48,858 bases of DNA, from the NCBI GenBank assembly GCA_035574235.1, contig DATLZA010000099.1, positions 1 to 48,858 on the forward strand, read 5' to 3'. Shown here piece by piece: positions 1-48,858 of this stretch. How positions within the stretch are numbered: position 1 is the first letter of the stretch; the number at the start of each line of letters is the position of its first letter. The position numbers and the translations under genes are program-made. Source of the DNA: Planctomycetota bacterium (lineage in GTDB: Bacteria; Planctomycetota; MHYJ01; JACPRB01). Below the pieces are notes generated by a model that worked only from the letters and a program-made list of their open reading frames with translations, was not told the origin of the DNA and did no database searches.

Positions 1-1074
1 CCGCCCGCCCCACCCTCGCCCCCCGCCCCGGAGCGGCGCGAGGAAGCGGCACCCGAGCCTCCGCCCCGGACGCCCGCGCCGCCCCCGCCTCCTCCCGCCC
101 CCGGTCCGACGCAGCCCGCGCGGGCGTTCCTCGCGGTCGCCCGCCTGGAGGGAACCGTCGAGATCGGCGACGGCAAATCCTGGAAGAAAGCTCCGGCCCT
201 TCCGGAATGGGACTTGGGCGTGTCGCTCCGCGCCGGCGAGCGCCCGGCGCGGATCGTGCTGGCCGGCGGAGCCGCCCTCACGCTTCGTTCCCGCGCGCGG
301 ATTCGCGCCGCCGGCGCCTCCCCGCCCGAACTCTTCCTCGACGAGGGCGAAGTCTTCTGCGACGTCCCCCCCGCGCCGGGACGCCGCTTCGCCCTCCGCA
401 CCCGCGACGCGCTCGTCCGGGTGACCGGGACTCAGTTCGCGGTGAAGGAGGGGGATGTCACCGAAGTCCTGGTCGCGGCCGGCGAGGTCGTCGTCTCGAA
501 CGATCGAGGAGAGGCGCGCGTTGCGGCCGGAATGGGGCTTGCGGTGCGGCGCTCGGCGGCCCCGGGGAAGCCCCGGGCGGTGGACGTCGACCGGGCCCTG
601 GCCTGGAAGATGCTCGCCCGGCCGCCCGAGACGGTCCGGCTTCGCTTCTCCTTCGAGGACGGGCGCCGGCCCGCCCCGTTCGACGGCGGCCGGGTGGTGC
701 CCGGCCCGCCGCGCGGGCTCAACCGGTTCTGCCTGGAGGGGACGCCCGGCCTCCACTTCGACCTTCGCCGCGCGGACGCGGGAACGGCCGCCCGGCCCGG
801 CCTTCGGGTTCGGTTCCGCTACTTCGCCGAAAAGGGCGGGGCGATCTGGGTCCAGCTCTTCAACGCCCGCGCCGGGGACAACTTCCGCTACGACGTGCCT
901 CATGTGGCGGCGGGCGCCTGGGAGGCCGTCGAGGCGCCGCTGGAGGAGTTCTACCGCCTGGCGGACCGGTCCTCCGCGCTTCTTGCGGGCGATCCCCTCA
1001 CGTGGTTCAACATCGCCGTCTCCGGAGAGGGAAGGTTCTATTTCGACGACGTGGAGATCGTGGAGGTCCAATGA
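1..1074 (+). CDS. FecR-domain protein, 5' end outside window
   Basis: The frame is open from base 1, so the gene begins upstream; 357 residues are visible. Residues 1-40 are almost all proline and alanine, typical of a linker after a membrane segment. Residues about 42-130 match a FecR domain: a beta-rich G-T-V-E-I start, then the A-R-I-V-L-A-G-G run and a V-R-V-T-G-T-Q-F-A-V-K motif followed by V-A-A-G-E-V-V-V. FecR domains sit on the periplasmic side of membrane anti-sigma regulators, and in planctomycetes on large sensor-like proteins. Residues about 215-357 form a beta-sandwich domain ending in F-Y-F-D-D-V-E-I, which resembles the last domain of the next gene. The stop overlaps the next start (ATGA at 1071-1074), so the two are probably co-translated. 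An internal TTG at 214 is not a credible start because the FecR domain begins before it. The N-terminus, including any zinc-finger or membrane segment, cannot be seen. Confidence 0.8.
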   Translation, partial: PPAPPSPPAPERREEAAPEPPPRTPAPPPPPPAPGPTQPARAFLAVARLEGTVEIGDGKSWKKAPALPEWDLGVSLRAGERPARIVLAGGAALTLRSRARIRAAGASPPELFLDEGEVFCDVPPAPGRRFALRTRDALVRVTGTQFAVKEGDVTEVLVAAGEVVVSNDRGEARVAAGMGLAVRRSAAPGKPRAVDVDRALAWKMLARPPETVRLRFSFEDGRRPAPFDGGRVVPGPPRGLNRFCLEGTPGLHFDLRRADAGTAARPGLRVRFRYFAEKGGAIWVQLFNARAGDNFRYDVPHVAAGAWEAVEAPLEEFYRLADRSSALLAGDPLTWFNIAVSGEGRFYFDDVEIVEVQ

Positions 1075-2441
1075 CGAAAGCGATCCTGGCGGCCATTCTC
1101 CAGGGAGCGGGGATCGCGGCGGAGTACCCGGGCGACGAAGGGATCGAAAAGGACCCGCGCGTCCTCTTCGTGGAGGATTTCGAGACGGGCGAACTCCGCG
1201 AAATCGCGGAACGGTGGAGCAACGCGCGTTTCCTGGAGCACATGAGCCTTTCCGGGGACGTGGCGGAGACTTCGCCGGGATCGCGCTCGCTCCGGATCGT
1301 CGCCGGGCCCGAGGGGCTCAAAGGCCCGGGCTGCCGGGGCGGGCATCTCTTCACCCACGTGCGGCCGGGCGATGTCCTCCACGCCCGATTCTACGTAAAG
1401 TTCCATGAGCGCCACGGATACGTGCACCATTTCGTCTCGCTCATCGCCGACCGCTCGCCGACCCCGTGGCCCAAGGGCTGGGCGGGACGCCGGCCCCCGG
1501 GCGATTCGCACTTCCTCAGCAACCTCGAGCCCTGGAGCCGCTGGGGGAAGGACGCTCCGCCGGGAGTCTGGAATTTCTACAGCTACTGGCAGGAGATGAA
1601 GCCCGACGGCCGCGGAGATTACTGGGGGAATTCGTTCATGCCGCCGGAGCCGACTCCCGTGGAGCGCGGCCGCTGGATCTGCGTCGAAGCGCGGGTCAAG
1701 GCCAACTCCGCTCCCGACGCGGCCGACGGCGAGCAGGCGTTCTGGATCGACGGCCGGCTCGCCGGCGAATTCCGGGGAATCCGCTGGAGGTCCACGGACC
1801 GGTTGAAGCTGAACGCCTTCTGGCTCCAGTACGACGTGGATGAGCGGACCCCGCGGCACAACAACGACCCGGATCCGGGCGCGCGCGCCTACGAGGTCTG
1901 GTTCGACGACATCGTGCTGGCCACCGAGTACATCGGACCGGTGCGCGGCCGTCCCCGGAACGGCCGCAAGGCCGCCGTTCCCTCGCGAAGCGCGCTCCAC
2001 ACCGGGCACATCGTGCCTCCGTCCCCCGGACGGGTGATCTTCGCCGAGCGCTTCGACGAGGGCCCGGGCCGGTTCCGCGGCGGCCGCGTCTCCGAGGGAT
2101 CGTTGGAACTGGCCCCCGGCGGAACGGAAGTGTGGGGCGCCTACTCCGTCCGCGCCGGCGAGACGACGTCGCTTCGCTTCCGCCTGCGGCCGACGGCGGA
2201 TGTCGGCGCGGCGACGGCGCTGATCTGGTCCGAACGCCTCCGGGACAACGCCCGCTTCTCCATCACGGGCCTCCGGAAGGGCGAGTGGAGAACCGTGGAA
2301 ATCCGCGTGAGCGATCTCCGGGCCGGAGCGCCCGGAAACGAGGCGACCCTGGAGGGCGAAGTCCTCAACAACTTCAGGCTCGCCTTCGACGGCCCGCCGG
2401 AGGCGCGCCTGCTTCTGGACGACTTCGAGGTCCGCGAGTAG
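1071..2441 (+). CDS. Secreted ConA/polysaccharide-lyase-like protein
   Basis: 456 residues. A short hydrophobic start (MTKAILAAILQGAGIAA) suggests a weak signal peptide. Residues about 20-285 look like a concanavalin-like jelly-roll domain of the kind seen in polysaccharide lyases: an F-V-E-D-F-E opening, H-A-R-F-Y-V-K-F, a Y-V-H-H-F-V-S-L strand, a W-N-F-Y-S-Y-W-Q-E-M segment, an F-W-I-D-G-R-L hairpin and a closing V-W-F-D-D-I-V-L-A. Residues about 320-456 are a second beta-sandwich related to the C-terminal domain of the upstream FecR protein (shared I-W spacing, D-N-x-R-F, and a final L-D-D-F-E-V). It is coupled to that gene by a 4-base overlap. Carbohydrate binding or cleavage is a reasonable guess from the folds, but I recognise no catalytic signature, so the function is left open. 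It ends 7 bases before the convergent nitrilase-like gene. Confidence 0.75.
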   Translation: MTKAILAAILQGAGIAAEYPGDEGIEKDPRVLFVEDFETGELREIAERWSNARFLEHMSLSGDVAETSPGSRSLRIVAGPEGLKGPGCRGGHLFTHVRPGDVLHARFYVKFHERHGYVHHFVSLIADRSPTPWPKGWAGRRPPGDSHFLSNLEPWSRWGKDAPPGVWNFYSYWQEMKPDGRGDYWGNSFMPPEPTPVERGRWICVEARVKANSAPDAADGEQAFWIDGRLAGEFRGIRWRSTDRLKLNAFWLQYDVDERTPRHNNDPDPGARAYEVWFDDIVLATEYIGPVRGRPRNGRKAAVPSRSALHTGHIVPPSPGRVIFAERFDEGPGRFRGGRVSEGSLELAPGGTEVWGAYSVRAGETTSLRFRLRPTADVGAATALIWSERLRDNARFSITGLRKGEWRTVEIRVSDLRAGAPGNEATLEGEVLNNFRLAFDGPPEARLLLDDFEVRE

Positions 2442-2448
2442 CGTCCGT

Positions 2449-3585
2449 TCAGGGCCGCAGTTCCTTCAGCCGATCGCGGGCGGCGCGTTCGATCCACGTC
2501 CCCGGAAATTCCTCCCGAAGCGCCTCGAACGCGCGGATCGCCTCTTCGCGCTTTCCCTCCCGCTGGAGCTCCGCCGCCCGGCGATACCGTTCGTCCCCCG
2601 TGGCATGGGCGGCGCGGGCGATCCGGATCACGCGTTCGACGGGGACCGGCAGGGGCGCCTTGGCCAGCACGGGCGGATCCGGGTCGGTCAGGATGCCGAA
2701 GGCCTGCGGGGAGCGTTCCCGGAAGAGGCGGGCGCGCATGTCGCGCTGGCGGTTGAACGCGTCGCCCCCTTCCCGTCCACCGAAGGGATCGATGTCGGCC
2801 ACGGCCAGAGTGTCCGGACCCGGAGCTTCCGCGAGGATCCGTCCCTGCGGGGAGATCACCAGCGATCCTCCTCCCCGGTGGGCGACCACGAGGTAGACGA
2901 AATTCTCCACGGCTCGGGTGCGGAAGGCGGCCCGGCTGATGTCGGCGTCCCCGATCGCCGCTCCGCCGAGCGTCGGATGAAAGATGATGTCGGCGCCGGC
3001 CAGGGCGAGGCACCGGGGAGCTTCCGGAAAGACCATGTCATAGCAGATCAGCATCCCCACGGCGCCCAGGTCCGGCGTGGGAAACACCGGAAACTCCGTG
3101 CCGCGTCTCTTGTCTTGTTCCTGGAGCGGCAGATTCACCTTGCGGTAGCGCCCGATCTCGCGGCCGTCGCGTCCGAGGAGGAAGGCGGTGTTGGAAACGG
3201 CCCCTTCCTCGAAGGTGTCGCTGCAGCAGACGAGATACAGGCGATGGCGCGCGGCGGCGCGGCCGAGCCGCTCCAGCATCCGGCGGACCGCCTCGGGCAG
3301 AATCTCGGGCAACCGCTCCGGCCGTGCGTCCTCCCACCGGCCCAATCCCGGCGTGTCTTCCGGCAACGCGACGGCCGCGGCCCCTTCGGCGGCCGCCCGG
3401 TCCACCAGACTCTCGAGCGCCGCGAGATTCCGGTCGACGGCCGCCAGGATTTCCTCCCGGGCCTCGAGGCGCGGATCGACGAACCGCGCCGCGGGGGAGA
3501 CCGCCGCCACGCGGACGGCGCCTTGGCGGGGGCCCGGCGACTCCTGCGCGGCCAGGGAGGCCAGAACGAAGGCGAGGGCGACCAT
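2449..3585 (-). CDS. Exported nitrilase-superfamily amidohydrolase with C-terminal TPR-like tail
   Basis: 378 residues. The carbon-nitrogen hydrolase fold is clear and all three catalytic residues are visible: Glu76 (in A-L-P-E-D), Lys149 (Y-R-K-V-N-L-P) and Cys181 (M-L-I-C-Y-D). The family hydrolyses amides or nitriles and is usually cytoplasmic; here residues 1-14 (M-V-A-L-A-F-V-L-A-S-L-A-A-Q) look like a signal peptide, so it probably acts in the periplasm. The last 45 residues form a helical hairpin with E-E-A-I-R-A-F, like a TPR unit, which is not part of the enzyme fold. I chose the ATG at 3585 because AAGGAG lies 6 bases upstream; an in-frame start at 3603 lacks such a site. That ribosome binding site lies in the 3' arm of a 14-bp inverted repeat (3586-3639). 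It is the last gene of the sulfatase run and faces the upstream gene pair convergently. Confidence 0.85.
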   Translation of the reverse strand: MVALAFVLASLAAQESPGPRQGAVRVAAVSPAARFVDPRLEAREEILAAVDRNLAALESLVDRAAAEGAAAVALPEDTPGLGRWEDARPERLPEILPEAVRRMLERLGRAAARHRLYLVCCSDTFEEGAVSNTAFLLGRDGREIGRYRKVNLPLQEQDKRRGTEFPVFPTPDLGAVGMLICYDMVFPEAPRCLALAGADIIFHPTLGGAAIGDADISRAAFRTRAVENFVYLVVAHRGGGSLVISPQGRILAEAPGPDTLAVADIDPFGGREGGDAFNRQRDMRARLFRERSPQAFGILTDPDPPVLAKAPLPVPVERVIRIARAAHATGDERYRRAAELQREGKREEAIRAFEALREEFPGTWIERAARDRLKELRP

Positions 3586-3639
3586 GGGCGGCTCCTTCCC
3601 CAAAACGCTTCCGAGAGTCTAAAGCGGAAGGAGCCGCCC
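3586..3639 (-). repeat. 14-bp perfect inverted repeat over a ribosome binding site
   Basis: Bases 3626-3639 (GGAAGGAGCCGCCC on the + strand) are the exact reverse complement of 3586-3599, with a 26-base loop. In the minus-strand transcript the 3' arm contains AAGGAG and ends directly at the ATG of the nitrilase-like gene, so the stem would hide the ribosome binding site. A competing 6-bp pairing exists between 3625-3630 and 3608-3613, which would break the long stem. No T-tract follows, so a simple rho-independent terminator is unlikely. Confidence 0.7.
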
Positions 3640-3656
3640 GCGTGGGCTCCCTTCGG

Positions 3657-4454
3657 TCAACGGACGCACTCGGCGACGAAATCGAGGAACATCTTCCAAG
3701 ACCGCCGATCCGCCTTCTCGCTGTAGGCCGCGCCTCGGGACGGGTCGTTCCCGGCCTCCGGGACGGTGAAGCTGTGAACGGTGCCGCCGAAGGAAACGAA
3801 CTGCCAGTCCACTCCCGCGTCCCTCATTTCCTTCTGGAAGGCCAGAACCGCCTCGTCCTTGATGAAGGGATCGTCGGCGCCGTGGAAGGCGATGATCCTG
3901 CCCTTGATCTGCCGCGCGTCGGCGGGATGGGGCGTCGCGAGGTCCGCGTGGAAGGCGGCGGCGCCGGCGATGGGCGCGCCGCTGCGGGCCAGCTCCAGGG
4001 CGCAGGTGCCGCCGAAGCAGTATCCCATGGCGACGACGCGCGCGGGATCGCAATGGCGCGCGAGCACCTCCAGGGCGGCGCGGGCGCGGCCCCGCATGAG
4101 GGCGCGGTCGCTCTTGTACATTCCGGCCAGGCGGGCGGCCTCCTGGTGGTCCTTGGCGGTCACGCCTTTTCCGTAGATGTCGGCGGCGAAGGCCGCGTAA
4201 CCCGCGCGCGCCAGCTGCTCGGCGCGGCGCCGGACGTACTCGTTGTGCCCTTTCCACTCGTGAAAGACAAGGACGCCGGGAAGCCGGCCGGACGCCCCCC
4301 GCGGAAGGGCCAAATACCCCTCGAGGAGAACGTCTCCGTGGCGATATTCGATCGTGCGGGTCTCGATCGGGCCGTCCGCGGGGGAACCGGAGCCCGAGGC
4401 GGCGCATCCGAGTCCGGCGGTCAGAACGGCGGGAATCAGGCCTCTCAGGTTCAT
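3657..4454 (-). CDS. Dienelactone hydrolase family protein, exported
   Basis: 265 residues, alpha/beta-hydrolase fold of the dienelactone hydrolase family. The Cys-Asp-His triad is present: Cys146 in G-Y-C-F-G-G, Asp194 or Asp195 in H-G-A-D-D-P-F, and His227 in T-V-H-S-F. The H-E-W-K-G-H segment near residue 68 fits the family's oxyanion region. The first 20 residues are hydrophobic and reach a cysteine at position 17 (G-L-G-C), which may be a lipoprotein site, though the residue at -3 is not typical. The ATG at 4454 is preferred over a GTG two codons upstream because AGGAGG lies at the right distance. The family cleaves lactones and esters; the true substrate is unknown. It lies between the DUF1080 gene and the nitrilase-like gene on the same strand, which suggests a shared catabolic role. 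Confidence 0.85.
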   Translation of the reverse strand: MNLRGLIPAVLTAGLGCAASGSGSPADGPIETRTIEYRHGDVLLEGYLALPRGASGRLPGVLVFHEWKGHNEYVRRRAEQLARAGYAAFAADIYGKGVTAKDHQEAARLAGMYKSDRALMRGRARAALEVLARHCDPARVVAMGYCFGGTCALELARSGAPIAGAAAFHADLATPHPADARQIKGRIIAFHGADDPFIKDEAVLAFQKEMRDAGVDWQFVSFGGTVHSFTVPEAGNDPSRGAAYSEKADRRSWKMFLDFVAECVR

Positions 4455-4462
4455 GGGCACCT

Positions 4463-4476
4463 CCTCCTTTCGGAGG
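4463..4476 (-). promoter_or_regulatory. Short GAAA-loop hairpin at a ribosome binding site
   Basis: In the minus-strand RNA, CCUCC-GAAA-GGAGG folds into a 5-bp stem capped by a GNRA-type tetraloop. It overlaps the purine-rich stretch used by the dienelactone hydrolase gene. A second AGG follows directly, so ribosome access may be only partly affected. This could be chance in GC-rich DNA. Confidence 0.35.
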
Positions 4477-4530
4477 CGCCATGGTAGCGCGCCCGGGACG
4501 TTTGCGCCAGAGGCGCGCGGCCCGCAGGTC

Positions 4531-5154
4531 TTACAGCCGCTTGATCCAGAGATTCCGGAAGCGCACCTTCGCGCCGTGATCCTGGAAAAGGATCGGCCCC
4601 GGCTGGGGACCCTCGGGTTTCCCGGCCCCCGTTTTATCCTTGAGCTCGACGTCGTCGTGGACCTTCTCTCCGTTCCAGACGACCGTAATCCGGGCGTTTT
4701 CGATCTTCTTTCCGGAGGCGTCGAACCGGGCGGCCCTGAAGGTAATGTCGTAACTCTGCCATTCGCCCGGCTTGCGGGACATGTTCCGGTCCGGCGCCCG
4801 CTGCTTGTAGAGGGATCCGCAGCCGTTCGGACGCGGCTCCTCGCCCCAGGAATCCAGGATCTGCACTTCGTAGCGCCGCTGAAGGTAGACCCCGCTGTTG
4901 CCGCGGGCCTGATCCTTGGCTCCTTCCGGCGAAGGGGGAATGCAGAACTCGACGTGCAGCACGAAATCCTGATACGTCTCGCGGGTCATCACGCTGCCTT
5001 TGCCCACCTCCAGGACCCCGTCCGCGACGGGCCACGCACAGGGCCTTCCGTCCTCATGAACGAGCTGCGAGGCATCCAGCACGACGGCCCCTTCCGGGGG
5101 TCGGCCGTCCTGAAGCGCCCACCCCGCCACCAGCGCGACAAGCCATCGATTCAT
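4531..5154 (-). CDS. DUF1080 (3-keto-disaccharide hydrolase-like) secreted protein
   Basis: 207 residues with a short signal peptide (M-N-R-W-L-V-A-L-V-A-G-W-A). The sequence follows the DUF1080 pattern: W-P-V-A-D-G-V-L-E-V near residue 41, then Y-Q-D-F-V-L-H-V-E-F, the G-N-S-G-V-Y-L-Q-R-R-Y-E-V-Q-I-L-D-S strand run, W-Q-S-Y-D-I-T-F, and an N-A-R-I-T-V-V-W-N-G hairpin. The domain is a concanavalin-like jelly roll and is strongly expanded in planctomycetes. Some members hydrolyse 3-keto-glycosides; others may bind carbohydrate. It starts 15 bases after the third sulfatase, with GGAGGA upstream of the ATG, so it belongs to that operon. The Gfo/Idh/MocA oxidoreductase in the divergent set could in principle make 3-keto sugars, but that link is inference. 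Confidence 0.88.
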   Translation of the reverse strand: MNRWLVALVAGWALQDGRPPEGAVVLDASQLVHEDGRPCAWPVADGVLEVGKGSVMTRETYQDFVLHVEFCIPPSPEGAKDQARGNSGVYLQRRYEVQILDSWGEEPRPNGCGSLYKQRAPDRNMSRKPGEWQSYDITFRAARFDASGKKIENARITVVWNGEKVHDDVELKDKTGAGKPEGPQPGPILFQDHGAKVRFRNLWIKRL

Positions 5155-5169
5155 GACTCCTCCGCGTTT

Positions 5170-6642
5170 CTACGGGCGCGACCGTCCGGCCGCCCGGATC
5201 TTCTCGAGCAAGGCCCCGAGGTCGGAGGCGATCTCGGGCCGCTCGGAAGCCAGATTCTTCGTCTCTCCCGGGTCCTCCTCAAGATTATAGAGCTCGCCCG
5301 GCCTGGGGCCTTGCGGAGGGATGTATTTCCAGGCTCCCTTGCGGAGGGCCAGGCCTCCCGCGTGCACGACCAGATGGTCCCTCCCCTCCTTCGACTCCCC
5401 GACCAGCGCCGCCAGAACGTTCAGACTGTCTGGCCCCGCGGAAGCCGGCAGCGGCCGGCCCGTCAGGGCCGCGAAACTCGCCATCAAGTCCACCTGACTC
5501 ACGACGGCGCGGGACACCCCGGGCCGAATCCGGGCCGGCCACCGCGCAATCAGCGGCACCCGGGTGCCGCCCTCATGGAGACTGTACTTTCCGCCCCGCA
5601 GCGGGCCCGCCGGCCGGTGGCCGTTGAGATCCTCCACGGCCCGGTCCGCATACCCGTCGTCGAGCACCGGCCCGTTGTCGCTCGTCACCAGGACGAGCGT
5701 GTTGCGCGCCAGCCCCAGCCGGTCGAGCGCCGCCGTCACCTCCCCCACGAGCGCGTCGAACTGATGGATCACGTCCCCCCGCACCCCGCAGCCGCTGGTC
5801 CCGGCGAAGCGCGGGTGCGGAACGCGGGGCACGTGGATGTCGTGGGCGGCAAGGAAAAGAAAGAAGGGACGGTCTTTGTGGCGCTCCATGAACTCCACCG
5901 CCTTGCGGGAAAAGACGTCCGACATGTCCTCGTCCACCCATCGGGCCGCCTTCCCGCCCGCCATGAAGCCGATCCGGCTGATGCCGCGGACGATCGTTCC
6001 GTCGTGCCCCTTCGAAAGCTTCATCCGGAGAAGCTCGGGATTCTCCTTCCCCGTCGGCTCGTCGCCCACCTTCCGCGCGTAGCTCACCCGGATCGGGTCG
6101 GACGGATCCAATCCCACGACGCGCCGGTTCTCCACATAGACGCAGGGCACCCGGTCCCCCGTCGCGGGCATGAGAAAGGCGTAGTCGAATCCGATCTCGA
6201 GCGGACCCGGACGGATCTCTCCGTTCCAATCGAGGTTGCCTGAGCCGAGCCCCAGGTGCCATTTTCCCACCACGCCCGTCGCGTACCCCGCCTCCTTGAG
6301 GATCGAAGCCAGTGTGGGCCTCCCGGGCTCGATGATAAGGGCCGCGTCCCCCGGAAGAATGCCCGTCCCCTTCCTCCTCCACGCGTACTCGCCCGTCAGA
6401 AGCGCGTACCGGGAGGGCGTACAGGTGGCCGACGGCGCATAGGCGTCCGTGAAGCGCAATCCCTCGGCGGCCAGCCGATCGACGTTCGGCGTGCGGACGC
6501 GCACGGCTCCGAAGCAGCCCAGATCGCCGTACCCGAGATCGTCGGCGTAAACGAGGACGATGTTGGGGGGCGGCGGATCCTGCGGCGAGGGCGCCAGAGA
6601 AAGCGCCGCCGCGGCCAGAACCCCTCCGAAGAATCGCTTCAT
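5170..6642 (-). CDS. Sulfatase (formylglycine type), third in operon
   Basis: 490 residues with signal peptide (M-K-R-F-F-G-G-V-L-A-A-A-A-L-S-L-A). Alkaline-phosphatase-like sulfatase fold: metal-binding N-I-V-L-V-Y-A-D-D-L-G-Y near residue 27, the modification motif C74-T-P-S-R with the L-T-G that follows, G-K-W-H-L-G, and T-S-D-N-G-P. Cys74 would be converted to formylglycine. The family removes sulfate esters, and planctomycetes use it on sulfated polysaccharides. It starts 31 bases after the second sulfatase and is followed after 15 bases by the DUF1080 gene. It differs from the other two in its serine-and-threonine modification motif and in lacking their shared W-R-R-S-V-G-A-Q tail, so it probably has another substrate. 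No formylglycine-generating enzyme or anaerobic maturase is visible in the window. Confidence 0.92.
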   Translation of the reverse strand: MKRFFGGVLAAAALSLAPSPQDPPPPNIVLVYADDLGYGDLGCFGAVRVRTPNVDRLAAEGLRFTDAYAPSATCTPSRYALLTGEYAWRRKGTGILPGDAALIIEPGRPTLASILKEAGYATGVVGKWHLGLGSGNLDWNGEIRPGPLEIGFDYAFLMPATGDRVPCVYVENRRVVGLDPSDPIRVSYARKVGDEPTGKENPELLRMKLSKGHDGTIVRGISRIGFMAGGKAARWVDEDMSDVFSRKAVEFMERHKDRPFFLFLAAHDIHVPRVPHPRFAGTSGCGVRGDVIHQFDALVGEVTAALDRLGLARNTLVLVTSDNGPVLDDGYADRAVEDLNGHRPAGPLRGGKYSLHEGGTRVPLIARWPARIRPGVSRAVVSQVDLMASFAALTGRPLPASAGPDSLNVLAALVGESKEGRDHLVVHAGGLALRKGAWKYIPPQGPRPGELYNLEEDPGETKNLASERPEIASDLGALLEKIRAAGRSRP

Positions 6643-6673
6643 GAATGCCTCCGGGTTCGTCTTCGAGCGCCCG

Positions 6674-8137
6674 TCATCGGGCGGTGTCGGGACGCCGCGC
6701 GGCCGCGTCCATCGCCCGCCGCCAGGCGGCCAGCCGGGGAGTCATCTCGGCCGCGGTCGCCCCCGGCCGCAGCCGCGAGACGTCCGTTTCCTCGTAGAGA
6801 ACGCGGTGAAGGGCGGGATCGAAGTCCGGATTGGGCGCATTCTCCTGCGCCCCCACCGAACGGCGCCAATCCGCCAGCTTCCGCCGCAAGTCCTCCGCCC
6901 GCGCGGCTTCCCGGGCGGATCTGTCGTCGGCTTCCCCGAGATCCCGTGCCAGGTCGAAAAGCTCCACCCGGCCGTCTTCGTAATGCTCCACGAGCTTCCA
7001 GTTCCCTTCCCGGATCGCCCCCGCGGGACGGCTTCCCTGGTTCGTGTAGTGCGGAAAATGCCACGCCAGGACGCGCGGCGCCGGCCGCCCGCGGCCCGTC
7101 CAGAGCCCCGCCAGACTCACACCGTCCAGACCGTCCGGCGCCTTCACGCCCGCCAGCTCCAGAAGCGTCGGCATGAGATCCGTGTTGACGAAAGGTTCGT
7201 CCAGCACCCGGCCGGCGGGGATCCGTCCCGGCCAGCGGACCAGGAACGGCACGCGGAGCCCCCCCTCGTAGAGAAAGCCCTTTCCGGCCCGGTACGGCGA
7301 GTTGTGGGTGGGAGCGTCGTCGCGACCCTCGGGCACGTGCAGGCCGCCGTTGTCCGACGTGAAAAGGACGATCGTCCGCTCGCGAAGGCCCAGCTCCTCC
7401 ACCGTGCGCAGGACCCGTCCGACCGCGTCGTCCATCGTCTCCATCATGGCGGCATACACGGGATGAAAGGTTTCCCGAAAGGCCGCGACGCGCTCCGGCC
7501 GGGCCGCCAGCGGAATGTGCGGCGTATGGTGCGCGAGATAGAGAAAAAACGGGCGCGACCGGTTTTCGCGGATGAACGTCTCGGCCCGGGCGGTCAACTC
7601 GTATTCCCCCTTGCCTCCCTCCGCGGCCGACGGCGTCGTGTTCCCGCGACCCGCGAAGACGACCTCGAACCCCTGCGCTTCCGGGCCGAACCCCCGACCG
7701 CCCAGATGCCATTTGCCGAGGGCCGCCGTGGCCCAGCCCGCCTCCCGCAGAATCTCCGCGAGCGTCCGCTCCTCCAGCGGCAATTCCATTCGGATCTTCG
7801 GATGCAGCAGCTTCTGGGACCGCGCGTCCGGACGGCCCGGAAGAAACGTGGTCAGGTGAAGGCGCGCCGGCGCCTTCCCCGTCAGGATCGCCGCCCGCGA
7901 CGGCGAGCAGATCGGCTGGGCGCAGTAGGCGGACGTAAACCGCAGTCCTTCCGCCGCCAGGCGGTCGAGATTCGGCGTCCGATGCTCGGTGCGCCCGTAG
8001 CAGCCCAGATCGTGGACGCCCAGATCGTCGGCCAGGATGAGAATGATGTTGGGCCGGGCGCCGGCGTCCGCCCGGTCCGGCGGGGGAGCCGAGCAGGAAG
8101 CGACAGCCCCGAGCACGATCAGAACGAACCGGTTCAT
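6674..8137 (-). CDS. Sulfatase lipoprotein, second in operon
   Basis: 487 residues. The N-terminus carries a lipobox (V-A-S-C, Cys15), so it is probably anchored by lipid. Sulfatase features: I-I-L-I-L-A-D-D-L-G, modification motif C77-S-P-S-R, G-K-W-H-L-G-G, and T-S-D-N-G-G. Its C-terminal region contains the W-R-R-S-V-G-A-Q-E-N-A-P-N-P-D-F-D stretch, close to the end of the preceding sulfatase, so the two are paralogues; this one has an extra 50 or so residues after it. The ATG overlaps the stop of the upstream sulfatase by 4 bases (ATGA, 8134-8137), indicating coupled translation. Long same-frame extension upstream of 8137 runs through the neighbour in another frame and is not real. Confidence 0.92.
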   Translation of the reverse strand: MNRFVLIVLGAVASCSAPPPDRADAGARPNIILILADDLGVHDLGCYGRTEHRTPNLDRLAAEGLRFTSAYCAQPICSPSRAAILTGKAPARLHLTTFLPGRPDARSQKLLHPKIRMELPLEERTLAEILREAGWATAALGKWHLGGRGFGPEAQGFEVVFAGRGNTTPSAAEGGKGEYELTARAETFIRENRSRPFFLYLAHHTPHIPLAARPERVAAFRETFHPVYAAMMETMDDAVGRVLRTVEELGLRERTIVLFTSDNGGLHVPEGRDDAPTHNSPYRAGKGFLYEGGLRVPFLVRWPGRIPAGRVLDEPFVNTDLMPTLLELAGVKAPDGLDGVSLAGLWTGRGRPAPRVLAWHFPHYTNQGSRPAGAIREGNWKLVEHYEDGRVELFDLARDLGEADDRSAREAARAEDLRRKLADWRRSVGAQENAPNPDFDPALHRVLYEETDVSRLRPGATAAEMTPRLAAWRRAMDAAARRPDTAR

Positions 8138-9495
8138 TTCGGTCCCCCAGGGTCGTAGTCCGGATTGGGCGACGGCATCTGCGCGCCGACGGACCGGCGC
8201 CATTCCGCCAGAAGGTCCCGAAGCTCGCGCGCCGCGTCCGGCCGCCGTCCGGCCAGATTCTCGCTCTCGCCCGCATCCCGCGCCAGGTCGTAAAGCTCGA
8301 GACTTCCGTCCTCGTACGATTCGATCAGCTTGAGATCCCCGCGGCGCACGGCCCCATAGGGGGTCGCGCCCCCCGGATGATAATGCGGATAATGCCAGAA
8401 GAGGGCGGTGCGGGAAAGTCCGCCCGATCCGCGAAGAAGCGGCGCGAGGCTGACCCCGTCCACGATCCGCCCGGCCGGAACCTGGAGACCGGCAAGCTCC
8501 AGAAGCGTGGGATAAAGGTCCATCGTGATGACGGGCGTTTCCAGGACGCTCCCCGGGGGTCCGATCCCGGGCCCGCGAACGATCAGGGGCACCCTGACGC
8601 CGCCCTCGTACCAGGAACCCTTGCCGGCCCGGAGCGGCCGGTTCGAGGTGCTCGAGACGAGTCCCCCGTTGTCCGAGGTGAAGACGACGACCGTGCGGCC
8701 GGCGATTCCCGACTTCTCCAGCGCCTCCAGGATGCGTCCCACCGCGGCGTCGAGGCTTTCGATCATGGCCGCGTAGACGGGCTTGAAGGGTCCGCTCCCC
8801 TCGGCGGCCGCCTTGCGCTGATACTTCTCGATCAGCTCCTTCTTCGCCTGCAACGGCGTGTGCACGGCATGGAAAGGGACATAGAGAAAAAACCGCCGAT
8901 CCTTGTTCCGCTCGATGAAGCGGGCCGCTTCTTCCCCCTCCCGGTCGGTCAGATACTCCCCCCGGGGCCCGTCCGGAAGCGTCGGAATCCCGTACGGCGA
9001 AAAATAGCTCGGCGGCTGGCCGCGATGGCTGCCGCCCAGGTTCGCGCCGAATCCGTGCTTCTCCGGAAAGTACGCCTCTCCGCCCAGGTGCCATTTGCCG
9101 ATCGAGGCGGAGACGTAGCCCGCCGCGCCGAGCGCCTCGGCGAGCGTCACCTGCTCCAGCGGAAGGTGCTTCGTCCAGTCCGGCACCCGCAGCCTGGCCT
9201 TGGGCCGCGCGTGTCCCGGAATCCAGTCCGTCACGCGCAGCCGGGCGGGATACTGGCCCGTCAGGAGGGCCGCGCGCGTGGGCGAGCAGACGGTGCAGGC
9301 GGAATAGGCCTGCGCGAACCGCACCCCGCCGGCCGCCAGACGGTCGAGATGCGGCGTCTCGTAGAAGCGGCTCCCTGTGCATCCCAGATCCGCCCAGCCG
9401 AGATCGTCGGCCAGAAGGACCACGAAGTTGAGCTTGTCCTCGGCGGGGAGCGCTTCCCCGGCGGCCAGAAGGGCCACAAGAGCGAGAAACCTCAC
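8134..9495 (-). CDS. Sulfatase, first gene of operon
   Basis: 453 residues from the GTG at 9495, which puts the hydrophobic V-R-F-L-A-L-V-A-L-L-A-A-G segment at the N-terminus as a signal peptide. The frame stays open further upstream, but those residues are arginine-rich and unlike the family. Motifs: N-F-V-V-L-L-A-D-D-L-G-W, modification motif C70-S-P-T-R (the canonical C-x-P-x-R), G-K-W-H-L-G-G, and F-T-S-D-N-G-G. The end (W-R-R-S-V-G-A-Q) is shared with the next sulfatase. It is transcribed away from the cytochrome gene; the 100-base gap should hold both promoters. No convincing ribosome binding site precedes the GTG, so the exact start is uncertain. Confidence 0.88.
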   Translation of the reverse strand: MRFLALVALLAAGEALPAEDKLNFVVLLADDLGWADLGCTGSRFYETPHLDRLAAGGVRFAQAYSACTVCSPTRAALLTGQYPARLRVTDWIPGHARPKARLRVPDWTKHLPLEQVTLAEALGAAGYVSASIGKWHLGGEAYFPEKHGFGANLGGSHRGQPPSYFSPYGIPTLPDGPRGEYLTDREGEEAARFIERNKDRRFFLYVPFHAVHTPLQAKKELIEKYQRKAAAEGSGPFKPVYAAMIESLDAAVGRILEALEKSGIAGRTVVVFTSDNGGLVSSTSNRPLRAGKGSWYEGGVRVPLIVRGPGIGPPGSVLETPVITMDLYPTLLELAGLQVPAGRIVDGVSLAPLLRGSGGLSRTALFWHYPHYHPGGATPYGAVRRGDLKLIESYEDGSLELYDLARDAGESENLAGRRPDAARELRDLLAEWRRSVGAQMPSPNPDYDPGGPK

Positions 9496-9550
9496 CCCTG
9501 TATCAACACGCCGTCCTCTGTCCCCGTTGCGCCGGACCGCACGAACGCTT

Positions 9551-9570
9551 CCGGAAAAAGCGCTTTCCGG
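9551..9570. repeat. 7-bp inverted repeat in divergent intergenic region
   Basis: CCGGAAA at 9551-9557 and TTTCCGG at 9564-9570 are perfect inverted arms with a 6-base spacer. It lies between the sulfatase operon (-) and the cytochrome operon (+), just upstream of a -10-like TAAGAT. Position and symmetry fit an operator, but no regulator is known here. Confidence 0.4.
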
Positions 9571-9582
9571 GAGGCGGTGTCG

Positions 9583-9588
9583 TAAGAT
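9583..9588 (+). promoter_or_regulatory. -10-like TAAGAT just upstream of the cytochrome gene
   Basis: TAAGAT ends 7 bases before the ATG at 9596, which would place transcription start at or next to the start codon. No Shine-Dalgarno sequence is present, consistent with a leaderless mRNA. I cannot see a good -35 box. Confidence 0.4.
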
Positions 9589-9595
9589 AGCGCCC

Positions 9596-11944
9596 ATGCC
9601 GGTGCTCCTCGGGCTCCTTCTGGCCGCGCAGGCGGAAAAGCCCGGCCTTCTCCTTGAGGCGCGGGATGCCGAGCGCCGCGTCCTTCTCGCCGTGCCGGTT
9701 CCGAACTTCACGCTCCGGGAGAACGAGTCCCTCCATCCCCGCCTCTCTCCGGCCTTCCGCGCGACGTGGCGGGGCTGCCTCAAGATCGTGCGCGCCGGCC
9801 GTTACGTCTTCTCCGGCGAAGCCCGCATCCGCGTCGCGGGCCGGGATGCGTCGGAGGGCCCGATCGAGCTGGCCGCGGGCCTTCACGAACTGCGGATCGA
9901 CTTCGAGCGGGAGCCCGGCCGCCCGGCGCGGCTGCGGGTCGAGTGGGAATCCGATCACTTCCGGCGGGAACCCATCCCTTCCTCCGCCTTCGTGCGCCGG
10001 GAGGATCCGCCCGTGGAGGAAACGCTCGCCGAACGCGGACGGGACCTGGCCGGCGAGCTGGGATGCATCAACTGCCATCGGACCGAGTCGGCCGGGTTCG
10101 TTCCCCGGCGGGGCCCCGACCTGACGCACGTGGGTTCGCGCACGAACGCCCGGTGGCTGGCCCTGTGGATCGAAGATCCGCGGGCGCTGCGACCGGACGC
10201 CGCGATGCCGGCGATGCTCGAACGCCGCGAGGCGGCCGACGTGGCGGCGTTCCTGGCGCAGCGGCGCGAGGCGCGGCCCGCCCCTCCGATGCCGCCGCCG
10301 GACCCGGCGCGCGCCGCCCGGGGACGCGAGCTTTTCGGAAAGATCGGCTGCGCGCAATGCCATCCGGGCGGGCTGGACGGCCTGGGATCCAAATACGAAC
10401 CCGGCACGCTTCGGGACTACCTTCGGGATCCCCTCCAAGTCAATCCCTCGGGCCGGATGCCGTCCCTTCTCCTGAGCGAAGACGAGGCCTCGCTCCTGGC
10501 GGAACACCTGACCGCGTCGCGCCACCCGGCCGTCGAGGCGAGCGCGCCTCCCGCCGGCGACGCCGCCCGGGGCCGCCGGCTCGTCGAAACGCGCGGGTGC
10601 CTGTCCTGTCACCCGCTCGAGGGGACCGAAAACCGTTCCCGGGCGCCGGATCTGACCCTTCTGGCGGACGGCCGCGGATGTCTGGCGCCGGAGCCGGGCC
10701 CCGGCCTGCCCCGCTACGGCCTGGACGAGGAACGCCGTCGCGCTCTGGGCGCCTTCCTGTCCTCCCTCAAGGCCGGCCCGGACCGCTCCGAGGCGCCCGT
10801 TCACGCCTTCTCCCAGGCCGTGCGCGCCTACCGGTGCACGGCCTGCCATGCGCTCCATGATTCGACCCCCCGCGGCCTGGACGCCTATCCGCCGGCGCTC
10901 ACGGACGCCGGGCTCAAGCTCCGTCCCGCCTGGATCGAAGCGGTGCTGCTTCACCGCAAGCGCATCCGGCCCTGGATGGAGGCCAGAATGCCCCACTTCG
11001 GCGAGGGTCTCCGCCGCCTCGCCGGCGCGCTGCCGGCCGCCGCCGGAGCCGGCCCGGAGGACCCGCCCCGGACGCCGACCCGTGAGGAAGTGCGCGAGGG
11101 CATCCGCCTCATCGGCCGCGGCCGGGGCGGTCTCTCGTGCATCACGTGCCACGACTTCAAGGGCCACGCCTCCCTCGGCACGCGCGGGCCGGACATGGTC
11201 GAAATGTACGCGCGTCTCCGCGAGGACTGGTTCCGCCGCTGGATGCGGGATCCGATCCGCCTCCAGCCGGGCACGTCGATGCCGAACTTCTTCGCCTCGG
11301 TCCCGGAGGCCGAGGCGGAGCGCGCGATCGACCTCCTCTGGGCGTGCCTGGCCGCCGGAAGAGAGATGCCGCTTCCGGAGGGCATCGAGGCGGCCCATTC
11401 GCATCTCGTTGTCGTGCGCGAAACGCCCGTGGTCCTGCGCACCTACCTTCCGGACGCTTCTCCCGCGGCAATCGCGGTGGGACTGCCGGGCGGAGTGTCC
11501 TACGGCTTCGACGCCGAATCCTGCTCCCTTCGATACGCCTGGATGGGAGACTTCCTCGACATGACGCCCGCCTGGAGCGGCCGCGGGGGCCTGCCGGCCA
11601 TTCCCGGGGGGAAACGTTTCTATACCGCACCCGACGGCTTCCCGTTCCACTTCGGGGGACGGCCGGTCGCCCGACCGCGATTCCGCGGGTACGTCCTCGT
11701 CGCGGGACACCCGGAATTCCGGTACGAAGCGGACGGCGTTGAAATCCGGCAGAGCGTTTCTTCCCTGCCGTCCGGCCTGGAGCTGCACTTCACGCTTTCC
11801 GGAGTCCGGGAACCTGTGGAATTCCGGGTCGGTCGGCCGGCCGGAGTCCGCCTCACGCCCTCGGAGGGAACCCTGGAAGGCGAATGGCTGCGCCTCGGGA
11901 CGACAGCGACGTTCCGCCTGAAAATCGAGAAGGAGAAGCCGTGA
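9596..11944 (+). CDS. Pentahaem c-type cytochrome with PA14-like N-terminal domain
   Basis: 782 residues with a very short signal peptide (M-P-V-L-L-G-L-L-L-A-A-Q-A). Residues about 35-120 resemble a PA14-type beta domain (A-G-R-Y-V-F-S-G-E-A-R-I-R-V, then L-R-I-D-F-E-R). Five haem c sites follow: CINCH at Cys157, CAQCH at 252, CLSCH at 335, CTACH at 414 and CITCH at 515. Methionines in A-M-P-A-M, R-M-P-S-L and S-M-P-N-F could be sixth ligands. Residues about 600-782 are a separate beta-rich domain. The protein should carry electrons in the periplasm. A 4-base overlap (GTGA, 11941-11944) couples it to the dehydrogenase-like propeller, so the two probably form one oxidising complex. The chosen start sits 7 bases after a -10-like box; the longer open frame upstream overlaps the divergent sulfatase and is rejected. 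Confidence 0.9.
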   Translation: MPVLLGLLLAAQAEKPGLLLEARDAERRVLLAVPVPNFTLRENESLHPRLSPAFRATWRGCLKIVRAGRYVFSGEARIRVAGRDASEGPIELAAGLHELRIDFEREPGRPARLRVEWESDHFRREPIPSSAFVRREDPPVEETLAERGRDLAGELGCINCHRTESAGFVPRRGPDLTHVGSRTNARWLALWIEDPRALRPDAAMPAMLERREAADVAAFLAQRREARPAPPMPPPDPARAARGRELFGKIGCAQCHPGGLDGLGSKYEPGTLRDYLRDPLQVNPSGRMPSLLLSEDEASLLAEHLTASRHPAVEASAPPAGDAARGRRLVETRGCLSCHPLEGTENRSRAPDLTLLADGRGCLAPEPGPGLPRYGLDEERRRALGAFLSSLKAGPDRSEAPVHAFSQAVRAYRCTACHALHDSTPRGLDAYPPALTDAGLKLRPAWIEAVLLHRKRIRPWMEARMPHFGEGLRRLAGALPAAAGAGPEDPPRTPTREEVREGIRLIGRGRGGLSCITCHDFKGHASLGTRGPDMVEMYARLREDWFRRWMRDPIRLQPGTSMPNFFASVPEAEAERAIDLLWACLAAGREMPLPEGIEAAHSHLVVVRETPVVLRTYLPDASPAAIAVGLPGGVSYGFDAESCSLRYAWMGDFLDMTPAWSGRGGLPAIPGGKRFYTAPDGFPFHFGGRPVARPRFRGYVLVAGHPEFRYEADGVEIRQSVSSLPSGLELHFTLSGVREPVEFRVGRPAGVRLTPSEGTLEGEWLRLGTTATFRLKIEKEKP

Positions 11945-13881
11945 GCGCGTTTCTCGCGATCGCTCTCTCGCTTCAGGGAGCCGATCTCGTTTACGAGCGG
12001 CGGGCCACGCGCGAGGAAACCCGTGAGGCGTCGCTCCGGGCGACTCTCGCGGAGATCCCGGAGGTCCGCCTGGAACCCTGGAAGGTTCTGGAGGGAAACG
12101 TCCGGGGGGGAATCCGGGCGTTGTCCGCGCGGAGCGGCGCGATCGACCTGGCCGCCGAAGTTCCTCTGGAAGGAGGCCGGACGGGGCGCTGGACGGACGG
12201 CTCGGCATACGCCGACGGAACGGCGCACCGGCCGGCGACGGCGACCACGTGGTATCGCGTTGTGGTGGCGGAGGGCGCCCTGGACGCCACCGTCACGATC
12301 GGAACGGAGCGGGACTGGGACTGCTGGGTGAACGGCGAGCCGGTGAGCCTGGCCACCCACAAGAGCACGCACCTTCTGCCCTCGAAGCGGCTGGATTTCC
12401 GCCTGCCGCTGCGGAAGGGGGTCAATCACCTGCTGATCGAAGTCCGCGGCCCGTCGGAGGTCTATTTTTCGCTCTCCCGGCTGAGCCCGGAGCTGCGGAT
12501 CGAGCTGGAGCGGCTCCTGGACGCCGATTTCCCCACGCCCGCCAGCGAGCCGTACTACTACCGCCTGGAGACGGTGCGCCTGCCGCCGGGGCTTGTCCTC
12601 GAGGTGGGGGGGATGATGTTCGCCCGGGACGGCACGCTCCTGGTCTGCACGCGCCGCGGCGAGGTCTGGAAGATGAAAGACGGGACATGGTCCCTTTTCG
12701 CCTCGGGTCTGCACGAGCCTCTGGGCCTCTGGGCCGAGGATCCGGCGGACGTGGCGGTCGTGCAGCGGACGGAGCTCACCCGCTTGAGGGACACGGACGG
12801 CGACGGCGTCGCCGATCTCTACGAGGCCCTCAGCCGGGGATGGAACCCGGTGGCCCGTCCCACGGCGTACGCGTTCGGTCCGATCCGGGACGCGGAAGGA
12901 AATTTCTGGGGCGCCACGGCGGCTCAGGGGGCTCGGGAGGGGAGGTATCTGGGCTGGTGTTTCAAGGTTACGCCGGAGGGCGAGTTCATCCCCTGGGCCT
13001 CCGGGCTGCGAACGCCGAACGGGCTGGGATTCGACCGGGAAGGACGGCTCTTCGTGACCGACAACCAGGGAGAATACGTGGGGACTTCGGCGCTCTATGC
13101 GATCCGCCGCGGCGCCTTCTACGGGCATCCGCACAGCCTGTCCTCCGATCCGGAGATGGCCGGGCGGGCGGAGAGCCCGACGCTCGAGGAGCTCGACGCG
13201 CGCCGGACGCTTCCGGCCGTGCAGTTCCCCCACGGTCTTCTGGGACGTTCTCCTTCCCAGCCGCTCGTGGACGCCACGGGAGGCAAGTTCGGTCCGTTCG
13301 AAGGCCAGTTCTTCGTGGGAGACCAGTCGAGCTGCATTCTGATCCGCGTGGCGCTCGAAACGGTGGAAGGCGAACCTCAAGGGGCGTGCTTTCCGTTCCG
13401 ATCGGGATTCCAGTCCGGCAACAACCGGCTGGCGTGGGGGCCGGACGGCGTTCTCTGGGTAGGTCAGACGGACCGGGGCTTCGGAGCGGTGGGCGGCCGG
13501 CCGTTCGGGCTGGAGCGGGTGACCTGGACGGGGAGGGTTCCGTTCGAGATCCTGGACGTGCGGGCGCGTCCCGACGGCTTCGAGCTTCGCTTCACGCGGC
13601 CTGCGGACCGCGCCGTGGCCGCCCGGCCCGAAGCGTACTCGATCCAGCGCTATCACTACCTGTATCACGCGACGTACGGGTCGCCGCAAGCGGACGTAAC
13701 GCCCGTCGCGGTGCGCGAAGCGCGCGTCTCGGAGGACGGGCGGCGCGTGGCGCTCGTTCTGGGCGAGCTCGTCGAGCGGAAGATCTACGAAATCCACCTG
13801 CGCGGCGTGCGGGCGGAGGACGGCGCGCCGCTTCTTCACGGGGAAGCCTACTACACTCTGAACCGCCGCCCCCGGCGCTGA
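11941..13881 (+). CDS. Dehydrogenase-like beta-propeller protein (PVC membrane-bound dehydrogenase type)
   Basis: 646 residues from the GTG at 11941, with AAGGAG 8 bases upstream and a signal-like V-S-A-F-L-A-I-A-L-S-L-Q-G. Residues about 90-190 form a sugar-binding-like beta sandwich (D-W-D-C-W-V-N-G-E-P). Residues about 200-530 look like the six-bladed propeller of glucose/sorbosone dehydrogenases: L-P-P-G-L-V-L-E-V-G-G-M-M-F, D-G-T-L-L-V-C-T, G-L-R-T-P-N-G-L-G and N-R-L-A-W-G-P-D-G-V-L-W-V-G. D-T-D-G-D-G-V-A-D near residue 285 is a calcium-type loop. The last 120 residues (Y-G-S-P, then Y-E-I-H-L-R-G-V and Y-Y-T-L-N) match the tail common to planctomycete proteins paired with cytochromes c. 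Oxidation of a sugar or alcohol with electrons passed to the upstream cytochrome is the likely role; the substrate is unknown. Confidence 0.82.
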   Translation: MSAFLAIALSLQGADLVYERRATREETREASLRATLAEIPEVRLEPWKVLEGNVRGGIRALSARSGAIDLAAEVPLEGGRTGRWTDGSAYADGTAHRPATATTWYRVVVAEGALDATVTIGTERDWDCWVNGEPVSLATHKSTHLLPSKRLDFRLPLRKGVNHLLIEVRGPSEVYFSLSRLSPELRIELERLLDADFPTPASEPYYYRLETVRLPPGLVLEVGGMMFARDGTLLVCTRRGEVWKMKDGTWSLFASGLHEPLGLWAEDPADVAVVQRTELTRLRDTDGDGVADLYEALSRGWNPVARPTAYAFGPIRDAEGNFWGATAAQGAREGRYLGWCFKVTPEGEFIPWASGLRTPNGLGFDREGRLFVTDNQGEYVGTSALYAIRRGAFYGHPHSLSSDPEMAGRAESPTLEELDARRTLPAVQFPHGLLGRSPSQPLVDATGGKFGPFEGQFFVGDQSSCILIRVALETVEGEPQGACFPFRSGFQSGNNRLAWGPDGVLWVGQTDRGFGAVGGRPFGLERVTWTGRVPFEILDVRARPDGFELRFTRPADRAVAARPEAYSIQRYHYLYHATYGSPQADVTPVAVREARVSEDGRRVALVLGELVERKIYEIHLRGVRAEDGAPLLHGEAYYTLNRRPRR

Positions 13882-13970
13882 GCGAGGAACCGAGCCGTCC
13901 CCGCGGAGCGTATCCAAAGAAGGAGGCGTGGGAGCGGGATTTCCATCCGGAGTTCGGGGAGGACGTCACG

Positions 13971-15269
13971 ATGGATCATCCCACGCGGCGCGATTTTCTG
14001 GCTCACACGGGGGCGGCGGCCGCGGCGGCGGTTCTGGCGGGTCCGTCCCGCGCGGATGCGGCCAACGACCGGATCGTCGCGGCGGTCATCGGATGCGGCG
14101 GCATGGGCACCAGCCACGCGCGCCATCTGGCCGAGCGCAAGGACGTTTCCGTGGCCTACCTCTGCGACCCGGACGTTTCGCGCGCGGCGGCCGCGGCCCA
14201 GGCGGTGGAGCGGGTCGCCGGCACGAAGCCTCAAGCGGTTCAGGATCTCCGGCGGGTGCTCGACGACAAATCCGTGGATGCTGTGTGGGTGGCCACCTGC
14301 GACCACTGGCATGCGCCGGCGACGATCCTGGCCTGCGACGCGGGCAAGCACGTGTACGTGGAAAAGCCCTGCTCGCACAACGTCCGCGAGGGGAGGCTGA
14401 TGGTGGAGGCGGCCCGGCGGCACAAGAGGGTCGTCCAGGTCGGCACGCAGCGGCGCTCGAGCGAGTGGGCGCGGCAGGCGATCCAGGCCCTGCACGAGGG
14501 CGTGATCGGCGAAGTGCTCGTGGCGAAGGTGTGGAACAGCCAGCAGCGGGTCAACATCGGGAAGGAACGTCCCTCGGATCCGCCCGCGCACCTCGACTAC
14601 GATCTGTGGGTGGGGCCCGCCCCGATGCGCCCGTACCAGAAGAATCTCCACCCGTACCATTGGCACTGGTTCTACAACTTCGGCACGGGGGACATCGGAA
14701 ACGACGGCGTCCACCAGCTGGATGTGGCCCGCTGGGGCCTGGGCGTGGAGACGCATCCCACGTCGGTGGCCGCCCTGGGCGGAAAGTACTTCTTCGACGA
14801 CGATCAGGAATTCCCGGACACGCAGTACGCCGTCTTCGAGTTCACCCACGGGGGGAAGAAAAAGCAGATCGTCTACGAACAGCGCCTCTGGTCCCCGTAC
14901 GCGCAGGAGGGAGAGGGGAACGGAAACGCCTTTTACGGGACGCGGGGCATGATGCTTCTCGGGCGGTCCGGATGGCAGGTCTACGGGCACCGAAACGAAC
15001 CGGGCCCCGGCGGCAAGGGGGGAGTCGCCCTGGCGCCCCATCACGCGGATTTCCTCGAGTGCATCCGCTCCGGCGGCACGCCCCGCGCGGACATCGGGAT
15101 CAATCATCTCTCCAGCACGCTGTGCCATCTGGGCAACATCGCCACGCGGGTGGGACGGACGCTGCGGTTCGATCCCGAGCGGGAAGAGATCATCGGAGAC
15201 GAGGAAGCCTCGCGCCTGCTGCGCCGGACCTACCGGGAAGGCCACTGGGCGGCGCCCCGGGGGGCGTGA
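13971..15269 (+). CDS. Gfo/Idh/MocA family oxidoreductase with twin-arginine signal
   Basis: 432 residues. The N-terminus has T-R-R-D-F-L followed by a hydrophobic alanine run, a twin-arginine signal, so the folded protein with its nicotinamide cofactor is exported. The Rossmann motif is G-C-G-G-M-G (residues 41-46), the family E-K-P motif is at 131-133, and the C-terminal half has the G-D-I-G-N-D-G-V-H-Q-L-D substrate-site pattern. These enzymes oxidise or reduce sugars and inositols, some at carbon 3. GGGGAGG lies about 9 bases before the ATG. It is 89 bases after the propeller gene and on the same strand, so it is probably co-expressed with the cytochrome pair. Together with the DUF1080 protein of the divergent operon it would fit keto-sugar chemistry; that connection is inference. 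Confidence 0.92.
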   Translation: MDHPTRRDFLAHTGAAAAAAVLAGPSRADAANDRIVAAVIGCGGMGTSHARHLAERKDVSVAYLCDPDVSRAAAAAQAVERVAGTKPQAVQDLRRVLDDKSVDAVWVATCDHWHAPATILACDAGKHVYVEKPCSHNVREGRLMVEAARRHKRVVQVGTQRRSSEWARQAIQALHEGVIGEVLVAKVWNSQQRVNIGKERPSDPPAHLDYDLWVGPAPMRPYQKNLHPYHWHWFYNFGTGDIGNDGVHQLDVARWGLGVETHPTSVAALGGKYFFDDDQEFPDTQYAVFEFTHGGKKKQIVYEQRLWSPYAQEGEGNGNAFYGTRGMMLLGRSGWQVYGHRNEPGPGGKGGVALAPHHADFLECIRSGGTPRADIGINHLSSTLCHLGNIATRVGRTLRFDPEREEIIGDEEASRLLRRTYREGHWAAPRGA

Positions 15270-15309
15270 CGCGTCCTCCACGGCGCCCTCCGCGTTTCCG
15301 GGAAGGTCT

Positions 15310-15315
15310 TATAAT
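15310..15315 (+). promoter_or_regulatory. Perfect -10 box TATAAT
   Basis: TATAAT at 15310-15315 matches the sigma-70 -10 consensus and stands out in this GC-rich DNA. It ends 11 bases before the ATG at 15327, so the leader would be only a few bases long. No good -35 match is visible 17 or 18 bases upstream. Confidence 0.55.
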
Positions 15316-15326
15316 TGAATAAAGCG

Positions 15327-15866
15327 ATGCTGGACCTCATCGCGGGGGGCGTGGTTCTGCTGGCGGCGGCGCGGGGCGCGCGCGTGGGCTTCGCCTGGCA
15401 GGCGGCGGCGCTCCTCTCGCTGGCCGGCGGCGCGGCGGTGGCGATCCCCCTTTCGGAAACCTGGGCCGCGTTCTTCGGCGCGCCTTCGCCCCTCCGCCGG
15501 CTGATCGCGGGAAGCGTGCTTTTCGTCCTCGTGGGCCTGGCGGTTCACCTGGGGGCTCTGCTTTACCGGCGGAGCCTGGAGCGCTGGGGCTTTCTGCCCT
15601 GGGATCGCTACCTGGGCGCGATTCTGGGCGCCGCTCAGGGAACCGCCCTGACGATCATCCTGATCCTCGGCGCGGCGGCGTGCATCCCGAGCCTTCGGAG
15701 CCCGATTCAGAAGACCCACAGCGGACAGCTGGCCGCCCGCGCGGTCGAGGCGCTGGAACCCGCCTGTCCCGTGGAGCTGCGCGACGTTCTGCGCCCCTTT
15801 CCTCCTCCGGACGCCGGGGGGAAACCGGCGGAGCGGGGGCGGGAATCGATGCTCCCCTGCCTCTGA
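15327..15866 (+). CDS. CvpA-like integral membrane protein
   Basis: 179 residues, about four membrane segments in the first 125 residues (L-I-A-G-G-V-V-L-L-A-A-A, A-A-L-L-S-L-A-G-G-A-A-V-A-I, L-I-A-G-S-V-L-F-V-L-V-G-L-A-V and A-L-T-I-I-L-I-L-G-A), then a soluble proline-rich tail. The start M-L-D-L-I-A-G, the aromatic and arginine residues after the first segment, and the W-D-R-Y-L-G-A-I-L-G-A-A-Q-G stretch fit the CvpA family (colicin V production, role unclear). The ATG at 15327 is preferred because of the TATAAT box; a TTG at 15315 overlaps that box but has a GGAAGG upstream, so it remains possible. It converges with the toroid-protein gene. Confidence 0.75.
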   Translation: MLDLIAGGVVLLAAARGARVGFAWQAAALLSLAGGAAVAIPLSETWAAFFGAPSPLRRLIAGSVLFVLVGLAVHLGALLYRRSLERWGFLPWDRYLGAILGAAQGTALTIILILGAAACIPSLRSPIQKTHSGQLAARAVEALEPACPVELRDVLRPFPPPDAGGKPAERGRESMLPCL

Positions 15867-15891
15867 TTCCCGGACCGGCCGCGCCGGCCCG

Positions 15892-17031
15892 TTACCGGCG
15901 GCGTCCGCCTTCGCTGGCGATCGCCCGCGTGGCCTTCTTGAGAAAGAGAATGGCGAAGCAGGTATCCCAGGTGCCCTCCTCCGGCTTGTCGCCCCGGTTC
16001 CAGGAGCCGTCGGCCTTCTGCTGTTTAAGGAGGAGTTGCGCGCCCTTGAGATACCAGTCGTGATCTCCGAACTTGTCGGTCCCGTAGAGCATGCCCGCGC
16101 GCTCCAGGCCGTACATGTAGTAATAGTTCGAGTTCACGGTGAAGTGCTTGGCCAGCCAGTTGTACCCCGCCTTGACGACGGGATCCTTTTTCCAGTCCCG
16201 GCCCATCATGTAGTTGTAGATGCAGACCGCGCCGAGAGCGCCGGCCGTCATGGCATGGTAGGGTTTCCGGTCGTCCACGGCGGGCGAACGGTAGTTCCAT
16301 CCCTGCGTCTTTCCGCCGTCGCCGGAAGCGACGTCGTTTTTGCCCGCCCCGCCTTCGTCGGGGTGCTGGCTTTCGACCCACCACTTGTAGGCCAGGTACA
16401 CCGTTTCTTCCGGAACATCGACGCCGGCGTCGTAGCAGGCGCGCAAGCCCAAGGCCGCGTACTGGGAATTCGAATTGTCCCCTGAAGCCGGTCCCACAGG
16501 CTTCCCCTTGGATACTTTCAACCGTTGCCGGACTTTGGGCTTCTCCCGCTCGGCGCCGAATTCGCGCACGCCCTTGGTGGGCGCGGGAGGCTTGAGCTCC
16601 TTGTCTCCGGAGGCGATGTTCTTGACCGCCTCCGTGGGTTTGCCGTAGGACCACTGGCCGTTCTGGCACTGGTTGTCCACGAGGAACTGGGCGCACTGGG
16701 CGATCCGCCACTGGAAAGTCACGCGGTCCAGCTCCTCCAGGCACATGGCCAGCAGGGCCACTTTGTAGGTGTGTTCGAGGGGCGCCTCCATGACATTCTT
16801 GAAGAGTTTCTGGAAGTGCTCGTCCCGCTCGGACACGCCGGCGTGGATGAAGGTCAGGAGAATCAGCTCGTCGCAGTTCGTGTTGAGGTGTCCGCCGGTG
16901 GAAGGAGCGGTACGCAGCCAGGCGACGCCGCGACGGATGGCTTCGTCGATATTCCGCTGGCTCAGACCATTCCCGTCCTGAGCGCCCGCGACCGACCCGA
17001 GAAAGAGAAAGACCCCCGCCACGTATCGCAT
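15892..17031 (-). CDS. Prenyltransferase/squalene-cyclase-type alpha-toroid protein, secreted
   Basis: 379 residues with signal peptide (M-R-Y-V-A-G-V-F-L-F-L-G-S-V-A-G-A). Repeats of the QW type used by squalene and prenyl cyclases are visible, such as N-G-Q-W-S-Y-G near residue 130 and D-G-S-W-N-R-G near 345, in an alpha/alpha barrel of paired helices. No D-x-D-D cyclase motif is seen, so cyclase activity is unlikely. Planctomycetes carry many such proteins of unknown role. Residues about 140-190 are a charged lysine-rich insertion that interrupts the toroid. The ATG at 17031 follows a G-rich stretch; an in-frame ATG at 17043 is also possible. It converges with the CvpA-like gene and diverges from the glycosylase gene. 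Confidence 0.75.
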   Translation of the reverse strand: MRYVAGVFLFLGSVAGAQDGNGLSQRNIDEAIRRGVAWLRTAPSTGGHLNTNCDELILLTFIHAGVSERDEHFQKLFKNVMEAPLEHTYKVALLAMCLEELDRVTFQWRIAQCAQFLVDNQCQNGQWSYGKPTEAVKNIASGDKELKPPAPTKGVREFGAEREKPKVRQRLKVSKGKPVGPASGDNSNSQYAALGLRACYDAGVDVPEETVYLAYKWWVESQHPDEGGAGKNDVASGDGGKTQGWNYRSPAVDDRKPYHAMTAGALGAVCIYNYMMGRDWKKDPVVKAGYNWLAKHFTVNSNYYYMYGLERAGMLYGTDKFGDHDWYLKGAQLLLKQQKADGSWNRGDKPEEGTWDTCFAILFLKKATRAIASEGGRRR

Positions 17032-17201
17032 GCTCGCCCCCATCGGATATCCGGCCTTGGAACCCGCTCCGAACTCCGGAACAGGATCGAATTCAAGGGT
17101 ATCCTGTTTTCCTACGTCCCGCAAGGGGCCTCCCGTGACGCAAATCGAGAGCGGCTTCCGCGGAGCATAACGGTCCTCCCGGAGGGCGAATCTCCCAGAA
17201 A

Positions 17202-17216
17202 GGAGGCGTCCCCTCC
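17202..17216 (+). promoter_or_regulatory. Hairpin over AGGAGG upstream of the glycosylase gene
   Basis: GGAGG (17202-17206) and CCTCC (17212-17216) can pair with a 5-base loop. The AGGAGG is 16 bases from the GTG at 17223, so it may not be the working ribosome binding site; a second GAGG (17220-17223) suits the GTG at 17229. A further CCTCC/GGAGG pair lies just upstream (about 17175-17185). Confidence 0.3.
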
Positions 17217-17222
17217 GCTGAG

Positions 17223-17879
17223 GTGTCTGTGGAAGAGCAGCCGACCCCGCCGCGTGGAGGGCCGAAGGCGCCCCAGGACCTTCCTCCTTCCGACTCTGCC
17301 GAGCTCCGGCGGGAAGTGCTGGCGTGCGGCCGGTGCGGGCTGTCGGAAACAGCCGCGCAGGCCGTCCTGGGAACGGGCACCGTCGGCGCGCCGCTCATGT
17401 TCGTGGGGGAAGCGCCCGGACGGGAGGAAGACCGCGTGGGCGAGCCCTTCGTGGGAAGGGCCGGCCAACTCCTCAATCGCGCGCTCGAGAAGCTGGGCGT
17501 CGCCCGCTCGCAGGTCTACATCACCAACGTGGTCAAGTACCGCCCGCCGGAAAACCGCCTCCCCCGTGCGGCCGAGATCCGGGCTTGCATGACGCACCTT
17601 CGGCGCGAGATCGCCCTGGTGCGCCCGAAGGTCATCTGCGCGCTGGGCACGGTCGCCGCTCAGGCGCTTCTGGACACGAAGGAAAGCCTCGCCCGGCTCC
17701 GCGGCCGGCACGTCGAAGTTCATGGCGTGCGGGTCCTGCCGACGTTTCATCCCGCCTACATTCTCCGGTCGATGGAATACTCGCGCGCCGCGCTCCAGGC
17801 GTTCGAGGCGGACCTCCGGCGGGCCTGCCGGGACGCCGGTCTCCTGGGGGACCTCGAGGCGCGCGGGGGCGCGCTGTAG
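17223..17879 (+). CDS. Uracil-DNA glycosylase, family 4 (iron-sulfur type)
   Basis: 218 residues. It removes uracil from DNA, the first step of base excision repair. The family 4 signature is clear: four cysteines for a 4Fe-4S cluster (Cys35, Cys38, Cys122, Cys139, in C-x2-C and the later pair), the active-site motif G-E-A-P-G-R-E-E-D near residue 63, P-F-V-G-R-A-G-Q-L-L, N-V-V-K-Y-R-P-P and F-H-P-A-Y-I-L-R near 175. The first 25 residues are a proline-rich extension outside the fold. The start is uncertain: GTG at 17223, or GTG at 17229, which has GAGG 5 bases upstream. It looks like a stand-alone housekeeping gene between unrelated neighbours. Confidence 0.93.
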   Translation: MSVEEQPTPPRGGPKAPQDLPPSDSAELRREVLACGRCGLSETAAQAVLGTGTVGAPLMFVGEAPGREEDRVGEPFVGRAGQLLNRALEKLGVARSQVYITNVVKYRPPENRLPRAAEIRACMTHLRREIALVRPKVICALGTVAAQALLDTKESLARLRGRHVEVHGVRVLPTFHPAYILRSMEYSRAALQAFEADLRRACRDAGLLGDLEARGGAL

Positions 17880-17976
17880 AAGCTCCCTAACGGATGCTTC
17901 GGTCGTCCCGCCGCCGGGATCTTGCCCCCGGACGCGCGCCGCGATAAGCTCGCCTCTGCGCCGCCCGCCGCCGGCG

Positions 17977-17982
17977 TATAAA
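17977..17982 (+). promoter_or_regulatory. -10-like TATAAA before first propeller pair
   Basis: TATAAA is an AT-rich island in a 131-base GC-rich gap and lies 28 bases before the ATG at 18011. No -35 match is seen at normal distance, so this is only a candidate. Confidence 0.3.
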
Positions 17983-18010
17983 GGGGAGAACAGGAAACGC
18001 AGGGGGACCC

Positions 18011-19261
18011 ATGAACGCGAACCTTTACTCGCGCGCCGCCGCCCTGGCCGCGGCGCTGATCCTGGCCGGACGCGCCGCCGCGCAGGACTGGCCTGGCTGG
18101 CGCGGACCCGCCCGCGACGGGCGCCTGGCGGGCTTCCAGCCGCCCGCCCGATGGCCCGAAAAGCTCGAACGCGCCTGGCAGGTCCAGGTCGGCGGCGGCC
18201 ATGCCACCCCCGCGCTGGTCGCCGGTCGCCTCTACGTGCACGCCCGACAGGGAGAAGACGAAGTCGTCCTCTGCCTCGACGCGGAAACCGGCAAGGAAAT
18301 CTGGAAGGACCGCGTCCCCGCCCCCTACAAGCCCGAGCCTTCGGCCGAGTCTCACGGAACCGGCCCCTTCGCCTCGCCGGCCGTCGCCGACGGACGCGTC
18401 TTCACGTTCGGCATCACCGGCATCCTGTCGTGCCTGGACGCCGCCACGGGAAAGGTCCTCTGGCGCCAGGACTTCCGGGATCGCTTCCCCAAGCCCTGGC
18501 CCGAGTGGGGCGCGGCCGCCTCGCCCCTGGTGGACCGCGGCCTCTTGATCGTCCAGGCGGGCGGAAAAAACAAAGGGGCGGTGCTCGCGCTTGAGGCCGG
18601 CACGGGCAAGGTCCGCTGGAGCTGGGACGGCGACGGCCCGGGCTACGCCTCCCCCGTGGCGGCCGAGATCGGCGGCAAACGCCAAATCCTCACCCAGACC
18701 CAGAACCACGCCGTCGGACTTTCGGCCGAGGACGGAAGGCTTCTCTGGAAAATCGAATACAAGACCGAGTACGAACAGAATTCCGTGACGCCCGTGGTCC
18801 TGGACAACCTCGTCATCCTGTCGGGCTACCGCCGCGGGGTTACGGCCTGGCGCCTGGAAGGCGAAAGTCCCGCCCAGGCCTGGCACACGGACGAGGTGTC
18901 GATGTACATGAGCACCCCCCTCCTCAAGGGCGACCGGCTTTTCGGCTTCAGCGAAAAGCGCCGCGGCCAGTTCTTCTGCCTGAACGCCCGCACGGGGGAG
19001 ACGCTCTGGACGGGCGACGGGCGCCAGGGCGAAAACGCCGCCCTCCTCGACGCGGGAACCGCCATCCTCGCCCTGATCACCGAGGCGCCCAACCGCAAGG
19101 ACCCCGCGCAGCTCGTCGTCTTCGACGCCTCGGACAAGGACTACACCGAACGGGCGCGCTGGACCGTGGCCGACGGACCCGCCTGGGCCCATCCGGTCGT
19201 CTCGGGACGGACGATCTTCGTCAAGGACGGAACGTCCCTGGCCCGCTGGACGATCCCATGA
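18011..19261 (+). CDS. PQQ-like beta-propeller protein 1
   Basis: 416 residues with signal peptide ending A-G-R-A-A-A-Q. The mature start is D-W-P-G-W-R-G-P-A-R-D-G, the signature that opens nearly all propellers in this window. Blade motifs of the A-x-T-G-K-x-x-W kind are seen five times: D-A-E-T-G-K-E-I-W, D-A-A-T-G-K-V-L-W, E-A-G-T-G-K-V-R-W, S-A-E-D-G-R-L-L-W and N-A-R-T-G-E-T-L-W. The fold is a 7- or 8-bladed propeller like BamB or quinoprotein dehydrogenases. Residues for binding PQQ and calcium are not evident, so it should not be called an enzyme. It is coupled by ATGA (19258-19261) to the next propeller gene. Confidence 0.88.
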   Translation: MNANLYSRAAALAAALILAGRAAAQDWPGWRGPARDGRLAGFQPPARWPEKLERAWQVQVGGGHATPALVAGRLYVHARQGEDEVVLCLDAETGKEIWKDRVPAPYKPEPSAESHGTGPFASPAVADGRVFTFGITGILSCLDAATGKVLWRQDFRDRFPKPWPEWGAAASPLVDRGLLIVQAGGKNKGAVLALEAGTGKVRWSWDGDGPGYASPVAAEIGGKRQILTQTQNHAVGLSAEDGRLLWKIEYKTEYEQNSVTPVVLDNLVILSGYRRGVTAWRLEGESPAQAWHTDEVSMYMSTPLLKGDRLFGFSEKRRGQFFCLNARTGETLWTGDGRQGENAALLDAGTAILALITEAPNRKDPAQLVVFDASDKDYTERARWTVADGPAWAHPVVSGRTIFVKDGTSLARWTIP

Positions 19262-20484
19262 CGCGCGCGCTCGCTCTGGCGGCCCTGCTGGCCGTCCAGG
19301 ACGGCCCGATCCCATCGCCGGAACCCGGCTGGCCCCAGTGGCGCGGCCCCGGGCGCGACGGAATCTCGGCCGAAACCGGGCTTCTTCCCCGCTGGCCGGA
19401 GGCCGGCCCGCGCCTTCTCTGGAAAATCGACGCCCTCGGACGCGGCTGGTCCTCGCCGGTCTTCGGCGGCGGGCGCCTGTACATCACCGGCGACGCGGGA
19501 AACGAGGTCGCGCTCTACGCCTTCGACCTGGAAGGCAAGCCTCTCTGGCGCGCGACCAACGGACCCGCCTGGAAAGGCCCGTATCCCGGCGCCCGCGCGG
19601 CGATGGCGTTCTCCGAGGGGCGCCTCTACCACATGAACGCCCACGGACGGGTCGCGTGCCTCGACGCCGCTTCCGGACGAGAGCTCTGGGCCGTCAACGT
19701 CCTGGAGCGCTTCGAAGGATCCAACATCACCTGGGGCCTGAGCGAATGTCTGCTCGTCGACGGCCCGCGCCTCATCGTCACCCCCGGCGGCCGCGCGGCG
19801 CTTTTGGCGGCGCTCGACAAGACCGACGGCCGCACGCTCTGGACCATGGAGGCGCTCGCCGGCGACACCGCCACCTACGCGTCGCCGATTCTTGTGCGCC
19901 ACGCCGGACGAAGGCTCCTCATCAGCTGCTCCTCCAGGCACGGCTTCGGCGTGGACGCGGATACGGGCCGGCTCCTCTGGACGGTGCCGATGAAAACCCC
20001 TTACGACGTCAACGCCTCGACGCCCGTCTACGGCGACGGACAGGTCCACTTCGGAACGCCGTACGCGACGATCGGCTGCTATCGGCTTCTCGACGACGGC
20101 GCCCGCGTGGAGCGCGTCTGGGACACGCCCTTCGACACGTGCACCGGAAGCTGGATCCTTCGCGACGGCGTCCTCTACGGAGGCGGATACCGGGAATTCA
20201 AGCACTGGATCGCGGTGGACTGGAAGACGGGCCGTAAGCGCGCGGAGCTCGACGCGCTGCGCAGCGGATCGGCCGTCTGGGCGGACGGCCGCCTGTATGC
20301 CCTGGGCGAGGACGGCCGGGCGGCCCTCGTCACGCCCGCGGCGGAGGGCTTTTCGATCGCCGGCTCGTTCTCCCTGACGCCCCGCCGGGTGAACGACGCG
20401 TGGGCTCACCCGGTGCTCCTCGACGGCCGGCTCTACCTGCGCTATCACGACACCTTGAGCTGTTACGACGTCCGGGCGCGCTGA
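19258..20484 (+). CDS. PQQ-like beta-propeller protein 2
   Basis: 408 residues with a short signal peptide (M-T-R-A-L-A-L-A-A-L-L-A-V-Q). Mature start: G-W-P-Q-W-R-G-P-G-R-D-G-I-S, followed by the L-L-P-R-W-P-E-A-G-P element shared in form with proteins 6, 7 and 8. Blade motifs: D-A-A-S-G-R-E-L-W, D-K-T-D-G-R-T-L-W, D-A-D-T-G-R-L-L-W and D-W-K-T-G-R. It ends with W-A-H-P-V-L-L-D-G-R-L-Y-L-R and C-Y-D-V-R-A-R, also shared with proteins 6 and 7, which links it to that subgroup although the genes are 5 kb apart. Its stop is 6 bases from the convergent protein 3. Confidence 0.88.
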   Translation: MTRALALAALLAVQDGPIPSPEPGWPQWRGPGRDGISAETGLLPRWPEAGPRLLWKIDALGRGWSSPVFGGGRLYITGDAGNEVALYAFDLEGKPLWRATNGPAWKGPYPGARAAMAFSEGRLYHMNAHGRVACLDAASGRELWAVNVLERFEGSNITWGLSECLLVDGPRLIVTPGGRAALLAALDKTDGRTLWTMEALAGDTATYASPILVRHAGRRLLISCSSRHGFGVDADTGRLLWTVPMKTPYDVNASTPVYGDGQVHFGTPYATIGCYRLLDDGARVERVWDTPFDTCTGSWILRDGVLYGGGYREFKHWIAVDWKTGRKRAELDALRSGSAVWADGRLYALGEDGRAALVTPAAEGFSIAGSFSLTPRRVNDAWAHPVLLDGRLYLRYHDTLSCYDVRAR

Positions 20485-20490
20485 CGGAGG

Positions 20491-21918
20491 TCAGCGCTCC
20501 GCCGCGATCGCGTAGAGCACGGAGTCGCCGGCCACGTAGAGCGTCCCCCCGGCCGCCGTCACCGAGCCGTGGCCGCACTTGGGCAGCGTGTTCCTGGCCA
20601 GGACCTTCTTCTCGCGGCCCGCCGCCAGGACAAGGACGTCCCCGTCTCCGTTGCGGAGGTAGACCTTCCCGTCGGCCACGAGCGGCGAACCCCATACGGT
20701 GGAAAGAAGATCGTGTTTCCAGACCCGCCGGCCCGTCTCGAGCTCCAGACAGTTGAGGAATCCGTCCTGCTCGACCGCGTAGACGAGGCCGTCGTGGACG
20801 GCCGCCATCGAAAGGCTGCGGCCGAAGTCCTCCCCCGCCAGGCGCCAGAGCTCGGCCGTCCCGGTAACGTCGCCGCTCCGGCGGGCATCGATCGCCCGGA
20901 GACATCCCGGCGGGCCCGACGTGTCGGTATCCCGGCCCACCGCGATCAGAACCCGGTCGCCGGCGTAGACCGGCGTGGCGATGAGCGTATTGTCCGTCTC
21001 CGGCTTTCCATCGGGTCCGCGCTTCTCATGGGCCTTGCAGTCGAACTTCCAGAGGAGCTTCCCCGAGCGCGGCTCGAAGGCGTACAGCCATCCGTCCCCT
21101 CCCGGGAACGCCACCTGGGGGCGGCCGTCCACCACCCCGTACGCGGGCGAGCCCCACTGAGCCTCCATGATCCGGTCGCCGGGAGATGCGTCCTGCCAGA
21201 CCAGCTTTCCCGTGGCCGCCTCCACGGCGATAAAGCTCGGCGCCTTGGGATTCTTGACCGTCCGCGTCTCATGGTCGGCGGAATGCCCCGTGACGACGAA
21301 GACGAGGCCGTCCACGACGACCGGGGAGGAGGCCGACGCCTGGTTGGGAGCCACGCCGAGATCGCGCTTCATGTCGAGGATCCACACGAAATCGGCGTCG
21401 TGCGGCCCCGTCGCGCGCTCGGAGGCGTAGGGCCCGTCGTTTTCCCCGTCCGCGAACCCCTCGACGTCGGCGCAGACGAGCTCGGCGCGGTTGCTGACGT
21501 AGTAGACGCGGTCGCCCGCGACGCAGGGGGTCGAGCAGATGCCGATCTTGGGCCAGTCCTCCTTTTCTCCGCCGGGGAGTTTCTCGTGCGACGCCTGCCA
21601 GAGGAAGGCGCCGTCGGCGGCGGCGAACGCCATGAGGACGCCGCGGTCCCCCTGGATGGCCGGATTGCGCGGCCGCTCGTTGTTCGTGCCCACGAAGACG
21701 CGTCCGCCGGCGACGACGGGGTTGGAATAGGTCTGCGTTCCCAGGTCGGCGGTCCATTTGATGTTCTTCTTCGGCTGGGCGCTCCAGGAGACGGGGAGTC
21801 CCCGCTCCGCGGAGGTCATGTTCCGGTCGGCGCGGCCGCCGAACATGGGCCAGTCGCCGGCCCGGACCGTCAGAGCCCCCGCGGCCGCCAGGACAAAGGT
21901 CAGCGCCGTTCGCCTCAC
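20491..21918 (-). CDS. PQQ-like beta-propeller protein 3 (G-T-N-N-E subtype)
   Basis: 475 residues from the GTG at 21918, which overlaps the upstream stop by 4 bases (GTGA). Signal peptide: V-R-R-T-A-L-T-F-V-L-A-A-A-G-A-L. Instead of W-R-G-P it opens with D-W-P-M-F-G-G-R-A-D-R-N-M-T-S and has V-F-V-G-T-N-N-E, I-G-I-C-S-T-P and D-G-E-N-D insertions. The protein at 37985 shares all of these, so the two form a separate subtype. Blade motifs: A-A-A-D-G-A-F-L-W, E-A-A-T-G-K-L-V-W, E-P-R-S-G-K-L-L-W and E-L-E-T-G-R-R-V-W. Longer upstream readings of the frame cross the neighbour gene and are discarded. Role unknown; likely secreted or periplasmic. Confidence 0.87.
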   Translation of the reverse strand: MRRTALTFVLAAAGALTVRAGDWPMFGGRADRNMTSAERGLPVSWSAQPKKNIKWTADLGTQTYSNPVVAGGRVFVGTNNERPRNPAIQGDRGVLMAFAAADGAFLWQASHEKLPGGEKEDWPKIGICSTPCVAGDRVYYVSNRAELVCADVEGFADGENDGPYASERATGPHDADFVWILDMKRDLGVAPNQASASSPVVVDGLVFVVTGHSADHETRTVKNPKAPSFIAVEAATGKLVWQDASPGDRIMEAQWGSPAYGVVDGRPQVAFPGGDGWLYAFEPRSGKLLWKFDCKAHEKRGPDGKPETDNTLIATPVYAGDRVLIAVGRDTDTSGPPGCLRAIDARRSGDVTGTAELWRLAGEDFGRSLSMAAVHDGLVYAVEQDGFLNCLELETGRRVWKHDLLSTVWGSPLVADGKVYLRNGDGDVLVLAAGREKKVLARNTLPKCGHGSVTAAGGTLYVAGDSVLYAIAAER

Positions 21919-23147
21919 GGGGCCCCCACGCAGACGAGGTGAGTAAAGGTGCGGAAGTAAAGACGCGCGCCGTCCACGACCGGAGGCGTATGGGTCCCTT
22001 CGCCCAGCGGATTGCGGGCCACGACCTTGAAGGCGTCGGCCGCCTCCCAGACGGCGCATTCGCCCTGCTTGGACGGAGCGTAGATCTTCCCGTCCACCGC
22101 GATGGGGGAGGCGAAAAAGGCCCCGCCGAGCCGTTCGCTCCAGACGACGCGTCCCGTGGCCGCCTCAAGACAGGTGGCCACTCCGTTGTCGCTCACGGTA
22201 AAAAGCCGCTCCCCGAGGGCCAGCGGCGTGGGGACGTAAGGCGCTCCGGTCCGGACCGTGTAGGCCTGGTGCGTCGAGGTCACGTCCCCGCGGCCGCCGA
22301 GCCGGACCGCCGCAAGGTACATGCCCCCGCCGCCCGAGCCGCAGGTGCCGAAGACGAGATCCCCCGCCACCACCGGCGAGGAAACGGCCCGCTTGTCGAA
22401 GACCCGCGCCTCCCAGAGGGGCGCCCCCGTGCGCGGGTCGAGGCTCGAGATGCCATGAGCCTCGCTGGTCAGAAGCAGTTCGGGCGGGAATCCCTTCCGC
22501 TCCAGGACGCACGGAGTGCTGTAGGCGGCTCCCTGCTCCTTGGGGCGACGCGGGGAGCGCCACACGGCCCGGCCCGTGCGCACGTCGAGCGCGACCACGA
22601 AGCTCTCCCCGTCCTGATCGTTGGGCACGATGAGTTTTCCGTCGTGGAGGATGGGCGATCCTCCCTGTCCGTGCTGCGCCTTGACGGGCCCGAGATTCAC
22701 GCTCCACAGCTCCTTGCCCTCGTGGTCGAAGGCCTTGACCAGAAACTGAGCGGCGGAAGCACACAGGGCGTACACCCGGTCCTTGTCCACCGCGGGCGTG
22801 CTCGAAGCGTACGTGGGGTTGCGTCCCTTGTCGTAGGACGGCAGGGCGACCTTGCGCGCCCAGAGCGTCCTGCCGTCGGACTTGCGCAGGCAAAGAAGCG
22901 TCCATTCGCGGCCGTCCTCCGACGCCGTGGGGACGAAGATCCGGTCGCCCCACACGACGGGCTGGGCGTCGCCCCGGCCCGGAACCGGCACGCGCCAGAC
23001 GTAATCGGAAGGTCCCCACTGAACGGGCGCGCCTTTGGCGGAGCTCACGCCCGTCCCGTTGGGCCCCCGGAACCGGGTCCATTCCTGCGCCGCCGCCTCG
23101 GCCGCCAGAACCACGAGCGCGCCCAGGATCGCCGCCGCCTGCCGCAT
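21915..23147 (-). CDS. PQQ-like beta-propeller protein 4
   Basis: 410 residues with signal peptide (M-R-Q-A-A-A-I-L-G-A-L-V-V-L-A-A-E-A-A-A-Q). AGGAGG lies 4 bases before the ATG. Mature start E-W-T-R-F-R-G-P-N-G-T-G-V-S. Blade motifs: K-S-D-G-R-T-L-W, D-V-R-T-G-R-A-V-W, D-P-R-T-G-A-P-L-W and E-A-A-T-G-R-V-V-W; a glycine-rich G-S-G-G-G-G loop near residue 275 and an L-G-G-R-G-D-V-T-S-T-H segment, which protein 5 also has as L-G-G-T-G-D-V-T-E-T-H. It starts 7 bases after protein 5 and overlaps protein 3, so 5, 4 and 3 form one operon. Confidence 0.88.
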   Translation of the reverse strand: MRQAAAILGALVVLAAEAAAQEWTRFRGPNGTGVSSAKGAPVQWGPSDYVWRVPVPGRGDAQPVVWGDRIFVPTASEDGREWTLLCLRKSDGRTLWARKVALPSYDKGRNPTYASSTPAVDKDRVYALCASAAQFLVKAFDHEGKELWSVNLGPVKAQHGQGGSPILHDGKLIVPNDQDGESFVVALDVRTGRAVWRSPRRPKEQGAAYSTPCVLERKGFPPELLLTSEAHGISSLDPRTGAPLWEARVFDKRAVSSPVVAGDLVFGTCGSGGGGMYLAAVRLGGRGDVTSTHQAYTVRTGAPYVPTPLALGERLFTVSDNGVATCLEAATGRVVWSERLGGAFFASPIAVDGKIYAPSKQGECAVWEAADAFKVVARNPLGEGTHTPPVVDGARLYFRTFTHLVCVGAP

Positions 23148-23154
23148 AAGCCTC

Positions 23155-24459
23155 CTATTCGCCGATGCAGTATACGTGCTGGAACGTACGGATGAAAATT
23201 TCGCCGTTCGACACGGCCGGCGTCGAGTTGCTCGGCTCCCCCAGCCGGTTGGCCGCCAGAAGCTCGAACCGCTCGGACGACGGCTTGAAGACCGCTGTCG
23301 TTCCGTTGCGGGCCGTCACGTAACAGCGCCCCGCGGCGTAAACGATCGATCCCCAGTATCCGCCCCCGACCCCGCGGTCCTGCCAGAGCGAGCGCCCGGT
23401 TTTGGGGTCCAGACACTCCAGCCGGTTCTCGAAGGGCAGGTAGACGTGCCCGTCCAGAAACACGCCGGAGCCGATGCTTTGCGGGTTTTCCTCCTTGTAC
23501 CAGAGGCGGTGGGTCTCCGTCACGTCGCCCGTGCCGCCCAGGCGGACCCCGAAGCCCGGCCCGCTGAAGCCGCCGATGTAGACCACGACGTCGCCGGCCA
23601 CCACGGGCGAGGAGTACGCCAGGTCGCCGCGGCCCCGCAGGCCGCCACACCACCACAGGATCGCCCCGTCCTTCGGATCGTAAGCCACCAGCCTCGTCGG
23701 CTGCGCGCAGAGGATCTGCTCGCGATCCCCCACCCGAACGACCGTCGGAGTGCACCACGAGCCCACCCACTTGCCCGCGGGATTCTTGTCCCCGAACCCT
23801 TCCGCCGCCCGCTTCGGGTCCAGTTCCAGGGGCTCGCCGGTCTTCCACAGTGTCTTTCCGGTGGCCGCGTCCAGGGCCACGAGAAAGACGTCCTTCCCCG
23901 GACTGCAATTGAGGACGACTTTTCCGTCGTGCAGGATCGGCGACCCGCCGTGGCCCCAGAGGTGGTAGAACTCGCCCAGGTCCCGGGACCAGAGTTCCTT
24001 GCCCGCAAAGTCGTAGCAGAAAAGACCCGCCGAGTCGTGCCAGACCACGACGCGCGCGCCGTCCGCGGCCGGCGTGGAACTGGAAGGGTAGTTCGTCTCG
24101 TGCCGATACCGCGGCCGGCCGGTCCCCTCGTCGGTTCTCCTGCGATTCTCGACCGTGCGGACCCAGAGCGTCCGGCCCGTGGCGCGGTCGAAGCAGTAAA
24201 GCGACCGGCGGCGGCCGTTGAGATCCTCGGGACAGGTGACGAAGACGCGGCCGTTGGAGACGATGGGGCTTCCGTTGCCGGGCTGGGGGAGCGGGGCCTT
24301 CCACTTCACGTTCCTGCCCGCGTCCCACTCCAAGGGCGCCGATTTCTCGGCGGAAAGGCCGTTTCCCGCCGGTCCCCGCCACGAAGGCCAGTCGTCCCCC
24401 CGGACGGTTCCGGCCAGGAGCAGGAGCCCGGCGGCGATCCGGCCCGCGTTCGCGCTCAT
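23155..24459 (-). CDS. PQQ-like beta-propeller protein 5, first of operon
   Basis: 434 residues with signal peptide (A-G-R-I-A-A-G-L-L-L-L-A-G-T-V-R-G). GGAGG lies 6 bases before the ATG. Mature start D-W-P-S-W-R-G-P-A-G-N-G-L-S. Blade motifs: D-R-A-T-G-R-T-L-W, D-A-A-T-G-K-T-L-W, D-P-K-D-G-A-I-L-W and D-P-K-T-G-R-S-L-W. The G-H-G-G-S-P-I-L-H-D-G-K segment recurs in protein 4 (G-Q-G-G-S-P-I-L-H-D-G-K), so these two are sister copies. It ends in a T-F-Q-H-V-Y-C-I-G strand that closes the propeller. It is divergent from protein 6 across a 138-base gap. Confidence 0.88.
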   Translation of the reverse strand: MSANAGRIAAGLLLLAGTVRGDDWPSWRGPAGNGLSAEKSAPLEWDAGRNVKWKAPLPQPGNGSPIVSNGRVFVTCPEDLNGRRRSLYCFDRATGRTLWVRTVENRRRTDEGTGRPRYRHETNYPSSSTPAADGARVVVWHDSAGLFCYDFAGKELWSRDLGEFYHLWGHGGSPILHDGKVVLNCSPGKDVFLVALDAATGKTLWKTGEPLELDPKRAAEGFGDKNPAGKWVGSWCTPTVVRVGDREQILCAQPTRLVAYDPKDGAILWWCGGLRGRGDLAYSSPVVAGDVVVYIGGFSGPGFGVRLGGTGDVTETHRLWYKEENPQSIGSGVFLDGHVYLPFENRLECLDPKTGRSLWQDRGVGGGYWGSIVYAAGRCYVTARNGTTAVFKPSSERFELLAANRLGEPSNSTPAVSNGEIFIRTFQHVYCIGE

Positions 24460-24565
24460 GCGTTACCTCCGCCCCGAAATCTCCGTCGGATCCCCAGAAA
24501 CTCTAACGCTCGCCGCCGCTGGATCTTGTCGGTTCGACGGCATCGCGGGAGGGTCGAGCGCCGTT

Positions 24566-24571
24566 TATAAG
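24566..24571 (+). promoter_or_regulatory. -10-like TATAAG before propeller run 6-8
   Basis: TATAAG (in TTTATAAGAATTAG) is the only AT-rich stretch of the 138-base divergent gap and lies 26 bases before the GTG at 24598. A -35 box is not evident. AGGAG at 24585-24589 is 8 bases from that GTG and decides the start. Confidence 0.35.
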
Positions 24572-24597
24572 AATTAGCAGAGTCAGGAGATGCTTCC

Positions 24598-25893
24598 GTG
24601 ACGGTTTCGAAACTGATCGCAGCGGCGGCCTTGGCGGCGGCGCTGCCGGCCGCCTTCTCCCGCCCCCAGGCCGGCTCTCCCGCCGCGGCGGAGTGGCCCC
24701 AATTCCGGGGACCCCGGAGGGACGGGCTTTCCCCCGACACGGGGCTTCTCAAACAGTGGCCCTCCGGCGGCCCGCCCCTCCTCTGGGACGCCAAAGGCGC
24801 AGGCCGCGGGTACGCGAGCGTCGCGATCTCCGGAGGAAGGATTTTCACGATGGGCGACGGGCCCTCGGTGGCCGACGACAAGGACGAATATGTCCTCTGC
24901 TTCAACGAGGCCGACGGGAAGTTCCTTTGGAAAGCCAAGCTCGGTCCCGCGTGGAACTCGGGCAAAGACGATTGGCAGGGCTCGCGGGCGACCCCGACGG
25001 CGGACGGCGACCTCCTTTTCGCCCTCTCCCCTCACGGGGTGCTGGCGTGCCTGGAGGCGGCCACGGGCAAGGAGCTGTGGCGGAAAAGCCTCCCGAGGGA
25101 TTTCGGCGGCAAGAAGGGAGACGGCTGGGGATACAGCGAGTCGCCGCTTGTGGACGGCGACCGGCTGATCTGCACCCCCGGCGGCCCCCGCAACACCCTG
25201 GTGTGCCTGGACAAAAAGACGGGGCGCACGGTTTGGACCGCCTCCGTGCCCGAGGACCGCGGGGCCGGTCACGCTTCGATCGTCATCGCCGAAATCGGCG
25301 GGACGCGCGTGTACGTCACCACGACCGCCGGCGGAGCCCTCGGGGTGCGCGCTTCGGACGGCAAGGTGCTCTGGACCTACCCGATCGACCGCACCACGGC
25401 GGTGATTCCCACTCCGATCGTCCGCGGCGATCTCGTTTTCTTCACCGCGGGATACGGCCGCGGAGGCGCTCTTCTCAAACAGTCGGTCTCCGGCGACGGC
25501 GTCAAGGTCGAGGAGGTCTACGGGCTCAATCCGGACCTGACCAACAAGCACGGCGGCGTGGTGCTCGTGGGCGATTTCCTCTACGGGGATTCGGACGACA
25601 AGGGAACCCCGTGGTGCGCGGAGCTCGGGACCGGCCGGATCCGGTGGAAACAGCGCGGTTCCGGCCGCGGGTCGGCTGCGGTGACGTACGCGGACGGACG
25701 CCTCTATATCCGGTATTCGAGCGGCCGGCTGGCCCTCGTTCCGGCGACGCCCGACGGCTACCGGGAAGTGAGCGCGTTCGACGTCCCCCACAGCGGGCGC
25801 CGCCCGAGCTGGGCCCATCCCGTGATCGCCGGAGGGCGCCTCTTTTTGCGGGAGGACGACCATATCCTCTGCTACGATCTTCGCGCGAAATGA
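24598..25893 (+). CDS. PQQ-like beta-propeller protein 6
   Basis: 431 residues, GTG start with AGGAG 8 bases upstream. Signal peptide V-S-K-L-I-A-A-A-A-L-A-A-A-L-P-A-A. Mature start E-W-P-Q-F-R-G-P-R-R-D-G-L-S, then L-L-K-Q-W-P-S-G-G-P-P-L, which protein 7 repeats exactly. Blade motifs: N-E-A-D-G-K-F-L-W, E-A-A-T-G-K-E-L-W, D-K-K-T-G-R-T-V-W, R-A-S-D-G-K-V-L-W and E-L-G-T-G-R-I-R-W. N-K-H-G-G-V-V-L-V-G-D near residue 312 is also mirrored in protein 7. The two genes share a 23-base identical stretch (24755-24777 and 26136-26158), a sign of tandem duplication. Confidence 0.88.
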   Translation: MTVSKLIAAAALAAALPAAFSRPQAGSPAAAEWPQFRGPRRDGLSPDTGLLKQWPSGGPPLLWDAKGAGRGYASVAISGGRIFTMGDGPSVADDKDEYVLCFNEADGKFLWKAKLGPAWNSGKDDWQGSRATPTADGDLLFALSPHGVLACLEAATGKELWRKSLPRDFGGKKGDGWGYSESPLVDGDRLICTPGGPRNTLVCLDKKTGRTVWTASVPEDRGAGHASIVIAEIGGTRVYVTTTAGGALGVRASDGKVLWTYPIDRTTAVIPTPIVRGDLVFFTAGYGRGGALLKQSVSGDGVKVEEVYGLNPDLTNKHGGVVLVGDFLYGDSDDKGTPWCAELGTGRIRWKQRGSGRGSAAVTYADGRLYIRYSSGRLALVPATPDGYREVSAFDVPHSGRRPSWAHPVIAGGRLFLREDDHILCYDLRAK

Positions 25894-25978
25894 GGGCCCC
25901 CGTCCGGGCGTAAAAGATCACGAGGGGCGGACTGAGACGGGTGTTTCGCGATCCGCCGTTCCGTTGGAGACCGGGATC

Positions 25979-27238
25979 ATGAAGACCTTCTGCGCGATCG
26001 CTGTCGTTCTCCTGGGGGGACCCGGAGGCGTCCTTGCGCTGCAATCCGGCAAGGCCGCCTCCATCGAAAGCGAGTGGCCCCAGTATCGCGGCCCCAAGCG
26101 GGACGGCTTGTCTCCCGACAAGGAGCTTCTCAAGCAGTGGCCCTCCGGCGGCCCGCCGCTGGCGTGGAAAACCACCGGGATCGGAGACGGATACTCCAGC
26201 CTGATCGTGGCCGGAAACCGCCTCTACACCCTGGGGGACGTGGATAACTCCTGCCGGCTCATCGCCCTGAACGCGGCCGACGGGAAAATCCTCTGGTCCA
26301 CGCCCCTGGGTCCCGCCGGCGGACACAACGATTACCCCGGACCCCGGTCAACCCCGGCCACGGACGGAACCCTGGTCTTCGCGCTGACTCAAAACGGAGA
26401 CCTCGCGTGCGTTCAGGCCGCCACGGGACGGCTCGTCTGGAAGGTGAATCTCGAGAGCCAGTTCGGGGGCCGAATGATGTCCGGGTGGCGCTGGTCCGAG
26501 TCGCCGCTTCTGGACGGAAACCTCGTCGTGGTCACTCCGGGAGGCTCCAAGGGCACGGTGCTGGCGCTCAACAAGGCGAACGGCGCTCCGGTGTGGCAGA
26601 GCGCCCAGCTCAAGGACGCGGCCGCCTACGCGTCGCTCGTTCCGGTCGAGTGGGGCAACATCCGGCAGTACATCGTCTTTACGGACAGGAGCGTCGCCGG
26701 AGTGGCCGCCCGAAACGGCCAGGTTCTCTGGCGAGCCGATCGCCCGGGGCAGACCGCGGTCATCCCGACTCCCGTCGCCAAGGAGGGCATCGTTTTCGTG
26801 ACCTCCGGGTACAACGTGGGCTGCAACGCGTTCCAGGTCGGCTTCGCCGGCGGGCGCTTCACGGTGCGCGAGCTTTATTCCGGAAAGCAGATGCGCAACC
26901 ACCACGGAGGCGTCGTGCTCGTGGGAGACCACGTCTACGGATTCGACGAGGGGATCCTGAAGTGCATCGAGCTGAAGACCGGACGCGAGGTGTGGGCCGA
27001 CCGCAGCGTGGGCAAGGGAGCGGTGGCGTACGCGGACGGCCATCTCTATTGCCGCAGCGAAAACGGCCCGATCGCGCTGGTCGAGGCGACGCCCGAGGCC
27101 TACCGCGAGAAGGGCCGCTTCGACCAGCCGGACCGGAGCCGCCGCCAGGCGTGGCCCCATCCGGTCGTCTTCGGCGGCAAGCTCTACATCCGCGATCAGG
27201 ACGTGCTCCTCTGCTACGACGTGCGCGAGAAAAAATGA
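25979..27238 (+). CDS. PQQ-like beta-propeller protein 7
   Basis: 419 residues. The ATG at 25979 is chosen because GGAG lies 9 bases upstream; a TTG five codons earlier lacks a site. Signal peptide K-T-F-C-A-I-A-V-V-L-L-G-G. Mature start E-W-P-Q-Y-R-G-P-K-R-D-G-L-S. Blade motifs: N-A-A-D-G-K-I-L-W, Q-A-A-T-G-R-L-V-W, A-A-R-N-G-Q-V-L-W and E-L-K-T-G-R-E-V-W. It is the closest relative of protein 6 in the window, with the same order of elements from end to end, and shares its R-R-x-x-W-x-H-P-V tail. The 85-base gap from protein 6 shows no clear promoter. It overlaps protein 8 by ATGA (27235-27238). Confidence 0.88.
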   Translation: MKTFCAIAVVLLGGPGGVLALQSGKAASIESEWPQYRGPKRDGLSPDKELLKQWPSGGPPLAWKTTGIGDGYSSLIVAGNRLYTLGDVDNSCRLIALNAADGKILWSTPLGPAGGHNDYPGPRSTPATDGTLVFALTQNGDLACVQAATGRLVWKVNLESQFGGRMMSGWRWSESPLLDGNLVVVTPGGSKGTVLALNKANGAPVWQSAQLKDAAAYASLVPVEWGNIRQYIVFTDRSVAGVAARNGQVLWRADRPGQTAVIPTPVAKEGIVFVTSGYNVGCNAFQVGFAGGRFTVRELYSGKQMRNHHGGVVLVGDHVYGFDEGILKCIELKTGREVWADRSVGKGAVAYADGHLYCRSENGPIALVEATPEAYREKGRFDQPDRSRRQAWPHPVVFGGKLYIRDQDVLLCYDVREKK

Positions 27239-28485
27239 TCCTGGCGTTGGCGGGATTCCTCCTGGCGGCCGCGCCTCAGGAGGCGTCCGAGCCCGGCGAC
27301 TGGCCCTGCTTCCTCGGCCCCGACCGCACCGGAATTTCCCGCGAGACGGGGCTTCTCAAGGCGTGGCCCTCCGAGGGGCCGCCCGTTCTCTGGAAGCGTG
27401 AACTGGGCGAGACCTACGCCGTCCCCTCCGTGGTGCGCGGGGCGCTCGTGGTCTTCCACCGGGAAGGCAACGAGGAGGTCGTGGAGCGCCTCGATCCGGC
27501 CGGCGGCGCCCGCTCCTGGCGGTTCACCTACCCCACGGCCTACGTGGATCGTTTCGGGTATAACGGCGGCCCCCGCGCCGCCCCCACGATCGACGGCGGC
27601 CGCGTCTACGTCCTGGGAGCGGAGGCCCGCCTGCACTGTCTCGACCTCGAGACGGGAAAGGTCGTCTGGAAGCGTTCCCTCCATGAGGAGTACTTCCGAG
27701 AACCCCGGCAGAACTTTTTCGGCGCGGGGGTGGCCCCTCGTCTGGCGGGCGGCGCGCTCTTTCTCAACCTCGGCGACGAGAACGCCGGATGCGTCACCGC
27801 GATCGACGCGAAGACGGGCCGGACGCTCTGGAGAACCGATGGCGACGGAGCCAGCTATGCGAGCGCTTCCTTCGCCGACGTGGCCGGCAAACGTCAGGCC
27901 GTCTTCCTCACGCGCGAAGGCGGCCTGGGATGCGACGCGGCCGACGGCACGGTCCTCTGGCGCTATCCGTTCCGCGCGCGCGAGCGCTTCAGCGCCAACG
28001 CCGCCTCTCCGGTCATCCTCGGAGAGCGGGTGTTTCTGAGCGCCTCCTACGGGGTGGGCTCGGCGCTCCTCAAGCTCGAGGCCGGAGGAGCCCGGGAGCT
28101 CTGGAGGAACCGCGCCCTGGGCGCCCACTGGGCGACGCCGATCGCCGTGGACGGCTACGCCTACGGCTTCGACGGCCGCCACGAATACGAGGCGGAACTC
28201 CGCTGCGTGCGGCTCGAGGACGGACGCCTGATGTGGTCCCGCGGCGGCTACGAGCGGGGATCCATGATCCGGGCGGACGGACGCTTCATCCTCCTGGCGG
28301 AGGACGGCCGGCTCGTCCTGGCCGACCTTTCCCCGGAGGGACCGCGGGAGATCTCTTCCATCCGCGTCCTCAAGCCCCATTGCTGGGGCGCACCCGTACT
28401 TTCCCGCGGGCTCCTCTACGTCCAGAACTTCGACCACTCCGCCGGACGGGCGACACTCGTCTGCCTGGACCTCCGGACGAAGTGA
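27235..28485 (+). CDS. PQQ-like beta-propeller protein 8
   Basis: 416 residues with signal peptide M-I-L-A-L-A-G-F-L-L-A-A-A. Mature start D-W-P-C-F-L-G-P-D-R-T-G-I-S, where leucine replaces the usual arginine, then L-L-K-A-W-P-S-E-G-P-P-V. Blade motifs: D-L-E-T-G-K-V-V-W, D-A-K-T-G-R-T-L-W, D-A-A-D-G-T-V-L-W and R-L-E-D-G-R-L-M-W. The end (C-L-D-L-R-T-K) follows the pattern of proteins 2, 6 and 7. Translation is probably coupled to protein 7 by the 4-base overlap. Confidence 0.88.
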   Translation: MILALAGFLLAAAPQEASEPGDWPCFLGPDRTGISRETGLLKAWPSEGPPVLWKRELGETYAVPSVVRGALVVFHREGNEEVVERLDPAGGARSWRFTYPTAYVDRFGYNGGPRAAPTIDGGRVYVLGAEARLHCLDLETGKVVWKRSLHEEYFREPRQNFFGAGVAPRLAGGALFLNLGDENAGCVTAIDAKTGRTLWRTDGDGASYASASFADVAGKRQAVFLTREGGLGCDAADGTVLWRYPFRARERFSANAASPVILGERVFLSASYGVGSALLKLEAGGARELWRNRALGAHWATPIAVDGYAYGFDGRHEYEAELRCVRLEDGRLMWSRGGYERGSMIRADGRFILLAEDGRLVLADLSPEGPREISSIRVLKPHCWGAPVLSRGLLYVQNFDHSAGRATLVCLDLRTK

Positions 28486-28498
28486 CCGCCGGCGCTCC

Positions 28499-28528
28499 TT
28501 GACTCTACGTTCCCGGCCGGCTTATAGT
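28499..28528 (+). promoter_or_regulatory. Sigma-70-like promoter, near-leaderless
   Basis: TTGACT (28499-28504), an 18-base spacer and TATAGT (28523-28528). The -10 box ends 6 bases before the GTG at 28535, so transcription should start at the start codon. No Shine-Dalgarno sequence is present. Confidence 0.7.
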
Positions 28529-28534
28529 AACGAC

Positions 28535-28885
28535 GTGACGGCCAACGGCGACCGGCGGTTCGAGAAAATCCTGCAGGGGATTCAGTACCTTATCCGGGAC
28601 AACGAACTCCTGCGCGAGGACCTGCGGGAGTACGCCCGCCGCGCAGACGAGGACCGCCGCCGGATGAACGAACTCCTTCAAGACACGAACGAGATCGTTC
28701 AAGGCATTCGCAAGGCGCTGGTCGTCATCGGAAAACGCGGCGCGGATTTCGTGGAGATGATCCGAAAGCAGACGGAAGCGATCCAAAAGCAGACGGAAGC
28801 CATTAAGGAGCAGGGTCGAACCCTCGAGCGCATCGAGCAGAAAATCGCCACCCTGGGCCGGCGAAACGGAAACGGCCCCCGATAA
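28535..28885 (+). CDS. Small coiled-coil protein, unknown function
   Basis: 116 residues, highly charged, no signal peptide or membrane segment, so cytoplasmic. Residues about 25-60 are a charged helix (R-E-D-L-R-E-Y-A-R-R-A-D-E-D-R-R-R). Residues about 75-105 hold the repeat K-Q-T-E-A-I-Q-K-Q-T-E-A-I-K-E-Q followed by L-E-R-I-E-Q-K-I, a strong coiled-coil pattern. The start is the GTG at 28535, set by the promoter just upstream; an upstream TTG at 28499 lies inside the -35 box and cannot be in the transcript. It converges with the FtsX-type gene 23 bases away. I do not recognise a family; an oligomerising or scaffold role is a guess. Confidence 0.7.
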   Translation: MTANGDRRFEKILQGIQYLIRDNELLREDLREYARRADEDRRRMNELLQDTNEIVQGIRKALVVIGKRGADFVEMIRKQTEAIQKQTEAIKEQGRTLERIEQKIATLGRRNGNGPR

Positions 28886-28908
28886 GGCTCCGGAAGAGCG
28901 AATCCCAC

Positions 28909-31900
28909 CTACTCGTTCCGCAACGCTTCCAGGAGCGGCCCGCGCAACGCCAAGCGTGCCGCCCCCTGAATCCACGCCCACGAGAGCGCCCCGATCGCCA
29001 GAAGGAGCCCCACCAGAAACGCCGCCGGCACCTCGGTTCCCGGCCGGGCCAGCGCCGGCCCCACGGCCAGCGCCGCGGCCGCCGTGCCCGCCGCCAAACC
29101 CGCCGCCACGAGGAAACGATGCTCCGCCGCCACCACGCGGAGCGCTTCTTCCGGCGAATACCCCACCGCCCGCAGGAGCGCCAGCTCGCCCCGGCGCTCC
29201 ATCACGCTCCGCAGCACCAGCACCCCCAGCCCCGCCGTGCCCAGGAGCATCCCCAAACCGCCCAGAACCATAAACAGCGTCAAATACGTCGCCTCGACCG
29301 CGTAGAATTCCCGGAGCCGCTCCGCTGACGCCGTCCAGTCCACCCCCAGCGTTTCGAGCCGCTCCGTCAGGTACGCCCGGAGGCGCTCCTCCCGCCCGGC
29401 GGGCGCCTCCACCAGGAACACGCGCGTGCCGCTCTCGGAGGGATAGAGCCGCGTGAAGTCCCGGTGGGAGATCAGAAGCCTTCCCTGAAAAAGCGTCAGC
29501 CGCGAGGGAAGCGACCCCACGATCCTCACCCGGAACGGCCGCCCCCGCTCGTCCGCGAAATCCAGATCGTTCCGCCGGAGCTTCCATGCCACGGTCGCCG
29601 AATCCCCCGCGAGCGCCGGGATCGCGCCGTCCGGCAACGGCCGCTCGAGAAGCCGCCAGAGGTCCGCCTCCGCAAACGCCCCGCGCCGCGCGAACGCTTC
29701 GGGATCGACGCCCAGAAGCGGCGGCGCCAGCGCCTGATTGAGGTTGAGGCAGCTCGCGTCGTCTCCCTCGCGCATCCGAAGCTGAACGAAGGCGACCCCG
29801 TCCATCATGTCCCGGTCGGTCAGCCGGTACGTCCGCCGCCCGCGCTCGCCGTTGAGGTCGTCATGGACGGCCACGCTCGATTCGCCGTAGAGGACGAACC
29901 CCCCCGTGCCGGACCGCCGGTTCCCGGCGCCGCGCACCGGATCTTCCTTCATCGCCCCCACGGAGAGCACCAGGAACGAGCCGCAGGCGAGCATTCCGGC
30001 CGCGGCCGTGGAGCGACCCGGACGGCGAGCCGCATTGCGCGCCCCCAGGCGGCCCAGCGTCAGCTCCCCTCCGGACGGGCGCCCGAGCGCCCAGCGCACC
30101 GACGCGATTCCCGCAACCAGCGCCAGCGCCCCCGCGGCGAAAAAGGCCGGCGCGGGCTGGTCCATCCCCGACCCGACAGCCCCCGCCGCCACGGCCGCCG
30201 CCGCCACGGCCGATGCAACGCCGATCCTCTTCGCCCGGCCCGCCCCGATTCGGCCGCCCTCCTCCGAAAAGCCCCCGGCCAGAAGCTCCCGCACCGGCCG
30301 GCGTCCCTGGCGGCGCAGCGCGAACGTCATCACGCTCACGGAGAGGATCGCGGCCGCGGCGGCGCCGCCGAGAGCGCTCCCAAGCCGCGCCTGGAATTCG
30401 ACCGCCGCATGCGCCACCGCCCCGCTCCAGGCCGTCCCCAGCCCCCATACGAGAAGGCGAGCGAATCCCAGCCCGAGCGGAATTCCCGCCAGCGCCCCCG
30501 CGACCGCGAGCGCCGCCCCTTCGGCCAGAAGAAGCCTCGTCGCTTCGCCCGGGGCGAACCCCAACGCCCGCAGGGTTCCCGTCTCCCGCGCGCGCTGGTC
30601 GGCGGAGAACCCGAAAAGCATCGCCGTCAGGGCCAGCGACGCGGCCGCGAGAAAAACGCTCATCCCGAGAAAGAGCTGCCCCAGGTCCGTGGATTCCTCC
30701 ACCGCCCGCGCCGACTCCCGGCGCGCCGCCCGAACCCGCAGCCCCGCCGCCTCGGGATCGATCCGACCCCTCAGCGCCTCCGCGACCGCCGCCGCTTCCG
30801 CGGCCGGGTAGCGCACGGCCATCAGATCCCCGAAGCGATTCGCCCACATCGCGCGACCCGCCGAAAGCGTCACGATCGCCTTGGGCGTCTGGCGGTACGC
30901 CTTCCAATACGCCTCGTTGTCGGGATCCTTGAGCTTCTTCTCCTCCAGAGGCAGGCCGATCTCCCATTCTTCGCACCGGTCCACGTCCGTCAGTCCCGGA
31001 AACTCCGGCACGAGATCGCGCTCCGCGCCCAGCGCCTCCATCTCGAGCGCCGCCCGCACCGTAAACTCCCGTTCCCGCTCGACGAACGTGTCCCGGTCCG
31101 TGAGCTCCGAGTAGGCGACCTTGACGCGGCTTCCCGGATTCAGCGCGAGCCGGTCCGCCAGCCACCGGTTGACCAGGATCTCGTCGTCGCGGAGATCCGG
31201 CGGCACGGGGCTGAGCCGGCGGTCTTCCGACGGGGCGACCGCGACCATGAAGGAATAAGGCGTGGACCTTCCGTCCGGCGCGGAAATGGAGTTCACGAGG
31301 TAGGCCGACGCCCCGACCGCCCCCGGCCGGGCCCCGAGCGCCGCCTCCGCGACGGCCGGATCGAGGTAAATCCGCGGCGTCTGAAGCTGCGCGACCCCGT
31401 GCCGCTCATGGATCCGCAGGACGAGCCCCGCGTCCTCGATCTCCCACGCCCGGGCCAGCGCCGCCCGCACCTCCTCCGGCGCCGCGGCGGCCAGAAGGAC
31501 GTTCGCCCGGCCCTCGAATTCGAGAAGCCTCTGAAGCGTCCCGAGCGAAACGAACGCGAGCGCCGGAGCGGCCTGGTCGGACTTGAGGCTGAACCGTCCG
31601 AAACGGGCGTCCGGCAGCACCGCGCGCACCCGGAACGTGCGGCGTCGCGTTTCCCGATCCTTGCGCGAAGCCAGCGGCGCGTCCCGCGAGAGAACGCCCG
31701 GCTTGTGAACCCGCAGGGCGATCTCGTCCCCTTCGCGCACCCCGAGGGCCGCGGCGAGCTTTCCGTTCAGCGCCGCCTCCCCCGGCTCCAGAGCGAGCTC
31801 GACGGGCTCCTCCGCCAGACGGAAGAACGCGCCGTCGACGCCGTAGACCTCGACACGGTTGACCTGGCGGCGCTCCGGCCCTTCCCGAAGCGCCATGCCC

Positions 31901-32172
31901 CGCACCTGGAGAGCCGCGGAGACGTCCGCGCCCAGCTCCCTCCGCAGGCGTTCCGCCAGACGGTCGCGAAAAAAACGGTTCCCCGTATCGAGCGCGGACT
32001 CCGTCCGTCCGAGCCGGAGCCGGGCCAGACGCCCCAGCGTCCACCGCACCGAATCGCCGACCGCCAGCGCCCCGACCAGAACCGCGCCGGAAAGCGCGCA
32101 GCCCAGAAGGGTTCCGACATGCGTCCGCCGGTGAAAGCGCAGACTCCGCAGGACGTACGTGGCGCGGTTCAT
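28909..32172 (-). CDS. Large FtsX/MacB-type ABC transporter permease
   Basis: 1087 residues. Membrane segments are at about 20-42, a group at about 500-650, further ones at about 665-720 and 740-770, and a last group at about 945-1075. Two FtsX domains are visible: one with R-A-R-E-T-G-T-L-R-A-L-G-F-A-P near residue 540, the other with R-R-G-E-L-A-L-L-R-A-V-G-Y-S-P near 985; both are the typical cytoplasmic coupling element. Large extracytoplasmic domains lie between. Such permeases extrude lipids or lipoproteins or drive cell-envelope events together with a LolD/MacB-type ATPase. No ATPase gene adjoins; the only one in the window is 16 kb away. A TTGACG-N18-TAGCAT promoter ends 10 bases before its ATG, and there is no ribosome binding site. 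Confidence 0.87.
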   Translation of the reverse strand: MNRATYVLRSLRFHRRTHVGTLLGCALSGAVLVGALAVGDSVRWTLGRLARLRLGRTESALDTGNRFFRDRLAERLRRELGADVSAALQVRGMALREGPERRQVNRVEVYGVDGAFFRLAEEPVELALEPGEAALNGKLAAALGVREGDEIALRVHKPGVLSRDAPLASRKDRETRRRTFRVRAVLPDARFGRFSLKSDQAAPALAFVSLGTLQRLLEFEGRANVLLAAAAPEEVRAALARAWEIEDAGLVLRIHERHGVAQLQTPRIYLDPAVAEAALGARPGAVGASAYLVNSISAPDGRSTPYSFMVAVAPSEDRRLSPVPPDLRDDEILVNRWLADRLALNPGSRVKVAYSELTDRDTFVEREREFTVRAALEMEALGAERDLVPEFPGLTDVDRCEEWEIGLPLEEKKLKDPDNEAYWKAYRQTPKAIVTLSAGRAMWANRFGDLMAVRYPAAEAAAVAEALRGRIDPEAAGLRVRAARRESARAVEESTDLGQLFLGMSVFLAAASLALTAMLFGFSADQRARETGTLRALGFAPGEATRLLLAEGAALAVAGALAGIPLGLGFARLLVWGLGTAWSGAVAHAAVEFQARLGSALGGAAAAAILSVSVMTFALRRQGRRPVRELLAGGFSEEGGRIGAGRAKRIGVASAVAAAAVAAGAVGSGMDQPAPAFFAAGALALVAGIASVRWALGRPSGGELTLGRLGARNAARRPGRSTAAAGMLACGSFLVLSVGAMKEDPVRGAGNRRSGTGGFVLYGESSVAVHDDLNGERGRRTYRLTDRDMMDGVAFVQLRMREGDDASCLNLNQALAPPLLGVDPEAFARRGAFAEADLWRLLERPLPDGAIPALAGDSATVAWKLRRNDLDFADERGRPFRVRIVGSLPSRLTLFQGRLLISHRDFTRLYPSESGTRVFLVEAPAGREERLRAYLTERLETLGVDWTASAERLREFYAVEATYLTLFMVLGGLGMLLGTAGLGVLVLRSVMERRGELALLRAVGYSPEEALRVVAAEHRFLVAAGLAAGTAAAALAVGPALARPGTEVPAAFLVGLLLAIGALSWAWIQGAARLALRGPLLEALRNE

Positions 32173-32182
32173 GCCGTCGGCT

Positions 32183-32212
32183 ATGCTACGGCGCTCCGCA
32201 AGACGGCGTCAA
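32183..32212 (-). promoter_or_regulatory. Sigma-70-like promoter of the FtsX-type gene
   Basis: On the minus strand TTGACG (32212-32207), an 18-base spacer, and TAGCAT (32188-32183). The ATG at 32172 is 10 bases after the -10 box, leaving a leader of about 3 bases. Confidence 0.65.
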
Positions 32213-32231
32213 CGTCAGGAACTTCGAATCG

Positions 32232-32261
32232 TGGACCTCTTCACGCCCCGTGAGGTACAGT
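32232..32261 (+). promoter_or_regulatory. Sigma-70-like promoter of the symporter operon
   Basis: TGGACC (32232-32237), an 18-base spacer and TACAGT (32256-32261). The ATG at 32271 is 9 bases after the -10 box, again with almost no leader and no Shine-Dalgarno sequence. Confidence 0.5.
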
Positions 32262-32270
32262 CCCCTGTCG

Positions 32271-32483
32271 ATGAGGAAGCTCCTGGGGGCGCTCCTGGTC
32301 GCCGCCGTCGCCGCGCTTCATCACGACGTCTGGTTTTGGAACGACCGGACGCTCCTGGGAGGCGTGCTTCCCGTGGGGCTCGCGTACCACCTGGCCTACA
32401 CGGCGCTCGCGTCGGCGACGGTCTGGCTCCTCGCGCGCCTCCTTCGGGAGCCGCCGCGGAATGCGGAGCGGCCGCCGCCATGA
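32271..32483 (+). CDS. Small two-helix membrane protein (DUF3311-like)
   Basis: 70 residues with two membrane segments (L-L-G-A-L-L-V-A-A-V-A-A-L and A-Y-H-L-A-Y-T-A-L-A-S-A-T-V-W-L-L) joined by a loop with F-W-N-D-R and L-P-V-G-L-A-Y. Size, topology and a position just ahead of a sodium:solute symporter match DUF3311 proteins, which are thought to assist the symporter. It overlaps the symporter start by ATGA (32480-32483). The ATG at 32271 is chosen because it fits the promoter; an upstream GTG at 32250 lies before the predicted transcription start. Confidence 0.65.
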   Translation: MRKLLGALLVAAVAALHHDVWFWNDRTLLGGVLPVGLAYHLAYTALASATVWLLARLLREPPRNAERPPP

Positions 32484-34021
32484 TCCCGACTCTCGTCGTC
32501 TTCGCGTATCTCGGGCTTGTCCTCTACCTGGGGATCTTCGCGTTCCGAAAGGGAAAGGAGTCGGGAGAGGACTTCTTCCTGGCGGGGCGCGGCCTGGGCG
32601 GAGCGGTGTTCCTGCTTTCCCTCTTCGGCTCCAACATGACGGCCTTCTCCCTCCTCGGGAGCTCCGGGCTGGCCTACCGCCTCGGCATCGGCGTCTACGG
32701 CCTGATGGCCTCCTCGTCGGCGCTCGTCATTCCGCTCACGTTCCTTCTCATCGGTCCCCGCCTCTGGTCCGTGGGGCGGCGCTTCGGCCACATGACGCAG
32801 ACTCAGTTCCTGCGGGACCGGTGGGAATGCGGCGCCTTGGGGACGGTCTACTTCGCCGTGACGACGGCGATGTTCGTCCCCTACATCGTGATCGCGGTGA
32901 TGGCCGGAGGCCACACCCTCGAGGCGATCAGCTCCGGCCGGATCCCCTATGCGCTCGGCGGGGCGATCGTGGCGCTGGTCGTCATGGGCTACGTCTTCTT
33001 CGGAGGCATGAGGGGAACCGCCTGGGTGAACGCCTTCCAGTCCGCCCTCTTTCTGGCCTTCGGAACGATCGCCTTTCTCGTCATCGTCCGGAGCCTCGGA
33101 GGGCTGGGGGAAACCCTGGCCCGGATCGCCGCGGACCCGAAGACGGCGCCGCTGCTCTCCCGGGAACGCATCCCGCCCCGCGAGTTCCTGAGCTACATGT
33201 TCATCCCGCTTTCCACCATCATGTTCCCGCACATCTCCATCATGTGCCTGACCGCCCGGGACCCCGGCCACTTCCGCCGGACGGCGGCGGCCTATCCCTT
33301 CTGCATTCTGGCGCTCTGGGCCCCCGCGGTCTTCCTGGGGGTCCTCGGCGCCGCGCGATTCCCCGGACTCGGACCCGGAGAATCCGATGAAATCATCGTC
33401 CGCCTGCTGAGGGAACACGCCGGACCTCTCCTTTCGGGGGTCCTCAGCGCCGGAATCCTCGCGTGCGTCATGGCGTCGGACACCCAGATCATGGCGCTCT
33501 CGACGATGTTCACCGAAGACGTTCTCGTCTACTACGGCGGAAGGAACCGCTTCGGCGACCGCGCCCAGGTCTGGGCCGGACGGGCCTTCATCGTGGGCAT
33601 CACGGCGGCGGCCTACGCGATCGCGGTGGCGCTCCAGGACCGGGAAGGCATCTTCGAGCTGGCGGTGCGGTTCGCCTTCTCCGGCTTCGCGGCGCTTTCG
33701 CCCGTCCTCGTCGCGGCGCTCTTCTGGAAGCGCAGCACGAAGGCGGGAGCCTGGGCGGCCACGCTCTGGACGGCGGCCGGCGTTCTGGCGACGGCGTACC
33801 TTTATGCGATCTCGACGCCGGGGCGGCCCTTCCCCGTCCTGCCGGACGTATTCGCCCGCACGCCGGGAAACGTGACGATGGGGGGATATCTCCCGGTCGT
33901 CCCGATGGTGCTGGGCTCCGCGGCGCTCATGGTCGGGGTATCGCTCCTCACGCGTCCGCCTTCCGCCGCGACGATCGCGCGTTATTTCCCCTCGCCGCCG
34001 GACGCGCCGAATCCCGTCTAG
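32480..34021 (+). CDS. Sodium:solute symporter (SSS family)
   Basis: 513 residues, about 13 membrane segments, in the usual range for the SSS family (sodium-driven uptake of sugars, amino acids, pantothenate and the like). Family features near the N-terminus: the G-K-E-S-G-E-D-F-F-L-A-G-R-G-L-G loop, then L-S-L-F-G-S-N-M-T-A-F-S-L-L-G. Further on, G-G-M-R-G-T-A-W-V-N-A-F-Q is the conserved loop before segment 6, and A-C-V-M-A-S-D-T-Q-I-M-A-L-S-T matches the sodium-site region of segment 8. The start is set by overlap with the small upstream membrane protein. The substrate cannot be told from sequence. It converges with the MFS gene. Confidence 0.9.
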   Translation: MIPTLVVFAYLGLVLYLGIFAFRKGKESGEDFFLAGRGLGGAVFLLSLFGSNMTAFSLLGSSGLAYRLGIGVYGLMASSSALVIPLTFLLIGPRLWSVGRRFGHMTQTQFLRDRWECGALGTVYFAVTTAMFVPYIVIAVMAGGHTLEAISSGRIPYALGGAIVALVVMGYVFFGGMRGTAWVNAFQSALFLAFGTIAFLVIVRSLGGLGETLARIAADPKTAPLLSRERIPPREFLSYMFIPLSTIMFPHISIMCLTARDPGHFRRTAAAYPFCILALWAPAVFLGVLGAARFPGLGPGESDEIIVRLLREHAGPLLSGVLSAGILACVMASDTQIMALSTMFTEDVLVYYGGRNRFGDRAQVWAGRAFIVGITAAAYAIAVALQDREGIFELAVRFAFSGFAALSPVLVAALFWKRSTKAGAWAATLWTAAGVLATAYLYAISTPGRPFPVLPDVFARTPGNVTMGGYLPVVPMVLGSAALMVGVSLLTRPPSAATIARYFPSPPDAPNPV

Positions 34022-34030
34022 CCGCTCGCC

Positions 34031-35518
34031 CTACTCCGGCAGCTCCTCGCGCTCGGGCTCCGTCATGAAGAACGAAAGCACGAAGTTCGCCAGGTACACG
34101 AAGAGCGCAATGGCGGCCCCCGTGTAGGCCAGGCGCGCCGCCCCGGACGTCCCCTGGGGGAAGAGCGCCTCGATCCCGGCCACGGTCTGCGCCACCCAGG
34201 CGAAACCGGTGCCGATCAGGCGCCCGCCGATGTTGGCCGCGAATCCCTCCCCCGTCCCCCGCAGGTGCACCGGATAGACGCGCGGCAGATAATTGCCCCA
34301 GAAGCTGAACTGGCCGACCGTCAGGACCCCCGCCAGGAAAATGCCCACGTACAGCAGGTCCAGGTCCCGCACCGCCGCATACCCGAAGACGAAGGGCATG
34401 ACGACGAGGCCCGGCACGAGAAACACGCGGATGAGCCGGATGCGGCTGACGATGACCGTGGCCAGGAAGGCCAAAAGCACCCGTCCCGTGAGGCCGCCGA
34501 TCTCCTGAACCGTCTGAACGCGGGCCGCCGTCTGCTGGCCCACGGCGCGGGCGATGCGCGGGCCGGCCTTGGCGCGCTCCTCCTCCAGGAGCTTGCGCCG
34601 CTCCTCGTCGGACTTTCCCTGCGTCTTCTCCAGAACCGGCGGCGATTCCAGATGGCGCCGGACCTCTTCCGCCGCGCGGGCCTTGACCTCCGGAAGATCG
34701 GGCACGATCTGCGGAATCTGCTGAATGGCGCCGAAGGCCGCCCCGAAGGAACAGGCGAACATGGCGGTGGTCACGAGCGTCGTGCGCCGAAGCTCGGGCG
34801 CGAACAGGGCCGCCAGGCTGGGACGCTTGAGGGTGCCGGCGGCCTTCTTGGCCTGCCACTTGGGCGACTCCGGAAGGAACGGCCGGATGAAGATGAGCGG
34901 CAAGGCCGGGATCAGCCCGCTCATGAGCGTGTACCGCCACGGCGCATGCGGATCCTTCACGGGGCCGAACAGGTTCCCGATGGCCGGCAGATCCGCCGCC
35001 CAGGCCACGGAGCGCTCGTAGGCGAGCGCGACCAGAAGCCCTCCCACGGAACTGAAGGCCTGCGTGTATCCCAGAACCTTCTCGCGCTGTTTGGGATCGT
35101 CGAACAGCTCCGCCAGCCACGCCACCGCCGCCACGAACTCCAGGCACACCCCCACGAAGACGAGGCACCGGAAGAAAAGAAGCATGCCGGGCGAGGTGGA
35201 AAATCCCGCGAAGAAGGCCGAGAACGCGTAAAGAAGGATGGAGAAAGTGAGCATCCGGCGGCGGCCCAGGCGATCGGTGAGATACCCGCCCAGGAGGCCG
35301 AAGATCCCGCCGGCGATGGCGGGCACGTAGAAAAGCGTCCGGGCCCAGTGCGCGTATTCCGCCGTTCCCGGCTGAAGCCCGGCCAGCTCCTGAAGCGCCG
35401 GCCGGAGAATCAACGGAAGCATCAGAAGCTCGTAGATGTCGAAGGCGAACCCGATGACGGCGATCACGCAGATCAGCCACTGGGTGCTTGTGAGCCTCGG
35501 ACGGGGGCCGTCGGTCAT
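34031..35518 (-). CDS. MFS transporter (sugar-porter-like)
   Basis: 495 residues, 12 membrane segments. The MFS signature G-G-Y-L-T-D-R-L-G-R-R-R-M lies between segments 2 and 3, and an F-L-P-E-S-P-K-W motif after segment 6 matches the sugar/organic-acid porter branch. Residues about 290-345 are a long charged helical insertion (K-S-D-E-E-R-R-K-L-L-E-E-E-R-A-K) between segments 7 and 8, which is unusual. AAGGAG lies 7 bases before the ATG. Its likely -10 box (TAGAAT, 35563-35558) sits between the arms of an inverted repeat. Substrate unknown. Confidence 0.88.
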   Translation of the reverse strand: MTDGPRPRLTSTQWLICVIAVIGFAFDIYELLMLPLILRPALQELAGLQPGTAEYAHWARTLFYVPAIAGGIFGLLGGYLTDRLGRRRMLTFSILLYAFSAFFAGFSTSPGMLLFFRCLVFVGVCLEFVAAVAWLAELFDDPKQREKVLGYTQAFSSVGGLLVALAYERSVAWAADLPAIGNLFGPVKDPHAPWRYTLMSGLIPALPLIFIRPFLPESPKWQAKKAAGTLKRPSLAALFAPELRRTTLVTTAMFACSFGAAFGAIQQIPQIVPDLPEVKARAAEEVRRHLESPPVLEKTQGKSDEERRKLLEEERAKAGPRIARAVGQQTAARVQTVQEIGGLTGRVLLAFLATVIVSRIRLIRVFLVPGLVVMPFVFGYAAVRDLDLLYVGIFLAGVLTVGQFSFWGNYLPRVYPVHLRGTGEGFAANIGGRLIGTGFAWVAQTVAGIEALFPQGTSGAARLAYTGAAIALFVYLANFVLSFFMTEPEREELPE

Positions 35519-35543
35519 CGGACGCTCCTTGAAGGTTCGGGAA

Positions 35544-35585
35544 TCGGAAACGGCTTAATTCTAGTACGGGCGAATCCGTTTCCGA
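35544..35585. repeat. 10-bp inverted repeat flanking a -10 box
   Basis: TCGGAAACGG (35544-35553) and CCGTTTCCGA (35576-35585) are perfect inverted arms 32 bp apart centre to centre, about three helical turns. The 22-base spacer contains TAGAAT on the minus strand (35563-35558), the probable -10 box of the MFS gene. Because the predicted start site lies inside the left arm, an RNA hairpin is unlikely, and a DNA operator fits better. Confidence 0.55.
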
Positions 35586-35671
35586 ACACTCGGAATTTCG
35601 TCGCGGCGTACTGGTAATGAAACGTCCGCCGCGTTATGTTGGGGATCCGATCCTGGCGTGAGGCGATGAAC

Positions 35672-37963
35672 ATGAGATTGAGCTTGATTCTCGGGTTGTC
35701 CCTCCTGGCGGTCCCGGCCCAAGGCTCGGGCGATTCCGGCCCGGAACGCGTGCGCGGCTGGCTGCACTGGCGCGGCCCCCAGCAGAACGGCACGTCCCTC
35801 GAGAAAGGCCTTCCGGACCGCTGGGAACTCGGAGGGGTCAACGACCTCTGGTCGATCGACCTGCCCGGACGCGGCACGCCCGTCCTCGCCGACGGCCGCC
35901 TCTACAGCTGGGGCTACCGCGGGGAAGGCCCGGACCTCCGGGAGGTCCTCGTGTGCCTGGACCCGGCCACCGGAAAGGTCCTCTGGGAACATTCCTTCCG
36001 CGACTTCCTGAGCGACGTCGTCTACGACCGCTACTCGATCGGCGCCCCCACGGTGGACGCGGAAACCGGAAACGTTTATCTCGTCACCTCGCCGGGACTC
36101 TTCGTCTGCTTCACGCGCGACGGCAAGCTCCTCTGGCGCCACTCGCTCATGGAGACGTTCGGCCGCAACACGTACCCCAACGGCCGCACCGGCTCGCCCT
36201 GCATCGAGGGCGATCTCGTCATCGTCCGCGGGGTGACGGCCAACTGGGGCTCCCAAGGGCCGCCCCGCGACCGCTTTTACGCCTTCGACAAGCGGACCGG
36301 CGAACCCGTGTGGGACGCCACGCCGTGCCTGGGGCCCCCCTACCTCAAGGACAGTTCCTTCTCCACCCCGGTCTTCGACACCTGGGAAGGCCGCCGCGTC
36401 TTCTACGCGGGCATCGGCTCCGGAGCGATCGTGTGCGTGAACGCCTGGACCGGCGAGACGCTCTGGCGCTCCCAGCAGATCGTCGGCGGCATCAACGCGT
36501 CGGTTGTGGTTCACCAGGGTAAAGTCATCGCCATCCACAGCGGGCAGTGCTTGGACTCGACCGAAACCGGCCGCATGGTGGCCGTCCGGATCCCGGACGC
36601 TTCCCGGATCGAGCCGGGCAAACCCCTCGAGCTCGACGCCAAGGACGAAGCGTGGCGTCTGCCGCTGTGCATGTTCACGAGCTCGCCGACGCTGGCGGGC
36701 GACCGGCTCTACCAGGTGGTCGAGACGGGCGAGCTGTACTGCATCGACGCCGCCAAAGGCGCGATCCTGTGGCACAAGAAACTCGGTCCCAGCCAGCTTC
36801 ACGCTTCGCCCCTCTGGGCCGAAGGACGCCTCTACGTGCCCATGGAAAACGGTTCGTTCTGGATTCTTCGCCCCGGCGACACGGACGCGGAGGTGCTCTC
36901 CCGGGTGCAGCTGGCCGGCGCGTGCCTGGGCGCCCCGGCCGCCTGGAACGGCAAGGTCTACGTCCATACGACGAAGAAGCTCTACTGCTTCGGCCGCCGC
37001 GAGGACAACGCGCCGGAAAATCTCCCCGCGCCCCCGCCCGAGCCGCAACTTCCTCCCCCCGGACCCGCCGTGCGCCTGCAGATCGTCCCCAACGAGGTGC
37101 TCCTGCGTCCCGGTCAGAAGGAGACGTTCCGGGTCTTCGAGCTGGACGCCAAGGGCCGGAGGATCGGGCCCGCGAAGGGACCGGTGTCGTGGTCGAAGTT
37201 CGTTCCGCCCACCGCGCTCGTGAAGGCCGAAATGGACGCGTCCTTCAACGATCAAGGGGAGCTCGTGGTCGCTCCGGACGCGAAGGCTTCGGCCGGCTCC
37301 TGGAAGGCGACCGCCGGGAATCTCACGGGCACCATGCGCGGCCGCGTGGTCGTCCGGCCCCCGTATCGGGAGGATTTCGAATCCTTCTCGCTGACCGAGG
37401 ATCATCCCCGCGAGGGCGTCAAGTTCGCCTACCCGCCGCTTCCCTGGATCGGCGGGCGCTTCCGCTGGGAAGTCCGCGAGAAGGACGGATCGAAAGTCCT
37501 GGCCAAGACCACCGACAACCCCTTCCTCTCGCGCGCGCTCACCTTCATCGGCCATCCCGAGGAGTCCAACTACACCCTTACCGCCGATTTCATGAGCGAC
37601 GGCAACCGGCGGGGCATGGGCGAAATGGGACTCATCCACCAGCGCTACCTCATCCGCCTGAAAGGCAACGAGGACAAGATCGAGGTCAACTCCAACGTCG
37701 AGCGCCTGCGCGCTTCGGCGCCCTTCGCGCTCCTGCCCAAGGTCTGGTACCGGCTCAAAACCCGCGTGGACGTGGGGCCCGACGGCGTCGGCATGATCCG
37801 CGCGAAGGCCTGGAAGCGGGACGATCCCGAGCCGGCGGCCTGGACGATCGAAGTCCGGCACGAGAACGCCCATCGAAACGGCGTCCCGGGTCTCTACGGC
37901 TTCTCGTCCCAGCCGGCTTTCCGCGTGTACGTGGACAACATCCGCATCGATCCCAACGAGTAA
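35672..37963 (+). CDS. PQQ-like beta-propeller protein 9 with C-terminal ConA-like domain
   Basis: 763 residues. Start at 35672 because GAGG lies 8 bases upstream; ATGs at 35666 and 35636 are badly placed for it. Signal peptide M-R-L-S-L-I-L-G-L-S-L-L-A-V-P-A-Q-G. The propeller (about 25-450) opens with L-H-W-R-G-P-Q-Q-N-G-T-S and has D-P-A-T-G-K-V-L-W, D-K-R-T-G-E-P-V-W, N-A-W-T-G-E-T-L-W and D-A-A-K-G-A-I-L-W. A proline-rich linker (about 455-472) leads to an Ig-like region (about 475-560; P-G-Q-K-E-T-F-R-V-F-E-L-D) and then a jelly-roll domain (about 565-763) from Y-R-E-D-F-E to V-Y-V-D-N-I-R-I. The same fold type occurs in the protein at 1071. The extra domains suggest glycan binding. It is followed after 21 bases by protein 10. 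Confidence 0.87.
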   Translation: MRLSLILGLSLLAVPAQGSGDSGPERVRGWLHWRGPQQNGTSLEKGLPDRWELGGVNDLWSIDLPGRGTPVLADGRLYSWGYRGEGPDLREVLVCLDPATGKVLWEHSFRDFLSDVVYDRYSIGAPTVDAETGNVYLVTSPGLFVCFTRDGKLLWRHSLMETFGRNTYPNGRTGSPCIEGDLVIVRGVTANWGSQGPPRDRFYAFDKRTGEPVWDATPCLGPPYLKDSSFSTPVFDTWEGRRVFYAGIGSGAIVCVNAWTGETLWRSQQIVGGINASVVVHQGKVIAIHSGQCLDSTETGRMVAVRIPDASRIEPGKPLELDAKDEAWRLPLCMFTSSPTLAGDRLYQVVETGELYCIDAAKGAILWHKKLGPSQLHASPLWAEGRLYVPMENGSFWILRPGDTDAEVLSRVQLAGACLGAPAAWNGKVYVHTTKKLYCFGRREDNAPENLPAPPPEPQLPPPGPAVRLQIVPNEVLLRPGQKETFRVFELDAKGRRIGPAKGPVSWSKFVPPTALVKAEMDASFNDQGELVVAPDAKASAGSWKATAGNLTGTMRGRVVVRPPYREDFESFSLTEDHPREGVKFAYPPLPWIGGRFRWEVREKDGSKVLAKTTDNPFLSRALTFIGHPEESNYTLTADFMSDGNRRGMGEMGLIHQRYLIRLKGNEDKIEVNSNVERLRASAPFALLPKVWYRLKTRVDVGPDGVGMIRAKAWKRDDPEPAAWTIEVRHENAHRNGVPGLYGFSSQPAFRVYVDNIRIDPNE

Positions 37964-37984
37964 TTCCACGTGACGGAGCGACAC

Positions 37985-39733
37985 ATGCGTCTGACGATCG
38001 CGCTTCTGGCCGCCGCGCCCCTCCTCTCGTGCGGACCCGCGCCGGCCCCCGACCGGAACGGGCCGCCCTCCGCGTCAACGGCGCCTCGGATCGCGCCGAA
38101 GGCCGCCGAGGACCCGGGCGGAGGCGACTGGCCCCAGTGGGGACGCACGGCCTCCAAGAACATGAGCTCGCCGGCCCGCGGGCTTCCCTTCGAAATCGAG
38201 CCGGGCCAGGTGAAGCCCGACGGGACGGTGGATCTCTCGACCACCCGGAACGTCCTCTGGGCCGCCAAGATGGGCTCCCAGACGTACGGGAACCCCACCG
38301 TCGCCCGCGGCCGCGTCTTCGTCGGAACCAACAACGAAGGCCGCGGCGACCCGCGCTTCAAGGGCGACTACAGCGTCCTTCATTGCCTGGACGCCGCCAC
38401 CGGCCGGATCGTCTGGTCGCTCACCGTCCCCAAGCTCGGCACCGGCAAAGTCGGGGACTGGGAGTTCCTGGGCATCTGCTCGTCGCCGACCGTGGTGGAC
38501 GACCGCGTCTACCTCGTCACCAACCGCTGCGAAGTGATGTGCCTGGATTTCAACGGCCTGGCCGACGGCAACCAGGGCTTCCAGGACGAGGCGCAGTACA
38601 TGGCCTACGTGGGCACGACCCCCGGAAAACCCGTCGAACTCAAGCCGACCGACGCCGACATCCTCTGGCGCTACGACATGATCGAGGAACTCGGGGTCTT
38701 CCCTCACAACATCACCTCGAGCTCGATCCTCGTGGTGGGGGATATCCTTTACTGCTCGACCTCCAACGGCGTGACTTACGACCACACGGACATCCCCTCG
38801 CCCAAGGCGCCCGCCCTCATCGCCCTCAACCGCCGCATCGCCGAGCGGCCTGGCGCCACGCCCCGCGAGATTCTCGTGGGCGAGGAGGGATCGGGCCTTT
38901 CGCGCCGCATCCTTCACGGAAACTGGACCAGTCCCTGCTGGGGAGAAGTCAACGGCAAAGGAATTCTCATCTACGGCGGCCCGGACGGATTCTGCTACGC
39001 CTTCGATCCGGTTCCCGTCAAGGACGCCGACGGCTTCGGCGTCTTCCCGGAGCTCTGGCGGTACGACTGCAACCCGCCGGACCTCCGGTACCGGAACGGC
39101 GACCCTTCCAAGCCGATCAAGTATGCCTCGCTCCGGGACGGCCCGAGCGAAATCATCGCCACGCCCGTGTTCCACGAGGGACGCGTCTACGTCGCCATCG
39201 GCCAGGATCCGGAACACCGCGGCGGACCGGGGAATCTGTCCTGCATCGACGCGGCCACCGGCCGCAAGGTGTGGGATCGGCGCATCGACCGGACGATGAG
39301 CACCTGCTCCGTGGTGGACGGCCTCGTGTATGTGGCCGACTGGAGCGGGTTCCTGTACTGCGTGGACGCCGCCACCGGCGCCCTCCAGTGGAAGTACGAC
39401 ACGGGCAGCGAGATCTGGTGTTCCACCCTCGTCGCCGACGGCAAGATCTATCTCGGCAACTACGACGGCGTTCTGACGGTCTTCGCGGCGGACCTCCTGA
39501 AGAAGACCGTCGCCGAACTGGGCCCGGGCCTCGAGATCCAGGTGAAGCGCGGCAAGCTCCTCTTCGACCGCGAGGGCAAGACCCTCAAGGAGGTCGCGGG
39601 CGACGACGTCCCGCGGTACGTCCGCGAGGCGCGCTTCGCGGCCTCGATCAGCTGCACCCCCGTGGTGGCTCAGGGGGTGCTCTACGTGGCCACCATGAGG
39701 CACCTTTACGCGATCAAGGAGATGAATCGATGA
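37985..39733 (+). CDS. PQQ-like beta-propeller lipoprotein 10 (G-T-N-N-E subtype)
   Basis: 582 residues. The N-terminus ends in a good lipobox (L-L-S-C, Cys16), followed by a proline-rich tether, so it is a lipoprotein. GGAG lies 6 bases before the ATG at 37985. It opens with D-W-P-Q-W-G-R-T-A-S-K-N-M-S-S and has Q-T-Y-G-N-P-T-V, V-F-V-G-T-N-N-E-G-R-G-D and G-I-C-S-S-P-T-V, closely matching protein 3. Blade motifs: D-A-A-T-G-R-I-V-W, D-A-A-T-G-R-K-V-W and D-A-A-T-G-A-L-Q-W. It overlaps the LuxE-like gene by ATGA (39730-39733), so translation of a surface protein is coupled to a cytoplasmic enzyme, which is odd and may matter for the role of that cluster. Confidence 0.87.
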   Translation: MRLTIALLAAAPLLSCGPAPAPDRNGPPSASTAPRIAPKAAEDPGGGDWPQWGRTASKNMSSPARGLPFEIEPGQVKPDGTVDLSTTRNVLWAAKMGSQTYGNPTVARGRVFVGTNNEGRGDPRFKGDYSVLHCLDAATGRIVWSLTVPKLGTGKVGDWEFLGICSSPTVVDDRVYLVTNRCEVMCLDFNGLADGNQGFQDEAQYMAYVGTTPGKPVELKPTDADILWRYDMIEELGVFPHNITSSSILVVGDILYCSTSNGVTYDHTDIPSPKAPALIALNRRIAERPGATPREILVGEEGSGLSRRILHGNWTSPCWGEVNGKGILIYGGPDGFCYAFDPVPVKDADGFGVFPELWRYDCNPPDLRYRNGDPSKPIKYASLRDGPSEIIATPVFHEGRVYVAIGQDPEHRGGPGNLSCIDAATGRKVWDRRIDRTMSTCSVVDGLVYVADWSGFLYCVDAATGALQWKYDTGSEIWCSTLVADGKIYLGNYDGVLTVFAADLLKKTVAELGPGLEIQVKRGKLLFDREGKTLKEVAGDDVPRYVREARFAASISCTPVVAQGVLYVATMRHLYAIKEMNR

Positions 39734-40839
39734 CCGCTTCCGTCGCAGGTCCGCTCGCCGCGGCCGTCCGGAAGGCCCAGGACACGCTGGACGCTCACGT
39801 CCGGGAAATCGTCCAGTGGCACTTCTCGCCCGAAACGGGGACCCCGTTCTGGCTGGAATGGGCCCGGAAGGCGGGCTGGGATCCCCGCCGGGAGATCCGG
39901 GGCTTCGCCGATCTCGTCCGCTTCGGCCACTTCGAGGACGAATGGCTCCGGGGCGGCCCCGTGCGCCGCTGGGTTCCGAAGGCCTACGCGAACCGGCCGA
40001 TCTACGTCTTCGAGACCGGAGGCACCACGGGCATCCCGAAGACCCGGATCAGCGTGGAGGACTTCCGGATCGATTATGAGATGTTCTCGGACACCCTTCC
40101 GGAGAAGTACTTCCCCAAGGGGGCCAACTGGCTGATGCTGGGGCCCTCCGGACCGCGCCGCCTCCGGCTGGCGGTCGAGCACCTCTGCCAGTATCGCGGA
40201 GGGATCTGCTTCTGCGTGGACCTCGATCCCCGCTGGGTCATCAAGGTCCTCAAGCGCGGGGCCGTCGAGGAGGCCAAGCGCTACATGGACCACTGCATCG
40301 ACCAGGCCATGACGATCCTTTCGGCCAATCACGACATCCGCTGCATGTTCGTGACGCCGAAGCTGCTCGACGCGCTGGCGGCCCGCCTGGAAGCCGAAGG
40401 CTCCAGCATCCGCAAGGCGGGCATCACCGGCATCTTCTGCGGCGGCACCGAAATGACCGCCCAATGGGCCCGGTTCGCCATCGAGGAACTTCTCGGGCCC
40501 GAGGTCTATCTGGCCGCCTGCTACGGCAACACCCTCATGGGCCTGGCCCGCGCCAAAACCATCACGCGCGAAGAAAACTACAAGATCACCTACTACGCCC
40601 CCCAGCCTCGGGCGGTGCTCGAGGTCGTCGATTTCGACAATCCCGAGAAAATCGTCCCCTACGGCGGGACGGGCCGCGTGATGCTCACGACCCTGACCAA
40701 GGAGTTCTTCATCCCCCGCTTCCTGGAGCGCGACGAGGCGGAGCGCGAACCGCCCACGGAGGAGTTCCCCTGGGACGGCGTCAGCGGCGTGCGGCCCTAC
40801 CGGGGATTCGCGGCGACGACCACGGTCGGCGTCTACTGA
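39730..40839 (+). CDS. LuxE/PaaK-like adenylate-forming enzyme
   Basis: 369 residues, the size of LuxE acyl-protein synthetases and shorter than full acyl-CoA ligases (it lacks the usual C-terminal lid domain). The ATP-binding P-loop is E-T-G-G-T-T-G-I-P-K at 95-104. Later motifs of the family are altered but recognisable: A-C-Y-G-N-T-L-M-G in place of Y-G-x-T-E, and G-G-T-G-R-V-M-L-T-T-L with P-R-F-L-E-R-D in place of the P-L-I-R-Y-x-x-G-D element. These enzymes activate a carboxylic acid as acyl-adenylate and hand it to a cysteine or to coenzyme A. It is coupled to the upstream propeller lipoprotein by a 4-base overlap and followed by the aldehyde-dehydrogenase-type gene, the classic partner for reducing an activated acid. 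Substrate unknown. Confidence 0.8.
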   Translation: MTASVAGPLAAAVRKAQDTLDAHVREIVQWHFSPETGTPFWLEWARKAGWDPRREIRGFADLVRFGHFEDEWLRGGPVRRWVPKAYANRPIYVFETGGTTGIPKTRISVEDFRIDYEMFSDTLPEKYFPKGANWLMLGPSGPRRLRLAVEHLCQYRGGICFCVDLDPRWVIKVLKRGAVEEAKRYMDHCIDQAMTILSANHDIRCMFVTPKLLDALAARLEAEGSSIRKAGITGIFCGGTEMTAQWARFAIEELLGPEVYLAACYGNTLMGLARAKTITREENYKITYYAPQPRAVLEVVDFDNPEKIVPYGGTGRVMLTTLTKEFFIPRFLERDEAEREPPTEEFPWDGVSGVRPYRGFAATTTVGVY

Positions 40840-40844
40840 TCGCG

Positions 40845-40856
40845 TATAAATAATTA
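40845..40856 (+). promoter_or_regulatory. AT-rich -10-like element before the ALDH gene
   Basis: TATAAATAATTA is the most AT-rich 12 bases of the region, in the 67-base gap between the LuxE-like and ALDH genes. It could serve as an internal promoter. No -35 match is visible. Confidence 0.35.
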
Positions 40857-40906
40857 GACGGGCCGGCCCGCCGGGTCCGCGTTCGGATCATCGTCGAGGG
40901 CAAACC

Positions 40907-42370
40907 GTGATTCACTTTCCCGTTCTTCGCTGGGGCGAGCCGTACAAGAGTCTCGACGTCGAGAAGGTCGTTCACTTCGCCACGGGGGAACCCCTGGCCG
41001 AACTCAGCCAGGCCAACGCGGGCCTCATCGAGCGGGATCTCCGCCAGGTCCGCCGCGCCCGCGAGGTCCTGCGGGAGATCCCCTGCAAGGAACTTCTCGA
41101 GCGCTGCCGGAAGGCCGCCGACCTGTTCATGAACGGCACGCTTCCCGTCGGGGACGCCGCCCAGACCCCCCGGGACTTCGTCCGCTTCCAGTCCGCCACG
41201 ACGGGGCTCCCCGAGCACATGTGCCGCATGAACATGCAGAAGCTGCACTACGTGCTCACGAACCTCGAATCCATCCTCCGGTCGCTCCTTCGGGGACTCG
41301 ATTTCGAGATCCTCACGCGCGGCTACGGCACCGAAGACGGCGTCCTGCGGAGTTACCAGGCGACGACCCCGGCCCTCGGCGTCGTCCTGCCCTCGAACTC
41401 CCCCGGCGTCCACGGCCTCTGGCTTCCGATCCTTCCCCTGCAGATCGGACTCGTCCTCAAGCCCGGACCCCAGGAACCCTGGACCCCCTGGCGGATGGCC
41501 CAGGCCTTCTTCCAGGCCGGCATCCCCCGTCAGGCCATCGCCATCTACCCCGGACAGGCGGAGGCGGGCGCGGCGGTGCTCTCGCACTGCCCCCGGAGCC
41601 TCATCTTCGGAAGCACCGCCACGGTGGAGCGCTACCGCGGCAACCCCAACGTCCACGTCCACGGCCCCGGCTTCAGCAAGATTCTGCTGGGCGAAGACGA
41701 AGTGGACCGCTGGGAAAAGTACCTCGACCTCATGGTCACGAGCATCTTCATCAACAGCGGCCGCGGGTGCATCAACTGCTCCGGCATCTGGGCGCCGCGC
41801 CACACGCGCGAGATCGCCGACGCCCTCGCCCGGCGCCTGGGGCCCGTCCGGCCTCTGCCGCCCGAAGATCCCAACGCCTCCCTGGCCGCCTTCACGGTCA
41901 AGGCTCAGGCGGAGGCCATCGAGAAGGACATCGAAGGCGCCCTCCGCGAACCCGGCGTCGAGGACGTCACCGCCAAGTACCGCGACGGGGCCCGCTACGT
42001 CCCCCAGGAGCGCTGCGCGTACCTGCGCCCCACGATCCTCCACAGCGAGTCGCCCGACGCGGCGGCGGCCCACAAGGAGTACATGTTCCCCTTCGCCACG
42101 GTGGTGCGCTGCCCCCAGGAGCAGATGCTCGCCAAGATCGGGCCCACGCTCGTCGCCACCGCCATCACGCGCGACGAGAAGTTCCGCCGGGAGCTTCTCG
42201 ACGCGCGCCATATCGACCGCCTGAACCTCGGGCCGATCCCCACGACCCAGCTCAACTGGCTCCAGCCGCACGAAGGCAACATCGTCGATTTCCTCTTCCG
42301 CAACCGCGCCCTCCAGACGGCTCCGATCGAGAACGGATCCCCCGGAGGGCCCACGGAGAAGCCCCGGTGA
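40907..42370 (+). CDS. Aldehyde dehydrogenase superfamily protein (putative acyl reductase)
   Basis: 487 residues. GTG start with GAGGG 6 bases upstream. ALDH-superfamily features: V-V-L-P-S-N-S-P-G-V-H near residue 162 (nucleotide-binding region), V-L-K-P-G-P-Q-E-P-W-T-P, and the catalytic region N-S-G-R-G-C-I-N-C-S with Cys288 or Cys291 as nucleophile, then E-Y-M-F-P-F-A near 386 and Q-P-H-E-G-N near 463. It does not look like a standard sugar or betaine aldehyde dehydrogenase. Placed between an acid-activating enzyme and an alcohol dehydrogenase, it most likely reduces an acyl thioester or acyl enzyme to an aldehyde, as LuxC does; that is inference from context. It overlaps the fused gene downstream by GTGA (42367-42370). 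Confidence 0.82.
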   Translation: MIHFPVLRWGEPYKSLDVEKVVHFATGEPLAELSQANAGLIERDLRQVRRAREVLREIPCKELLERCRKAADLFMNGTLPVGDAAQTPRDFVRFQSATTGLPEHMCRMNMQKLHYVLTNLESILRSLLRGLDFEILTRGYGTEDGVLRSYQATTPALGVVLPSNSPGVHGLWLPILPLQIGLVLKPGPQEPWTPWRMAQAFFQAGIPRQAIAIYPGQAEAGAAVLSHCPRSLIFGSTATVERYRGNPNVHVHGPGFSKILLGEDEVDRWEKYLDLMVTSIFINSGRGCINCSGIWAPRHTREIADALARRLGPVRPLPPEDPNASLAAFTVKAQAEAIEKDIEGALREPGVEDVTAKYRDGARYVPQERCAYLRPTILHSESPDAAAAHKEYMFPFATVVRCPQEQMLAKIGPTLVATAITRDEKFRRELLDARHIDRLNLGPIPTTQLNWLQPHEGNIVDFLFRNRALQTAPIENGSPGGPTEKPR

Positions 42371-44886
42371 AGGCCGATCCCGCCGTCCGTCCCGCGCCCT
42401 TCGAGGTGCCGACCCGCACCCGCCTCGTCTTCGGCGCCGGAGCGGTGGACCGCCTGGGGGAGCTGGCCCGGGAACTCGGGGCCCGCCGGGCGCTGGTCGT
42501 GACCGACCCGGGCATCGTCGCGGCCGGACATCTCGCGCGCGCCCGACGGGCGCTCGAGGCGGCCGGACTCGAAGTCGCCGTCTACGAGGGCGCGCGGGAG
42601 AACCCCACGGAGTCGGACGCCGAAGCCTGCGCCGCTTTCGCCCGCCAGGCCCGTCCCGACCTCATCGTGGGCCTCGGGGGCGGAAGCAGCATGGACACCG
42701 CCAAGGCCGCCAACGTGCTTCTCGCCAACGGCCGGCGGATGCGCGACTACTGGGGCTACGGGAAGGTCCGAAAGCCCCTGCTCCCCCTCATCGCCGTTCC
42801 CACCACCGCCGGCACGGGAAGCGAGTTCCAGTCCTACGCCCTCATCAGCCACGACGAGACCCATCAGAAGATGGCCTGCGGCGACCCGAAGATCGCCGCG
42901 GCGGCGGCCCTGCTCGATCCGGAGCTGACGCTCTCCCAGCCGCGCCGCGTGACGGCCAACACGGGCATGGACGCCGTGGCCCACGCCGTCGAGACCGCCG
43001 TCACGAACAAACGCCACGAACGGTCCGCGCTCTGCGCGCGCGAGGCCTTCCGGCGGCTCGTCGGCGCGTTCCGGCGGGTTCTGGAGCATCCCGAGGACCT
43101 CGAGGCGCGGGCGCAGATGCAGCTCGGCGCCGCCTACGCCGGCATGGCCATCGAGCTCAGCATGCTCGGAGCGGCCCACGCGCTGGCCAACCCTCTCACG
43201 GCGCGCTTCGACGTCGTCCACGGCCAGGCGGTGGGGATGATGCTGCCCCACGTCGTTCGCTTCAACGCCGCCGACCCGGCCGCCCGGGACATCTACGGCG
43301 ACCTTCTTGCCGCCGCGGGACTTGCGCCCGCGGACGCGGATCCGGCCGACGCCGGGGAGAGGCTCGCCGCGCTCCTCGAGGAGCTCCTGGACGCCGCGGG
43401 AATGCCCCGGCGCCTGGACGCGTTCGGAGTTCCCGCCTCGGCGGTCCCGGAGCTCGCCGCGGAGGCCGCCCACCAGTGGACCGCGCGCTTCAACCCCCGG
43501 CCCGTCGCCGCCGCGGACCTGGAAGCCCTCTACCGCCGGGCGCTCGGTACGCCCGCCGCGGCGACGCCTCCGCCGCCGGCCCCGGACGACGGCGAGTCCG
43601 ACGTGGGCAATTACTTCGTCTCGAACTACCCGCCCTATTCCTTCTGGAAGCCCGAGCGCGCCCGGGAAGCCCTGGAGGCGTTCGAGGCGCCCTCCGCCCC
43701 GGGCGCCTCCCTCGGGGTCTACGTCCACATCCCCTTCTGCCGCAAACGCTGCCACTTCTGCTACTTCCGCGTCTACACGGACAAGAACGCCGAGGAGATC
43801 CAGCGGTATCTCGACGGCCTCGTCCGCGAGCTCTCGCTCCTGCGCGACCGCCCCGCGGTGGCCGGCCGGCGGCCGGACTTCGTCTACTTCGGCGGCGGAA
43901 CGCCGTCGTACCTTTCGGTCCGGCAGCTTTCGATCCTGGCCGACCGGATGAAGGAACTTCTCCCCTGGGACCGCGCGGAGGAAGTGACCTTCGAGTGCGA
44001 ACCGGGAACGCTGACCGAGGAGAAGCTCCGTTACCTCCGGGAGATGGGCGTGACGCGCCTGAGCCTCGGGGTGGAGCACTTCGACGAGGACATCCTGCGC
44101 CTCAACGGCCGGGCGCACGGGGCGGCGGACATCGACCGCGCGTACGGCCTGGCGCGACAGGCGGGCTTCCCCCAGATCAACATCGACCTCATCGCCGGCA
44201 TGATGGGAGACACGGACGAGCGCTGGGACCGCGCGGTGGATCGGACGCTGGAGCTGCGGCCCGACAGCGTGACGATCTACCAGATGGAGATCCCGTACAA
44301 CACGAGCCTCTACCAGGACATGATCGCCAAGGGGCTCGACGTCGCGCCGCTGGCGGACTGGAGGACGAAGCGCCGCTGGACGGCGCGGGCGTTCGAGCGC
44401 CTGGAGGCGGCCGGCTACGCCGTCACGAGCGCCTACACCGCGGTGCTCGACCCGGGCCGCACGCGGTTCGTCTACCGGGACCGGCTCTGGACCGGGGCGG
44501 ACCTTCTCGGGCTCGGAGTGGCTTCCTTCGGCCACATCGGGGGCACGCACTACCAGAACGTCCACCACTGGGAACCGTATCTCGAGAAGCTCCGCGCCGG
44601 CGAGCTGCCCGTCTTCCGGGCGCTGCGGACCACGCCCGAGGAGCGGTTCATCCGGGAGTTCATCCTCCAGATGAAGCTCGGGCGGATCCGGCCGGACTAC
44701 TTCCGCGCGAAGTTCGGAACGGACGTGCGGGAGCGGTTCGCCGGGCCCCTGGCGGAACTGCGGCGGCGCGGCTACCTCGAGGAGAACGGCACGGAGCTCC
44801 GGCTCCGCCGCGAGGGGCTTCTCCGGGTGGACCGTCTGGTGCATCTTTTCTTCCTTCCGGAGCATCGCGATGCGCGCTACACCTGA
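42367..44886 (+). CDS. Fusion of iron-type alcohol dehydrogenase and HemN/HemW-like radical SAM protein
   Basis: 839 residues in one frame. Residues about 10-390 are an iron-containing alcohol dehydrogenase: G-L-G-G-G-S-S-M-D-T-A-K at 102-113 binds the nicotinamide cofactor, and metal ligands Asp202, His206, His271 and His285 keep the same spacing (4, 65, 14) as in lactaldehyde reductase FucO. Residues about 391-415 are an alanine/proline linker. From about 440, Y-V-H-I-P-F-C-R-K-R-C-H-F-C holds the radical SAM triad Cys458, Cys462, Cys465 (C-x3-C-x2-C), followed by Y-F-G-G-G-T-P-S, S-L-G-V-E-H-F and a HemN-type C-terminal region to 835. HemN and HemW act in haem synthesis or haem handling; relatives do other radical chemistry. 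The GTG start overlaps the ALDH stop; the end overlaps the FAD gene by 17 bases. No neighbouring gene suggests haem synthesis. Confidence 0.85.
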   Translation: MKADPAVRPAPFEVPTRTRLVFGAGAVDRLGELARELGARRALVVTDPGIVAAGHLARARRALEAAGLEVAVYEGARENPTESDAEACAAFARQARPDLIVGLGGGSSMDTAKAANVLLANGRRMRDYWGYGKVRKPLLPLIAVPTTAGTGSEFQSYALISHDETHQKMACGDPKIAAAAALLDPELTLSQPRRVTANTGMDAVAHAVETAVTNKRHERSALCAREAFRRLVGAFRRVLEHPEDLEARAQMQLGAAYAGMAIELSMLGAAHALANPLTARFDVVHGQAVGMMLPHVVRFNAADPAARDIYGDLLAAAGLAPADADPADAGERLAALLEELLDAAGMPRRLDAFGVPASAVPELAAEAAHQWTARFNPRPVAAADLEALYRRALGTPAAATPPPPAPDDGESDVGNYFVSNYPPYSFWKPERAREALEAFEAPSAPGASLGVYVHIPFCRKRCHFCYFRVYTDKNAEEIQRYLDGLVRELSLLRDRPAVAGRRPDFVYFGGGTPSYLSVRQLSILADRMKELLPWDRAEEVTFECEPGTLTEEKLRYLREMGVTRLSLGVEHFDEDILRLNGRAHGAADIDRAYGLARQAGFPQINIDLIAGMMGDTDERWDRAVDRTLELRPDSVTIYQMEIPYNTSLYQDMIAKGLDVAPLADWRTKRRWTARAFERLEAAGYAVTSAYTAVLDPGRTRFVYRDRLWTGADLLGLGVASFGHIGGTHYQNVHHWEPYLEKLRAGELPVFRALRTTPEERFIREFILQMKLGRIRPDYFRAKFGTDVRERFAGPLAELRRRGYLEENGTELRLRREGLLRVDRLVHLFFLPEHRDARYT

Positions 44887-46162
44887 CGGACGGGACTGGG
44901 ACGCGATCGTCGTGGGCGGGGGCCCCGCGGGTTCGACCGCGGGGGCGGTCCTGGCGCTCCACGGCCGCCGGGTGCTCCTCCTCGAAAAGGAGAAGTTCCC
45001 GCGCTACCACATCGGCGAGTCGCTCATGCCGTACTGCTACTTCCCGCTGGAGCGCGTGGGCATGGTGGAGGCCATGAAGGCCTCCTCCTTCCCGAAGAAA
45101 TACAGCGTCCAGTTCGTCAGCATGGACGGGCGGGCGTCGCAGCCGTTTTACTTCTTCCAGCACTTCGATCATCCGGCGGCCCAGACGTGGCAGGTGCTGC
45201 GGAGCGAATTCGACCGGATGCTCCTCGAGAACGCCCGCGCCAAGGGCGTCGAGGTGCGCGAGGAAACGAAGGTCCTGGAGCTCCTGCGCGAAGGAAACCG
45301 CGTGGTGGGCGTCCGGGCGGCGCCGAAATCGGGCCGGCCCTACGAGGTCCGCGCCCCCGTGACGATCGACGCCAGCGGCCGCGACGGCCTGAGCGTGCAC
45401 CGGCAGCACTGGCGGGTCAACGATCCGGTGCTCCGGAAGACGGCGCTCTGGACGTACTACCGGGGAGCCAAGCGCGACCCGGGGCTCGACGAGGGCGCCA
45501 CGACCGTCGCCTTTCTTCCCTACAAGGGCTGGTTCTGGTACATCCCCCTCCCGGACGACATCGTCAGCGTCGGAATCGTGGCCGATCCGGATTATCTTTT
45601 CGGGGAAACCAAGGACCGGGCCGCGGTCTTCGACCGCGAGGTCGAGCGGAATCCCTGGGTGAAAGACCACGTGGCGCCGGGACGGCGGGTGAACGCGCCG
45701 GGACTTTCGGAAGGACCGTTTTACACCACGAGCGAATGGTCCTACCGGTCGCGCTACGGCGCGGCGGACGGGCTGGTCCTGGCGGGGGACGCGTTCGGGT
45801 TCCTCGATCCGGTCTTCTCGTCGGGCGTTTTCCTCGCCCTCAAGAGCGGGGAGCTCGCCGCCGACGCGGTCCACGCGGCGCTGGCGGCGGGGGACGTTTC
45901 CGCGGAACGCTTCCGGGAATACGGCGCCACGATGTCCCGGGGCATGGAGGCCATGCGGAAGCTGGTCTACGCTTTCTACGACCACGAGTTCCACATGCGG
46001 GAATTCGTGCGTCAGTATCCGCACCTGCGGGGGGACGTGACGGACTGCCTGATCGGCAACCTCTTCCGGGACTTCACGGATCTGTTCCGGGCGGTCGGCG
46101 AGTTCGCGCGCCTGCCGGAACCTTCGGGGTGCGGAAGCCCGTTCGTGGCCGCCGGGGCGTGA
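44870..46162 (+). CDS. FAD-dependent oxidoreductase, flavin halogenase-like
   Basis: 430 residues. The FAD motif is V-V-G-G-G-P-A-G-S-T-A-G at 14-25, then L-L-L-E-K-E-K-F-P-R-Y-H-I-G-E-S-L near 40, which is shared by phenolic flavin-dependent halogenases and some reductases. W-F-W-Y-I-P at 221-226 matches the W-x-W-x-I-P signature of halogenases. V-L-A-G-D-A-F-G-F-L-D-P-V-F-S-S-G near 305 is the second FAD site. The family halogenates aromatic rings or reduces and oxidises lipids such as prenyl groups; motif presence alone does not prove halogenation. GGAG lies 7 bases before the ATG, inside the end of the fused gene (17-base overlap), so it belongs to the same operon. Confidence 0.83.
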   Translation: MRATPDGRDWDAIVVGGGPAGSTAGAVLALHGRRVLLLEKEKFPRYHIGESLMPYCYFPLERVGMVEAMKASSFPKKYSVQFVSMDGRASQPFYFFQHFDHPAAQTWQVLRSEFDRMLLENARAKGVEVREETKVLELLREGNRVVGVRAAPKSGRPYEVRAPVTIDASGRDGLSVHRQHWRVNDPVLRKTALWTYYRGAKRDPGLDEGATTVAFLPYKGWFWYIPLPDDIVSVGIVADPDYLFGETKDRAAVFDREVERNPWVKDHVAPGRRVNAPGLSEGPFYTTSEWSYRSRYGAADGLVLAGDAFGFLDPVFSSGVFLALKSGELAADAVHAALAAGDVSAERFREYGATMSRGMEAMRKLVYAFYDHEFHMREFVRQYPHLRGDVTDCLIGNLFRDFTDLFRAVGEFARLPEPSGCGSPFVAAGA

Positions 46163-46175
46163 GGGCGGTCCGCCG

Positions 46176-46205
46176 TTGACGCTCTTCGCCCGCGGGGGTT
46201 AGAAT
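46176..46205 (+). promoter_or_regulatory. Sigma-70-like promoter of the Uma2 gene
   Basis: TTGACG (46176-46181), an 18-base spacer and TAGAAT (46200-46205). An ATG at 46204 overlaps the -10 box, so the real start is the ATG at 46216, 10 bases after the box, with almost no leader. Confidence 0.7.
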
Positions 46206-46215
46206 GCGCGGCGCC

Positions 46216-46797
46216 ATGGAAGCGCGGCGCGGCCGGACTCCTCCCTCGTCTCCCCGCCGGCGGCTCTTCAGCGTCGGGGAGTTCCACGCTCTGAGCCGGG
46301 CGGGCATCCTCCGCGAGACCGACCGCGTGGAGCTGATCCGGGGGGAAATTCTGCGGATAAGTCCGATCGGAAGTCGGCACGCGGCCTGCGTGGATCGCCT
46401 GACCCGCAACCTCGTCGTCCAGGTCGGCGCGAGGGCCATTGTGCGGATTCAGAATCCACTGCGTCTGGGAAGCCGGTCGGAAGTTCAGCCGGATATTGCC
46501 CTTGTCCGGCCTGCACGGGATTTCTACGCCAAGGCTCATCCGGACCCCCGGGATGTCCGTCTTTTGGTCGAGGTCGCGGAGCAAGCGGAGATCGAGCGGC
46601 GGGTGAAGATTCCGCTCTATGCGGATCATCGGGTTCGCGAGGTGTGGCTGGTGGACCTGGGCCGCGGCCTCGTGGAAGCGTACTCCCGCCCCGCCGAAGG
46701 AAGGTACCGCGACATCCGCCGGGAAGGGCCTGAGGGCGTTTTGAAGCCGCGCGCGCTTGGGGGAATCTCCGTCGCCGTGAAGGACCTTCTCGGATAA
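46216..46797 (+). CDS. Uma2-family (PD-(D/E)XK-fold) putative nuclease
   Basis: 193 residues. The first 16 residues are basic and proline-rich. The Uma2/DUF820 pattern follows: F-S-V-G-E-F-H-A-L at 18-26, D-R-V-E-L-I-R-G-E at 36-44, Q-P-D-I-A-L-V-R with Asp93, L-L-V-E-V-A-E with Glu119 and V-K-I-P-L-Y-A with Lys131; Asp93, Glu119 and Lys131 fit a restriction-type nuclease site. Family members are widespread in planctomycetes and cyanobacteria, and their biological role is unclear. It is transcribed from its own promoter and is followed after 18 bases by the thioesterase gene. Confidence 0.85.
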   Translation: MEARRGRTPPSSPRRRLFSVGEFHALSRAGILRETDRVELIRGEILRISPIGSRHAACVDRLTRNLVVQVGARAIVRIQNPLRLGSRSEVQPDIALVRPARDFYAKAHPDPRDVRLLVEVAEQAEIERRVKIPLYADHRVREVWLVDLGRGLVEAYSRPAEGRYRDIRREGPEGVLKPRALGGISVAVKDLLG

Positions 46798-46815
46798 TTC
46801 GGCGAGGGCTGCGCG

Positions 46816-47241
46816 ATGCCTTCCGAGTTCCGCATGACCCATCGGGTGGAGTTCGCCGACACCGACATGGCGGGGATGGCCCATTTTTCGAGCTATTTCC
46901 GGTACATGGAGGTGACGGAACACGCCTTCATCCGGAGCCTGGGGTTTTCGATCGACATGGGACCGCGCTTCAAAGTGGGCTGGCCGCGCGTCCACGTGGA
47001 ATGCGACTACGGGGCGCCGCTGCGGTTCGAAGACGAGGTGGAGGTCCATCTTCGGGTGCGGGAGAAGCGCGAGAAGGCGATCACGTACGATTTCACGTTC
47101 CGGCGGGTCCGGCCCGAGCCGGCGGTCGAGGTGGCGCGGGGGGCGATCACGACCGTCTGCGTGGCGCGGGACGAAAACGGCCGGATGACGGCGGTGCCGA
47201 TTCCCCAGGAGGTTTCGCGCATGATCGAGGTGGCCCGATGA
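46816..47241 (+). CDS. Hotdog-fold acyl-CoA thioesterase (4HBT/YbgC-like)
   Basis: 141 residues, normal for the family. The active-site stretch F-A-D-T-D-M-A-G-M-A-H-F has Asp17 at the place of the catalytic aspartate in YbgC and 4-hydroxybenzoyl-CoA thioesterase, followed by Y-F-R-Y-M-E. It hydrolyses acyl-CoA or acyl-carrier thioesters. GAGGG lies 8 bases before the ATG. Although behind Uma2, it could work with the acid-activating and reducing enzymes upstream, by releasing free acid; that is inference. It overlaps the next gene by ATGA (47238-47241). Confidence 0.87.
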   Translation: MPSEFRMTHRVEFADTDMAGMAHFSSYFRYMEVTEHAFIRSLGFSIDMGPRFKVGWPRVHVECDYGAPLRFEDEVEVHLRVREKREKAITYDFTFRRVRPEPAVEVARGAITTVCVARDENGRMTAVPIPQEVSRMIEVAR

Positions 47242-47795
47242 CGTCGCAGCAGGCCCAGCCGGGGATGGCGTGGCTCGGGTTCGCTCTTCTGACGGTGGCG
47301 GCGTGGGGAGTGTACGGCGTGTGCCTTCATGCCGGCCAGGTGGCGATGGGCGATCCGGCCCACGGCCGCTGGAAGGCGTTTCTCTTCGTCGGCGTGGCCT
47401 ATTTCCTGACGGCGGTGCTGGCGCCGCTGGCGATTCTTCTGGTCAAAGGAGCGTCCTGGAGCATGCCGGGCAAGGGCGTCTTCTGGTCGCTCGTGGCGGG
47501 GATCGTGGGGGCCGCGGGGGCGTTCGGAGTCCTCCTGGCGTTCGCGGCCAAGGGAACGCCGCCGGTCGTGATGTCGATCGTCTTCGCCGGAGCGCCCGTC
47601 GTCAACGCGGTCGTCGCCATGGCGCTTCACCGGCCGGAGGGGGGACTCGCCTCGATCCGGTGGCCTTTCTTCCTGGGCATCGTGCTGGCCGCCGTGGGCG
47701 GTTGCCTCGTCACGCTCTACCGCCCGATGCCGCCGGCGCCCGGCAAGCACCCCCCGGTCGCTCCCGCCGCCGCCCCGGCCGAGCGGGGGAAGTGA
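47238..47795 (+). CDS. Multi-pass membrane protein, DMT/EamA-like
   Basis: 185 residues with about five membrane segments (W-L-G-F-A-L-L-T-V-A-A-W-G-V-Y-G-V, F-L-F-V-G-V-A-Y-F-L-T-A-V-L-A, W-S-L-V-A-G-I-V-G-A-A-G-A-F, V-V-M-S-I-V-F-A-G-A-P-V-V-N and F-F-L-G-I-V-L-A-A-V-G-G). The W-G-V-Y-G start and the A-G-A-P-V-V-N-A-V helix recall drug/metabolite transporters, but the protein is half the usual length. The tail is proline/alanine-rich. It overlaps the thioesterase by 4 bases. Its stop abuts the convergent membrane gene with no gap. Confidence 0.65.
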   Translation: MTSQQAQPGMAWLGFALLTVAAWGVYGVCLHAGQVAMGDPAHGRWKAFLFVGVAYFLTAVLAPLAILLVKGASWSMPGKGVFWSLVAGIVGAAGAFGVLLAFAAKGTPPVVMSIVFAGAPVVNAVVAMALHRPEGGLASIRWPFFLGIVLAAVGGCLVTLYRPMPPAPGKHPPVAPAAAPAERGK

Positions 47796-48359
47796 TCAAC
47801 CCGCGCGCGCCGGCCGTCCCCTCCGCCTCCAGGTTCGAACGCACAAGGTAAGCGCGCCGACCGTCCCCGAGGCGTACGCCGCCACGTGCGCCCAGAGGTT
47901 CGCGATGAACCGGTGGTGCCGTTCTTCCGGAACGAGCCCGGCGAGATCCGGAACCAGGCGAACCCACCCCATCTTCGCGAAGAACCATCCGGCGAGCCCC
48001 GCCGCCAGCGACGTGACCGCCATTCCCCCGAGCACGACCGCCACGGGTCCGACCAGGTGGCGCGCCGAGAGTTTCGGACGCGATCCCGCGCGGGCGGCCA
48101 CGGCCAGCGGTACGCCGAGAATCAGGCCCATCCACCACGTGGCGATCACGCCCCAGCCCAGCGCCAGAAGCGCCGGGGACGTCGTGTCGAACACCGGCGG
48201 ATGCCCCACCGTGAAGTATTCCACGCACACCCGCACGGTCACCTGGTCCTGAACGATCCCGTAGAGGATCGCCGCTCCGACGCTCAGGAGAAGAATGCCG
48301 AGCACGGCCATGAAGAAAGTCCAGCACTCTCTTTCGAAATCCCCCAGGTCGCGGGCCAC
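47796..48359 (-). CDS. Membrane protein of unknown function, next to ABC ATPase
   Basis: 187 residues, about four membrane segments (A-V-L-G-I-L-L-L-S-V-G-A-A-I-L-Y, A-L-G-W-G-V-I-A-T-W-W-M-G-L-I-L, V-A-V-V-L-G-G-M-A-V-T-S-L-A-A and A-Y-A-S-G-T-V-G-A-L-T-L) with a basic C-terminus. I do not recognise a family. The GTG at 48359 lies 13 bases after the ATPase stop; a later ATG (about 48311) would remove the first 16 residues, and neither has a good ribosome binding site. The close spacing suggests co-transcription with the ATPase. Confidence 0.55.
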   Translation of the reverse strand: MARDLGDFERECWTFFMAVLGILLLSVGAAILYGIVQDQVTVRVCVEYFTVGHPPVFDTTSPALLALGWGVIATWWMGLILGVPLAVAARAGSRPKLSARHLVGPVAVVLGGMAVTSLAAGLAGWFFAKMGWVRLVPDLAGLVPEERHHRFIANLWAHVAAYASGTVGALTLCVRTWRRRGRPARAG

Positions 48360-48372
48360 GCCCGGTCGTCCG

Positions 48373-48858
48373 TCAGCTCCGCTCCCGCAACCGGCCCTCC
48401 CGCAGCTCCAGCACCCGGCCCGCCCGCCCCGCCAGGGCCGCCGCGTGCGTCACCACCACCAGCGCCACCCCTTCCTCCCGGTTGAGCTCGAAGAGAAGAT
48501 CCGCCACCCCTTCCGCCGCCTTCCCGTCGAGCGACCCCGTCGGTTCGTCCGCCAAAAGAAGCTTCGGACGGTTCACCAGCGCCCGCGCCACCGCCACGCG
48601 CTGCGCCTCCCCCCCGGAAAGCTGTCCCGGACGGTGATTCAGCCGGTGCGAAAGCCCCACCCGATCCAGAAGCCGCCGCGCCCGTTCCCCGGCCGCTCCC
48701 GCCCCGTCCGCCACGAGCGCCGGCACGAGCACGTTCTCCAGCACCGACAGCTGCGGCAGGAGATGATGCAGCTGAAAGACGAACCCCACCTCGCGCGCCC
48801 GCAGCCGCGAACGCTCCAGCTCCCCCAGCTCCGAAACGTCCCGCCCTGAAAGAATCAC
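48373..48858 (-). CDS. LolD/MacB-type ABC transporter ATPase, 5' end outside window
   Basis: 161 residues are visible; the frame runs to the window edge, so the Walker A motif and true start lie beyond it. Seen in order: V-G-F-V-F-Q-L-H-H-L-L-P (Q-loop with the H-H-L-L-P typical of LolD), the signature L-S-G-G-E-A-Q-R-V-A-V-A-R-A-L, Walker B L-L-L-A-D-E-P-T-G-S-L-D and the switch histidine in V-V-T-H-A. This class powers FtsX-type permeases in lipoprotein or lipid export. A partner permease may lie outside the window; the FtsX-type gene at 28909 is another possible partner. Confidence 0.92.
   Translation of the reverse strand: MILSGRDVSELGELERSRLRAREVGFVFQLHHLLPQLSVLENVLVPALVADGAGAAGERARRLLDRVGLSHRLNHRPGQLSGGEAQRVAVARALVNRPKLLLADEPTGSLDGKAAEGVADLLFELNREEGVALVVVTHAAALAGRAGRVLELREGRLRERS

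Follow-up and report, generated by a model that had tools for sequence, protein, structure and literature searches.

Riboswitches and attenuators can hide the Shine-Dalgarno (SD) sequence in a stem, and RNA thermometers also hold the SD in a stem. SD-occluding intercistronic structures are described in translationally coupled genes, including phage f1 VII/IX and E. coli rpmI-rplT (PMC12548453). In phage f1, coupling reportedly disappeared on moving the stop codon far upstream of the hairpin (+89 nt) and persisted with the stop at +62 nt, a position from which the upstream gene still ran over part of the hairpin (PMC12548453). An SD-occluding hairpin is an already known kind of element.

A hairpin of this kind was analyzed in a 48,858-nt stretch of Planctomycetota bacterium DNA (GenBank assembly GCA_035574235.1, contig DATLZA010000099.1, positions 1–48,858), referred to here as the window. 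It is encoded by the minus strand, where a 71-nt gap separates a dienelactone-hydrolase-like (DLH) gene (3657–4454; PF01738, E 6.3e-47 for 3657–4460) from a co-directed downstream nitrilase-like (carbon-nitrogen hydrolase) gene (2449–3585; PF00795, E 1.9e-29). In minus-strand order, the DLH stop codon (3659–3657) is followed by 17 nt, the 5′ or anti-SD arm GGGCGGCTCCTTCC (3639–3626), a loop of 26 nt (3625–3600), the 3′ arm GGAAGGAGCCGCCC (3599–3586), and the ATG start codon of the nitrilase-like gene (3585–3583). This start was picked by the gene-calling script and adjoins the stem directly. The arms are 100% complementary (14/14 paired), without a wobble or a compensated pair. The whole AAGGAG of the nitrilase-like gene (3597–3592) and its complete 6-nt spacer (3591–3586) are inside the 3′ arm.

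Computed folding gives the long stem with its loop −35.6 kcal/mol, and each base of the nitrilase-like gene SD has an unpaired probability of at most 0.0013 in the folding ensemble. The original prediction that a perfect 14-bp stem hides this SD is thus borne out, and occlusion of the SD is very likely in the RNA as computationally folded. The stem is like SD-hiding riboswitches and attenuators in holding the SD, but has no sensor domain, Rfam match, or convincing fold that frees the SD. It is like RNA thermometers in placing the SD stem just before the start codon, although a perfect GC-rich 14-bp stem of this energy looks far too stable for melting at growth temperature. It also resembles the ribosome-binding-site structures of the translationally coupled pairs in PMC12548453, but differs in lying wholly past the upstream stop codon, and coupling at this locus is hypothetical.

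The best explanation, with a probability of roughly 0.45, is a static SD-occluding hairpin in the DLH–nitrilase gap that damps independent translation of the last gene in its run. The stem would close over AAGGAG and the spacer in the transcript and stay closed. With the stem closed, ribosomes would seldom initiate alone at the nitrilase-like gene and the protein level would be low. Alternatively, nitrilase would be made mainly when the stem is forced open, for instance by a ribosome continuing past the upstream gene or by a trans factor. The exact fall of the stem over the SD and spacer, with the SD predicted to be paired in essentially the whole ensemble, argues for a static hairpin. Both the damping of nitrilase translation and its selection are what we infer from the locus. 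The strong SD is odd for a gene intended for weak expression.

Gene context also supports a static hairpin. Six co-directed genes, encoding three sulfatases, a 3-keto-disaccharide hydrolase, the DLH, and the nitrilase, form a tight run with gaps of −4 to 76 nt, and the nitrilase-like gene is the last of them. A common transcript for the DLH and nitrilase-like genes is therefore plausible. A promoter scan found no sigma-70-like promoter in 2300–9900. The neighboring DLH gene also has its SD in a stem (leader at 4455–4480, minus strand; nine pairs, one of them G-U; hairpin −18.8 kcal/mol). Opening the DLH SD and start costs 17.8 kcal/mol, rank 13 among 597 sampled genes.

A ribosome reaches about a dozen nucleotides past a stop codon. 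The stem begins 17 nt past the DLH stop codon, so its simple unfolding by an upstream ribosome is doubtful; neither upstream coding sequence nor a terminating ribosome overlaps it. With simple opening by that ribosome unlikely, the remaining options are damping and opening of the stem by a trans factor or a moving ribosome.

The original prediction also held that the long stem and a 6-bp alternative are two exclusive folds, and so a translational switch. The 6-bp stem (3630–3625 with 3613–3608, minus strand, spanning 3608–3630; CTTCCG/CGGAAG) is present and does use part of an arm of the long stem, but it is weak, with −5.0 kcal/mol alone. When it is forced, the total is −32.8 vs −45.0 kcal/mol, a cost of about 12 kcal/mol. 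Five loop-side base pairs of the long stem are displaced, and its other 9 bp stay. This frees GGAAG of the 3′ arm, including three of the six SD bases, and leaves GAG and the spacer closed. Because 9 bp remain, the 6-bp stem is mostly compatible with the long stem. The alternative stem exists but does not free the SD as proposed, and exclusive folding as a sign of a switch is not borne out.

A second competing hairpin, AAGGGAGCC (3654–3646) with GGCTCCTT (3637–3630), spans 3630–3654 on the minus strand. Before the 3′ arm exists, nascent RNA prefers this early hairpin together with an inner hairpin (−21.2 kcal/mol). This preference favors a bistable RNA switch, in which the early hairpin or the 6-bp stem would exchange with the long stem and free the SD under some condition. 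When the growing transcript is folded, the long stem takes over as soon as the 3′ arm is transcribed. Of 2000 shuffles, 347 equal the early hairpin in pairing strength. Along the path found, refolding from it into the long stem crosses a barrier of ~10 kcal/mol, which is small for a trap. Nine bp stay shut when the 6-bp stem forms, the gap offers little sensor space, and the window has no Rfam family match at gathering scores. We consider a bistable switch very improbable. No competing fold was found that frees the SD beyond chance strength, as the 6-bp stem and the early hairpin both fail, and nothing points to a switch driven by a ligand, temperature, or fold exchange. Two related candidates were rejected. 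A three-arm attenuator (3654–3646, 3639–3626, and 3599–3586) has an outer pairing no better than chance in the same shuffles, and a known RNA family was ruled out by the missing Rfam match in the window.

Rarity of the stem was assessed in the window and in a sample of the genome. The window contains no other perfect inverted repeat of at least 11 bp (loop 3–60), and stems of at least 14 bp occur at 0.05 per shuffled window (40 dinucleotide shuffles). The genome sample was the window plus 40 stretches, 694,366 letters in all (~17% of the genome); two stretches were without letters. Genes were called with a simple codon-and-SD script, which yielded 597 genes with usable leaders. Only the nitrilase-like gene has an SD-covering perfect stem of at least 10 bp. 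Shuffled leaders of all 597 genes give 0.8 expected at 10 bp or longer and 0.03 at 14 bp or longer. The cost of opening the nitrilase SD and start is 25.5 kcal/mol, the highest of the 597 (median 9.0, second 22.2). Random same-genome 54-mers placed before the nitrilase SD formed a 14-bp stem in 2 of 150,000 draws. These results favor the static hairpin. Computation thus establishes the stem, its position, its predicted folding dominance, and how rare it is within the portion of the genome sampled.

The main rival, and a serious one, is a palindrome made by chance or mutation, for example by a replication template switch that copied the ribosome binding site in reverse. Such a palindrome would have no selected function and may lower translation without being regulation. 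As a class, SD stems match expectation, with 4 observed vs 2.97 expected at 9 bp or longer among the 597 genes, and this lack of enrichment in the sampled genome also counts against a static hairpin. Scaled to roughly 3,500 genes, itself an estimate from 597 genes per 694 kb, about 0.05 such stems are expected per genome by chance, so a chance origin is conceivable over many scanned genomes. Perfect arms, free of wobble and compensated pairs, fit this origin. The single-gene rarity in random draws and the precise placement on SD plus spacer do not, and we judge an accidental palindrome somewhat unlikely. The 14-bp SD stem is unusual, and its rarity falls short of proving selection in a multi-genome scan.

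Other repeats were surveyed in the same sample and genome. The 694 kb as a whole contain 5 perfect stems of at least 14 bp vs 1.0 expected. The longest perfect inverted repeat is at L066:2054–2118 (19 bp, 27-nt loop), within a called gene. A genome-wide SD-stem theme was rejected: an apparent excess at 238 genes (4 vs 0.8 at 9 bp or longer) vanished with 597 genes and more shuffles. The exact 5′ arm sequence has one further site in the genome (contig C58), and with up to one mismatch it has 37 sites in all vs 17 for the reversed control. Searching the genome with 101 bp spanning the locus gives the self-match alone (E 0.001), so the locus is single-copy and a dispersed repeat element was ruled out.

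Conservation was examined through a related-locus search, which returned 16 loci. Thirteen orthologues, about 38–70% identical, were examined; those left out were a partial match (L045) and two archaeal loci that are 30–36% identical (L046 and L047). The leader of L131 is identical to that of L034, whose title is Planctomycetota, and the pair was counted once. In the orthologues, every in-frame candidate start preceded by 70 nt of sequence was tested. At none of these starts was an SD-covering perfect stem longer than 8 bp found in the 13 orthologues, the longest being 8 bp. One of four candidate starts of L039, a TTG, needs 29.5 kcal/mol for opening, more than the 25.5 kcal/mol of the window, with a perfect stem of only 4 bp. 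This cost counts against the reading that nothing similar exists.

The gene pair itself was not found elsewhere, either in the related nitrilase loci or in seven DLH loci of class genomes. The related nitrilase loci have no match to the DLH protein (tblastn, E 1e-5). DLH occurs in 8 of 23 class genomes, its own included, at E 1e-35, and no nitrilase is present within roughly 1.5 kb downstream in the other seven. A nitrilase orthologue was found at E 1e-45 in its own genome only among the 23 class genomes. At E 1e-60 one was found in 2 of 392 sampled phylum genomes, its own and that of L131, with up to five first-look candidates scored per genome. No close relative with a DLH–nitrilase gap was found among the 16 related loci, 23 class genomes, and 392 phylum genomes. 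The orthologue leaders and the seemingly unique gene pair may count against a static hairpin, and the lack of visible conservation would suit an accidental palindrome. Absence of the stem from distant orthologues in other gene contexts is weak evidence against function. The nitrilase-like gene is patchy in its distribution. Copies that are 57–66% identical occur in MAGs titled Verrucomicrobia, Planctomycetota, Pirellulales, Isosphaeraceae, and Latescibacterota, and at E 1e-45 the remaining 22 class genomes have none.

The stem could also be a 3′-end element of the DLH message, acting as an exonuclease barrier or as an unusual terminator without a T-tract, with overlap of the nitrilase SD as a side effect. 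Its high stability and its position shortly past the DLH stop codon are in keeping with this. Intrinsic terminators are likewise GC-rich hairpins past a stop codon, but this stem has no T-tract on either strand, a 26-nt loop, and a start codon directly after it. A canonical intrinsic terminator was ruled out on the missing T-tract, as had been argued originally. A terminator-like scan lists nothing in the gap, with a loop limit of 8 nt that makes this stem undetectable by it. The genome sample has eight intergenic perfect stems of at least 12 bp, seven besides this one. Five of the seven have loops of 4–10 nt, and their tails, read by eye, are three clear T-runs and two of TTT only. Judging by the three short-loop stems with clear T-runs, terminators of the ordinary type seem to be in use in this genome, which counts against an unusual one here. 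A 3′-end element is improbable overall. The remaining two stems (loops 3 and 25 nt) are without a T-run, like the stem studied. A 15-bp perfect intergenic hairpin with a 3-nt loop and no T-tract was observed at L128:13363–13395.

A different start codon would change the meaning of the stem. The sole in-frame candidate besides the ATG is a TTG at 3603–3601, in the loop. If translation truly began there, the 3′ arm would be coding and the stem would span the early coding region. Besides being in frame with the nitrilase-like gene, the TTG gives a longer N-terminus that gains a lysine before the hydrophobic stretch, where the ATG form lacks both Lys and Arg (read by eye). The sulfatase, DLH, and 3-keto-disaccharide hydrolase N-termini carry such Lys or Arg residues, also read by eye. 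AAGGAG precedes the ATG with a spacing of 6 nt, and the TTG lacks a good SD; among the three start codons, TTG is the weakest. Translation from the TTG is highly improbable.

A sigma-54 promoter at the 5′ arm, an idea taken from a likeness to a leader on contig C53, was rejected. The motif TGGCAC-N5-TTGC has no site on the contig of the window, and the GG of the −24 consensus element is absent at the stem. In this genome, the motif has 21 exact matches vs 7 for the reversed control. Three of the 21 (L092, L093, and L100; contigs C23, C53, and C111) carry CTCCTT..AAGGAG as an inverted repeat in the interval from the −12 element to the SD, followed by genes that by eye are ClpB-like, response-regulator-like, and cytochrome-c-like. 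Sigma-54 transcripts begin roughly 12 nt past the −12 GC, which would put the CTCCTT arm largely upstream of the RNA, so the meaning of these repeats may be at the DNA level.

The 14-bp stem is real and locally exceptional, and the claim of a switch is unsupported. A perfect stem over an SD alone does not make a switch, and alternative folds should be tested for whether they truly free the site. Translational control in Planctomycetota seems, to our knowledge, little studied, and a literature search on riboswitches and Shine-Dalgarno with Planctomycetes found only work on other bacteria. As a long shot, the strong SDs of the DLH and nitrilase-like genes could both be locked, by nine pairs with one G-U and by 14 bp, and opened together by a trans factor, for example a small RNA, an RNA helicase, or an RNA-binding protein. 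The end of a polysaccharide-degradation operon in Planctomycetota would then be under post-transcriptional control. If a static hairpin does damp translation here, the locus would offer a clear example from nature in which a very strong stem masks a very strong SD.
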